From Beroe forskalii (Eukaryota; Ctenophora; Nuda; Beroida; Beroidae): a stretch of 64,000 nt of DNA. A model generated the notes under the pieces. That model made no database searches. It was not told where the DNA came from and saw only the letters and a program-made list of their open reading frames with translations. Shown one piece after another: positions 1-64,000 of this stretch (position 1 is the first letter of the stretch; every line of letters starts with the position of its first letter). Made by a program: the position numbers and the translations under genes. The DNA is taken from positions 186,001 through 250,000 of the forward strand of contig WFMF01000240.1 of the NCBI GenBank assembly GCA_011033025.1, read 5' to 3'.

Positions 1-1
1 C

Positions 2-139
2 TTTGCGCCTCAGAATCAGCCGTTCAATTCGCAGCCGAATCCGTTATTCGCCCAGCAGCAGATTATGTCGAATCAGCAGCGGTTTGTGAACCAACAGCAG
101 GGACAGGTTGCTTCTAACCCTACTAATCCGTTCAGTTAG
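2..139 (+). CDS. C-terminal end of a Q/N/P-rich NPF-motif protein (probable endocytic adaptor), 5' part outside window
   Basis: An open frame enters at base 2 and stops at the TAG at 137-139, giving 45 residues rich in Gln, Asn, Pro and Phe. It ends in NPTNPFS. NPF tripeptides near a C-terminus bind EH domains (Eps15, intersectin, EHD) and are typical of the unstructured tails of endocytic adaptors such as epsin, AP180/CALM and AGFG. No folded domain is visible, so the family cannot be chosen between these. The frame is supported by the coherent low-complexity composition and a stop followed by AT-rich UTR-like DNA. What is seen: the tail and the NPF. Inferred: a role in clathrin-mediated traffic. 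Confidence 0.55.
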   Translation, partial: FAPQNQPFNSQPNPLFAQQQIMSNQQRFVNQQQGQVASNPTNPFS

Positions 140-1446
140 GAAATTGTTAATAATTATAGTTTTATGATGAGATGATGATGATTATGATTGACAAACTTCG
201 ACTTAATATGTATAGTACAATAATTTAATTTCCTCGTGAATAGCATGGAACTGTATTAACTTCATTCGAAGGACACAAGTGTATTATATCATGTTACCGT
301 TTAACAGTTTTGATACGTTGTCAGAAAGGACCACTTAAGTTCTGATGACATGGAATTGAAAAAGTATTTTCAGCTTTCATTAACTTCCCATTTGTTTATA
401 CAGAATGTTGATATGAAGGATATCAAATGATTATTAATTCGCTGAAATATGGGCGCATACCTGATAGATTAACGATTAAAATATGATTATAGACTTTTGA
501 AAAACTGAAATAATGATTTGCTTATAGTTCAAGTTCTCTCCTTATGAGCTTGTGATTTCGATTTCTTTGCAATTTTAGCAACACATAGTACGAACTTACA
601 TTTATTCCTCGAAACAGTTCGTGAACCATATTTATTCCTTGAAAGAATAGATGTACACCTACGGCATTTTGATCGTTTTAGAACTTTGCACCATTTTGTT
701 TTGTCGGAATATTGACACATTATTTTGACAGAGTTTATTTTATATGCCTCATTGTGCTAAATGATTTAATGATTTCCAAATATGTTAATAAAACCAAGAA
801 CACAAAGAATCCTACGGACGTTATGTATGTTCTGTTATATTGCCACATTCTTTGACAGTATTAAAATTGTATTTCAGCCCATGACAAATAATATGATATT
901 ATACGTTATTTTTTGCTCGCATTCGTTTACGTAATTATTGAATAATTTATAAATGATATATACTTTTCTGTACATGCATGAAATATCGGACGTTTAATTG
1001 AATAAAGATGATTGTTTTGCAGTTTCTTCTCTCAATGATATGCCAAAAATACCTGTCTATTTGTTACACTGGCTGGTCCAAAGCCCAAATTATTGCGACC
1101 GGGCTCAAAGAATAGGCGGATACGCAGCTCCAATTAAAGAAAACTTCGTTCCCCCTAAACGCCTATTTTTTGCCCGGTCTGCAATTTCAAATAATATGAT
1201 GAACAGTGTTTTTGAGTGTGAACAGCTATATATATCAATATTTTTTACTTTCAAAATTCCGATGCGTTTCATTTCAATGAGGATTTAGATTGTAAGATGT
1301 AAATTAACTTGAATTTGAAGGGAATCATTTTTGTCGATGCCCTAGAATTTGTTCAACTTTCAAATAATATGACTTAGTTTAATAATATGACTTGATTTGA
1401 TTCACATTCGAAAACAACATATCATAATTTCTAACTACTATAGCCC
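140..1446. other. Intergenic AT-rich DNA, 3' UTR of the first gene and upstream of the next
   Basis: No convincing coding segment. The first part is probably the 3' UTR of the NPF protein; an AATAAA-type signal occurs near 787-792 and again near 1001-1006. A 96-residue open frame at 998-1288 has no recognisable composition and is treated as chance. Confidence 0.5.
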
Positions 1447-2218
1447 ATGCCCCAACGCTATTCACCACGATTTCAACTATTAAACTTTATTGCGTTATTA
1501 GCACTTGTCCTTTTCCTATGGAAGTTTTCAAGTTATTTGCTCGGTCTTAACATCATGGATGCCTCCGAAATTGACAAAGCTCGGAGCTCACCAGAAGAAG
1601 ACGAATATGAGACTTTTCCTCGAATCAGCACGGAAAAGCACGATATTCCGCGCGGTAAACTGTTTAAATTCTACACAGAAAGTGGAGATAAGTTATCCTA
1701 CAAAGAAGGGCTGAGTCTGCTGGAGAAGTCACGTGACTTCAGAGACTTGGTAACTTCCACCATCCTCTCCCCCCAATACCCTAGCTCTGTTCTGGGAGTT
1801 TCCTCCCATTTCACAGTTCTCTTCTCCAAGCTTCGAGTTTGTGGTGAAGAAAGCTCCTGCTCTGATTGGAGTCAGCACGGACCACCACGCATTCCAGGCA
1901 TATTTCACTGAGGAATGTCATATCACTTCCTTCCGTAATCTGGGTGGGGACGCACTGCTAGTAGCGCCTTGTCCGAATAGTCCTGATACAGACTACACTC
2001 ATCTAGCTAGTTTTCTGAGGAGTGGGGAGGAGGATCAGATACACAGCTTCCTGAGGGGGGCTGGAAAAGAGATGGGGAAGTTACTGTCTACCTCCAGACA
2101 GACAGTTTGGATGAGTACTAGTGGATTAGGGATATACTACCTTCACTTGAGACTAGACTCTTACCCCAAGTACTACACACACATGTCCTACAAAAACAAG
2201 GATTACTCAACTGATTAG
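1447..2218 (+). CDS. Single-pass membrane protein of an uncharacterised family (DUF6940-like), one-base frameshift in a C run
   Basis: The protein starts MPQRYSPR at 1447, has one hydrophobic segment at about residues 14-34 (LLNFIALLALVLFLWKF), then a soluble domain. The first frame runs to about 1768; the C6 run at 1769-1774 then throws it off. If one C is ignored, the reading continues as SPNTLALFWEFPPIS and on to the stop at 2216-2218 in the frame that contains NLGGDALLVAPCP, STSGLGIYYLHLRLD and PKYYTH. These motifs (FWE.PP, NLGGDA, TSGLG..WLHLR-type, PKYY.H) recall an uncharacterised family I believe is DUF6940; function unknown. Total about 256 residues. The break lies inside a homopolymer with intact conserved motifs on both sides, so an assembly error or polymorphism is likelier than an old pseudogene. 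The N-terminal membrane anchor suggests a secretory-pathway or membrane location. No intron is visible. Confidence 0.6.
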
Positions 2219-3006
2219 ACCAGGGGATTCGTTTTGTTGCCTCTTCCGATGATATTTTTGTGAATTTTAAATCTTGATATTAACGGGATTTACTGTAAAT
2301 CTTGATCTTTCAATGTTTTTTATTTTTAATCGTGGACTTTGAAATTGAAACAATGTAAATTATTTAATCAGATTTCTATTGTTAATACAGATTAACTTGA
2401 TTGATATGATTCTTACAGTTTCTAGTTATTTTCTTAAGAAATCTTAATGTGACAGATTTGACCAGTTTCAAGTTAGGCCCCTCATTAAGCACTTGTACCT
2501 GACACTAAATAGTTCGCTTGATAGTTGAGCGGTAATCTTTGTCTTCACGCTTGGAGAATAAACTGCCATCTTTGATGGCATTTTCTTACTTCAAAGCTGT
2601 AAATTGATGTCGCAAAACATTGTCAATTCGTTATTAATTGGGGCCTCTAATAAACGGTTCAAGTGTGGCATAAATCTTAAATACGCTAGCTCGGTTTAGT
2701 GCCCCCCCAAAAGGCATAATGACATTGTGATTGGTGTTTCTTCGAACCAGATTGCTCGCTTTCGGAGATATAATTACAAATGCATACATTTCAAGAAAAT
2801 TTCTCAAACGTATTATGTCGGACTTTCGATATAAACTTTCGATTAATATAAACTCACGATCTGTTCATTAATCTAAGAGCTAACATCGATTATCCCGTAT
2901 TGAGCCTATGGTAATAAGAGGCAGCTACCGATAGTGCGATATCAGCTTATAGAAACAGTGTTTGATAGTGGGATATCAGTTTATAGCACCTTGACAGAGG
3001 GGGACG
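2219..3006. other. Intergenic region between the DUF6940-like gene and RAD21
   Basis: AT-rich, without a coding signal. A short imperfect direct repeat (atatcag-ttatag) occurs just upstream of RAD21 at about 2939-2990. The RAD21 promoter and 5' UTR must lie here, but I see no TATA box that stands out. Confidence 0.4.
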
Positions 3007-5818
3007 ATGTTTTACGCCAATGTAATCCTCGCTAAGAAAAGCGCCCTGACTCGGGTTTGGCTGGCGGCCCACTGGGACAAGAAACTCACTAAAGCCCATG
3101 TGTACGAGACGAACATTGCTGAAAGTATTGGGGAGATTATCTCACCCAAACAGAAACTAGCTCTCCGGACTACGGGTGAGTTTTACAGTATACAGTATAC
3201 AAAGTACATTTTACATTATACATTTATATATAGAAAACTTTCTCGAGAAATCTTGAGATGTATGAGACGGCAACTGTAATAAGTCATTGTTCTCTAAACG
3301 AACGTTATGAATTTTCTGTTACAAACATGTTTCATATTCAGTGAACAAGTTTTATATGTTCACACGAAATGACATGAAGAATGCATATTATGCCATGAGA
3401 TATTTCATAAGAAACACAGTGTACCCTAAAACCCTGTTACTCCCCAGGCCATTTGCTATTGGGTGTGGTTAGGATCTACTCACGCAAGGCAAAGTACCTT
3501 CTCACAGACTGCTCTGAAGCCTTCGTTAAGATAAAGATGGCCTTTAGGCCTGGGATAGTTGACATGCCAGAAGAAAACAGGGAGGCTCCAATGCATGCTG
3601 TAACACTGCCAGAAGTCTTTCACGACTTCGACTCTACTCTGATGGACTTCGGGTAGGTTTCTGTGCGTTAATGGGAGGGAAAAGTGTTTTTAAATAAATG
3701 TTTTTGGAGTTTTGCCAATCCAAAAAAACTCCCTCTTCCGCCGTTTTTGACGTAGAATATCTCATGTCATTAACCTCTAAACGCTGATACAGCTGATGGT
3801 ATAGAAGTCAGTAGTGTCCTAATGGTGACTTATCTATCTCCACTGCATTACAAATGATATGGGACCTCATATTCCAAGTCAATAATCAGTAATTGACGCA
3901 CTGATTTTCATTATTTCCACGTGAATTTGGCTTGGAAGCCGTGTTTTCAAATGTTTTGTGTAATGCGCAAGGCTTTACACAAAATTAAAGCATGAAATTT
4001 CGGCATCAAAATTTGGAGTTTTTGCGTTGAAAGCATTCAATGTGATCATTTAGTGTGTGCGCCGCGGTCGCGCGCAATTCAAAATGAAATTTTGGAGGGC
4101 TTTTAGACTGCCAATCACGTGACGTGAAGCATGTAGAGAATGTGACAAATCCATGATTCTTTGAGCCTTACTATTCAGTACCAAGCAATGACCTAACTCC
4201 AAACCACAGGGGGCTAGACCTAGCCGCTCAGTTCGGGCACAACCAGGGTCGATTGGAGGACATCACTATGCGAGAAGACCTCTCCCAAAACAAGGTGTTC
4301 ACTCTCACTGACTTTGAAGAACCTGGTAACCTGGGAAACATGGAGTTCAGCATGGGTTTAGAGGACCCAGAGCTGGCTAGGAAGGAAGCTCAGTTGGAGC
4401 AACTGAGGGAGGAGACAATGGCAAATGAGGCGGCTGCTGCAGCTGAGAAGAGTACTACGTTACATGACTCTGTGCAGGACGATACTACGATGAGGGTCAG
4501 TAGACTTGCCATTTGTTAGGTATTTTCAATGAGGGTAGTGAAATATCACTATTATTATTTCCTTGTAAAATGTACCCACCTCTCTAACCCCTGTATTCAG
4601 GAGACCCCCATGCGTGGCGGAGACGTACTGAACATTCCTGAGATGGCGGACCTAGGTGGGGAGTTCCTAGACCCCTCTCTTACCTTCAACACTGGGGACT
4701 ACTCTCAACTAGACAGTGGGGAGCCTGATCCCAAGCAGTTCTCTTCAGGCTTGACACCCCACCACAGCATGATGACACCACGTGACTCAGGCATGACACC
4801 AGCGTCCCCCCACACAGCCAGATACCCAGGTAGTATGACACCCCAAGTAGCATCCAGCATGACACCCAAAGGGGAGACACCCACTGGACATTACATCACC
4901 CGACACTTGGGAGGCAAAGAGGTGCATGAACCAATGGCAGTGGCAGACGATGAGTTTCTGTTGGAGCCCATCATGGACACTAGTGACTACACCAGAGCTA
5001 GGAAGAAGAGAAAGCTGGTTATTGATCAGGAGAAACAGCTCAGCTCGGACTTTATCAGGCGGGAGTTGGACAGCACTAACGACATCGTACAGGCCCCCTC
5101 CTTCGCTCCTCCAACCCGCAAATCCACACACTGGAAAGCTACTGCGGGAGTTGACAAACTCTTCTCCACCCCTGGCAGACCCGGGCTGGGTATACAGCTA
5201 AACAAGCTCCTGACTCACAACCTGACTATTAACTTCCCTAATGAGGAGGAGGAGGATGACGACATAGTGTCGGTGAGAGAAGAAGACGACCAGGATGACA
5301 TCTCCGAAGTGAAGCAGCAGGCGGAGTCCCCTGAGAAGGCCGGAGGAGAGAGTTCTCCTTCAAAGAAGAGTGCTGCGGAGGCAGGCCCTGCCTCCCCCAC
5401 CAGATCCCGCAAATCATCGTCAGATGATGACGACGCCGGAGGGGACGATCTCTTCGACTTCAACTTCGGAGGGAACGACGACAGTTCATCAGATGACGAG
5501 GAGCAACAGAGCAAGAAACAGAAGACCACTGACGAGCTGTCCGATGTGGAAGAGAAGGAGGGGGAGACGTTCGAAGACTTCGACAACAGAAGGTGGAACA
5601 AGCGGACTCAGTCAGTGCTGAACGTGCTGAGACGCGACCTGGACGCCAAGGGTCAGGTGAACTTCTTCAGTTTCTCAGAGGGGAACCACCGGAAGCAGGC
5701 AGCGAGCAAGTTCTACGCCATGCTTCTCCTGAAGAAAACAGAGACTATCAACGTCACTCAGTCAGAGCCTTTCGCAGACATTGTCATTCACGCGGGGCCC
5801 AAATACCATGAGGTGTGA
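3007..5818 (+). CDS. RAD21: Double-strand-break repair protein RAD21 homologue (cohesin kleisin subunit), four exons
   Basis: Kleisin that bridges the SMC1 and SMC3 heads in the cohesin ring; cleaved by separase at anaphase. Exons: 3007-3175, 3448-3652, 4210-4495, 4601-5818, all GT-AG with matching phases, giving about 625 residues (human RAD21 is 631). The N-terminal kleisin domain is clear: [37 protein letters not shown], then [14 protein letters not shown] and [17 protein letters not shown]. The middle contains ITMRED and a long disordered stretch with five spaced Met-Thr-Pro motifs (about 4769-4880), possible proline-directed kinase sites, then [14 protein letters not shown], and acidic/serine runs. 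The C-terminal winged helix that binds SMC1 is present ([39 protein letters not shown], stop 5816-5818). The start is the Met of the conserved MFYA. Separase sites were not assigned. No frame damage. Confidence 0.96.
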
Positions 5819-7030
5819 GGCGCGCTGAGTGTGTTATTATTTGTTCTTATATTACAGCTATAACGTTGAGGAGATCAAGAATATTTATCGACAGTTTAAG
5901 TTTTTAAGTTAAGAATAATATATGCCAAGTTTACCTATGCGAATGATCTGGACCGTCATCGACACGAATCATATGTTAATCTAGTGTTTAAGATGGTAAT
6001 TACTTGTACTGTGGTGTCCCGACTTGTTCCACCCGGCCCTTAAAGACGCGCAATGTTACTTTTAACATCATTTCTGGTTCTGTGCGCAAATTTGCTGCTA
6101 TGTTTTACTGTCTTGTGCCGCGGAAAGGATCATTGCGCGTCATTTTATGCAGCCCAAGGTCAAGACACCGCCCTTATTGAAATAACACAGACATATTAAC
6201 ACATTTAATGTATTTCATGATAAGTATGCGCTCTGATAACTTTATTGAGTGTAACTGTTACTTGTATTATGCTCAATTTCGAAGGTATGAATTATCGTAC
6301 ACAGCCTATTTGCAAATTGACTTGTTTTGCAAATGAACTCGTGAATTTATGTTTCACATGCTGTAAATGTCAGAATAGCATGTTCATAATCTCAAACTTT
6401 TTACTTTTTAACTTGGGCATTTTTGGATGCATCAATAATTAAATAGTATACGAAAGCCAGCTTTTTGAGGTAATTTAAAATGAATACCTTTCCTTTTTGA
6501 AATTCCTCCTAAGAATAAAAAGACGAATGAAACCAGAATTTTCTGAACCATTGGACCAGAATTTGTGTATGTGTCCCATATAACACTGGCTGAGTGACGT
6601 CACAGACCTAAATGAAATGTTTTGTATTCTAAACCTAATTATTGCCCTAACCAAAACCCTAACCTTAATCCTGACCCTAAACCTTACAAATCCTGAACCT
6701 AATCCTGATCCTAATCCTAACCTTTAAAGCGCTAGATGCGCGTAACTTTATTTTTCTGACTGACGTCACTATCATTTATCATAGATAATGAAGGCTCTCG
6801 AATTATATGGGACACTAGCCAGAATTTGTGTACAATCAATCTTATGATATTCGTCAGCTGCTTTAAATTTAATTTTAACGTCATGTTAAGAACAACTGTT
6901 CGAATTATGAAATTTGTTCAATATCAAGGTATCTAACAATTGATTTATGTGAATTATGCTTCTAATTTTAATATTCAACTAAACCTTTAGTTTTGATCAG
7001 TGATATCCCATAAAAACGAGTAGTCAGCCG
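5819..7030. other. RAD21 3' flank with a degenerate CCCTAA-like tract
   Basis: AT-rich 3' flank. At about 6640-6725 there is a run of imperfect CCCTAA, CCTTAA and CCTGAA words that looks like a decayed interstitial telomere-type repeat; similar short runs occur at about 17602-17627 and, on the opposite strand, 39236-39330. No coding signal was found; the 65-residue open frame at 6245-6442 has no family resemblance. Confidence 0.4.
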
Positions 7031-7076
7031 TCGCCTTCCCCTAACCAGGGGTGTCGCAAGGCGCGGCGCGCGCGTA
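7031..7076. repeat. GC-rich dispersed repeat (CCCTAACCAGGGG…CGCGCG…CTAGGGATCTGG)
   Basis: A CpG-rich block in AT-rich surroundings. It recurs in inverted orientation and diverged form at about 44935-45015, where the words CCAGATCCCTAGTTTTACGC and CCCTGG-TTAGGGG reappear. This marks a dispersed repeat, perhaps the end of a larger mobile element; no transposase is visible. Confidence 0.5.
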
Positions 7077-7089
7077 AAACTAGGGATCT

Positions 7090-7580
7090 GGTTGGAGCAA
7101 ACTAATAACTATTGGTGCCATTTTAATGACATCAATGGTATGGTGCCATTTGCGCCAATGGTGCAATTTGCAGCAATGGTAAAAATGGTACCATTTAAAT
7201 AGCGACAATGGTGCCATTGGCTCCATTGCCACATTTGGCACCATTGGCACCAAGACCATTGGACATATTGGAAACAATGGTGTCATTGGCACCTATGGTA
7301 CCAATGGCGCCATTTAAATGGTCCGAAATATTTCGGGCCATTTAAATGGCACCATACGTTCCAATGGCTGAATGGCACCATTTCTACCATTCGCGCCAAT
7401 GGCACTATTGGTGCCATTTGAATGGTGCCAGTGGCACCATTGGTGACAATGGTAGCAATAGAACCAATGGTCAATGACGCCATTGATGCCATTACAATAG
7501 TGCCAGTGGCACCATTGGTACCAATATGTCCAATGGCACCAATACACAATAGTGCCAAATGTTCCATTGGTGACATTGGT
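7090..7580. repeat. Array of CCATTGG/CCAATGG palindromic words, first block
   Basis: About 490 bp packed with the words GGTGCCATTTGG, CCAATGG, CCATTGG and GGCACCA, often only about 10-15 bases apart and in both orientations, so much of it can pair with itself. Both strands stay open because the words lack stops in several frames; the resulting Met/Pro/Ile/Thr-rich translations are treated as artefacts. The block is followed by another at 8550-8860. Confidence 0.75.
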
Positions 7581-7582
7581 GG

Positions 7583-7626
7583 AAGTGGAACGGTATTATT
7601 CGGCAGAAGCCTTACTAACCGTGCCG
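7583..7626. repeat. Dispersed short repeat GTGGAACGGTA…CGGC.GAAGCC.TACTAACCG
   Basis: The 44-bp block recurs in the same orientation at about 38117-38160 with a few substitutions. Both copies border other repeats, so it is probably an end or fragment of a mobile element. Confidence 0.55.
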
Positions 7627-7697
7627 TCAGACCAACCTCTGCTAGCTGAGCCCAAGGCTCCCTGAGATAAACAATATTAATACTACCAATATGATAT

Positions 7698-7801
7698 GCT
7701 GCGACGATCTTCTCGGAGCCTAGATGATCGTCGCAGCTTGCGGCAAATGACCGCATTGCAAAATCGGCGCCGAGTCGGCGATTTTGCAATGTGGTCATTT
7801 G
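7698..7801. repeat. Two consecutive long hairpins
   Basis: First hairpin: GCTGCGACGATC at 7698-7709 pairs with GATCGTCGCAGC at 7726-7737. Second: 7744-7766 pairs with 7779-7801 around a GC-rich loop, with the arms CAAATGACC and GGTCATTTG at the ends and one mismatch near CGCATTGC. No gene is associated. The back-to-back layout matches the elements at 9243-9388 and 54794-54990. Confidence 0.75.
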
Positions 7802-8261
7802 CCCAGCATGCAATCTCTTATGGAGCGAGCCCAAAAGGGAAGACAGAGACCAAACTGCAGGGTGTAGTACTTGAAAGGATTCGCACACTAGGAGTGCTTT
7901 GACCTGGAGATATATGATCTATTATTATAATTAAGTGGGAACTGGGAAAAAGAATCGAACTATCGAAGTCGCTTTAACTGAAGAACTGAGAACGGGTCTA
8001 AGCGCAAAGAAGATACTGTTGTTATTAATCAGTCAAAATTTCTGAGAAACAAATCTGTACTTTCCTAAGTTGTGTTATCTGACTGCCAAGTGCCATTATA
8101 TCTATATTACAACAAGAGGCGTGTATATCGCAACATTATTACCAGAAGGTGCAGAGCGAACTCGAAGCCTGTACGGAGCCCTACGGTTTCAGTTCCTTGT
8201 TTAACAAGCCGTACAGCAAGGACATCCACCGTATTAAGCCAGGCAAGGCACGTAGCTTCTC

Positions 8262-8405
8262 CCCACTCCTCCATGGACATAAGTTGCATATATACCGCCA
8301 GCACACAGGAAATATTTCCTTGTGCTTTGGAAGGTCCTTACGATCATTAGCTCATTACTGATCTAATGACGCAGAACTACTTCCTTTTCCCTTCAGTATA
8401 TCCCA
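8262..8405. repeat. Dispersed repeat, copy A (inverted copy at 50345-50475)
   Basis: The region containing CACAGGAAATATTTCCTTG and CTGATCTAATGACGCAGAAC is found on the opposite strand at 50345-50475 at high identity by eye. ORFs across it are not conserved, so it is non-coding repeat. Confidence 0.65.
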
Positions 8406-8549
8406 CAGTCTCTCGAGCAAAGGGCATAGACAGAAGTGGCCTGGGACCCATGTTACTAGGAGTTAGGACTGAGTTTTGAGGCCTAACCAGAGAGGTACAA
8501 TTGGTGCCACTCCCCTCTAATGGTGATCTCGACTTCGGTATCGCTTCTT

Positions 8550-8865
8550 AAATGGCGCCATTGGCACCATTAAAATGGTTCCATTGGCATCCAATGGCGG
8601 TCACCAATGGTACCAATGGTGATCGCTTGTCTGACGTTGACAGACCCTTGAGACCCTCTCGAGAATCAGCGCCGCTTCGCGGCTGGCGTCAGCGGGTCAT
8701 ACATCGTACGAAAAGTGATCGCCAATGGTACCAATGGCGATAGGGTGCACCATTGGTACCATTCAAGCCATCACCATTGGTGCCAATGGATCTCCATTGG
8801 TGCCATCTAAAATCTACTCTTCTAGTGGCGCCATTGGCACCAATGGTGCCATTGGTGATACATGT
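8550..8865. repeat. Array of CCATTGG/CCAATGG palindromic words, second block
   Basis: Same word set as 7090-7580 (GGCGCCATTGGCACC, GGTACCAATGG, GCCAATGG). Together the two blocks bracket about 970 bp of other repeats, so they could be the ends of one composite element. Confidence 0.7.
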
Positions 8866-8999
8866 GCTACCCGCTATGACACTTTCGCCAGGAATTCTAT
8901 GAAAGAGAGCATTCCAAACCGTTATTCAAAAAACATGGGCTTCTTACAATCTTACTGTTCACAACCTGCAATTATGCACCTTCCAGGCGTGTTTGTGCT

Positions 9000-9160
9000 A
9001 TGTATTCAAAAACCCTATAGGCACCAGGGTACCGTGCGCAATAAATTATTGCGCACTGTAGTGCCGAAATCTTGATTTATTACGCACTGTAGGTCATAAT
9101 AATTTATTATGGTGCAGTAGAACAGTGCGTAATAATTTATTTCGCACAGTTGAGCAAACT
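9000..9160. repeat. Cluster of short palindromes around GCGCAATAAATTATTGCGC
   Basis: GCGCAATAAATTATTGCGC is a perfect palindrome at about 9037-9055. Related words (TTTATTACGCACTGTA, GTGCGTAATAATTTATT) follow within 100 bp, and the word AACGCACTGTTCCACTGCAC recurs at about 11360. Non-coding. Confidence 0.55.
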
Positions 9161-9242
9161 GTACCTTCAAATCTTAATTTAAAACATTTCCTTGTGTTTG
9201 AAAATATTGCCATTTTTTCGAGTAAAGTCGGTGCATAATTCA

Positions 9243-9388
9243 GTTTAATAACTCGTAAAAATTACTAAACTCAGCATTAAAAAACCTCGGCCTTCGGCCT
9301 CGGTTTTTCAATGCCATATTATAACACACTCGGGCCTCCGGCCCTCGTGTGTAATATGACGTTTAGTAATTATTACTCGTTACTAAAC
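9243..9388. repeat. Hairpin-chain element: outer inverted repeat enclosing two GC-rich hairpins
   Basis: The outer arms are 9243-9270 and 9361-9388; both contain ACTCGT and end in TTACTAAAC. Inside are two strong hairpins: CCTCGGCCTTCGGCCTCGG flanked by A and T runs (9279-9308) and ACACACTCGGGCCTCCGGCC…CTCGTGTGT (9324-9351). The first resembles a bacterial intrinsic terminator, but the context is animal DNA. This is a MITE-like element without coding capacity. Confidence 0.7.
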
Positions 9389-9779
9389 CCTTCAAAATAC
9401 CACTGCCATCTAGAACACTTCAAAGCTTTGAAACTGCGAGTACCGATGCCGATATATGAACTTTTTCACCGCTCTAGAATCCGTGATGATAAACTAGTGA
9501 GCCAGAACAAATCCGTTCTTTTTGATTACCAATCCTCTAACTTATACTCTTATGAAAGCTGGATAAACTTGCCATATTGCCTTGTACAAATTACAATGTA
9601 CATGCCCTGATTTAAGCCGAAGATACACACGAACATACATCACCATCAAAGAACATCACCATCAGCTAAATGTTCAGTAAATTCTTTGAGTATTAAGTAT
9701 GATACGATTAAAAAAGTATGATACGACTGTTGTTGTTTGCTTACACTGTATTGTTTCCCACACTAGGATTTAATTGCAT

Positions 9780-10200
9780 GGCGTCAGTGTGTCTGGTTGG
9801 TAACCGAGGTTGAGCACTTTCATGGTGCTCCTCTCTTGTTCCTTGTGCTGAACGACACGCTCTCATTGGTCAGCTCGACAGCCAGCTGCGCGCTGTCACG
9901 TGACCTGAATGCGCGCTCCTATTGGCTGAACTACAACTCCATGGTTGAATTATCTCCAACCAATAGGAGACACGTATTCAGGTCACGTATTCAGGGCCAG
10001 CCAATCAGCGCGCGGCTCTGTTGAGCTGACCCATGAGAGAGCGTCACGTGACCGCACAAGAACCAGGTCACGTGCGTGACACAGAGAGTAGCTTACACAG
10101 AGCACTCATTTCATTGTCACGATCGTTTCCTTGTGTTGCTCTGAGCTGCTCTGACCCGCATTTCGTGTCGACCCTTCGGCCTTCATCATCTGACGTCATG
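9780..10200. promoter_or_regulatory. CCAAT- and CACGTG-rich inverted-repeat region, possible promoter
   Basis: Contains ATTGG/CCAAT boxes (about 9864, 9919, 9960 and 10000) and several GTCACGTGAC E-boxes (about 9896, 10044 and 10067), plus a CRE-like TGACGTCA near 10191. The outer words CACGCTCTCATTGGTCAGCTC (9856 on) and GAGCTGACCCATGAGAGAGCGT (ending about 10045) form an imperfect inverted repeat. It lies upstream of the beta-propeller exon. The motifs are seen directly; promoter function is inferred, and a transposon end is an alternative. Confidence 0.35.
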
Positions 10201-10456
10201 AGGTAATTAATAATTTATAATTGTTTTAGCTTGAAATAATTTTAGCTTAATATAATTTAGTAATTTCTTCTCCAATTCATAATTAATTTGCCCATAATTA
10301 TAAATTAACATTCAAAGTTCATCATGAATCAATCTTAATTTAATCAAAATTACAATCTTTTTCTGATTTAGTTTATTGCTGATATTACTGCTTTTTTTAT
10401 TATCATTTTACATAATACATTCCATTCCCCAACTGTTGAACATGCATAACCGGTTG

Positions 10457-10888
10457 CTAGGAACTACTGACACCGGAACTATCTACATCTGGTCACGTGA
10501 CTCAGGTGATCTGCTCTGTGAGCTGAACCTCCCAGGATCCGATGATGCGCTGCTCTGTCGTGCTGTACGGACCAGGGAATCAAACACTTTCGTGTGTGTC
10601 AGCAGTGGTACCCGTCTCTACAGTCTCACTCTTTCAGCCAGTCTGGAGCAGCAGAAACTGGTGGGAGATGTTCAAACGCAAGGAAATGTTTTTGTGTGCG
10701 GCTTGTATGCTGTGTGCAGTGAGGGAGGGGTGATTTTCGTGTATAATTTGGTGTCTGAAATGTTGGCTGCAAAGTTTCATATACCGGAGATGAAGCTTGT
10801 CGATGTATGTCCTGACTATCCTGTCTTTTTGATTAGGGATGAAAAATGTCTCCGGATATGCTATTTAGAATTTGAAAATAGTAATTGA
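10457..10888 (+). CDS. C-terminal exon of a beta-propeller-like protein, family not identified
   Basis: The open frame reads GTTDTGTIYIWSRDSGDLLC, then GTRLYSLTLS, GDVQTQGNVFVCGLYAVCSE and GGVIFVYNL, ending LEFENSN with a stop at 10886-10888. Alternating hydrophobic strands with TIYIW and IFVYNL endings about 40 residues apart are typical of WD40/PQQ-type propeller blades. The only AG that can serve as acceptor close to the start of similarity is TGCTAG at 10451-10456; alternatively translation could start at the ATG at 10442. Upstream exons were not found. The frame is in a GC-richer stretch than its flanks, which supports real coding. A PQQ-type propeller (as in the AASDH tail) or a WD protein are both possible. 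Confidence 0.5.
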   Translation, partial: LGTTDTGTIYIWSRDSGDLLCELNLPGSDDALLCRAVRTRESNTFVCVSSGTRLYSLTLSASLEQQKLVGDVQTQGNVFVCGLYAVCSEGGVIFVYNLVSEMLAAKFHIPEMKLVDVCPDYPVFLIRDEKCLRICYLEFENSN

Positions 10889-11781
10889 TGATATTTCAAA
10901 CCCTCAATTTTTCAACTGTTTATTACGGTATGATTTTGTATAATTGGCGATATTGCCCAAGCCCTAAATTTGTGATATGAATGCTGATTGCAGAATATTT
11001 GAGATTCTATGATATTAACTTATTGCGTTTATTACGTTTGTTTTTTAATTAAATTATAATTGTATTAACTCATGGTATTTCAACTTTTTCCTACCAAAAT
11101 CTGACTGTTTTTATTTAACGAATTCCAATTACTGATTGCTAAAATGCCTATGATTATTTCTGCTGAAATCTCTTTTCATATCATAAATTACTATACGTCC
11201 AAGTTCAAAACAATATGAAGAATTTAGTAACGAGTAAAATTCAGACCGTGATATTAAGATGCTACACACGAGGGGCCAGTTGTGGTAGAGCCAGTTGTGA
11301 CTTTAACTAACCAAGTTAGTTGAAGTCACAACTGGCTCTACCGTTCGTAACAAATTTTTAAACGCACTGTTCCACTGCACCACAAGGAATTATTATGCAT
11401 TGCCTCGATTTATATACGGAGTTTGAGGATTATTTGAAATAGAAATGATATTTTTGTACCCCAAAATTTCGATCACCAAAATCATTTTTCCCAAATCAAA
11501 ATCTAAATTTCTACCGATTTATGCCTTTGATTAACAACGTTTGCTATCAATGTAGCTTCATATGAAATATGGAGTTTCCAGACAAATTTCAACTAGCATA
11601 TCAGTGCAAAATGGGTGATTATTTTGAATAAAAAACCCTAAAATTCTATCCTCAGAATTATTGACTATTGTACTTAACATTATTTTTCCGTAAGGTAACA
11701 GTTATTTTAACACACATCCCCATCTGAGTATGAAGATGGCGACCCAGCACCTATTGGTATCCTCGTAACACAAGATGTTCT
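10889..11781. other. Intergenic AT-rich DNA with one long hairpin
   Basis: Mostly featureless. At 11284-11342 a long hairpin is formed by GGTAGAGCCAGTTGTGACTT…AACTAA and its complement with a loop of a few bases. The 5' UTR and promoter of the ATG16L1-type gene should lie in the last few hundred bases. Confidence 0.5.
11284..11342. repeat. Long near-perfect hairpin
   Basis: About 27 bp of each arm pair, with one mismatch (GGTAGAGCCAGTTGTGAC against GTCACAACTGGCTCTACC, continuing into AACTAA/TTAGTT) and a loop of about four bases. Too short for a gene; likely the remnant of a foldback element, or a structured RNA if transcribed. Confidence 0.7.
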
Positions 11782-14700
11782 ATGGGTGAGAACTCCAAGG
11801 ACGGCAGTAACCAGCCCGCAACATGGGAGATAGTGTACGGGGGCACGTGGTCAAACGTGTTTCAGGAGAAGTTACGGGAGCGGAACACTCGCGAGATAGA
11901 GCCTTACCGAGACTTCTTCAATAACTTTGAGTATGGTTAGGGACTTCTTCAATAACTGTTAGTGTAGTAAGAGACTTCTTCAATTCTTCAATAACTGTTA
12001 GTGTTGTTAAGAACTTCTTCAATAACCGTGAGTGTTCAGTGTAGTAAAATTGTAACTGTGAATGTAGTAAGGGACTTGCGAGAATCGCACGGTTTGGGCG
12101 CGCAATTGACGGTAGGCCAGAATACCAGGTTTGGCGTCTGGTGATACACGCTTGTCTATCAGCTTCTAAAATGATATATATTGTTGAGAATACATTAAAA
12201 ACTTCATGATACTGGTTTATGATGGACAATTGTTTTTGCTTATTCTCCCTATTGATAACTTCAATATCAATTTCTTCAAATTGTTGCAAAGATGATTTAA
12301 ATGGAAATCCTCATCAGTTGCTGTGCTTTACGGGACGCTTGATCAGTACTGTGGGAAGATTAAAAAGCTTGACTATGAGAACCTGAAGAGACAAGAAGAC
12401 ATAAAAACCATCATCAACGACCCTGGACAAAGTTTGACGGAGAATGACAAGAACTTCCTTTCCTTGCAACAGGTACATGGTTCATGTATATAGTTTATAC
12501 ACGTGTTACATACATTCATTGTATACATTGTATACATTGTATACATTGTATACATTGTATACATTGTATACATTGTATACATTTTTCGAAAGAAATCCCC
12601 ATATTTTTCGTTCCCAAAAAATTTCAAAAAAATGACGTCATCATCATACGTTAACATGTGTAATATTCCCACAAATATACCGAAATTTCGATCCCCGGAA
12701 TTACAGTATCGTTCCATGTTAATTTAATTCGTAAGGTAGGTTTCACTTTGAGTTCATTAATTCGGAATTCACATCGCACTTCAGGAAAACATCCAGCTGT
12801 TATTAATACCCCTCACTTCAGGAAAACATCCAGTTGCTGCGCCAGAACGAGACGACCCAGAAGGAGATGCTCCGTGTGCAGATGAGACTGAGGGAGGTCG
12901 CCAAGAAGGACATGCAGATTGTGGAGTTGGAGGAGAGGTGCCACAGACTCGACCAGGAGAACGGTACGGTGTCATGTTATTGATATATAGGTGCCACAGA
13001 CTCGACCAGGAGAACGGTACGGTGTCATTTTATTGATGTAGGTGCCACAGGCTCGACCAACAGATCGGTACGGTGTCATTTTATTGATATAGATGCCACA
13101 GACTCGACCAGGAGAACGGTACGGTGTCATTTTATTGATATAGGTGCCACAGACTCGACCAGGAGAACGGTACGGTGTCATTTTATTGATATAGGTGCCA
13201 CAGACTCGACCAGGAGAACGGTACGGTGTCATTTTATTGATATAGGTGCCACAGACTCGACCAGGAGAACGGTACGGTGTCATTTTATTGATATAGGTGC
13301 CACAGACTCGACCAGGAGAACGGTACGGTGTCATTTTATTGATATAGGTGCCACAGACTCGACCAGCAGAACGGTACGGTGTCATTTTATTGATATAGGT
13401 GCCACAGACTCGACCAGCAGAACGGTACGGTGTCATTTTATTGATATAGGTGCCACATACTCGACCAGCGGACGGTACGGTGTCATTTTATTGATATAGG
13501 TGCCACAGACTCGGCCAGGAGAACGGTACGGTGTCATTTTATTGATATAGGTGCCACAGACTCGACCAGGAGGACGGTACGGTGTCATTTTATTGATATA
13601 GATGCCACAGACTCGACCAGGATAACGGTACGGTGTCGTTTTATTGATATAGGCTCCACAGACTCGACCAGGAGAACGGTACGGTGTCATTTTATTGATA
13701 TAGGTGCCACAGACTCGACCAGGATAACGGTACGGTGTCATTTTATTGATATAGGTGCCACAGACTCGACCAGGAGAACGGTACGGTGTTATTTTATTGA
13801 TATAGGTGCCACAGACTCGACCAGAAGAACGGTACGGTGTCATTTTATTGATATAGGTGCCACAGACTCGACCAGGAGAACGGTACGGTGTCATTTTATT
13901 GATATAGGTGCCACAGACCAGGAGAACGGTACGGTGTCATTTTATTGATATAGGTGCCACAGACTCGACCAGGAGAACGGTACGGTGTCATTTCATTGAT
14001 ATAGGTGCCACAGACTCGACCAGAACGGTACGGTGTCATTTTATTGATATAGGTGCCACAGACTCGACCAGGAGAACGGTACGGTGTCATTTTATTGATA
14101 TAGGTGCCACAGACTCGACCAGCAGAACGGTACGGTGTCATTTTATTGATATAGGTGCCACAGACTCGACCAGGAGAACGGTACGGTGTCATTTTATTGA
14201 TATAGGTGCCACAGACTCGACCAGGAGAACGGTACGGTGTCATTTTATTGATATAGGTGCCACAGACTCGACCAGGAGAACGGTACGGTGTCATTTTATT
14301 GATATAGGTGCCACAGACTCGACCAGGAGAACGGTACGGTGTCATTTTATTGATATAGGTGCCACATACTCGACCAGCGGACGGTACGGTGTCATTTTAT
14401 TGATATAGGTGCCACAGACTCGACCAGCAGAACGGTACGGTGTCAGATACGGTGTCATTTCTTGATAGACTGCCACAGACCACCAGGATAACGGTACGGT
14501 GTCCCACAGACTCGACCAGGAGAACGGTACGGTGTCATTTTATTGATATAGGTGCCACAGACTCGACCAGGAGAACGGTACGGTGTCATTTTATTGATAT
14601 AGGTGCCACAGACTCGACCAGCAGAACGGTACGGTGTCATTTTATTGATATAGGTGCCACAGACTCGACCAGGAGAACGGTACGGTGTCATTTTTATTGA

Positions 14701-17700
14701 TACGGAGAACGGTACGGTGTCATTTTATTGTGTCGGTACGGTGTCATTTTATTGATATAGGTGCCACAGACTCGACCAGGAGAACGGTACGGTGGTGTCA
14801 TTTTATTGATATAGGTGCCATACAGACTCTCGACCAGGAGAACGGTACGGTGTCATTTTATTGATATAGGTGCCACAGACTCGACCAGGAGAACGGTACG
14901 GTGTCATTTTATTGATATAGGTGCCACAGACTCGACCAGGAGAACGGTACGGTGTCATTTTATTGATATAGGTGCCACAGACTCGACCAGGAGAACGGTA
15001 CGGTGTCATTTTATTGATATAGGTGCCACAGACTCGACCAGGAGAACGGTACGGTGTCATTTTATTGATATAGGTGCCACAGACTCGACCAGGAGAACGG
15101 TACGGTGTCATTTTATTGATATAGGTGCCACAGACTCGACCAGGAGAACGGTACGGTGTCATTTTATTGATATAGGTGCCACAGACTCGACCAGGAGAAC
15201 GGTACGGTGTCATTTTAGTATTGAGGTGCGACCAGGAGACTCATTTTTATTGATATAGCAGAACGGTGTCATTTATGGTGTCATTTTATTGATATAGGTG
15301 CCACAGACTCGACCAGGAGAACGGTACGGTGTCATTTTATTGATATAGGTGCCACAGACTCGACCAGGAGAACGGTACGGTGTCATTTTATTGATATAGG
15401 TGCCACAGACTCGACCAGGAGAACGGTACGGTGTCATTTTATTGATATAGGTGCTACAGACTCGACCAGCAGAACGGTACGGTGTCATTTTATTGATATA
15501 GGTGCCACAGACTCGACCAGGAGAACGGTACGGTGTCATTTTATTGATATAGGTGCCACAGACTCGACCAGGAGAACGGTACGGTGTCATTTTATTGATA
15601 TAGGTGCCACAGACTCGACCAGGAGAACGGTACGGTGTCATTTTATTGATATAGGTGCCACAGACTCGACCAGGAGAACGGTACGGTGTCATTTTATTGA
15701 TATAGGTGCCACAGACTCGACCAGGAGAACGGTACGGTGTCATTTTATTGATATAGGTGCCACAGACTCCTTAGGTGTCATTTTATTGATATAGGTGCCA
15801 CAGACTCGACCAGTAGAACGGTACGGTGTCATTTTATTGATATAGGTGCCACAGACTCGACCAGGGTACGGTGTCATTTTATTGATATAGGTGCCACAGA
15901 CTCGACCAGGAGAACGGTACGGTGTCATTTTATTGATATAGGTGCCACAGACTCGACCAGGAGAACGGTACGGTGTCATTTTATTGATATAGGTGCCACA
16001 GACTCGACCAGGAGAACGGTACGGTGTCATTTTATTGATATAGGTGCCACAGACTCGACCAGGAGAACGGTACGGTGTCATTTTATTGATATAGGTGCCA
16101 CAGACTCGACCAGGAGAACGGTACGGTGTCATTTTATTGATATAGGTGCACAGACTCGACCAGGGAGAACGGTACGGTGTCATTTATTGATATAGGTGAC
16201 TCGATAAGGAGAACGGTACGGTGTCATTTTATTGATATAGTGCTACCCTGAACTCGACCAGACAAAACTTGTCGGTGTCATTTTATTGATATAGGTGCCA
16301 CAGACTCGACCAGAACGGTACGGTGTCATTTTATTGATAGGTTACAGACTCGACCAGGAGAACGGTACGGTGTCATTTTATTGATATAGGTGCCACAGAC
16401 TCGACCAGGAGAACGGTACGGTGTCATTTTATTGATATAGGTGCCACAGACTCGACCAGGAGAACGGTACGGTGTCATTTTATTGATATAGGTGCCACAG
16501 ACTCGACCAGGAGAACGGTACGGTGTCATTTTATTGATATAGGTGCCACAGACTCGACCAGGGAGAACGGTACGGTGTCATTTTATTGATATAGGTGCCA
16601 CAGACTCGACCAGGAGAACGGTACGGTGTCATTTTATTGATATAGGTGCCACAGACTCGACCAGGAGAACGGTACGGTGTCATTTTATTGATATAGGTGC
16701 CACAGACTCGACCAGGAGAACGGTACGGTGTCATTTTATTGATATAGGTTGATATAGGTGTCATTTTACAGACTCGACCAGGAGAACGGTACGGTGTCAT
16801 TTTATTGATATAGGTGCCACAGACTCGACCAGGAGAACGGTACGGTGTCATTTTATTGATATAGGTGCACAGACTCGACCAGGAGAACGGTACGGTGTCA
16901 TTTTATTGATATAGGTGCCACAGACTCGACCAGGAGAACGGTACGGTGTCATTTTATTGATATAGGTGCCACAGACTCGACCAGGAGAACGGTACGGTGT
17001 CATTTTATTGATATAGGTGCCACAGACTCGACCAGGAGAACGGTACGGTGTCATTTTATTGATACATTTTACTGACCAGGAGAACGGCCGGTGTCATTTT
17101 ATTGATATACTCGACCAGCTGAACGGTACGGTGTCATTTTATTGGTATAGGTGCCACAGACCCGACCAGGAGAACGGTACGGTGTCATTTTATTGATATA
17201 GGTGCCACAGACTCGACCAGTAGAACGGTACGGTGTCACTTCATTGATATAAAATACAAACTGACAACACTATAAGACTATACTCCTAATTACAGGAATT
17301 CTAAAAGACGAACTGACAAAACTACTCCTAATTACAGGTATACTAAAAGACGAACTGACAACACTTTACTCCTAATTTCAGGTATACTAAAAGACGAACT
17401 GACAGCACCACTCCTAATTACAGGTATACTAAAAGACGAACTGACGACCCTGCACCTAATGTACAAGAAGCTAGAAGAGGACAACAGGAAGCTGGGCTTT
17501 GAGAACACCCAGATGTTGGAGAAGATCCTCCTTCATAAGAAAGAGGAAGTGGACATGGTGAACATGCACAACGAAACCATGAAGAAGTGAGTTGATCCTT
17601 ACCCTGACTCTGACCCTAACCCTAAACCATGAAGAAGTGAGTTGATCCTTACTTTAACCTTGACCCAGCCCTTATCAATTTATCATTTTTACAGAAAATT

Positions 17701-20700
17701 TTTCTTGTGTTTCTAGTTAATAGTTAAGTAGTTACTTATAAGCTATAAGAGTATAAGTTATTAAAGTTAGCTGTTTGGTAAGTTATTAGACGTCCACTAT
17801 GATGATAGAGTTAGTGGAAGTTTACAAAATGTGTCGGGCTTTTTGGTTTTTTGGATGAGTGGAAGCTACCGAGAACTAAGTACTACCGCTAACGGTTTTA
17901 GTTTCCATGTGGTTCCCACTAACAGAGACCTTTACCAGGCTCAAAGAACATCACATGTTTTACGAACTGGAGAGTGCTCGGAGGGAGGAAAGCATCTCAC
18001 CAGAAGCCTCGTGAGTGCTTGTTCGTTCATTGCATGAGCCCTACTTATGTTATTTGAGCGGAGGTCGTACAATTCGTACTTGGTTGAAGCTACAAGATGG
18101 TGATCTCATTGAGTTTACCAATGGAATGGAAATTCATGGTCACCATCCAAATGTTTTTACCAATAGATGTATAGACTTTTGAAATCATATCGAGTTGCTT
18201 CCGGTCATTGGTTTTAGTTGTTATGCCCGATTCCAAGCCATATCATGCTATACTTAATACAGTTTTATAACTTGAAACTTTATTCATAACCATAAAAGCT
18301 CTTGCGTTAAAAACTTGGTCCATTAAAATTGAGGCACGATCATTTTCTTAATTGATTAGCCAATGTTCAATATTTGTGTAAGTCCGGATTTCTGAAAATA
18401 GTAGTTTTCTCTGGGTGAAGAATGATCCATGTTCATTGCCAAGTTATTGAAACTGGACACGGTTTAAGGTTACCCCAGCCCAAATTGCGTGAACTCGTAG
18501 GCGTGGAATAATTTGTAGTATTGCACATAAGCTAATAAACTTTGATTAATTATGGCCTGGTATGGTCATGACGCTAATAAAAAGTATTGCACTCGGCTTC
18601 GCTTCGTGCAACTATTTGCTATTATTAAGTTATTCATATTGCCCTCAGTGCATCCTAAGCCATTAATTACCCTATTACCCCTATTAATTTCCTTTTGCTT
18701 CTCCGCTGTTATTAACATTCATTTCAGACTGTCGTTTTTGTTTAGTGTCAATAATGACACACTTCAAAGGTCCTTTGACGGCACTAGATCATTAAGGTAG
18801 CAATGTATAGATGGGTCAGATCGGTGTGGTTTCTACCAGTGTAACATTGTGTTCTGTAATGAAAATATTCATGTTCTCCTACGATCTCCTACGTATCATG
18901 TCAATCAACTGTAGAAATTACTGATTTCGATGGATTGATAAAATGAGTTGATTATTTCATGGAAACGCCTAGTATCTACAAAAAATTACGAAAAATTCAA
19001 CATACATTGGGTATGTAATGCGCAAACGAAAGTTCACAAAAATGGTCTTTCATAAGGCAAATAATTTCAACTTTACAACCTCCTTACAAGTCTAGGATCC
19101 TGCAATTTCAAGTCGTTAGTTTTGAATAAATCTTTCTAAATACGTAATTAACTAAATAAGTTTCAAACGCGTAACTTATTACGTTATCAGACATCAGAAA
19201 GAGTTGTACACTAAGACACATATCCTTCTCGTTCTATCTTTCTATACCAGCGACTCATTTAGAATAAGCGGTACGAATGCGCAGCCGGCTGGGCGCCCGA
19301 CCAGTGGATTATTTTCACGGTTATTCCGTAATAAAACCGAATCTGAATGTGAAGATCAAGATTCACGGATCAGTGCGTAAGTGCGTGCATGTATGACATC
19401 TTACAGCAATTTGCTCATTGCTTACAACCTAAAGCCTGAAGAGTAAAAAGCACTCATAAGTCTTTATGTGATTTCTGCAACTGCTGATCCTTGCTGCATT
19501 GCAATCTAGTTCGTGTTGTGTACTGTACTTCAAATGATAATATGATAAAAGTATTTTTGATTTCACTAATGTGCTTGAGTGAGAATCATTATTTCATAGC
19601 ATGTGCTGATTCGCAATGATTATTCGTTCAGCTGACGATTTCATTATTTGAGACTATTTATATAGTTTGATAGTATTTAGTGATGATGAAATTTAATTCA
19701 ATCTCTTCCATGTAATGAGTTAGTGGATGACAATGATTTAGTGAATTGACAAACTGACAATAATACCAAGTGAGGAAGTGAAGTGATTCAAGTTTCCAGT
19801 TTTTAGTATGTTTTACATTTCAGATCTAACTCTAGATGCAGATTAAACTCTGGCCCTGCAATTATTCCTTCTCACGTTTCTGAGAAAATGGTATGTTAAT
19901 TGACGTTAATTGACGAGGATTTCATTGATGCTTTGACACATGGTGCACATAGTAAGATTTTAATATGATTCATGTGGCGGAACAGGAACCGTACAGGAAC
20001 AGGAACCGCAAGTCTAGGATCTTTTGTATGATTGTTCCATTCCCCAGGATGCGCATTCCAGTGAGCTGTACTCGTTAGCGTTCAGCTACCAGGGTACCAT
20101 GTTTGCTACTGGGGGAGCAGACAAGGCAGTGCATCTCTGGAAGTCTACAAATCGTGAGTACTTTCATGGTGCCCTACTTTACTGCTTTATGCAGTTTCTT
20201 GTCTGAATTATGCATCCTGAATCCGTGCTACCACCATTCTACAAGGCATTTGTTTCTTGACTTTCATCGAAACTTTTATCAAAACAAAACAGAATGATTG
20301 TAATAATTTAATAAGTTTATGCGTTTCCTTCTTCAGTTCCAGGTGTCCAGAAGATAGGGACATTGAGCGGTTCTACTGCTGGAATAATGAGCATTGATAT
20401 CGACGAAAGGGTAAGATTACTTTCCATTTGACACCAGTTACCAGTGCTTTGGACTATGATACCAGTGCTCCTGACGATATTTTATACCACGCTTCTTTGA
20501 CCAATCCACGCTTTCTTTTCACTTATACATAAGACCTCTTTCCCCTGACACCAGTATGTAATACCACGCTTCTTTGACACCAGCACGTCAGCCCCAATAT
20601 CACCAGTTCTCGCTATTTAGCTAGAGCATTTTAATCTCTTGTGCCACGTCGGCCTCTCTAACTCCACTGCTGTGGTACTGGTGTTGCTGCGCGCGACGCC

Positions 20701-22478
20701 ATTATGGAAAATTAACGTTGTGAGGCGCGGCGACATTTCCATAATACGGGAGCATTTGATACACGAGCGTTTACGTTGTGTTTTTGTAGAATTATTGCTT
20801 TATTCGATGAGTTAAGGATGCTTACGTGGTTGCCGTAATCCCATTCTTAAATTTCAAGTGTCTCATTTTAATCAATTACTTCATGTCACAAGGTACACCC
20901 TTTAAATTCAGCTTTTAAACAATTTCAAACCATCTAATTCTTTCTCGGTGTCAAAAATCCCTACAATTTCAGGATCAATACGTTGTCGCTGGGTCCAATG
21001 ACTCGGCAGTTCGAGTATGGCAAGTGGCAGGTAGCCAAGTCAGGTCTACTTTCAATGGCCATGATAACAAGATCTACGCAGTGAAGTTCTATAACCACTC
21101 TCAGAGACTGGTTTCTGGGAGCCACGACCGAACTCTTCGACTGTGGGACGTCAAAAGCAGTAAAAGTGAGTACGATTCCCTGAACCTAATCCAAGCACAA
21201 CATGATGTACATGTAGATGCTTATGGGGGCTTATGTCTGCTCGCCTTCCGTACTTATGCTTTTCAAGGATCGTGGATTCTTCGTATCATACTGATGTGAA
21301 AACTCATCTATTGCTATGAACTATTGCTTCCCATATTCTACTTGAAAACAAGTGATAATTTCAATCTGTGATAATTTCAATCTCTTCAGATATACGGACG
21401 ATATTTGCTAGATCTAGCTGTCACGATTTGGCTGTTCTGAGTGAAACAGGGTCAGTACCAATTGACTTTTTTGGCTTTTTTCCATTTATGTGGATGGATC
21501 CTGTTTCATTCAGGAAAAATTTCTCAAGGCTACATACAGACAACGTTCAAAAAGAAAAGTGATTTTGCGAATTTCAGCTGAAACTACTGTAAAATTGCAA
21601 TCGTTCAAATGCTCATAACTTTTGATACGATTGGCCGATTCTAAAAACTCAAAAAGCATTAGAACCGAGAAAGTCTGAATTTTCTAATGATATCAGAAAC
21701 AATCAAGGTGCTGCTATTTTTCAGTTCCACGCAGTGATCGCTCAAAGTTGAAATTTACTGCGGTAAAAACAGCCAAAAAACCGAAATCACTTTTCTTTTT
21801 GAACATTGACTGTACGTACTGTAACGGAATATACGCTAACTCAATCAAGTACAAAATTATTTTCACATATTATATTTGTCTTCATTTCCAGCACGAGTAT
21901 TGTAAGTGGTCATTTCGACAAAAGGTTGCGGTTTTGGGATGAAAGACAGGACACTTCGTCCCATGAGATGCTGTTGGAAGGCCGGATTACCAGCGTGGAT
22001 CTCAGTTTCTGCGGGAAGTTCCTCGCTTGCAGCTGCAAGGTAATACACCCATTCAGTTATGATGAATTAAATTGCTTGGCGAATTTTACATTTTCAAAAA
22101 AAACTTTTTGGTAAATTCCCCGTGTTTTCTCATACACGTTCTTCAGTTCTTCTTCCCATTGAAATGACCTCTTTTCAGGATGCCTCTGCGATCAAGTTCA
22201 TTGATCTGAAGCTAAACCAAGCCATAGCCACTTTCACCGCTGAAGGGCTGCGTATGGGCGAGCACACGCGCTGTTCGTTCAGCCCTGATGGGCAATACAT
22301 TGCGGTAGGATCAACAGACGGAAATATATTCGTGTGGAACACTCGGACTCTTAAACGGGAAGAAACTACCAGACAACACACTTCTGCTGTGCCTGTTGTG
22401 AAGTGGCACCCTTTGGGGCAGTCTTTCGTCAGCCTTGAGAAGAATAAGAAGTTCTTTGTGTGGACTGATACTCCATGA
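11782..22478 (+). CDS. ATG16L1: Autophagy protein ATG16L1 homologue, about twelve exons
   Basis: Adaptor that binds ATG5 through its N-terminus, dimerises by coiled coil and carries a C-terminal WD40 propeller; with ATG12-ATG5 it directs LC3/ATG8 lipidation at membranes. Exons: 11782-11935, 12318-12472, 12822-12963, 17424-17586, 17926-18010, 19824-19890, 20048-20153, 20337-20410, 20973-21165, 21390-21450, 21892-22039, 22179-22478. N-terminus: WEIVYGGTWSNVFQEKLRER…PYRDFFNN (ATG5-binding helix type), then long coiled coil (LDQYCGKIKKL, MRLREVAKKDMQIVELEERC, LTTLHLMYKKLEEDNRKLG). WD40 part: DAHSSELYSLAFS, GTLSGSTAGIMSI, VAGSNDSAVRVW, SGSHDRTLRLWD, SGHFDKRLRFWD, GSTDGNIFVWN; it matches human ATG16L1 blade by blade. 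Phases agree at every joint except exon 4 (ends phase 2) to exon 5 (needs phase 1), so a tiny exon or one-base error lies between 17587 and 17925. Stop 22476-22478; AATAAA near 22619. Confidence 0.93.
11921..12040. repeat. Exon 1 donor-junction repeat of the ATG16L1 gene (4 copies)
   Basis: The end of exon 1, GACTTCTTCAATAAC plus donor-like DNA, is followed by further copies starting at about 11942, 11973 and 12011. Copies 2-3 read AATAACTGTTAGTGT, a better donor than the first (TATG|GTTAGG). The first donor keeps phase 1 and is the one used in the gene model. Confidence 0.75.
12515..12583. repeat. 9-bp microsatellite (ATTGTATAC)n in intron 2
   Basis: About seven to eight perfect copies of a 9-bp unit that contains the palindrome TGTATACA. 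It is open in several frames because 9 is a multiple of three; these translations are artefacts. Confidence 0.9.
12779..12833. repeat. Exon 3 acceptor-junction duplication (2 copies)
   Basis: CACTTCAG|GAAAACATCCAG occurs twice about 41 bp apart (exon edge at 12785 and 12822). Only the second copy continues into the coiled-coil coding sequence, so the first is a decoy acceptor. Confidence 0.8.
12938..17250. repeat. 51-bp minisatellite made of the exon 3 end plus donor site (about 80 or more copies)
   Basis: The unit is the last 26 nt of exon 3 (GTGCCACAGACTC…GAGAACG) followed by 25 nt that begin with the donor GTACGG and end in TTGATATAG. The first copy is the true exon end (12938-12963). Copies are nearly identical. 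Common variants are GGAG/GCAG and CATTTTATT/CATTTCATT. Broken or fused units occur near 14440-14520, 14695-14760, 15215-15290, 15765-15790, 16185-16340, 16735-16770 and 17055-17120. Because the unit is 17 codons long, long open frames run on both strands (ATDSTRRTVRCHFIDIG and its antisense); these are not proteins. In the exon's own frame each unit has a TGA. Confidence 0.95.
17251..17450. repeat. Exon 4 acceptor-junction repeat (4-5 copies)
   Basis: CTCCTAATTACAG|GTATACTAAAAGACGAACTG is repeated with units of 42-44 bp, the acceptor AGs falling near 17295, 17337, 17381 and 17423. The last copy runs on into the coiled coil. The copy before it is exactly 42 bp and stop-free, so using its acceptor would add 14 residues in frame. 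Confidence 0.85.
17574..17655. repeat. Exon 4 donor-junction duplication (2 copies)
   Basis: AAACCATGAAGAA|GTGAGTTGATCC occurs at 17574 and again 50 bp downstream at 17624. The spacer is CCCTAA-like. Reading through the first donor gives an immediate TGA, so the first donor is the functional one. Confidence 0.85.
18011..19823. other. ATG16L1 intron between exon 5 and exon 6
   Basis: AT-rich intron DNA. A small hairpin with arms TTGCAC/GTGCAA around a loop of CGGCTTCG type lies near 18587-18611, resembling the loops of the 54.8-kb hairpin chain. The 82-residue open frame at 18552-18800 is not recognisable. Confidence 0.5.
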
Positions 22479-25400
22479 GTTTTTAGGTTGTCAGTAATGT
22501 TAAATTTTCTAATTTAATTTTATGTACGATGTAAAAAAGGACACGCGATGTCGGTTAAATTGGTACAGGAAGGTATTTAGCCTCTTAATTAGTTCGCCCG
22601 TTTTTACGAATCCTTTTTAATAAAAGTCATTATTTGTTTGAATTATTCCCGTATAAGCTTATATGTATTATGGAGGTTGGAGTATAATTGAATGCTGTGT
22701 GCTGTTTTGTAAATTCTATTAGATCAAAGTTATATAATATGGGTTTCGGTACCTCATTTCATGAAAATACGGAAAACTTTATATGAAAAACTCAGAAATT
22801 GGATCATGCGAGTAGAAAACAACAACTTTTGTTAAACTTACAAAGGTCATGTTTTGAGTTTCTTCTTGTTTGTAAAATTAAGCAAGTCCAATAGAGAGAA
22901 AGGCTTGGCATATAAACAACTACTTATTACTTTAGTACAGGAAATTAAGTCTACACGTAATAAAGAACTTTGGCCGGAAAAGGGCTTTATTTCACGTACC
23001 TTAATTCTGTAATAACATGTAAGGGATGTTATCTTAATTTCATGGGGACTCATTTTTCAAGCAGATTTCATCTTGGTTTTGTCTGATTTTCCGATTTATG
23101 ATGCACCAAGCCTCTGATCATTGATCCTTTATCCGGCCATTAATTATCAGACTTTGTAATGATTGAGGTCCGAAATTTTTAGTTCCTAGGTACTAAGCTA
23201 TTTCCTAGACACGCCATCTCACTATTTGACTCTTACTTAATAAAGTAAACTTTCTTCATATTGGTTAATCTCTCACTCAATTTCTTACGGATCATTAATT
23301 TGAATGTGTTAAGAATGGTACCTACAGGCTAATGGTTATTAGCAATAAAGCCTCAAAAAGGACCTTAGGGGTACTCCATTCATCATCATGTGGCTTGATG
23401 ATGCATAATATGGTCACTTCACTGTCAGCCTAACTTCCTGTAATATGGTTCCCTTTTTGTAATATCAGTGAACCGTTACATATTATAACATCATCAGCTG
23501 AATGAGGAGCAAGTTCTTAAATGATGCCAGGGGGAGTGAGGGGGTCAAAGCTCTGCTGACGGCAGCAAAAATTCTAATTGTGTAACAATGTTTTATTCAT
23601 TTCTAATAAAAGCGCCACACGTACATGAATTTGTTCAGTAACTGTGTCGATTCCAAATTTTGTTTTGAAAATGCTCACGTCAGTATTGGGGGAAAGGGGT
23701 TCAAAATGGCCAAAAAATTGATGACGTAATATGTGACGGATCCCTTAGTAAATGATACCCGTGTTTGGTATTTAACTGAGTTTGAGAGTAAACGTTTCCA
23801 AATAAGACATTATAGTTGAAAGTGTTTCAATCAGAAATTTTATTAAATGATGATTAATTTATATGTTTTACAATTTCTATGTCACAATTACCATTCATTT
23901 TCTTGTACTCAACATATCGGCTTATTTTCTCTTCTCCATAACATGTAATGTTTGAATTCAATTTAAAATGAGAAAGGACTGAGGAATTTGGATGTTATTA
24001 GATGCTACGGGTTAAGAAGTTAATTGATAGATATTAAATCATGAAGTATTTGTCGATAATGTTTGATTATTGTTCTTGTATCATCATTCATCATACTTCT
24101 ATCTAATAAAATGATACAATATTTTGATAGTGTTGCCAGTAGACAATTAACTAGAAAACAACACCTAATCTTCCCATCAGGCAAGAATCTACACACGAAT
24201 GCACAAATGTACTTAGGCGTGCCCAGAGTTCGGAGAGTTCACTAGAAATAAATAGTGATACAGTTTTGTAACGATTTTTCCCAAGTCCAAGTGTGATCAG
24301 GGTTTCAAGGGGGTCGTCCCGACTTTTTTACTAGTTAACTCATGGAACTTTGCATATTAGTACAGTTTGATCCAAAAAGAAAATGCTGCTTTTATAATTT
24401 TGAATTGTGGCCGTGGCCATTTCCAACATTCAGAGCTTCTTCGAACTATAAAAACCCCAATTTTCGGGTTTAAATGATCGTCTTCGTCCATAAGTGGCCA
24501 AATAGACCTAAAAGTTACCAAAAAAATGCTTTCTCCCACCCATGGGTCTGCATTGCTGAGAGTGCATTTAAGTTGTAGTTGCCACAATAAGTATTGACCG
24601 GCTACTTCAAAATCAGAAGCTTAAGTCGTTCCTGTAACTTCCCCCTGCACATCTCCGCCAGATTTGTTTTTAAAAGTGTCCATCGGCGGCTTACATATTT
24701 CCACTTCTCCACTTCCGCACATGGTTTTCAATGAATTCGTTCAGTTTTTAGCCTCACCTTTTTAAATATTTTGCATGGTTTGGTGGATGGTGCAATCGGC
24801 AACTCTTTCCAACTAATGAAAACGTATGATTTATCCTCGGACTCTACTTGATCATGGGATTGTTTTTCTCCTACTCTCCGATTCAATAAATAATATCTTA
24901 CTTTGCTCTTTGTCTGTGTCCATAGTCTTGCTTGGTGAATTTGTTGAACTTGATGTGTCAATATTTCCACTTTCCAGTTACATGTCTGGTTTGCAGACCT
25001 TCCGACCATAAAGTATGCTCAGGGCACTGATAAGTAATATCAGATTCAGAATTTTATTCAATGTACGAGCTGTAAAACGCGCGCAATTTTGAATGTGTTT
25101 CAGATCAAGGCTTGCATGGTGGTACACGTACCTGAGTTTTACTGACACTTTTCGCTCCTAAGAATATAATTGTTTAATGTAATTCAATTATTGCTGATGA
25201 ATTGAATATCGTTATTTCAAGTAGTTTAACATTGCAGCTTGAAGTTAACTTAAAAATGCTCACTAATGTCTTCATATGGACTATGATATAGCTATACTTT
25301 CTCTCGGTGCTGCTAGTTGTTTTCCCTAAAGGATAGAGCTTTTAAGAACCCACCAATAGCGCGCTGTGTACAGCTCTGTATGAGCACCACCTGTTTGCAC

Positions 25401-26835
25401 TGGTCCCCTTCCATTGGCTGGCATACATCACGCGGAACGCTTTCTTAACGTTCGTTGGCCAGGAAAATCATCACGCGCCCTGTAGTTTCAGATAATTTCA
25501 CGGCTTGTCGTTTCGTAACGCGCAATGCCTGACAGCGCACTGACCCTCAGGTGGCTCTTTACTTTGAGTGTACACGTAATTGGGATCTCATTCATTGTTT
25601 ATAAGTAAGTACATTCTGGATTACATTTTTGTACTCGTTTTGTATATTTACATCTCTAATTACACTTGCAGATCATTGCCGTCGTAAGTGTACCAGGTTT
25701 AAGACCAGGTACAAATGCAAATACCACATCATTTAACGTTATGAAGGGTTTAAATACCTATCCTAGTATTATTGTGCGTATAGAAGCCTTATAAACCCCT
25801 GATGTTTTGAATTATTAGTCGTATTTATTATAATTTTGTTTAATGACATATGACGCCAGTTGTCAAATGTTTTTGGGCGGTTGCAGTGACTGTGGAATAA
25901 TTTGTTAATGTATTTGTTGTCCTGCCTCTCAACCTCTGGATTAAGATTCTTAGATTCAGTGAACACGTCATCATGAACTTAGCTGCATTCCTCTGACTTC
26001 TGGAATTAGTCAACAATTCCAATCTGCTCTGCAGTCTGCACTCCTGTGGTACATATCATGAATCGTGATATTTGTTTTGCATGTTAATGTCAATGACATA
26101 TACTGCAAAGTAATTTTGGAACATGGATCAAAGTTGTAATGATTTGATATGATTTGATGTGAATTTTCCTTAATTTATGGCCATGGTGAGGTTTCGTTGG
26201 TTTGTTTTGAAAACCAGCTGTTTGCCTGTTTCCGAGATTTTCACCAAAGCTCATTATCAGTTACAGATTTGCCTGTCTCTAATGATTCATTCTACTTCTA
26301 GCATCAATGATGAGATTCTAATTCGGTTATAAATTGCACCAGTTAATCAATCATCATTCAAAATTATTTTCTTGTCGCCACTCGCCCACTCTTGTAATTA
26401 TGTTGGCAGATAAATTTTAAATGAGGCAATGACATGCTTCGAATTAATATGAAGAAAATATGTTGAAGCCATGTTCAGGAATATTTTTATTGTTTCATCT
26501 CTCGTTGCATCGATCAATCCAGAACAGATGATAGGGATCAAAATAACTTCACCGTTTGCATTAGCTGGTTGATAAATTGTTTGTATGATCCAAATACTTT
26601 CTGAATGACATAGCTAAATAAGCTTATAAAGGTGTTTGGCATAGTCATATCTACTGCTTCTAGTTTTACTGTAGCTCAACTTATTTCCCAGCTCGAAAAC
26701 TAAAGTGCGAATTCCTCTAGCCATTCATAAATTACTAGTGAGCTTCAAATGCATCAATGGAAAGAAGCATCAATGGAAAGTTTCAATGGTCATTACATCT
26801 TAGGTACATTATTCGATGTCAGAATGATTCTTGTC
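22479..26835. other. ATG16L1 3' flank and long intergenic stretch without recognised genes
   Basis: Begins with the 3' UTR (polyadenylation signal AATAAA near 22619). No recognisable exon follows. A GC-richer patch at about 25360-25560 with several CpGs could hold a promoter. Short open frames at 24357-24587 and 24728-25009 (minus) have no convincing composition. Confidence 0.4.
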
Positions 26836-28455
26836 ACTCGACGAAAATGTCCCATTTCTAAGAATATACACGTGAGAAACATCATAAATATTTCATTAGT
26901 CATCATCTGAAACTGAGAAAGTTCTGCCACTTTGTTGCAGGGTAAGAAGAATAGCGTGGGTTTTACAACTCATTAGCTGATTTCTTTGAGAAACAAGTGC
27001 CTTCAGTAATTTATTCTGCTTAGCGGAGCTAATGTAACCGTTTCCGACAACTAAATAGCTTGACTATATGACGAGAAGAAAGAACGTTTTGCAGTGAAAC
27101 CATTGTGAAGGAAAGACTGACGCACGTTTTCTTTTTTAAAAACTGAATCTTAAAATTTGTAGCGGACAAAATTCAAGCAGTAATTGAATCCATATCCAAA
27201 TAAGAAGTTTGATTCTTCAGTAATTGATTTCAGACTTGGTACATAAACATTAATTAGTAACCAAACTTTGAAAAAGGGCCAAGGTATACTACTACATAGG
27301 AATGAAAAATCTAGTTTGATAACTTTTATGGGTAAAACTAAAAGGGTCACAAGAGTTGTGAATCTTGTCTCCAATGGATCCATTATGTCCATCGGTAAAA
27401 TTCCATTGGTGTTTATTGGATCCATTTTTGATGTTCAAAGGACATGTTAATTGGATTTAATGGATGTTCAATGGATCCATCTGAGTGGATCCAATAAACA
27501 CATTCACTAAACATGGTTTGGTTGATGGACATCAGACTGATATCTTTGTCCCATGGAACCATTGAATTCAATGGGTTTATTGTGTTTCAATGGATCCATT
27601 GAAAACCATTGGACCCATTGTACATTTCGTCCATTTGATCCATAATGTCCACTGCACATCATGTCCATTGGATCCATTGTGTCCATTGGCCCATTATACT
27701 TTGTGTCCATTGGATCCAATTGGTCCATTAGACATTTTTTCCAATGAATCCGTGGTGTCCATTGAATCCGTTGGACATGCTAATTATGTTGATGACGTAA
27801 CTTCGAAAAATAGAAATAGAAATTAAAAGTTTCTATTTCGCTAAACACTGGACGCAATGGATCCATTGGAAAAAATGGACCCATTGGATTCAATGGTTCC
27901 ATGGAACAAAAATATCAGTCTAATGTCCATCTACCAAACCATGTTTGGCGATTGTGTCCATTGGATCCACTCGGATGGATCCATTGGACATCCATTAGAT
28001 CCATTTAGCATGTCCATTGAACATAAAAAATGGATCCATTGAACACCATTGGAATTAATCATTGAAGAATCAAACTTCTCATTTGAATATGGATTCAATT
28101 ACTGCTTGCATTTTTGTCCGCTCAAAATTTTAAGAATCAGTTTTTGAAAAAGAAAACGTGCGTCAGTCTTTCCTTCACAATGGTTTCACTACAAAACGTT
28201 CTTTCTTCTCGTCATATAGTCAAGCTATTTAGTTGTCGGAAACGGTTACATTAGCTCCGCTAAGCAGAATAAAATTACTGAAGGCACTTGTTTCTCAAAG
28301 AAATCAGCTAATGAGTTGTAAAACCCACGCTATTCTTCTTACCCTGCAACAAAGTGGCAGAACTTTCAACTTTCTGAGTTTCAGATGATGACTAATGAAA
28401 TATTTATGATGTTTCTCACGTGTATATTCTTAGAAATGGGACATTTTTGTCGGAG
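26836..28455. mobile_element. 1.6-kb palindromic foldback-type element with CCATTGG/ATGGATCCAT core
   Basis: The ends match in reverse complement: GACGAAAATGTCCCATTTC near 26842 against GAAATGGGACATTTTTGTC near 28433. The match continues inward through GTTTTACAACTCATTAGC, GGAGCTAATGTAACCG and GACTGACGCACG to about 27228 on the left and 28056 on the right. It then resumes in the core (AAACATGGTTTGGT…, CCATGGAACCATTGAA) to a centre near 27700. The left arm has about 165 bp (about 27229-27395) without partner. The core is built from TCCAATGGATCCATTGG-like words. No transposase is present, so this is a non-autonomous foldback or MITE-like element; I did not find a clear target duplication. Confidence 0.75.
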
Positions 28456-29387
28456 TGAAAGTGTAGGTTATTGAGCCACAGAACCGCTTGATTTTAACTC
28501 TACACATATTTTGCAAGGCTAATTGGATTCACATCAGAAATTGTGCGGTTCATTTCACTTTGAGCCTGAGGGTAATAGGGCGCGTTTCTAGGCTCTCCAT
28601 TAATTGTAAGAAAACCCGCCATCTGGTATTGAGTTAATCTGACAGGAGCTCCATTATTTTCATTAACTCCCGGGTGCCTTAGTGTCTCACTCCCATGAGA
28701 GTTTGCCACTGGTCCATGTTACACTCAATAATCCAACATATTAATCCCCCGGATGTTGCACAGTAAATTGCGGGTTCATCAGGAGATTGCTTGATAACCG
28801 TTAGTTGAAGGGGTCCTCTTTATAATTCGGAATTCCGTGTGAGAAAACTCACTGTGTGTACAATGAACACCGGTATCCATGACAACCATGTCCCACGTGA
28901 CAGGGTAATCCTCCAATGAAGCGTCCTAAGTGAGGTCACGGGACCACGGTACCATTTGCAATGTCACTAGAGGGTGAGAGTCAAATACCAGCTTCATGTG
29001 GGGATATAGTTACATACAGTTACATATAGTTACATAACAGTCCCTTTTGAGAGAGCAAGACTCAGCATCCTGTGTCAGAGCTGTGTAAACTCCCCGTGCG
29101 AATCCGCAATTAATGATCCCTCAGGCCTCATGTTGTTTCATGTTGAGCACAACTGCAGCACTGTTATTGTTATAACACATAGCATGATCTGAAGGTCGCA
29201 ATTCCTGAGGGGGCCAATTATGAAAATTAAAATGTATTTCGCTTCAATGTGTACGTTGGACAATATCAAGGGAGTAGTTGTTTCCATCTTGCCAATGGAC
29301 AGGATGCTAAGTGCTAACTTATCTGGGATGCAGCTATGGAAACTGGACAAAAATTTGAATTTAACTATCCCGCAGTAGTTTCACAAC
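28456..29387. other. Intergenic or intronic DNA without recognised features
   Basis: No coding signal was accepted. A 5' exon of the BH3-like gene could be hidden here or further upstream. Several short open frames are present but featureless. Confidence 0.35.
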
Positions 29388-29878
29388 AAACTCAAACTGA
29401 CTGTATAATTCCAGGTATTTTGGCGGACACTGGGTTTCCTCTCAAACTGACTCTTTAATTCCAGGTATTTTGGCGGACACTGGGTTTCCTCTCAAACTGA
29501 CTCTTTAATTCCAGGTATTTTGGTGGACACTGGGTTTCCTCTCAAACTGACTCTTTAATTCCAGGTATTTTGGTGGACACTGGGTTTATAACTCAAACTG
29601 ACTTTATTTCAGGTATTTTGGCGGACACTGGGTTTCCTCTCAAACTGACTTTATTTCAGGTATTTTGGCGGACACTGGGTTTCCTCTCAAACTGACTTTA
29701 TTTCAGGTATTTTGGCGGACACTGGGTTTCCTCTCAAACTGACTTTATTTCAGGTATTTTGGCGGACACTGGGTTTCCTCTCAAACTGACTTTATTCCAG
29801 GTATTTTGGCGGACACTGGGTTTCCTCTCAAACTGACTGTATAATTCCAGGTATTTTGGCGGACACTGGGTTTCCTCA
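29388..29878. repeat. Acceptor-junction minisatellite (10 copies) before an exon
   Basis: Ten copies of a 47-50 bp unit made of CTCAAACTGACT…CCAG|GTATTTTGGCGGACACTGGG. They fall in two subfamilies (TTTAATTCCAG and TTTATTTCAG acceptors). The tenth copy continues into coding sequence at 29851. Earlier copies run into TAA before the next unit when read in the exon frame. Confidence 0.92.
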
Positions 29879-32800
29879 GGCACAGGATGTGCTCTCCTCT
29901 TCCCTTGCTATGGATAATGACGATGACGAATACCCAGCCTTGCAAGCCGTTAATGGGGCTCTAAACGTGAGTAGAACTGCTATGTTAAGGGGGGGGTGCA
30001 ACTCCCAGGCCCGTAGCCAGGATTTTTTTCCGGGAGGGGCCCTTGCGCCGCGAGCGAAGCGAGCAAGCTGTGGCAGGGGTTTGGGGTGCAGCCCCCTGCG
30101 GGGTCCAGGGGCGAGCCCCTGCCAGGGGGTTAGGGAGCGGAGCCCCCAAAAAATTTTAGGGAAATTAGGTTGCTGCAGGATGATTTCTACAATAAAGAAA
30201 TGTACAGGAAATGTACAGGACGATATTTGTCAAAATTAGAGCATCGAAAAAGTATACAATCAAATATAAACGACCGATAACAGTCAAAATAACTTATTCT
30301 CACTGTTATAGCTAGTTTAATCATACTAGCAAAACCCGCGACCTCCGGTCGGGTGCTCGATTGGGTTGCGAGTGATGTCAGACCGGACAGACTGGGTCCT
30401 GCTAGAAAGCAGTACCTGAAACATACTGTGAATTTGCTGATGAGACAGTGCTTTACAATTCATAAAGTCTAGTTAACCAGTGTCAAGGATCTAATTTCAC
30501 GTCTTCTGATACATTACGGAGTGGTGTCAGACCGGACAGACGCCAGACAAACATAATTACATAGATAAATATATATATGATGAAGAATTACTAGTACGTT
30601 TTGGAACTAACTGCAAGACAGTGCTCGACAAGTTTCCGAGGAAACGAGGAGCGAAATACAAAGTACCAAGTAAAACGATCGGGTTCCAACTCAAAGTTTC
30701 ATGTACTTACGTACAATCTTCAGGGATGTTCCCAACTGGGCAATAATTACGGAAATGACATAATGGTATTACTCCTTTATAAAATCACACCAAACCCAAT
30801 TTCTCATAAAAACTAAAATCTAAGACATGGAAGTATTTTGGAACGAATTATGGCAGTTGCTGTGTCGTAAATTTAATTAACTTAAAACGGTCGTTCAAAT
30901 TATAAAATTATTTGTCAGATTAAAATCAATGAAAATACCAAAACACTGCTTCTCAAGCTGAAAATGACGACAAAATTCGTAAAAAATAATAAAATTTAAT
31001 AAAATAAAATTTATAGTGATGGTACGGAAGATTTATTAAATTTAAGTAAAAATTTCCTTCTGTGCCTACATTTAGAAACAATTTCCGTACGTTTATTAAT
31101 ACACGGGTTTTTGAGAATAAAAAGTTTCTCTGTTAAACACAAGTTACAGTGCTTTGAGCCCGGACGGTGGCTCTTGCATTTCGCAACTGTTTTCCATTTA
31201 ATTTCGTATTGAATGTTCTTACTTTTTAATTCCCATATTAATTTCGATAATTCCGTCTCGTTTTTGTATTTCTCAGTCCTGAATGATTGTCTGTGATTGT
31301 TCCACCGCGTTTTAAAGTCCTTCTCGGCAAGTCCGAAGTACGTGTGTGATCCCCGTCTCAGTCAACACGTCCGCCTGGTAGATGGACGAGGTCGTCAGAC
31401 AGTGTCCCTGCAGTGGACAATTTGGTTTGTCCCTGCAGTTACACTGTCTCACGGCCTCATCCTGTCCTTCGGTCTCCAGGACGGACTTGTTGTGATTCTT
31501 GAGGATCACGCCCATACTTGGCATACATGAGTAGCTGAGCTTGACCGTGTTTCTGTTGAGGATCCTATGGAAGCGATGGTCTTTGGGGAAGTGTCTGTCA
31601 AGGGCGCTGAAAAACTTCCTTCCGATGTCTGTTCTGACGCTGGAGCTGTAAGGGGGGTTAAACCAAACGATCTTCCTTGTACGTTTCCTTTTCCTTCTAG
31701 GAGGTTGGGTGCTTTCGTAGGATAGGGGCTCAGTGTAGCCACTGGCTTCCAGAGCCACTTCGTACTCCTGCTTGGATTCGTTGAAAAGGGCCTCTGTGCT
31801 GGAGATGCTGCTAAGTCTCTTGGAGATCATGCTAGGGATATTCTTGATGATGCTTGGGGGATGGTTAGACTTAGCATTGATGTACAAAGGAGTATCGTTC
31901 GGCTTCTTGTAGGGTTTGTAGGACTTGTCCTTCAGGGAGAGCACCACATCCAAGTAGTTGACTGAGTCATCATGTATTTCTACAGTGATTCTCAGCCCTT
32001 CCTGTTGGAACATTTGGTGCAACTTTCTTCTGATTCTGTCAAGTTGGGTCCGTCGGCACGTTCGATTATTGCTAATCCATCGTCCCTATATAGACCCAAG
32101 CTTTCCAGTGGGATGATTGTGCTGAGTTTATTCAGCAGGTAAACGCCAACAAGCTCGGAAGTTTCAGCGCCGTCCAGGCTGCCCATCGTCACATCAAAGT
32201 TGACATCCGATTTTTTGATCCAGCACTGCCCGCCGTTGAAAAGGAAAGACTTCTTCGTGAGTTTGATGATTTCCTTCTCGTCAACTGACAGCTCTGTTAC
32301 TGATTCGGCGAATGATAGAGCTCGGTCTAGAAGTCCTGACGAGATTGAGGGATAGAATTCCACAATGTCAAACTTTATGAACCGGGCTTTTTTCATGTTC
32401 TTTATGGTGCCAAACCAGTCCAAAACCTCGGATGTACTTTTCCATTGGTTGACCCCAGTGTTGGCACGGATTTCAAGCACAACGCGTTCAAGAATGCTCT
32501 TGCTGACTTGTCCCATGCTGGACTTCGCGGGGTTGATCAGACGACATTTAGGGTTCGAGAAGAAATTGTCTTTGTGGTCTTTAAAGCTAACAAAACACTG
32601 ATTTTCAGAGTATTGTTCTATTTTGTCGTCGATGTCCAGTTTTGAAGCTAGTGTCTTTGTTTCTTCATTGACTCTGCTCTGTTCTGCTGAATTTCCTAGT
32701 TTGTAGTCTTTAGTGATGCTGTTGAGGACGGTTTCTTTATACTTTTCTGGAGCAATCTGGTAAAGGTTTGTAGTCTTATCAGCTTCAACCACAACATTTT

Positions 32801-35800
32801 TACCAGATTTCAAAGATTCCAGGTCTTTGTCCATCTTTTTCTGAAATTCGTTTTTGGAGTCTGAAAATTTGATATCGCTAATGATCTTTACGAATTTTGT
32901 CGTCATTTTCAGCTTGAGAAGCAGTGTTTTGGTATTTTCATTGATTTTAATCTGACAAATAATTTTATAATTTGAACGACCGTTTTAAGTTAATTAAATT
33001 TACGACACAGCAACTGCCATAATTCGTTCCAAAATACTTCCCATGTCTTAGATTTTAGTTTTTATGAGAAATTGGGTTTGGTGTGATTTTATAAAGGAGT
33101 AATACCATTATGTCATTTCCGTAATTATTGCCCAGTTGGGAACATCCCTGAAGATTGTACGTAAGTACATGAAACTTTGAGTTGGAACCCGATCGTTTTA
33201 CTTGGTACTTTGTATGATGAAGAATTATATATAGTAAGATTCAATAAGATTAAACTAGGAAACTGCCACTATTTAACCAAGCCAAAGTATAAAATTATGA
33301 TTATCAGTAAAAAAACTTTTATTTTAACTATTTTTATGAAATGGTACCTTTTCTTCCGAGGGGGGATGCAGCCCCCCTAGCCCCCCCCTCTGTCTACGGG
33401 CCTGGCAACCCCCGTAATTCGCCCCACTGCACGAGGTGTTCCCCAGGTGATTGTGCCTAGATGTGCCCCAAGTGTGTCTTTGTGCCCTAGGTGTGTATCG
33501 GAAGATTACCGAGTTACCAAAGTAAAAATTTTTTCTGGAATGGTGCTATTTTTGTATGGGAATTTTGGGCCTTTTATAAAATGGCACCACTTTCTAACTT
33601 CGCTATACCCCTTAATGGATACGAAAATTGGCAAACGGGAGATTTATTTTTCGGGGTTTATGGGTTTTTCGGTCCCCCCTCCCCCGTCTGTTTGCTAAGG
33701 CCCTCAATTGACTATCCTCAGTCCCCTTTCCGCTGCTCCAATTGATGACAAGAACTCAATCATTCGAAATTATAGCAAAAGTAATAAATATGATAAATAT
33801 AACCAAAGAAAATAAAACGAACTCAACCGTTCTGAGTTTGCTGTAACATTGACTATAGTCTTTCCTCCTTTTCTTCCTTTCTCATCTCCCTCCTCTCCTG
33901 TTCGTGTCCTCTTCTCTTTCCACAATCTCTCCATCGCTCCCCGTGGTTCCCTCCATAATCCTACCCCTCTCTGCACATGATCCATCAAATTCTTCCTTAT
34001 TCTGTATGAGATCCTGAAGTTCCTCCATCTCTGACCACTCTCCATCTCGCTCCCTCTGAACTTCTCGCCTGTACTCGTCCACCAATCAAATAACACCACC
34101 ATCGTCCACAGACTCTCCCTACATGACATTCCTACAAATAACCTGTACCTCTGTAACTCCCTCCATTCCTCCATCCCCTCCTTTCTCTCTACCTCCTTCT
34201 CTACCGCTCGGCTCCGTCCACAATCTCACCTCTCTAACCATATGATCCATTAAGTTCTTCAAGTAGGGTATTCTAAAGTTCTTCACCTTCCACCTCCGAC
34301 CCTTCTCGCTTTCGTCTCCTCTCTCCCTGAACTTTTCCCACACCATCTCAAAGTCCCACATACTTGTGAACAAGTCGAAAAACACCACAACTTCCCAAAG
34401 ACTCTCCCTACATGACATTCCTCAAATAACCTCTGTAACTCCCTCCATTCCTCCATCTCCTCCTTTCCCTCTACCTCCATCTCTTCTATCATCCTCTGCA
34501 TCTCTGCTCCTCACTCTCTTGCCTCCTTCTGCGATCTCTCCACTGGTCCTTCCTCCTCAGCCTCTTCTCCCCTCCCTGCTTGTCATCTTCTTGCGTGACA
34601 TCGCCACCAACAATTCTTCCAAAGCGTTCATTTCTGAATTAATTCATGTTAGATTCTATATAACCGATACAAGTATACAGTATATTTTTCCAAGAATTAC
34701 TCATCAGATCTTACTCAAGACGATTAAATCATGTTATTTGAAAGCTACTAGACAATCAATCTTGTGTCAACGATAGTCTTGATCATTCGAACAACACCAC
34801 CTAACTAACAGTATTCGCTATCTATACTAGAACGATTGATTGGCTACTTACAATAAATTGCATTCTAAATGAGAACAATGCCCTGTTAATAATCTCCAAA
34901 CGCTACCGAATACAACTGAACTTATCAAACTGATGTTCCAGGAACATTGTTCCTTACTCACTTTTATCACTCTTAGTCTTAAGTACCTTTTCTTTGTGTT
35001 AAAATACCAGCTGCCCTTTTAATCTTATTGTTAAAAATTCTACTACCCCCTGCGTCGAATGCCCTCTTGTTATCTACCTATTTCCTTTTGAATTACCATC
35101 TTATCTATTTCCTTTTTAAAATTACCATCTTATCATCTTCTGTCCTGCTCTCCTATCCCCACCTGTAACTCATTTTCTGTTGTAATTGCTACTTCTCTTT
35201 TAAACTTTATCAAGTACCCATTTAAAGCTGCCATCCATCCTATCAGAATCATCAACCCGGTGCCTCCAAATACTAATAGAATTATCCAACCGGTGCCTGT
35301 ACCTTCCCCCTCCTTACAATTTGTGATTAATGGAGGAAACATTTCCTCCATTGACGTATTGTTTTTCTTGAAAATCTGTGTAAATGTCTGTGACATTATT
35401 CACATCTACCAAATCCAAATCTATCTCACCTTCAAATCAAATCAAATTTGGCTGCACAACCGTGGTTTCCAATACCGTCTGCCCCACACCTGTGTTGCAG
35501 AAACCGCTAAGACTCTGAGCACATACAAAGGCGTTCCTAAGGTCTAAGGACTTCAGGATGACAGCAGAAATGTGTTTTAGCATCGTAACTTTGAAAAGTT
35601 CTATTTGTGGCCAAAATATCTGAATTGAGTCTCGTAACTGTCGTAAAATGCTAAAATGATCATTTTGCTTATAAATTCTTATAAAGAGGTTAGAGGCGTA
35701 TACATTTCATTTCTCTCCTATATGAGAAAAAATTGATGGGCGCTGAATCATTTTCAAACTTTTCTCATTAAGTAGTAAGAGATAGATAATAACATAAAAC

Positions 35801-37748
35801 GCTATTTTGACTAATCTGTTTAAAATATGCCAATAAATTCCCCTCTGTAAAATTTAAGACGTTTAGAAATTAAGATCTGAAGAAATTAAGACACGAACAA
35901 ATTGAAGATTTTCGCAACTTTCTTATTCAGTTGGTTGCTTCAGTCGGGTTATACTCAAGAGTCGCATTGTTTCAATTATTTAGCACAACTATTGTGAACC
36001 AACAGTTATCACTTATCGATCATAAATATTTCTTTCAAAATTTCCGTTACCTTATTGGCCTTTATTTAGCCGGCCTTTTTTTTAGCCGGCCTTTTTTTTT
36101 AACCGGCCCTTTGGACAAAAATCGAATCCTCTTTGAACCGTTTTAACCGGCCCCTTGGACAAAATTTTTTCTATTGGTTACCAAGGTCAAGGATTTTATG
36201 CTCTAAAATGGCCAATAAAACCAATTTTAGTTAATAAATTGCATCAAAAGACCCAAATACCGGTCTAATTTCATGATACAGGTCATTATCGTGTCATATA
36301 ATGGCGTTCAAGAGAATCTAACACTGTATAAGGCAATTCATAAAAGTTTCCTTTGACTTAGATTTACTGGCCTTTAATTTGACCGGCCCCACTTTAAGGT
36401 TAAACCGGCCCTTTGGACAAAAATCTCAAAGTCGTTTTTGTCCTTAAGGGCCGGTTAAATAAAGGCCAATAAGGTATATAAATTTCAGTTATCACTTATC
36501 GATCATGAATACTTTCTTTCAAAATTTACGTTTTCAAACATGGAATAAATGCTTTTGTAAAGCGGATAAACCAATTTTTTGACCAGCATCTTTAGACTTG
36601 GTCATGATCACTTATAATTATAAAAAAAGTCGCATTTGCAATGGCATCTTTGAGTCCGTTGCTATGTAAGTATGTGAATGAATACTTAGAAGACTACAAT
36701 TTACTCAATTGATCCATCAAAATTCCATAATTCTATTAGTATAGGGCGAGATAAAACTTGGCATTGACGTCTGAGAGTTGAGAATTGTTAATTTTGAAAT
36801 TGTCCCAAATGTCCCAGTTGCCCAAAATGTCAAATGACAGTTCCAAACTCAAAAAAGGCTAATTGGGACAGGGACATATGGGACAATTTGGGCAGTGACA
36901 TGTTTAAGATCCCCGTCTAGAGTTCTCATACTAAAACAGTGTAGAATTAGAATTATTTAAGTCACCACTGTAGATATGGTGACTGGAGGTCCTGACGGGA
37001 ACTGCAAATTCCCTGAGCAAACTGCAAAATTTCTAGGATCGCAGAGCTAATTTCATGGATGTTGCATCAACTCGACAAATCTGCAGTTTGTTCGAGTGTC
37101 ACAGCATTCAAGACGAACCTTTCAATAAAGTTATGGTCCAAACTGCAGTTTGGCTTCACAAGAAAATCAGATTTTTCAGGCATTTCTGGGGTCTTAGGTT
37201 TCGTAGTAGAATTATGGTTCCAAACAGTTTATTCATGTATGCAACCTCTGGCTCCTGGGGGTGCGCCCCCAGACCCCCGCCTTTAATTCAGTACCAATAT
37301 GGATTTTAAATGTAAACTGAATAGTAAAAATTTTTTCTTTTAGAAATATCACTTCCACGAAATTTCTAAATTTTTGCAACCTCTGGCTTCTGGAGACGGC
37401 GCCCCAAGAACCCTGCCCTGTAGGTTTGTAGAAAAGGCCCGACCTATTAGCCTGTTACTTGCTTTTGCGAACGAGGTGGCGTGAAGCGCTGCCGAGTGAG
37501 CTACAATGAAACCAAACTGCAAGAAATTTCTCGGGAACTGCAAAAAAATATTAGCTGCACCTATGATTTAAGTTCAAATCACTTCAGTAATGCCGGACCC
37601 TATATAAAATATTTCAGAGTGAGGAAGGAGGTGGCGAGGAGGAGGATTTGGTGTGCCACTTCATAGCACTCCAGCTCATCCAGATAGCTGCCAGGATTGA
37701 CAGGGACCTTGAGAGGAGGAGACTACAGAGAAGACACTTCATTCTACG
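29851..37748 (+). CDS. Two exons of an unrecognised gene with a BH3-like amphipathic helix
   Basis: Exon 29851-29966 reads ILADTGFPQAQDVLSSSLAM, NDDDEYPALQAVNGALN and ends in phase 0 at AAC|GTGAGT. Exon 37618-37748 starts in phase 0 after TATTTCAG with SEEGGGEEEDLVCHFIALQL, then IQIAARIDRDLERRRLQ, and ends CG|GTACAT. The second exon fits the BH3 spacing I-x3-L-x2-I-small-x-x-I-D, except that the usual Asp after the small residue is Ala. It could be a BCL-2-family (BAK/BID-like) member, but no BH1/BH2 exon was found, and a simple charged helix is an alternative. The acidic pre-helix stretch and matching phases support both exons belonging to one transcript. Upstream and downstream exons were not found. 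The 7.6-kb intron carries nested mobile elements. Confidence 0.45.
30576..30590. repeat. 15-bp target site duplication, left copy
   Basis: TATGATGAAGAATTA occurs here and at 33213-33227, exactly bracketing the Penelope-like copy 30591-33212. This defines the insertion. Confidence 0.85.
30591..33212 (-). mobile_element. Penelope-like retroelement copy 1, broken and with an inverted 5' end
   Basis: Reads on the minus strand. Its 3' long repeat (30591-31010) ends TACTAGT/ACTAGTA. Its 5' end is a second copy of the same repeat in the opposite orientation (about 32890-33212), joined to the coding sequence inside GAATTTTGTCGTCATTTTC, where the full element has other sequence. So the first 85 or so codons are missing and replaced by inverted repeat DNA, as in template-switch or twin-priming products. 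The target duplication at 33213-33227 closes it. Coding differences from the intact copy are few, so the insertion is young. Confidence 0.8.
31050..32906 (-). pseudogene. Penelope-like RT/GIY-YIG ORF, 5'-truncated with frameshifts
   Basis: Contains the RT core (FDIVEFYPSIS, GLYRDDGLAII) and the CNCR…CPLQGHC motif, as in the intact copy. A one-base deletion near 32041 (missing C of AAGCTTGGG) throws the frame after the YRDD motif. A second lesion near 31349-31356 (two Cs missing relative to the intact copy) separates the frame before the GIY-YIG domain. The start Met at 32904-32906 comes from fused repeat DNA (MTTKFVK), not from the original N-terminus. Confidence 0.85.
33213..33227. repeat. 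15-bp target site duplication, right copy
   Basis: Identical to 30576-30590. Confidence 0.85.
33860..34570. repeat. CT-rich region with a direct duplication about 290 bp apart
   Basis: ACTCTCCCTACATGACATTCCT with its downstream CTCCCTCCATTCCTCCATC block occurs at about 34107-34190 and 34394-34475. Minus-strand translations share EEWRELQR and MSCRESLW, but reading frames break between the segments. It is either a pyrimidine-rich repeat or a decayed minus-strand coding sequence. Confidence 0.55.
35133..35396 (-). CDS. Possible small single-pass membrane protein or exon, uncertain
   Basis: An 87-residue open frame with a polar N-terminal half, one convincing membrane segment (WIILLVFGGTGLMILIGWMA, about residues 38-57) followed by basic residues (KFKREV) and an acidic/polar tail. 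The charge pattern suits a type I or III single-pass protein. No family is recognised and it may be chance or an exon of the decayed minus-strand sequence at 33.8-34.6 kb. Confidence 0.2.
   Translation of the reverse strand: MSQTFTQIFKKNNTSMEEMFPPLITNCKEGEGTGTGWIILLVFGGTGLMILIGWMAALNGYLIKFKREVAITTENELQVGIGEQDRR
36003..36530. mobile_element. MITE-like element with TA target and CCTTATTGGCC ends, flanked by a 45-bp direct repeat
   Basis: The element proper is 36050-36474: CCTTATTGGCCTTTATTTA at the left is the inverted match of TAAATAAAGGCCAATAAGG at the right, with TA on each side (36048-36049 and 36475-36476), as in Tc1/mariner-related MITEs. Interior words AACCGGCCCTTTGGACAAAA repeat three to four times. 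Outside, CAGTTATCACTTATCGATCA…CAAAATTT at 36003-36047 recurs at 36486-36530, so the insertion sits in a duplicated tract. Confidence 0.65.
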
Positions 37749-39900
37749 GTACATTTTCACATTTGCCACGCGCATTTACGATCTTTTCTTTCGGTTTTAG
37801 TAAGGAAGCTTAGTCGGAGAACACTAAGGTTTAAGCTTGTGTGAGCCTTGACAGTGGCGACTCCTCGTCACTCTATATGATCATTATTTATTAAAAGTCA
37901 AATACAATAATCGGATATTTTAATTGAGTTGAAACAATGAACATTGACGTGTGATATTGGTGCTGACCGTAAGACCAACCGTAAATTATTTCTGTAAAAT
38001 GCATGGATTTGATTGATATTCCGTCATTTCAAGGATGATAGCTATTTACAAAAATTGAAAACTGCTCAGTGAGCTATCACCATTGGTCGCCTCGAGTTTG
38101 GTTTTTTACTTACTTTGGGGTGGAACGGTAATATCCGGCCGAAGCCCTACTAACCGAGCCTCGAGTTTGTAATCTGACGTGATCACATGTCAGCTCCTGA
38201 TTAAAATTATGCTGAGTATTAACAAGAGAATCTCAAATAGCTACCTTGCTTGGAATGATTTTAGAATGAATACTCGAACTGTATGCAGAAATCATAGGCT
38301 TGTATAAACAGTATTTTAGCTCTAGAGTAACTAGCCAGTTTCATGAATATTATCTTTATTAAAACTTTCAGATTTAAGAATGTATGCAGACTGATTTCGT
38401 TCAGAAAACTATGTTTAATACCATTTCCGTATCGGAAACCAAAATTAAAAACTCTTTTGTTAGTTAATTTTCAGAAAATGTTTGAAAATTTGTAGGGAAT
38501 GGGTTGTAACAAATATAAAAATTTCTTCGTTTCAATCTTTATAATTATGTTGACAGTAAAATGATTTCCACTTCAGCAACGAAAAAATGGTAGCATGTTA
38601 TGGTCTCTAAAAACCGAGTAATAATTTTATTGACTTTTGATTTATTGATACTCGTAGAAATCATTTTACTCATATTTGTGTTCAAAATCCTACGAATTTA
38701 TGTTCAAAATTTTAGCAGTTATTTACCATCAAGTTGGCAATTATAATTTTCATCTTTTTAATAACTTCCTTGGCACAGCAACCATTAAAATTAGGATTTT
38801 GAACTTCATTTTAAATGTTTTCGTTATATTGGTTAGATGGAAATATCTATTAGCTGCAAAGCTACACAGCTTAAATTCTATAATATGACGAAGATTAATC
38901 AAAAACATCTTATTTTAATTATAATCTTGTACCTATTTTTACTTCTCAGTACGTTTTATCGGTGCTCACAGCTCATTTCCAAGAAAAAAGGCACATCTTC
39001 TGGCAAATTCATACAAAAATAGCGCCAATTTAGTTAGTATTTGCATTTAGTCCAGAAAAAATAATTTTAATACTGATGTTATTTTCAAAACTAGAAAATT
39101 ATCAAAGATAAGGGCCACCCAGTCCAACTACACATGGTGGTTGGTGGCTGATGGCCTATTGAGGTAATACTGTTGGAACGAGTGAACGACCCTTCATCTC
39201 ACGACACTTTATCTCGAAAAATGTCAACTCTACGCAAAGGTTAGGGCCTGGTTTAGGTTTACGGTTAGGGTATGGGCATGAGTTACTGAGTAAGGGTTTC
39301 AGTTACGGTTAGGGTCAGGACAGGAAGATGAAGTGTCCTGAGATGAAATGTCGTGTACCCATCGTGTTTGGCATTCTGTAACTTAAGTTTAGAAACTAAT
39401 GAGTACCGATACAATTTATTCTTCCCTCGAGATAAGAATTTACTGAGAAAGTATGTTTCAATGACGTAGTTAGATTTAAATTCCATCTAGTGTTCTTGTG
39501 ATCATCGTTAATTGACGTATTGAGCCCGTGAATACCATCATTATTTAATTATCATAATTATTCATTATTGTTATTTACGTTTATGATATAGTTGAGACTT
39601 ATGGGAGCTGTCAGATACCAATTACGTCAGCATTTTGGGTCATTTTAAACCCCTCCCCCTTTGTCAGCATCTGTCATCATTGTCAACCCTTTCCCATAAT
39701 TGAATTTTGATTATTTTGATTTTATCGTGCATTTGAAAAGGGAATTGGACCCTGTGAGTCATTCTGTAAGAACTCACACAGAAGTCATATCTACGTCATA
39801 AGAGACATTGTAGGTTTAATAAAACCACATTTCGAGGGAGAAATCTAAAAATTATTGCTCACCCTAGCCCCCTCCCATCCCTCTCTGCAGTCCTCGGAAC
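37749..39900. other. Probable intron or intergenic DNA, no recognised exon
   Basis: AT-rich. Contains the second copy of the GTGGAACGGTA repeat (38117-38160) and, at about 39183-39355, words such as CCTTCATCTCACGACACTT and GATGAAGTGTCCTGAGATGAA that match the array at 59.1-59.8 kb. Open frames at 38676-39022 are AT-rich and featureless. Confidence 0.45.
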
Positions 39901-39904
39901 CAGT

Positions 39905-41285
39905 AAACCCGGGATATTCTGATAGTGAGGGGTTTACTAAACCCCTGGGTTTTCTGGTAGCGAGGGGTTCACTAAACCCCTGAGTTTTCTGGTAGGGAGG
40001 GGTTTACTAAACCCCTGGGTTTTCTGGTAGCGAGGGGTTCACTAAACCCCTGAGTTTTCTGGTAGCGAGGGGTTTACTAAACCCCTGGGTTTTCTGGTAG
40101 CGAGGGGTTTACTAAACCCCTGGGTTTTCTGGTAGCGAGGGGTTTACTAAACCCCTGGGTTTTCTGGTAGCGAGGGGTTTACTAAACCCCTGGGTTTTCT
40201 GGTAGGGAGGGGTTTACTAAACCCCTGGGTTTTCTGGTAGCGAGAGGTTTACTAAACCCCTGGGTTTTCTAGTAGCGAGGGGTTTACTAAACCCCTGGGT
40301 TTTCTGGTAGCGAGGGGTTTACTAAACCCCTGGGTTTTCTGGTAGCGAGGGGTTTACTAGACCCCTGGGTTTTCTGGTAGCGAGGGGTTTACTAAACCCC
40401 TTGGTTTTCTGGTAGCGAGGGGTTTACTAAACCCCTGGGTTTTCTGGTAGCGAGGGGTTTACTAAACCCCTGGGTTTTCTGGTAGCGAGGGGTTTACTAA
40501 ACCCCTGGGTTTTCTGGTACCGAGGGGTTTACTAAACCCCTGGGTTTTCTGGTAGCGAGGGGTTTACTAAACCCCTGGGTTTTCTGGTAGCGAGGGTTTA
40601 CTTAACCCCTGGGTTTTCTGGTAGCGAGGGGTTTACTAAACCCCTGGGTTTTTCTGGTAGGGAGGGGTTTACTAAACCCTGGGTTTTCTGGTAGCGAGGG
40701 GTTTACTAAACCCCTGGGTTTTCTGGTAGTGAGGGGTTTACTAAACCCCTGGGTTTTCTGGTAAGGGGTTTACTAAACCCCTGGGTTTTCTGGTAGCGAG
40801 GGGTTTACTAAACCCCTGGGTTTTCTGGTAGCGAGGGGTTTACTTAACCCCTGGGTTTTCTGGTAGCGAGGGGTTTACTAAACCCCTGGGTTTTCTGGTA
40901 GCGAGGGGTTTACTAAACCCCTGGGTTTTCTGGTAGCGAGGGGTTTACTAAACCCCTGGGTTTTCTGGTAGCGAGGGGTTTACTAAACCCCTGGGTTTTC
41001 TGGTAGCGAGGGGTTTACTAAACCCCTGGGTTCTGACATGATATTATGTGGTTTTTCTGGTAGCGAGGTTCCCTGGGTTTAATGTATAACTTAAACCCCT
41101 GGGTTTCTGGTAGCGAGGGGTTTACTAAATATTTAATAATGTGATGTTTACTAAACCCCTCGCATCCAAAGCGTTTCTGAACAATCCAGAGGCAGATTTT
41201 ATTTAAAAATCTTTGAAGTGATTTGGAAATATGATTCACTGAATATTTACTAAACCCTGGGCTTTTCTGGTAGAGGGGTTTCACT
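39905..41285. repeat. 35-bp satellite of hairpin units (GGGGTTTACTAAACCCC)
   Basis: More than 30 tandem copies of a 35-bp unit, each with the palindrome GGGGTTTA-C-TAAACCCC and a linker TGGGTTTTCTGGTAGCGA. The first copies alternate TTTACTAA/TTCACTAA and GGGTTTT/GAGTTTT; the central ones are homogeneous. From about 41030 units decay and are interrupted by non-repeat DNA. The 88-residue minus-strand frame over the end is an artefact. Confidence 0.93.
41175..41225. repeat. Duplicated block CCAGAGGCAGATTTTATTTA (second copy at 41589-41640)
   Basis: About 50 bp (…AAAATCTTTGAAGTG.TTTGG) occurs twice about 410 bp apart in the decayed flank of the 35-bp satellite. Confidence 0.65.
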
Positions 41286-41289
41286 AAAA

Positions 41290-43365
41290 ATTGTGAAGAG
41301 ATTGAGGGACTTTATTCCGTCGAAAATCCAATAGATTTACCTTATTGTTTTATAATCCCTGGGTTTTTTATCGAGGGTTTACCGGCCCTGAAGGACTGGG
41401 AAAAAGCGAAAATACACTTGACTGAAAATTTGAGTGTTTTCTAAATCCACAAAATAAGAAGACATGATATTTTGTGCCGGCTGGGAACTTTGAACATATC
41501 CTAAAATAATATAAACCATTCCGTATTCTGCTGAATGATCAATTCACTTTTGTGATGTTTGGCCATGGAAGATCCATAGCGATTTTTCCAGAGGCAGATT
41601 TTATTTAAAAATCTTTGAAGTGGTTTGGAAAATGATTCCTGCAGATAAAGGGGGTGAGCTCCAGAAAAATTCTGGTTTTGCTTTGAAAATATAAATGTTT
41701 TTGTTCATTTATGTGTAAGTAATGATATATCGTAAATGTTATTAAACTATTCATGTCAGTTATGTTTTACATAGAAACTAGAACTAAAACGATTCTTTGC
41801 GTATTTTAGATTTAGAACAGACTTTTCTAATTACTAACCCAGTTTGTTAACTTTTGACCCAACGAGGATGGCAATGTTGTACCTGATTCTGTTATTAAAA
41901 TGTTGATTTATTAATTTGGATCTGTAATTGGGAGAACAAGGGTGAAGATCGCCATTAAAATGAATTTTTGGATTCTGCAAGGCATTATTTGATTAGCACA
42001 TTCAGCTCTACTCTATTATGATCGTAGAACTAAAAAATATTGCTATGAGAGAGTAAAAGGATCAAAGAATTAAATATTAAAAAGTTTTGTCATACAAAAA
42101 ATACAACATTTCCATCCATATATTTTAGTTTCCTAATTATTTGTCGTGGAGTGGAGTTTAAGAAACACCCAGTTTAACAGAGCTGAACTTAGGCAGGTTC
42201 GTTTCGTTTGTAGGTTCGATACGATTGCGCAGCTCGGCACAGTCGAGTAATTCGTGCAATTTTCGCTCACATCAATGTTTTCAACACATGGTTCTGATGG
42301 TGATTAAATACAGTATAATGATAGGATTCCTAGAAATCTGATTATGACAATGATAACCCACCATATAAGTTCCTAAAAATTTATGATAGTTCAAAAACAC
42401 TTTTTGGTTTTTTGTGCAAGTGAATATTGCAAGTGAAACTGATTGGTGCGGGAAATCGTGCAAGATGTTCCGACTGTACCGAGACGTGCAATTGTTCCGA
42501 ACCTAGAAACGTACTGAACCTGCATTCGGGACAGGGACTGCCAATGTGGCGCACAACTTGGGTGTCATAAAACTCAGGAATTTCTGGCTGTAACGTACCT
42601 TAGGACTAGGAGGTTTATTTATAAAGGTTGTAATTTGGGGATTTTTCAGAAAAATCCCCATTTTTCCACACCACGACAGTTCAATTTGAAAATGACGTCA
42701 TGTTAACAAGAGTAATGATTGAGAAAATCCCCATATTTTCAACTTACCAAAATTTGAAACACCGAAATTTTATCCCAAATAAATACACCTCCTAAGGTTT
42801 AGGTAAATGTCGCGAGTTCTGAGAACTTGGGTGCCATTAAAGTACAATGCGGGACTCGGAAATTACAGAATGATTCCCATTTCTCAAACTCGCGACACCA
42901 GTGAATAAAGATGGAGGCAGGAGAGTATACAGAAGACGTGAAGCAATATGAAGAACAAAATTTAAATATCACAGTATTCAATGTGATTTTCCCATCTTTA
43001 GTAAGCCAATAAACATTTCTTGCTGGGCGTTTCTTATTCATCAGAGAATGTTTTAAGAAGGCGTTGGGTCCGAAAATTTGACTAAAACCTTTTTACGAAT
43101 TACGTGCTACTAAAGGAAGTTTATTTATTAAAACATTTTTACAATTCTTTTAACAATCCTCGATTCTTTTAATTTATTTTAATTTACCGCTGATTTATCA
43201 TTTATTAATGAGTGTTCGTTAAACTATTATTAAAGTTAAACAAAAGGGGAATGTCATTATGATTATTTGACAATAATTATTATATCAATGATAATCAATT
43301 CTTTCTGATACCATGTTTTAGTGTTATATCGATGTTTTTCTCGTTTATTTTTTACTTTATCTACC
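41290..43365. other. AT-rich DNA without recognised genes
   Basis: No coding signal. Words such as AAAATCCCCATTTTTCC and AATCCCCATATTTTC (about 42650-42740) look like weak inverted repeats and resemble a stretch of the ATG16L1 intron 2 near 12595-12640. Confidence 0.4.
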
Positions 43366-43369
43366 AGTA

Positions 43370-44345
43370 CCTTGTCTGACGTCGACGGGGGTCAGGCAAC
43401 GCCTGACAACCAGTACCTAGCATTCTCATTCAAAATGAAATGTCATGGTACAAAATTTGATTTGTAAACTTATAAAACAAACAGATTTACTTGCATGTTG
43501 CCATTGCCAAGCATACTTCCATTCCCAATTTGTCCACAAGACTTGTGGCATGGTGAAATAAAGTGTATGGGTAACCAGCCTAGGTCAGTTCATTATAGGT
43601 TATATAATATGTCGTTCAGTTTGTCATTAGCACCGGGAAAGAACTCACTAAGAATACTAAGTACTTCGCCACCTACTACTGTTAGCTAAGGGGTGCGTCC
43701 CTGGTGTGTATGGTGGGGCGCCGCGAGTATCTCGAGTATGTGATCTATTTATCAAAAGATTCTTCTTCATATTCGTATTATAAGTCTGGCGACCTGCCAG
43801 GCTACAAAGTAAATCCTCGTGACTGGCTCAGCGTTTCGTGCATGGATAGCGTCAACCACTTTTCTCTGTACTGAGTATATTTTGTTAGCACTCACACGAT
43901 GAATACAATTACACATACAAACATACGTTGTTCATCATCGCGATATTAAGCGAATATAAGTACTACCGGTTCTAATTCAGGTTTTGTGCTATGGTTTCCA
44001 AGCTCACAATGGTATGTTGGAATTGCTTGTCCGACGTCGAGGGGGTCAGCAGACAGGCAACACTAGACAAGGTAATCTGGTATTGCTATTGCTAAACACG
44101 CACCTTTAAGTTTAAGGCCTATAGGTCAATGTCATGGACATAATTTAAACGGGCATTATATTTACAATGCCCGTATCAATTTCCATCAAAATCAAAATCG
44201 CGCTGAAGTTGTAGACGTTGTCTTTGGCGGACGTTGCCACGTCCAACGTCGCGACGGAGTCGTTGCCAGGTCAGGCGTTACCAGCTGCCCCCCCCTCGCG
44301 CGGGCTTGTCTGACGTCGTCAGACAACGCCTGACAAGCGCTGCCC
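43370..44345. repeat. Region with three dispersed copies of a CTTGTC.GACGTCG inverted-repeat motif
   Basis: CTTGTCTGACGTCGACGGGGGTCAGG near 43372, CTTGTCCGACGTCGAGGGGG near 44026 and CTTGTCTGACGTCGTCAGACAACGCC near 44308 share a palindromic core and a following CCTGACAA-type arm. Likely transposon-derived. Confidence 0.5.
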
Positions 44346-44689
44346 GGGCCACGACTTTGCTAAACCCGTATACCCCTGTTTGAGTTGCGCGTAGACACAC
44401 ACACCTATGCTGCAGCTGTATGCGGGCTTAGAAAGCCACGACTCGGGTCTGAACTAGTGAACTCTGACGACGTATTTCTAAACCCAGGCCCACATTTTTT
44501 AATGTCTCTGTGTCTAAAACATAAAATTCATGAAAAACACGTCTAAAACACAAAAACACATGTAGAAAAAAGTAAGCCTGTTGAGCCATGAATTTCCAAA
44601 GCCCGCATACTCATAGGTGTGTGCACGCGCCGCGCAACGCAAACATAACAGGGATATACGTGTTTAAATTTAGCAAGCCATGAGTGTTA

Positions 44690-45025
44690 CCGAGGGCGTC
44701 CCCAGTAACTAGTCGCGCTTAACGCGAACGCGACGCTGCGCTGCCCGGCGCGGCGGCGCGCGTACTTCGTGCGTGAAACCAAAGTGAAAGCTTCACCCCA
44801 TCAAATGCTAATTGCCCTAACCAGGACCACGTGGTTTCGCGCTGCGGCCGCATTGCCGCGTCGCGTGTTGCCCCAGGCCTAACCAGCGCCCTGGTTTCGC
44901 GCACGGAGTGCGCGGCGCGGCACCCCTGGTTAGGGGAACGTCGCGTGTTTCTCTAACCAGATCCCTAGTTTTACGCGCGCGCCGCGTTTCGCGACACCCC
45001 CTGGTAATTAGGGGAACGCCGGCGC
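44690..45025. repeat. CpG-rich repeat block with CTAACCAG/CTGGTT words
   Basis: Strongly CG-rich. CTAACCAG…CCTGGTTTCGCG words occur several times between 44815 and 44950, and a match to the 7031-7076 repeat is present in inverted orientation. Both-strand open frames here reflect composition. Confidence 0.55.
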
Positions 45026-45099
45026 GTTTTGGGGAAAAAAGGAAGAACCCCCCCTTAAAAAAAATTTTGTGGTTTTTTTCTCTGTCAGCTGATAGCCTG

Positions 45100-46415
45100 T
45101 TACGATTCGGCGAATGATAGAGTCGGTCTAGAAGTCCTGACGAGATTGAGGATAGAATTTCACAATGTCAAACTTTATGAAACCAGGACTTTTCATGTTC
45201 TTTATGGTGCCAAACCAGTTCAAAACCTCGATGTACTTTTCCATTGGTTGACCCCGTGTTGGCACGGTTTCAAGCACAACGCGTTCAAGAATGCTCTTGC
45301 TGACTTGTCCCATGCTGGACTTCATGAGGTTGATCAGACGACATTTAGGGTTGGAGAAGAAATTGTCTTTGTGGTCTTAAAGCTAACAAAACACTGATTT
45401 TCAGTATTGTTCTATTTTGTCGTCGATGTCCAGTTTTGAAGCTAGTGTCTTTTGTTTCTTCATTGACTCTGCTCTGTTCTGCTGAATTTCCTAGTTTGTA
45501 GTCTTTAGTGATGCTGTTGAGGACGGTTTCCTTATACTTTTCTGGAGCAATCTGGTAAAGGTTTGTAGTCTTATCAGCTTCAACCACAACATTTTTACCA
45601 GATTTCAAAGATTCCAGGTCTTTGTCCATCTTTTCTGAAATTCGTTTTGGAGTCTGAAAATTTGATATCGCTAATGATCTTGTAGATGTCGTTTCAAAAA
45701 TTTGAAAGGGCAGGGTTTTGAGGGGCGTCTTGTGAGATTTTAGGCCAAAATTTTTGAGTAACAGGGCTCCATCCTCTTCATCTTCACTTTCCAAATTTTG
45801 CCGTTTTCGACCAAAACACTTTCCATCTGACTCTCCGAATGAAGCTTTCAGTCTGAGATATCAGTGTCTTTAGATAAACATTATGCTTTGGGATGGGTAT
45901 GTTCTTCAGGCTGTATCCCAAATTACATCTCCGTAATTCTGCCATGTGCTTTACTTTGCTGCGCTTAGTATCAAAGTGCTCTCACTGATCGGAGCTAATA
46001 CTAGTACGTTTTGGAACTAACTGCAAGACAGTGCTCGACAAGTTTCCGAGGAAACGAGGAGCGAAATACAAAGTACCAAGTAAAACGATCGGGTTCCAAC
46101 TCAAAGTTTCATGTACTTACGTACAATCTTCAGGGATGTTCCCAACTGGGCAATAATTACGGAAATGACATAATGGTATTACTCCTTTATAAAATCACAC
46201 CAAACCCAATTTCTCATAAAAACTAAAATCTAAGACATGGGAAGTATTTTGGAACGAATTATGGCAGTTGCTGTGTCGTAAATTTAATTAACTTAAAACG
46301 GTCGTTCAATTTATAAAATTATTTGTCAGATTAAAATCAATGAAAATACCAAAACACTGCTTCTCAAGCTGAAAATGACGACAAAATTCGTAAAAAATAA
46401 TAAAATTTAATAAAA
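45100..46415 (-). mobile_element. Penelope-like copy 3: 5' portion only, inverted against copy 2
   Basis: Reads on the minus strand from the long repeat at 46415-46006 through the start codon region (complement of GCACATGGCAG near 45945) into the coding sequence, and stops around 45100 in the RT core. It has many single-base losses in short runs relative to copies 1 and 2 (for example near 45160, 45235 and 45400), so no long frame survives. It mirrors 46419-47640. Confidence 0.8.
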
Positions 46416-46417
46416 TA

Positions 46418-49246
46418 TGAACGACCGTTTTAAGTTAATTAAATTTACGACACAGCAACTGCCATAATTCGTTCCAAAATACTTCCCATGTCTTAGATTT
46501 TAGTTTTTATGAGAAATTGGGTTTGGTGTGATTTTATAAAGGAGTAATACCATTATGTCATTTCCGTAATTATTGCCCAGTTGGGAACATCCCTGAAGAT
46601 TGTACGTCAGTGCATGGGACTTTGAGTTGGAACCCGATCGTTTTACTTGGTACTTTGTATTTCGCTCCTCGTTTCCTCGGAAACTTGTCGAGCACTGTCT
46701 TGCAGTTAGTTCCAAAACGTACTAGTATTAGCTCCGATCAGTCGTAGAGCACTTTGATACTAAGCGCAGCAAAGTAAAGCACATGGCAGAATTACGGAGA
46801 TGTAATTTGGGATACAGCCTGAAGAACATACCCATCCCAAAGCATAATGCTTATCTAAAGACACTGATATCTCAGACTGAAAGCTTCATTCGGAGAGTCA
46901 GATGGAAAGTGTTTTGGTTCGAAAACGGCAAAAATTTGGAAAGTGAAGATGAAGAGGATGGAGCTCCTGTTACTCAAAATTTTGGCCTAAAATCTCACAA
47001 GACGCCCCCTCAAAACCCCGCCCTTTCAAATTTCGAAAACGACATCTACAAGATCATTAGCGATATCAAATTTTCAGACTCCAAAAACGAATTTCAGAAA
47101 AAGATGGACAAAGACCTGGAATCTTTGAAATCTGGTAAAAATGTTGTGGTTGAAGCTGATAAGACTACAAACCTTTACCAGATTGCTCCAGAAAAGTATA
47201 AGGAAACCGTCCTCAACAGCATCACTAAAGACTACAAACTAGGAAATTCAGCAGAACAGAGCAGAGTCAATGAAGAAACAAAGACACTAGCTTCAAAACT
47301 GGACATCGACGACAAAATAGAACAATACTCTGAAAATCAGTGTTTTGTTAGCTTTAAAGACCACAAAGACAATTTCTTCTCCAACCCTAAATGTCGTCTG
47401 ATCAACCCCGCGAAGTCCAGCATGGGACAAGTCAGCAAGAGCATTCTTGAACGCGTTGTGCTTGAAATCCGTGCCAACACGGGGGTCAACCAATGGAAAA
47501 GTACATCCGAGGTTTTGAACTGGTTTGGCACCATAAAGAACATGAAAAAAGCCCGGTTCATAAAGTTTGACATTGTGGAATTCTATCCCTCAATCTCGTC
47601 AGGACTTCTAGACCGAGCTCTATCATTCGCCGAATCAGTAACAGAGCTGTCAGTTGACGAGAAGGAAATCATCAAACTCACGAAGAAGTCTTTCCTTTTC
47701 AACGGCGGGCAGTGCTGGATCAAAAAATCGGATGTCAACTTTGATGTGACGATGGGCAGCCTGGACGGCGCTGAAACTTCCGAGCTTGTTGGCGTTTACC
47801 TGCTGAATAAACTCAGCACAATCATCCCACTGGAAAGCTTGGGTCTATATAGGGACGATGGATTAGCAATAATCGAACGTGCCGACGGACCCAAGCTTGA
47901 CAGAATCAGGAAGAAGTTGCACCAAATGTTCCAACAGGAAGGGCTGAGAATCACTGTAGAAATACATGATGACTCAGTCAACTACTTGGATGTGGTGCTC
48001 TCCCTGAAGGACAAGTCCTACAAACCCTACAAGAAGCCGAACGATACTCCTTTGTACATCAATGCTAAGTCTAACCATCCCCCAAGCATCATCAAGAATA
48101 TCCCTAGCATGATCTCCAAGAGACTTAGCAGCATCTCCAGCACAGAGGCCCTTTTCAACGAATCCAAGCAGGAGTACGAAGTGGCTCTGGAAGCCAGTGG
48201 CTACACTGAGCCCCTATCCTACGAAAGCACCCAACCTCCTAGAAGGAAAAGGAAACGTACAAGGAAGATCGTTTGGTTTAACCCCCCTTATAGCTCCAGC
48301 GTCAGAACAGACATCGGAAGGAAGTTTTTCAGCGCCCTCGACAGACACTTCCCCAAAGACCATCGCTTCCATAGGATCCTCAACAGAAACACGGTCAAGC
48401 TCAGCTACTCATGTATGCCAAGTATGGGCGTGATCCTCAAGAATCACAACAAGTCCGTCCTGGAGACCGAAGGACAGGATGAGGCCGTGAGACAGTGTAA
48501 CTGCAGGGACAAACCAAATTGTCCACTGCAGGGACACTGTCTGACGACCTCGTCCATCTACCAGGCGGACGTGTTGACTGAGGACGGGGGATCACACACG
48601 TACTTCGGACTTGCCGAGAAGGACTTTAAAACGCGGTGGAACAATCATAGGCAATCATTTAGGACTGAGAAATATAAAAACGAGACGGAATTATCGAAAT
48701 TAATATGGGAATTAAAAAGTAAGAACATTCAATACGAAATTAAATGGAAAACAGTTGCGAAATGTAAGAGCTACCGTCCGGGCTCAAAGCACTGTAACTT
48801 GTGTTTAACAGAGAAACTTTTTATTCTCAAAAACCCGTGTATTAATAAACGTACGGAAATTGTTTCTAAATGTAGGCACAGAAGGAAATTTTTACTTAAA
48901 TTTAATAAATCTTCCGTACCATCACTATAAATTTTATTTTATTAAATTTTATTATTTTTTACGAATTTTGTCGTCATTTTCAGCTTGAGAAGCAGTGTTT
49001 TGGTATTTTCATTGATTTTAATCTGACAAATAATTTTATAAATTGAACGACCGTTTTAAGTTAATTAAATTTACGACACAGCAACTGCCATAATTCGTTC
49101 CAAAATACTTCCCATGTCTTAGATTTTAGTTTTTATGAGAAATTGGGTTTGGTGTGATTTTATAAAGGAGTAATACCATTATGTCATTTCCGTAATTATT
49201 GCCCAGTTGGGAACCTGTCTTGCAGTTAGTTCCAAAACGTACTAGT
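46418..49246 (+). mobile_element. Penelope-like retroelement copy 2, with intact ORF and long repeats
   Basis: The 5' repeat (46418-46735) lacks the first roughly 100 bp present in the other copies. The ORF follows at 46783-48930. The 3' repeat (about 48935-49246) is in the same orientation as the 5' one, as in Penelope elements with LTR-like repeats. The 3' repeat has an internal deletion, joining GTTGGGAAC directly to CTGTCTTGCAG. It ends ACTAGTA and abuts a TATG microsatellite, suggesting insertion into or slippage at TATG. Confidence 0.85.
46783..48930 (+). CDS. Penelope-like reverse transcriptase with C-terminal GIY-YIG endonuclease
   Basis: 715 residues, uninterrupted. RT domain about residues 120-480: VVVEADKTTNLYQI (fingers), FKDHKDNF…CRLINPAKS, motif A FDIVEFYPSIS (about 262-272), and the YxDD box in GLYRDDGLAI (about 354-363), with TMGS before it. 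A basic stretch (RRKRKRTRK) near 488 is followed by a Cys/His knuckle CNCRDKPNCPLQGHC (about 573-587). The C-terminal GIY-YIG nuclease is recognised by HTYFGLAEKDFKTRWNNH, ELSKLIWELK and CNLCLTEKLFI, including the conserved Arg and Glu. This order (RT then GIY-YIG) is that of canonical Penelope-like elements, which copy RNA primed from a nicked target. Start chosen at the first Met of the intact frame, just after the 5' repeat. Sole intact copy here and probably recently active. Confidence 0.9.
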   Translation: MAELRRCNLGYSLKNIPIPKHNAYLKTLISQTESFIRRVRWKVFWFENGKNLESEDEEDGAPVTQNFGLKSHKTPPQNPALSNFENDIYKIISDIKFSDSKNEFQKKMDKDLESLKSGKNVVVEADKTTNLYQIAPEKYKETVLNSITKDYKLGNSAEQSRVNEETKTLASKLDIDDKIEQYSENQCFVSFKDHKDNFFSNPKCRLINPAKSSMGQVSKSILERVVLEIRANTGVNQWKSTSEVLNWFGTIKNMKKARFIKFDIVEFYPSISSGLLDRALSFAESVTELSVDEKEIIKLTKKSFLFNGGQCWIKKSDVNFDVTMGSLDGAETSELVGVYLLNKLSTIIPLESLGLYRDDGLAIIERADGPKLDRIRKKLHQMFQQEGLRITVEIHDDSVNYLDVVLSLKDKSYKPYKKPNDTPLYINAKSNHPPSIIKNIPSMISKRLSSISSTEALFNESKQEYEVALEASGYTEPLSYESTQPPRRKRKRTRKIVWFNPPYSSSVRTDIGRKFFSALDRHFPKDHRFHRILNRNTVKLSYSCMPSMGVILKNHNKSVLETEGQDEAVRQCNCRDKPNCPLQGHCLTTSSIYQADVLTEDGGSHTYFGLAEKDFKTRWNNHRQSFRTEKYKNETELSKLIWELKSKNIQYEIKWKTVAKCKSYRPGSKHCNLCLTEKLFILKNPCINKRTEIVSKCRHRRKFLLKFNKSSVPSL

Positions 49247-49493
49247 ATGTATGTATGTATGTATGTATGTTTGTATGTATGTATGTATGTATGTATGTAT
49301 GTATGTATGTATGTATGTATGTATGTATGTATGTATGTATGTATGTATGTATGTATGTATGTATGTATGTATGTATGTATGTATGTATGTATGTATGTAT
49401 GTATGTATGTATGTATGTATGTATGTATGTATGTATGCATGTATGTATGTATGCATGTATGTATGTATGTATGTATGTATGTATGTATGTATG
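49244..49493. repeat. (TATG)n microsatellite at the 3' end of the Penelope-like element
   Basis: About 60 copies of TATG, with rare TTTG and CATG variants. Open in several frames on both strands; these are not genes. Confidence 0.97.
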
Positions 49494-49499
49494 ATGGTA

Positions 49500-51130
49500 T
49501 CATACCGTATAAGGCAGTAAACAAAACAAAACAGTAAACATTCTGGAGTGCAGACACATATACAGGCTCTTGTTAGGGAAATGTCAATAATAATATCCAT
49601 TAAAAACAGTTCAACGCAAGGTGAATCGATTATGTTATTACAGAGGAATTATAAAGCAATTATGCACTGGGAGTTGCCCTTGGCAAGGTAATTGATGTGT
49701 AAGGCTAAAATGAAGGATATACTGGGATGTACTGCCTACGTACTGTATTACAGTCACTAGCATGGGAGTAAAGCCTGTCCATTGAAGTGATTTTATACTT
49801 TTATAGCTCATACGAATGTTAAATGACGAAAATTATTGTCATTAATTAAATAATATGGATATCCTGAATCCAGATGCTTACTTCATTTTGGGCAGTTTAT
49901 TAATTTTCGTCCTATTCGAAATAACTGAGGAGAATCGATTTGATTTATGGCATGATTTATGGCGTGAACAACGCAAGAAATTGACCGTGGATTTTTGCAG
50001 ACGAAATGCAAGCCCTATCAAATAGCAAACAAATTATGAATAAGTTGTGATCATCATTGGAACAATTTCACAGCAAAATTATGCCGCTTCACGACTGTGG
50101 CTCGCACAACACTGATCACAATCCAGCAATTCTTTGCTGCAATTTGTCCAAAACGCGGTCTCAAAAGTCTGATTAATCGAGCAAATTTTAGATTTTGTCA
50201 TAACTAGATGTAGCCATGCACACACTATACTTGTTTCATTAGCAATTATAATTAGTGTGTGGGCGGTGGGAGTTTTCATGGAGTTGCTTTTCTTCTTTGA
50301 TCACGTGAGTCAAGTTCATTTGCAACAAAGAACAATCATATCTGAAGGGATAGGAAGTAGTTCTGCGTCATTAGATCAGTAATGAGCTAATGGTCGTAAT
50401 GACCTTCCAAAGCACAAGGAAATATTTCCTGTGTGCTGGCAGTATATATGCAACTTATGTCCATGGAAGAAGCTCCTGGAGAATCGATAAACATAATGAA
50501 TGCTCTGAAATATGTTGAATCAATAAGATTCTAGAGAATCGATAATGAATGGAAAGCTAATCGTTAATGTTTTCATACATTTCATCTTCATACCATATTA
50601 TGTCGTAGTTCATACCGGAAGCGGAAAATCATGGCATTGTATAGTGTTTACTCATTCTCAACACGCCATGAAATGGAGCTGGTACCTATAATTACGATTT
50701 TGCTGCGTACAAAAAAACAAGGACCAATTCAATTTATCAAGAGCGAACGTAAAATAGTATAGTACTGACTACTGAACTCCGCCCATCTTTTGTCAGATCC
50801 ACAATTGTACACAAACTATACGTATTCCATGTACAACATCCAGAAAACGCCTATAGGTTCCTACGTCTCATAGAAAACGGTTAATACAGGGAGAATTTGA
50901 TATCACGGAAAATTCGAATTTATTATGTACCGTAAATCATTAAAACAAACATTTTAATTTCATGCAGTACTGGTAGTTTAATACTACAACTATTAAAAGG
51001 AATAGGTTCCAAATTAGTAAATCAAACTCAGAAAACTGAAAGATGCTGTTCAGCAAGGAAATAGTAGCAGGTTCAATGCTCATGATTGTGTCATGAGAAG
51101 GATAGTTCACACTTTCCCAGTGAGGGACTC
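49500..51130. other. Region downstream of CaMKII exon B; hub-domain exons not recognised
   Basis: Contains the inverted copy of the 8.3-kb dispersed repeat (50345-50475). CaMKII exons for the linker and association (hub) domain would be expected on the minus strand here or at lower coordinates, but I could not recognise them. Several short open frames are featureless. Confidence 0.4.
50345..50475. repeat. Dispersed repeat, copy B (inverted relative to 8262-8405)
   Basis: Contains AGTAGTTCTGCGTCATTAGA and CAAGGAAATATTTCCTGTGT, reverse complements of the first copy. Confidence 0.65.
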
Positions 51131-51139
51131 AGTGCGATC

Positions 51140-51420
51140 CTCCACACGAAATAAATGCTGCAGATCGGTCACTAAGTCACTGAGAACACGCCCTTTTCCG
51201 CACGAAGTCACGAAATTAATGCTGCAGATTGGTTATTAACTATTTAGTACAGGCTTTTTTGGATCAAATACAAAAATCCTGTAGATTGGTAAAAAACTAA
51301 TAAAGGCCTTTCTCCGATGGACAGAATAGTCCTGCAGATTACAGATTGGTCTAATTAAAAAGCCCTATTTCACAGGAAGCCACAAGAATAATGCTGCAGG
51401 TCGGTCACAGAATACAGGAG
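51140..51420. repeat. Degenerate tandem repeat around ATGCTGCAGAT.GGT
   Basis: Five decayed copies of AATAATGCTGCAGATTGGT-like DNA, about 60-75 bp apart. Non-coding. Confidence 0.55.
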
Positions 51421-51738
51421 TACTGGCCTTATATTATGAGGATTGACGTTGCACGGAGCATAACCGCATATTCATAATAATTAGAGGGAGAAATAGGACT
51501 ATTTTCAGCAAAGAAAGGTTATTTCTACCCCGGGATTCATGCTTTAAGATTCCCACATCAATGAATTAGAGAACCCGTAAAGAGCCCTTACCCCCAATTA
51601 CTAACAGTGTCGAACCTTCGGCCAAAACTTTAGAGGGTTAAATCAAGATAGAAGCTATAGCAAGAGTATTCACATAGCTCCCGGCTGAGAGAGAAAGCGC
51701 ATGCATAGCATTTACCAGAATGTCATATCACTGCTTAC

Positions 51739-53695
<1,957 letters not shown>

Positions 53696-53756
53696 CTGAA
53701 ACAATAAGTCTGGTTACTGTAAATAACTTATATTAATAAGGTAACTCAGTTACCTG

Positions 53757-53895
53757 CCTGGGGGACAACCTGGTCATAACTGGGGCACATTTTGGGCACA
53801 ACTATCTAGGACACACCTGGGGCACACTTAGGAGTTAGGACACAAAAAATATATGTGGGACACAACCACCTGGGACACATCTCGAGCACCTAATA
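53757..53895. repeat. Degenerate repeat GGGGCACACCTGGGACACA-like
   Basis: Six or so decayed units of GGACACA.CTGGG. The complementary words (TGCCCCAAGTGTGTC, GTGCCCTAGGTGTGT) are at 33430-33497, so the same family occurs in both places, inverted. Confidence 0.5.
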
Positions 53896-54374
53896 ACTTT
53901 GGCAAGCACGGGGCACCAGTTTGAAAACGGAATTATTTCCTAGAAAACGAGTTGAAGAAGGGATATCAAAGTACAAACTATTCAGTATTCATGTTCCAAT
54001 CACCACCTAATCATTATTCATTATTTAACATCGCATTGAAATCCTTAAGTTCTCGAAGCACCATATAAGTAGTAACGGCATGCCAGACCAGTAGAACACC
54101 AATATTTGACCGACTTTACATCAGCAGATCATATTCGCGAATAATAGAATTGAGGATTTATAGCACTGCTATTAAGCCTCTTAGAAGTTTAACACCCAGA
54201 ACAGCATTATTAGGGAAGATGGCCTCATTTTAATGAGAGTTTAATTCAGTATAGTAGTCTCACGACAAGTTTTGACCGATTTAAAGGGTAGTACTATATG
54301 CGTAGAGTCGTGTTCTACACGCGTTTTATATCATGTGTCTGTTATGACTTACAACTTTAAATGTAAATCTATGC

Positions 54375-54715
54375 GACCTTTGTATTTGCGTAACAAAAAT
54401 GTGCATATCTCCGAGGTTTTTTGAGCAAACTTGATGAAACTTTCAGGATATTTAGAGCTAGATATAAGCAACATCTCAGTGAAGTTTAGATTCATTTTTG
54501 AGCTCCAGAAGCGGAGTTATGACCGAAAAGCCACTTATTAAGCGTTAACTTTAAAACAAAACACCAGTTTATTTGTCATATCTCAATTTCTGGAGGTCAA
54601 AAATGTTAGCTACTCCAGGATTATATTGGTCATATCTTGCCCGTAATATCCTGAAAATTTGATCAAAATTGCTCAAAAAACGGCTGAGTTATGCGCTTTT
54701 TGTTTTGTGTAAACA
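54375..54715. repeat. Imperfect inverted repeat element (TTTTTTGAGCAA…TTGCTCAAAAAA)
   Basis: Left arm near 54416 (TTTTTTGAGCAAACTTGATG, TTCAGGATATT) pairs with right arm near 54647-54681 (AATATCCTGAAAATTTGATC, TTGCTCAAAAAAC). MITE-like, no coding. Confidence 0.6.
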
Positions 54716-54793
54716 AGCATTTTTTATTATTACCATATAAGGTAATGTGTGCTTGTTGTGTACAGGGTGTGTCTTGTGTACACCGTTCGACTA

Positions 54794-54990
54794 CTATAGT
54801 ACTTTAGAGGCTCAAACTCACCGCAGAAATATGATTTAGAGCACTCGGCTCAGCTTCGCTTCGCCTCGCACTCTAAATCATTTAAATGTCTCCAGCTTCG
54901 CTGTCGACATTTAAATATTATATAGAGCCCTGCTCGCGCAGGGCTCTATATTGTCTGCGTGTTCGTCTTACGCCTCTAAAGTACATATAG
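54794..54990. repeat. Hairpin-chain element: 18-bp terminal inverted repeats around three hairpins
   Basis: Ends CTATAGTACTTTAGAGGC (54794-54811) and GCCTCTAAAGTACATATAG (54972-54990). Inside are three successive hairpins: TGATTTAGAG/CTCTAAATCA (54832-54880), ATTTAAATGTC/GTCGACATTTAAAT (54880-54916) and the perfect TATAGAGCCCTGC/GCAGGGCTCTATA (54921-54950). Loops of the first two contain CAGCTTCGCT. It is too small to code, so a MITE. Confidence 0.8.
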
Positions 54991-54999
54991 CATTGACGT

Positions 55000-57900
55000 G
55001 ATTTCCAAATTTAGAGAAAGGACCGGTTACAGTTCTTACTATTTGAACGCATGCGTCTTGGTGGTGTGATTAAAGCTTGATTTGTAATTATCGATATTCA
55101 ATGTGAACTATAATGAGCTTTTCTTGGAGTTTGGAATCATACTACTTGCAATATTAGTCCAAATAAGATAATTATCTAGGATTCAAAAGAAACCCGCAGA
55201 AGGTATCGAAAATTTTCGATGAAAAGCTACAAAATTCAAATCTTAGTAAATTTTACTTGCTATAAACAACATGTATAGTCTTACTGTTTTATACACCACT
55301 AAAACGCGCGCTGTTACGCGTGTGCAGCTTTGATTTTTGCACGTGCACACCTTTGCTCGTGCGTACGTTTGTGCGTGTTTAAACGGCTGTACGTGTGACG
55401 GACGCATGTGTGCGGCACACACTTTTGCACCGGCAAAATTTTAAACTTTGGTTCACATGCAGTGTGCACTCTCGCATGTGCACACTTTCGCGGTGCACAA
55501 TAGTCTTGCACCGTGAAACGTTCATACTATTACGAGTGCACGGTTTTCGAGTTTTTTTTTGCGTGCGTACTGTGTTAACACATAAACACTTCCACACTTT
55601 TGCCACAATTCAGACTACGCATCAATACAAGACACTGTTTTAATGTAACAGCTTTCATCAGGCTACGTGTATCTGCCACCACTAAATCAGAACACTGAGC
55701 AAGTATCCCGAAGCTACGCTGAGAATAAAGAATGGATCATTTTCGAGTTTTCGGATGAAAATTAACCGCTGAACTTTTAAACTTTCAACACTCATTTAGT
55801 GAAACTTTCGCCCCAAATCGTAGTAAACTAAGACAATTTTAGCCGATTTTCATAAAGGTCTTTAAATTTTTTTTAACTCAATGAAAATCTTGGCTTAAAA
55901 GCAAATGTTTCTCTTTTCACGATTTTAAGAAACAGGAGTGCATCTCCAAAGTCCAATAACTAAATGAAAAATCACCTCTCGTCTCTGAGCTTTGAAGAGA
56001 ATTAAGGATACAGAGACACTAGAAAAGTTGAAAGTCCACTGGGGCTTGTCCAAACTGCCAGATGACATTAATTTCACCACAATTACCAGGCCCGAATGTC
56101 AAAAAATGTCTTCAATTTAATGAAAATTTTCAAGAAATTTTAGTAAATGCTGCGCCTCGCATCTGATCACTAGAATGTCTTCGCGCGTTACGTAAAGTAT
56201 GGTTATTTGGGCCATTTGACAGCGTTTCGCTTCGTTGATGTTGAAACATAATGGTTCGCTTGAATAAAAGCATATGTTGAGATGTGTGCATTGAAAGGAG
56301 CTACTCTAAAGACATTGGATATGGTTCATTTAGCATACGCTAAGCATATTGAATTGTCTAGACCTTGCGGCAGGCACTTTGGTATTTGAGCTGCCCACTC
56401 GCTATAGACATAAGGACACCACAACACGCTGCTTCAATAGACAGCAATATTGTCCACAAAGTTATAATCAACCATTTTGCAGGAGTTAATAGGCAATTAT
56501 ACATCAAAATATATCGCCCAATATGCAGAGTGAGATGTGATCATAGTGGATGTAAAGCTTGTTGAGTTGTTGTTGATATGTCACATTTATATGCAAAACA
56601 GATTACCAATTATGTAAATTGGAAGAGAAAGACATGATCTGAAGATATCTGACGACCTGCTTTTAGCCCAGAGCATTTTCTACCCTTTCAGGCTCTATAT
56701 TTCTATTAAAGTTATTTAAATTGTTCAAAAGTTCAAAGAATCCGAAGAAACTCTGGTCTGTGTTCGTGTATTTTGAGTATTGTGTACAACTTTAATAGTA
56801 AGCTTGCTGTGTTTCTGGAGATTTCTGATTAGTGATTCACATTAACTTTACTCAGTATGCGCATACTTTATGATATTCTGACTTGAATATTTGGCATGAT
56901 TATGAGAATATGAGATTGATTTCTTTAATAACAGAATAAACAAACTGAATGTCTCCAGAATTCAAGAGGCCCAACAAAGTTCTCTTTTAGTTGAATCATG
57001 AAAATATCGTAATGAAAATGTTTACCTCAAGATTTGTATAACAGTGATTAAGTTAGGCTGTGTAGTACTGTAGTGTGTAGGTATAGCGGATAGCTGCGTG
57101 TAGCTACTTTCTATCGCATAATTTGATATTAGTATATTAATTGTACTGTAGTTAGTTCAGGGATTGTTGGATACATGCTCACATGAATTGAATAAGATTA
57201 TCGAGTAGTAATGAGACAAGTTTATGATCAACAAAGCAACACAGCCGATGAAATGAAAACATCATCTGATTAGATCTTAACATTTATTTTGTGGGGTTAA
57301 ATCCATAAAGATCTAAGAGAATTCAAGAATGATGGCCTAAAGTGAGACGCTTACAAGTCAAGATATTTGCATTTTGCACGTTGGCAAGACGCACGTACAC
57401 TGCATTTGACAGTGCGAAGTACACAGCTCAGTACACATCATGTTTCAAAGCATTTAGCCTGACAACGTGCATTCCCATGGGATTTCAGAGCCTAATTTTT
57501 AAGGCGTGCTACAACAAGACTGGTATATAATATGCAAGTACGTTCAACGTGTTATCAAACTCGTGTGCCTGGTTAAACGTGCAATAACCGAGAAAATGAT
57601 ATGTTGACATGATCCACCATCATCATTGTCAATAGTAAGGACTCCAGAACTCCAATTCGTCCATCAAAAAGCTGTCAATTGTTGTTGATATTTCGCTGTG
57701 AAATTTCTAACATTATACTCTGTCGTTTTATTCTTCTTGAAACTACTGATGATATCTGTTATTAACAGATAAAATCATCGGCAGTTTATCGACAGTTTTT
57801 TTAACACGTTTCCGATCAGTTCTATTAACTTATTAAGATCGGCATAAGCAGTGAAGTTTAACTATCCTAGGGAGTGCTATGAAACTTCTGGCAGAGCTTC

Positions 57901-59105
57901 TAATCATTATCGAGAGGCGATATTTCAGGCCTGGCCATGATTCAAAACAAAACGTTTCTCGAAAATCATATCATCAATTCATGATCCGAAAATATGAACC
58001 CGGATTTATGCCAAAAATTCACTTTCCGAAGTTCTGGACTCGTCTTGCCTGCAGTAGTAGGTATTATTAAAGCTGGCTGCAGTACACGCAGTAAGCTTTA
58101 CAGTAACTAGTTGTTAATAAGGTGGTGAGTGCTATCAAGTAAACTGTAACAAACTATATATATCTATATATCTACATACCGCACTGCGATATACTTGTAT
58201 AACTACCACTTTAAATGCCATTAAATACCACAACAAAATATTAGCAGGAAATAATAAAACTATGTAACACACACACGCCGACGTTATAGTATGGTAATTT
58301 GTACCGGGGAGAATTTCACCAATAATTCACCTGGAGTAGTGCACACTGACATTATTAATGTATTGTGGAGGCAGTATATATTATTAAATGGTAAGTGAGG
58401 GTAGCTAGAGAGGTATTAGCGTGTTCCACAGATAGGGTAATGTAGGGTGACGTCATTATCAGGGTTTAGTGAGGTAAACTGATTGCCTTGAACTGCCTTC
58501 CTTCCTCCCACAGGTATTATAAGGTAAGCGTACGCACAGAGGTTTTCTAATGCGTGCCAATACTGGAGTTTGAACCCTGATACTGGATTATAGGAATTAG
58601 GTGCAGGTATATTGGGGTGTTTAACCCCGATAAACCCCGATAAACTAAACCCGCATATCCACACGGGGTTTATGGGGGTTGTCCCCCGTACTGTTGTGAG
58701 AAATCATTGCCGACATAGTCCCCGGTAAAATTGCACATTGAATATCAGTATTTAAGTAATTGATGGTGGGCAACACTCTTTCAGACGAATGCATTGTCAA
58801 TAAATGATTATTGAATCAAGACGCTATTAAGGCAATAGAGCCAATTAGGCTCTTTTAGGCCCAACTATATAGGGCCCTTTTCGGATTTTCAATATCCTCG
58901 GGGCCCCTAAAAACGCATTGACCCCCCTACCCTTGATAATATATTGAGATTATAGACACATACCGCGGCAGCTGATGTACGTACATTGTACAATGTACTA
59001 AAACAATGAGTCGTGATTATAGTTAAATGAAGAGATAATCAATAACAGGAGGAGGATTATATACGTTCATTAAAACTACAATAAGGTGCTATTGTAAAAC
59101 ATGGA
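55000..59105. other. Long stretch without recognised genes (probably CaMKII intron or upstream DNA)
   Basis: AT-rich. At 55310-55580 the DNA is enriched in GTGCA/TGCAC/CGTGTG words, giving overlapping open frames on both strands that are not credible proteins. A CaMKII N-lobe exon was looked for on the minus strand and not found. Around 58600-58690 there is a short run of repeated AACCCCGATAAAC words. Confidence 0.4.
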
Positions 59106-59109
59106 TCAG

Positions 59110-59800
59110 ATGCCCTGATGAAGTGTCGTACCCAGAGATGAAGTGTCTTACCCTGAGACAAAAGTGTGTCGTACCTGAGATGAAATGTCGTCGGAGATGA
59201 AGTGTCGTACCGAGCTGTTAATCGAACCCAGAAGATGAACGAGATGAGTCACCGTGACACAGATGAAGTTTCCTTCATTGAGATGAAGTGTCGCAGTCTG
59301 AGATGAATGTCGCAGTCTGAGATGAAGTGTCGTATCCTGAGATGAAGTGTTGTACCCAGAGATGAAAATATCGCAGTCTGAGACGAAGTGTCGTACCTGA
59401 GATGGCCAGATGATCGTACCCGCCAGAGATGTTGTGTCGTTCACTTGGATGAAGACACACCGAGATGAAATGTCGCAGTCTGAGATGAAGGGTCGTACAC
59501 TGGAGGTGAAGTGTCGTACGTTGAGATGAAGTTTCGTGCCCTGAAATCAAGTTTCCACCCGATAAGAGGTGTCACCTTAGAGATCAAATGTCATGCTACA
59601 GAGTTACAGTTCAATCAAGTTACAGTAAAAGATGAATTGTCGTACCCTTTGAGATGAAACGTCAAATGTCGCACTCTGAAGATGAAATGTCGTACTTCAG
59701 GATAAAATCAATTTACAGTACGAGATGAAATGTCGTACTTTGAGATGAAGTGTCGGAGATGAAATGTCGTGAGATGAGGTGTCGCGAGATGAAATGTCCG
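59110..59800. repeat. Degenerate tandem array of GAGATGAAGTGTCGTACC
   Basis: About 30 diverged copies of an 18-22 bp unit (GAGATGAA-GTGTCGTACC/GCAGTCT). Minus-strand open frames (HFISDCDTSSQ-type repeats) follow the repeat. Related words appear in both orientations at 39183-39355. Confidence 0.85.
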
Positions 59801-59815
59801 TTCCCCGATCTTAAT

Positions 59816-60095
59816 TCATTGTCAAAGAGATACTACTTGCTTCCTCCTCCTCCTCCTCCTTCTCTATCAGTCACGTGAACCTTTTTCTGCTCGATCATTG
59901 GTTGAGGGAGAGTGTCCTTGCCTTGTCATGTGATCTGACTGGGGACACTCGGCATTCACATGCACCCTGACTCATGATTGGGATGTACAATTTTAACCTT
60001 GTATAGTACTAATGTACTTTTGGCTCCCAATGTACAAACTAAAGCTTCCATATCCAAGCCATCGCAATTATCAGCTCGAAAATTGCACTGGCAAG
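59816..60095. repeat. Segmental duplication, copy 1 (copy 2 at 60622-60866)
   Basis: AGAGATACT.CTTGCTTCCTC, TATCAGTCACGTGAACCTT, CATGTGATCTGACTGGGGAC and GTATAGTACTAATGTACTT occur in the same order in both copies, with substitutions and small indels. Contains a CACGTG E-box. Confidence 0.85.
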
Positions 60096-60222
60096 ACGGT
60101 CGGCTGACGGCTAGCCGACCAGCTGACCAACTGACCGGCCAGCTAGCCGACCTGCTGGCCGGCTGGCTAACCAGCTAGCTGGCTATCTGGCAAGTCGGCC
60201 AGCCGGCCGGCCAGCCGGTGGT
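60094..60222. repeat. Palindromic GC-rich run of GGCCAGC/GCTGGCC/CTAGCC words
   Basis: About 130 bp of short self-complementary words (GGCCGGCTGG, CCAGCTAGCTGG, CCGGCCGG) inserted between the two halves of the segmental duplication. Strong secondary structure expected; not coding. Confidence 0.75.
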
Positions 60223-60621
60223 GTCAGAGAAGCCCAGATTTTGAGCGACGGTTCACAATCCTGAGGAACTTGTATACCGTTATCTTGGCCGTTTCCTAAT
60301 CATCTGAATCAGAAGAGTACGAATTCGCGATCTCAGACAACAGAAGTGCAGGTCTAATCCCTGACTATGGGGTTAGACCTCGATTCCCATTATTCCGAGC
60401 GACATTCCGCGTCGTTTTGAATCCGCTTTGTCCGCCTTTTTCAGACCCAGGGGGTGTAGCAACGCCAGACAAAAAATGCAAAACAATAGAACGGATTTTT
60501 TGTGTTTCACATTTCACAGATCTCGGGATCGTAATAGCTTCAAGACTGCCGAACGATGAAATAGAATTAGCAAGAGTGCCTACTCGTTAAAATATAACAA
60601 ACTGTTAACTGGATTTCTTCA

Positions 60622-60866
60622 TGGTCAAAGAGATACTGCTTGCTTCCTCGGCCTCTATCAGTCACGTGAACCTTGTTCTGCTCTATCAATGGTTGAGGGA
60701 GTGTCCTCTGCTTTATCATGTGATCTGACTGGGGACTCCTGATAGGGATGTACAATTTTAACCCTGTATAGTACTAATGTACTTCTCAGCTCTCAATGTA
60801 TAAACTTGAGCTTCCATTTTCCAAGTAATCGCAATTATCAGCTTGAAAATGTCACTGGCAAGATAA
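60622..60866. repeat. Segmental duplication, copy 2
   Basis: See 59816-60095; both copies lie in the same orientation about 800 bp apart. Confidence 0.85.
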
Positions 60867-61059
60867 GCTGATCCTTAAATTATTTGCTATCTGCGTCTAT
60901 CATAGATTGGTATCAACTATCAGAAAATTCCATTATTCAATAAAGATAAGTCTTACCAATGCCATAGATAGCACAGAATTGACACGGACAACTCAAATCC
61001 GCGAACGCGCATAGAATAGCAATTGCGCGCGCGGAATCAGAGCGCGCACAAAGTACTAG

Positions 61060-61105
61060 CAGGCGGATCACGTGACAGGTCACGTGATGTGACGTCACGA
61101 AACAG
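61060..61105. promoter_or_regulatory. Clustered CACGTG E-boxes and a TGACGTCA CRE
   Basis: GATCACGTGACAGGTCACGTGATGTGACGTCACG holds two E-boxes and a perfect CRE within 35 bp, preceded by CpG-rich DNA. A promoter or enhancer is plausible, but no adjacent exon was identified. Confidence 0.35.
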
Positions 61106-62844
61106 AAAAACGCCCAGAGGCAAAGGAAGACATTGTCCATTTTCAAAAAACTTGATATCATCGTGATCAGCTCACTGAGATCTACAATCGAGTCAAAGAG
61201 CCTAAAAAACTTTGAAAAAAGGGCGCACCCTACTGCGCTAACTGGCCACTTTCACTATTACGCGCGTTTTTCAACCAATTGGGTCATATGTCACGGACAT
61301 AGGGCTTTGGATTTCGTTTTTATCTTTTAAACTTTGTGGGCTTTTCTTCATGGGTCCAAATTAATTTTTTTCTTTCCTTTCTAATTTATTACTTTCTTAA
61401 TCATAATTACTTTCAGGGAAGTCTGACGTTACATGTTGTAACTTGACTTGATATTCTATTTCTATTTTTGGAAAATCAATGGTTCGGAGAATTAATTGGA
61501 GATAATCAAATAAAGATAGATTTGAATGAAACCAATCAGAATTAGAAATACTACAATAGGACCGATGCGGTTCTAAAACATTATAATTAATGTGAAATGT
61601 AAGAAGAGGTATATATACCAAAAGGATCCTTTGTACTTTTATGGTAGGCGCGCACTTTCAACCAACAGTCTGATTTGAACAATTCACCATTCTAAACCCT
61701 GATAATTTCGTCATTTTACATGCCCACACATCGTGGTCAACCCCATCTAGACATTGAACACTGAATTTGGAATCCTCCATTGTAATTTCGGAATTTTACA
61801 CTAAACTTACGCCTAGAATCTCTCTTTCTACTTAGAGATTTTATTCTTACGTCCGTTGAAATTTGACGTTAAATTAAGAGTTATGCCTTTTCGGTCACTG
61901 TTCTCTAAACTGTGTCTCAAATCTTTAAAAAGGATATGACTTCGTGCATTTGGTCTCGTGCATTTCTGATTTCGTCTACTGAAATGTTGCTTGTTGTGCT
62001 CAATCTTATTAATGTCTAACGTGAAATCATCTGGCAGATATAAAGAAATGTAGGCATCCCAAGAATGTGTTGCACCTCCAGATATTTTAAGCACACGACA
62101 ATTGAAACACCATCCACATCCACTTGCAATAATAACTAAGAAATTATAAATACACTTCGCACTTCTGCTGTAGACGGGGTTGATGACGTCATTATCAGGG
62201 TTTCGAGTGGTGGTTTGATGGCGTCACAATTTGTATGTGTTTATACCTTGTGCTGAACTTCACAAAAGGAATTATTCATAAAATTCCTGTGTACTGTATA
62301 TTATATACTGAAAGTTTGATATAGGTATAGGGGGGAGGGGGGTCGGCCTATTTTTTGTTTTTTTGTTTTTTTGTTAAGGTACGTAAATGCTGTTTTCTGA
62401 AAAAACAAAAACAAAAGAAAAACATAAAAATATGTCGGCCACCCCCCTATATTGTATATACATAGCAAAATATATATTGTTGACATTTGTAAACTTGTCT
62501 GGCATTCCTCAGTACATATAAGGTACTTGAGAGCATACTATATGATGCAGCTACGTACATGTCTCTCACATACAAATTATTATACAAACGATACATTGTC
62601 GACACGTTTTTTTTCATGTTTAACGTTGCCTCAAAAATAAATTTTTTGTACTTCGCAGTTCACTCCCCATGGCGTTTCTGGTGTACAAATTATATTTGTC
62701 AGTGTTTGATACGTATCCCTGGGTCACTAAAACATATATATTATTTCATAAAGTACCTTGCATTCCTGCTGAAGCCTTTTGTCAGCTGGTTTCGTGGTCG
62801 TATACAACGTTGGCATTTTCTTTCAACACTTCGTTTTGCGTGCA

Positions 62845-62985
62845 CAGGTCACGTGATCGCACGTGCGCGTCACATGACCATATTTGGAAGTCACGTGCGC
62901 GTCACGTGACCAAATATGGAAGTCAAGTGCCGTTAGTTCCAGCCAGCTTATGCTGCAGGTAGCTGGTATCACGTGACCAACTACA
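62845..62985. promoter_or_regulatory. Repeated GTCACGTGAC E-boxes with CCATATTTGG-like boxes, upstream of a probable first exon
   Basis: At least four CACGTG E-boxes (about 62850, 62892, 62907 and 62970). Two of them sit in near-copies of ACGTGCGCGTCAC.TGACCA followed by TATTTGGAAGTC or AATATGGAAGTC; the CCATATTTGG word (CArG-like, SRF type) is seen near 62878. The block is 160-290 bp upstream of the ATG at 63140, with a TATATATAG-type run between. Likely core or proximal promoter of that gene. Confidence 0.45.
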
Positions 62986-63139
62986 TTAATTGAATCCCTT
63001 ATATATCGAGTGTTGTAGAGTCTATATAAAATATATATAGTATTTATACCTTTAGTAAATAATTTATTTCAAGTCCTTTGCTTTTTTCTCTCTCCTGACA
63101 CGATTCCCAACCTCTGGTGATCATCAACAGAAATCTGAA

Positions 63140-63180
63140 ATGTCGTTCTTTGGTTCTTTTAATCGACATCGTTATGGAGG
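63140..63180 (+). CDS. Probable first coding exon of an unrecognised gene
   Basis: ATG followed by MSFFGSFNRHRYGG and a strong donor GG|GTAAGT at 63181. The E-box block and TATA-like DNA upstream suit a transcription start near 63050-63120. The 14 residues are too few to assign a family. The next exon was not identified within the window. Confidence 0.45.
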
Positions 63181-64000
63181 GTAAGTTTCTTCATTTCTTT
63201 ATTACTTTAATTTCTTTACTTGAATTCTCATGAAATTTTTTATCCATATATAATTTGATACTTCATAGGAAATGCCCAGTGAGCGATACTTGTTAATTAG
63301 CATAAACATCATAGAACTTTCTTTCACACGATAAAACTGAAATAGTGCAAAATAGAATATATAATATATATATTTGCATTTTTGCTTGATATATATATTT
63401 AATATATTTATTTATATATATTTATCGACAGATATATAAGTATTTATATTAACTTCCTTGCTTCACGGTTTTTGTTTCTGTATCTCTGACGTACGAACCG
63501 ACACATGTGACTCGTGTGACTCTTTGTGTGTTTCTCCTAACTAAATATAATAATATAAGCAACGTACTTTGACGCATTCTGTTTCCTATTCTAACTCCTG
63601 ATAGTGACGTCATGTTGCCATATATTGATGGGTTTCTCCCTCCCTAAGAACAATGTTGTTAATAGAGAGACATATTATTTTATATATTTGTAAAAATTTA
63701 TTTGTTGCTAGTTGTTCATTTGTAATTGCTTCGTAAAATTTGTTTTCGTTTTGGTAGAAAAAAGGAACATAATTGCGAATTTTTCAATAGAATTTTGCTT
63801 TTGCTAGGAATTTTACATTTATAAATCATTTCTTTTTGGGGCTCATAACCTTTTTGTTTGCCCTATTGAAACTCATTCTTAGTTCGACAATTCTCCGAGG
63901 ATCAAACATGTCGAGACGGTAATGGAATTTGACTTTTCAAAAACAGTTCTTCATATTTCTTAACTTTTCATTTATGTTTATGATTATCTTATCATTGCGC
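63181..64000. other. Probable first intron of the 63140 gene
   Basis: Very AT-rich (TATATATAT runs at 63355-63440). A short ATG-containing stretch near 63908 (ATGTCGAGACGGTAATGG) resembles an exon edge but has too little sequence to support. Confidence 0.35.

Follow-up and report, generated by a model that had tools for sequence, protein, structure and literature searches.

Intron 3 of ATG16L1 in the ctenophore Beroe forskalii consists almost entirely of copies of its two boundaries: both have become units of tandem arrays, and an 8-mer test detected no unique sequence of appreciable length in it. We found this within a window of 64,000 nucleotides, the whole stretch of DNA that was analysed. 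Judging from the anatomy described below, the intron is very probably a two-sided 'mirage', the name given to boundary minisatellites in amphioxus, which arose by duplications across its own splice boundaries and was then amplified and homogenised, and from which splicing most likely still uses only the outermost sites.

Two boundary arrays account for nearly all of ATG16L1 intron 3

The gene was identified as ATG16L1 from a chain of 12 exons that includes intron 3 and forms a single open frame to a stop codon. Matches to the Mnemiopsis protein P0002 were obtained for eight of these exons, in the same order along the contig and with a top identity of 82%, and the WD40 part of the protein is 81% identical to its Mnemiopsis counterpart. 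Exon 4 also matches the Pfam ATG16 family (E 2.3e-6), with a score of 28.4 bits that lies under the curated cut-off of 33.7; a Pfam search with exon 3 alone and a PDB search with exon 4 gave no match. Over 507 residues, the assembly's mitochondrial COX1 is 100% identical to that of Beroe forskalii. A second copy or second haplotype of ATG16L1 was not found in the assembly, where the remaining matches have an identity of 39% or less. Intron 3 is 4,460 nt long, and the gene's remaining ten introns measure 139 to 1,813 nt.

The 5' and by far longer part of this intron is an array that wrap-around alignment parses into 86 units after a 2-nt lead. Each unit joins the last 26 nt of exon 3 (12938-12963) to the first 25 nt of intron 3, including the donor. 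The first-pass annotation, made from the DNA alone, had described a highly homogeneous 51-bp minisatellite of about 80 such units within ATG16L1 intron 3; the gene and exon assignment, the period and the unit anatomy were all recovered here, and 38 of the 86 units are identical to GTGCCACAGACTCGACCAGGAGAACG|GTACGGTGTCATTTTATTGATATAG. Unit length is exactly 51 nt in 58 cases, and 45 distinct unit sequences occur; the first four and the last five units are all variants, as are some in the interior. This pattern of many identical units between variant ends is as expected of exchange within an array. The donor motif GGTACGG is found 82 times, 81 of them 3' of the true donor, and GATATAG 76 times. 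An exact arrangement of AG, 26 nt and GT occurs 47 times including the exon's own, leaving 46 cassettes in the intron; looser matching raises these numbers to 62 and 61.

As we read the flanks, GATATA from the intron meets GGTGCC from the exon at each joint between units, and the two share about 1 nt. The acceptor-like AG at each unit border is thus created by the joint itself, and is not a duplicated intronic acceptor. The AG|GT borders on which the first-pass annotation had built its interpretation do exist, yet on this reading they formed at the joint. As a source of the unit, a dispersed repeat was rejected, as a two-unit query against the assembly, in which the best candidates were scored and very common words skipped, matched this locus only; the homologous array elsewhere in the genome that had been named as potential counter-evidence did not turn up in this search. 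Folding of the unit was no better than that of shuffled sequences (z 0.50, -0.21 and 1.55), leaving a hairpin-prone unit unsupported and hairpin-driven expansion unnecessary as an explanation. No Rfam RNA reached the gathering score in the window.

The 3' end of the intron has its own array, in which each copy consists of the intron 3 acceptor and the first 22 nt of exon 4. Its acceptor motifs lie at 17287, 17329, 17373 and 17415, with spacings of 42, 44 and 42 nt, and the last of them is the acceptor of exon 4. It abuts the donor array, with degraded unit-like sequence from 17252 onwards. The earlier description of the 51-bp array as filling intron 3 was accurate for the donor side but overlooked this acceptor-side array, which completes the intron. 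Together, the 8-mers of the two boundary units cover 4,292 of the 4,460 intron bases (96%), and the longest run among the 168 uncovered bases is 11 nt. All features are listed in the table.

Table. Exons, intron 3 and duplicated boundary sequences in the window
Feature	Position	Strand	Basis
ATG16L1 exon 1 end and donor region, four copies, about GACTTCTTCAATAACT|GTKAGT	11909..12040	+	TRF, sequence comparison
ATG16L1 exon 3 acceptor and exon start, two copies, 37 nt apart (CACTTCAG|GAAAACATCCAG)	12777..12840	+	Sequence comparison
ATG16L1 exon 3	12822..12963	+	Open 12-exon chain; P0002 match at C293:198813-198971
Donor-boundary array	12936..17251	+	TRF period 51; unit-by-unit parse
ATG16L1 intron 3, 4,460 nt	12964..17423	+	8-mer coverage by two boundary units
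Acceptor-boundary array, 4 copies of TACTCCTAATTACAG|GTATACTAAAAGACGAACTGAC	17277..17445	+	TRF, flank comparison
ATG16L1 exon 4	17424..17586	+	Pfam ATG16 match; P0002 match at C293:203420-203590
ATG16L1 exon 4 end and donor, two copies, 50 nt apart (ACCATGAAGAA|GTGAGTTGATCCTTAC)	17572..17652	+	Sequence comparison
47 bp x10 array, acceptor-like with exon-like start (TTCCAG|GTATTTTGGCGGACACTGGGTTTCCT)	29391..29877	+	TRF; sequence reading

Duplicated boundaries in the rest of the gene and on the contig

Boundary duplication in ATG16L1 extends beyond intron 3. With a close local copy defined as a match of at least 20 of 24 positions within 220 nt, 5 of the 22 junctions of the gene have such a copy, compared with 118 of 4,589 control positions that were taken from the same gene, leaving out the big array; the five all belong to one gene and are not independent of each other. 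The same test in separate samples of 600 positions flagged 0.8% within the gene and 10.5% at random across the window; many of the window positions fell inside the big array. At exon 1, the exon-adjacent copy of the donor region reads TTGAGT and is without GT. Further along the window, the 47-bp array runs into the open frame of an unnamed gene for which no Pfam match was found. Elsewhere on the contig, an acceptor-like array of 14 copies of 42 bp (L014:7801-8379) runs into a coding-like frame as well. Both arrays are given here as sequence descriptions. A candidate donor array at L015:126-385 was dropped, as a coding exon was not evident there. Loci with ABC-transporter matches were considered as an independent sample and left out of the count: L029-L037 lie in long uninterrupted frames and are possibly bacterial, and at L038 and L039 repeats occur near the edge of the match, with none seen straddling a junction.

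The duplicated junctions of ATG16L1 could be taken to mean that splice junctions as such are hot spots of tandem duplication in the Beroe forskalii genome. We consider this very unlikely, given two comparisons. In other genes across 244 kb of the contig, 2 of 51 called junctions are duplicated, and one of these was picked for its array; the rate at 2,040 control positions within introns is 5.1%. Of 178 exon-edge zones, 20 are flagged, while 3,000 random zones yield 16.6%. This census comprises 46 exons hand-picked from 89 non-repetitive candidates, one of which, at 29 kb, was chosen for its array; its splice sites were called automatically with a matrix of ATG16L1's own sites, and single calls may be wrong. 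The contig as a whole is rich in minisatellites (8.6% of positions have a close local copy), and it is a fair reading that tandem duplications arise widely on it, that some of those across splice boundaries survive, and that exons 1-4 of ATG16L1 form a local cluster. A different possibility is that only a few copies are real and that the assembly has expanded or misjoined them into most of the array. The locus is present once in the assembly, and ragged indel units occur near 14461, 14705, 15218, 16241 and 17068, so the exact unit count may be affected by assembly; TRF reports 1% indels for 12936-14445, compared with 5% for 14504-15769 and 8% for 15774-17251, that is, in the 3' two thirds of the array. 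An artefact of this kind is nevertheless unlikely in view of the other minisatellites on the contig, the duplicated neighbouring boundaries, and the scattered substitutions that distinguish the 45 sequences among the 86 units, even though a wrong count would still be compatible with them.

Splicing across the array

Which of the many donors and acceptors does the gene use? When 12963 is joined to 17424, the 12-exon chain stays open and encodes the peptide DQENGILKDEL. The same stretch reads EQENGVLRDEF in Mnemiopsis P0002 and, in two close relatives, EQEAGVLKGEN (P0003) and EQETGVLKDEN (P0004), all without an insertion, in a comparison that was made at the protein level and with animals that may lack the array. 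Reading through from exon 3 into the first unit leads to an in-frame TGA at 12981, which would make the choice of a decoy donor harmful. Regarding inclusion of plain 26-nt units, the frame arithmetic of the first-pass annotation was reproduced: one or two lead to a stop, and three restore the frame. Taken together, the orthologous proteins, the TGA and the frame arithmetic make it likely that the outermost splice sites are used.

That some units nonetheless serve as 26-nt micro-exons or as recursive splice sites, with the AG|GT borders giving the array a working role in splicing, strikes us as quite unlikely. The idea draws on the 46 exact cassettes, on the frame restored by three inclusions, and on a feature of exon 3 itself, which has an internal GAGAG|GTGCC, the counterpart of ATATAG|GTGCC in the unit. 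Owing to this match, a transcript spliced from the internal site to any of the exact cassettes, and from there to exon 4, would yield the same mRNA sequence as direct joining. The internal AG|GT would in this way open a silent route to a new exon; its donor GTGCCA is weak, and we do not claim that it is used. Against micro-exons stand the stops that follow when one or two units are simply included, the donor GTGCCA at the border and the acceptor TTGATATAG, both poor by eye, and the proteins of P0002, P0003 and P0004, which cross the junction directly. Furthermore, the gaps of 25 nt between cassettes are smaller than any known animal introns. The miniature exon/intron cassettes of the first-pass annotation are therefore real at the level of the sequence only, and the micro-exon inclusion it had envisaged found no support.

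Discussion

We propose that short tandem duplications across the 5' and 3' splice boundaries of intron 3 founded two minisatellites, and that unequal exchange or slippage later multiplied their units and kept them alike. The ancestral intron, probably a short one, would in this manner have been extended to 4,460 nt with copies of its own boundaries. How the initial duplications came about, for example by fill-in of paired nicks, is conjecture. The sites at 12963/12964 and 17423/17424 would most likely remain the ones in use, so that both arrays are removed whole. Selection should then keep the first donor working and otherwise tolerate the repeat, as all of it presumably leaves with the intron.

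The closest relatives of this structure appear to be the mirages of amphioxus, boundary minisatellites described for Adh3, troponin C, the globins BflGb6 and BflGb9, and PGBD5 (PMC3087553, PMC3902484). According to the parts of these papers available to us, mirages occur on both boundary sides, number 2 to 7 copies for the globins and PGBD5, differ in length between alleles, and leave splicing normal, as judged by RT-PCR of the globins and by Adh3 data; intron gain from mirages has also been proposed (PMC3087553, PMC3902484). The Beroe arrays share several of these repeats' traits: the donor unit joins an exon end to the adjoining intron of a real gene, as does the acceptor array, the units carry AG/GT signals (the GGTACGG, GATATAG and exact-cassette counts given above), and the donor array has a concerted interior with diverged ends. 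They differ in their host, which by its COX1 and by the 81% match of ATG16L to Mnemiopsis is a ctenophore; a cephalochordate origin, first suspected from the resemblance to mirages, was rejected on these grounds, which is a matter of the described range and not of a structural criterion. Set against the globin and PGBD5 cases in the available text, the copy number is also far higher, and here the copies of both boundaries of one intron account for almost its entire length.

A second point of comparison is the Rogers model, in which an intron is gained by tandem duplication across AGGT, with cases in fish and mammals as cited in the accessible part of PMC3087553 and a case in potato in that of PMC4974935. 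Beroe resembles it in the AG|GT borders and in interchangeable copies that could yield an exon or an intron without a change in protein. However, the unit straddles an existing boundary and sits inside an existing intron, and no duplicated exonic segment making a new intron is seen; the duplication is thus not in itself a Rogers-type intron birth inside an exon, the AGGT route to new introns that the first-pass annotation had brought up. Intronic minisatellites of the earthworm metallothionein gene and of C. elegans (CeRep25B) are likewise large tandem arrays inside introns, but in the passages available their units are not described as exon-intron boundary sequence (PMC12783039, PMC4039745).

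Relative to the amphioxus mirages, as far as the accessible text of those papers goes, three features look new: the copy number, the amplification of both boundaries of one intron, and the phylum. In a limited search of open papers, the reports of such boundary repeats among those listed were on amphioxus, and none for ctenophores was found; the word 'intron' is absent from the text of the Beroe ovata genome paper that was searched. It is conceivable, though we hold it only tentatively, that ctenophores share a cephalochordate-like boundary duplication able to rebuild a whole intron, and that ATG16L1 is in a state primed for intron gain. If so, a single weak site made stronger would suffice to divide intron 3 around a 26-nt exon, and the protein would stay the same; intron gain at ATG16L1 could be neutral and caught in progress, and low-level use of cassettes may already occur.

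The question of where introns come from and how they grow is an old one, and boundary minisatellites belong to those proposed mechanisms whose action can be observed. Their occurrence in a ctenophore, at a copy number far above that of the amphioxus cases compared here from partial text, suggests that the process is not an oddity of lancelets. The array also offers a simple test of how the spliceosome chooses one donor among some 80 that are nearly identical.

Splice boundaries of ATG16L1 exons 1 and 4

The boundary adjacent to the coding part of ATG16L1 exon 1 reads AATAACT/TTGAGT and lacks a GT. The copies of this boundary that lie downstream carry GTTAGT or GTGAGT, and read-through past the end of the exon leads to a TAG at window position 11938. 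Judging from the sequence, the GT-less boundary may reflect either an error or an allele, or else the in-frame donor TATG/GTTAGG, 9 nt downstream, would be the one in use. At exon 4, splicing at the third of the four acceptor copies would add 42 nt, in frame and stop-free, and thus 14 extra residues in the ATG16L1 coiled coil.

Other features of the window and the assembly

Besides a minisatellite, a microsatellite and a DUF6940 domain, the window holds reading frames in two stretches, which we take to resemble Penelope-like retroelements.

Positions of features in the window
Feature	Window positions	Details
DUF6940 domain	1754-2215	E 2e-46; upstream of RAD21
Exon 1 boundary without GT	11926-11938	
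Potential exon 4 extension	17382-17423	
Reading frames	31011-32984 and 45345-48930	one of 732 codons, open
35-bp minisatellite	39917-41032	x32; 96% matches; inner palindrome GGGGTTTACTAAACCCC
GTAT microsatellite	49245-49493	x62

Elsewhere in the same assembly, loci L029-L037 (contigs C3, C726, C694, C702, C777, C484 and C122) match ABC transporters in long, uninterrupted frames of 309 to 1,683 codons; part of the assembly may be of bacterial origin. Two further loci contain long repeats with units of 30 and 33-42 bp (L021:5754-6326 and L023:7268-8426), whose open, coding-like frames possibly encode repeat proteins.
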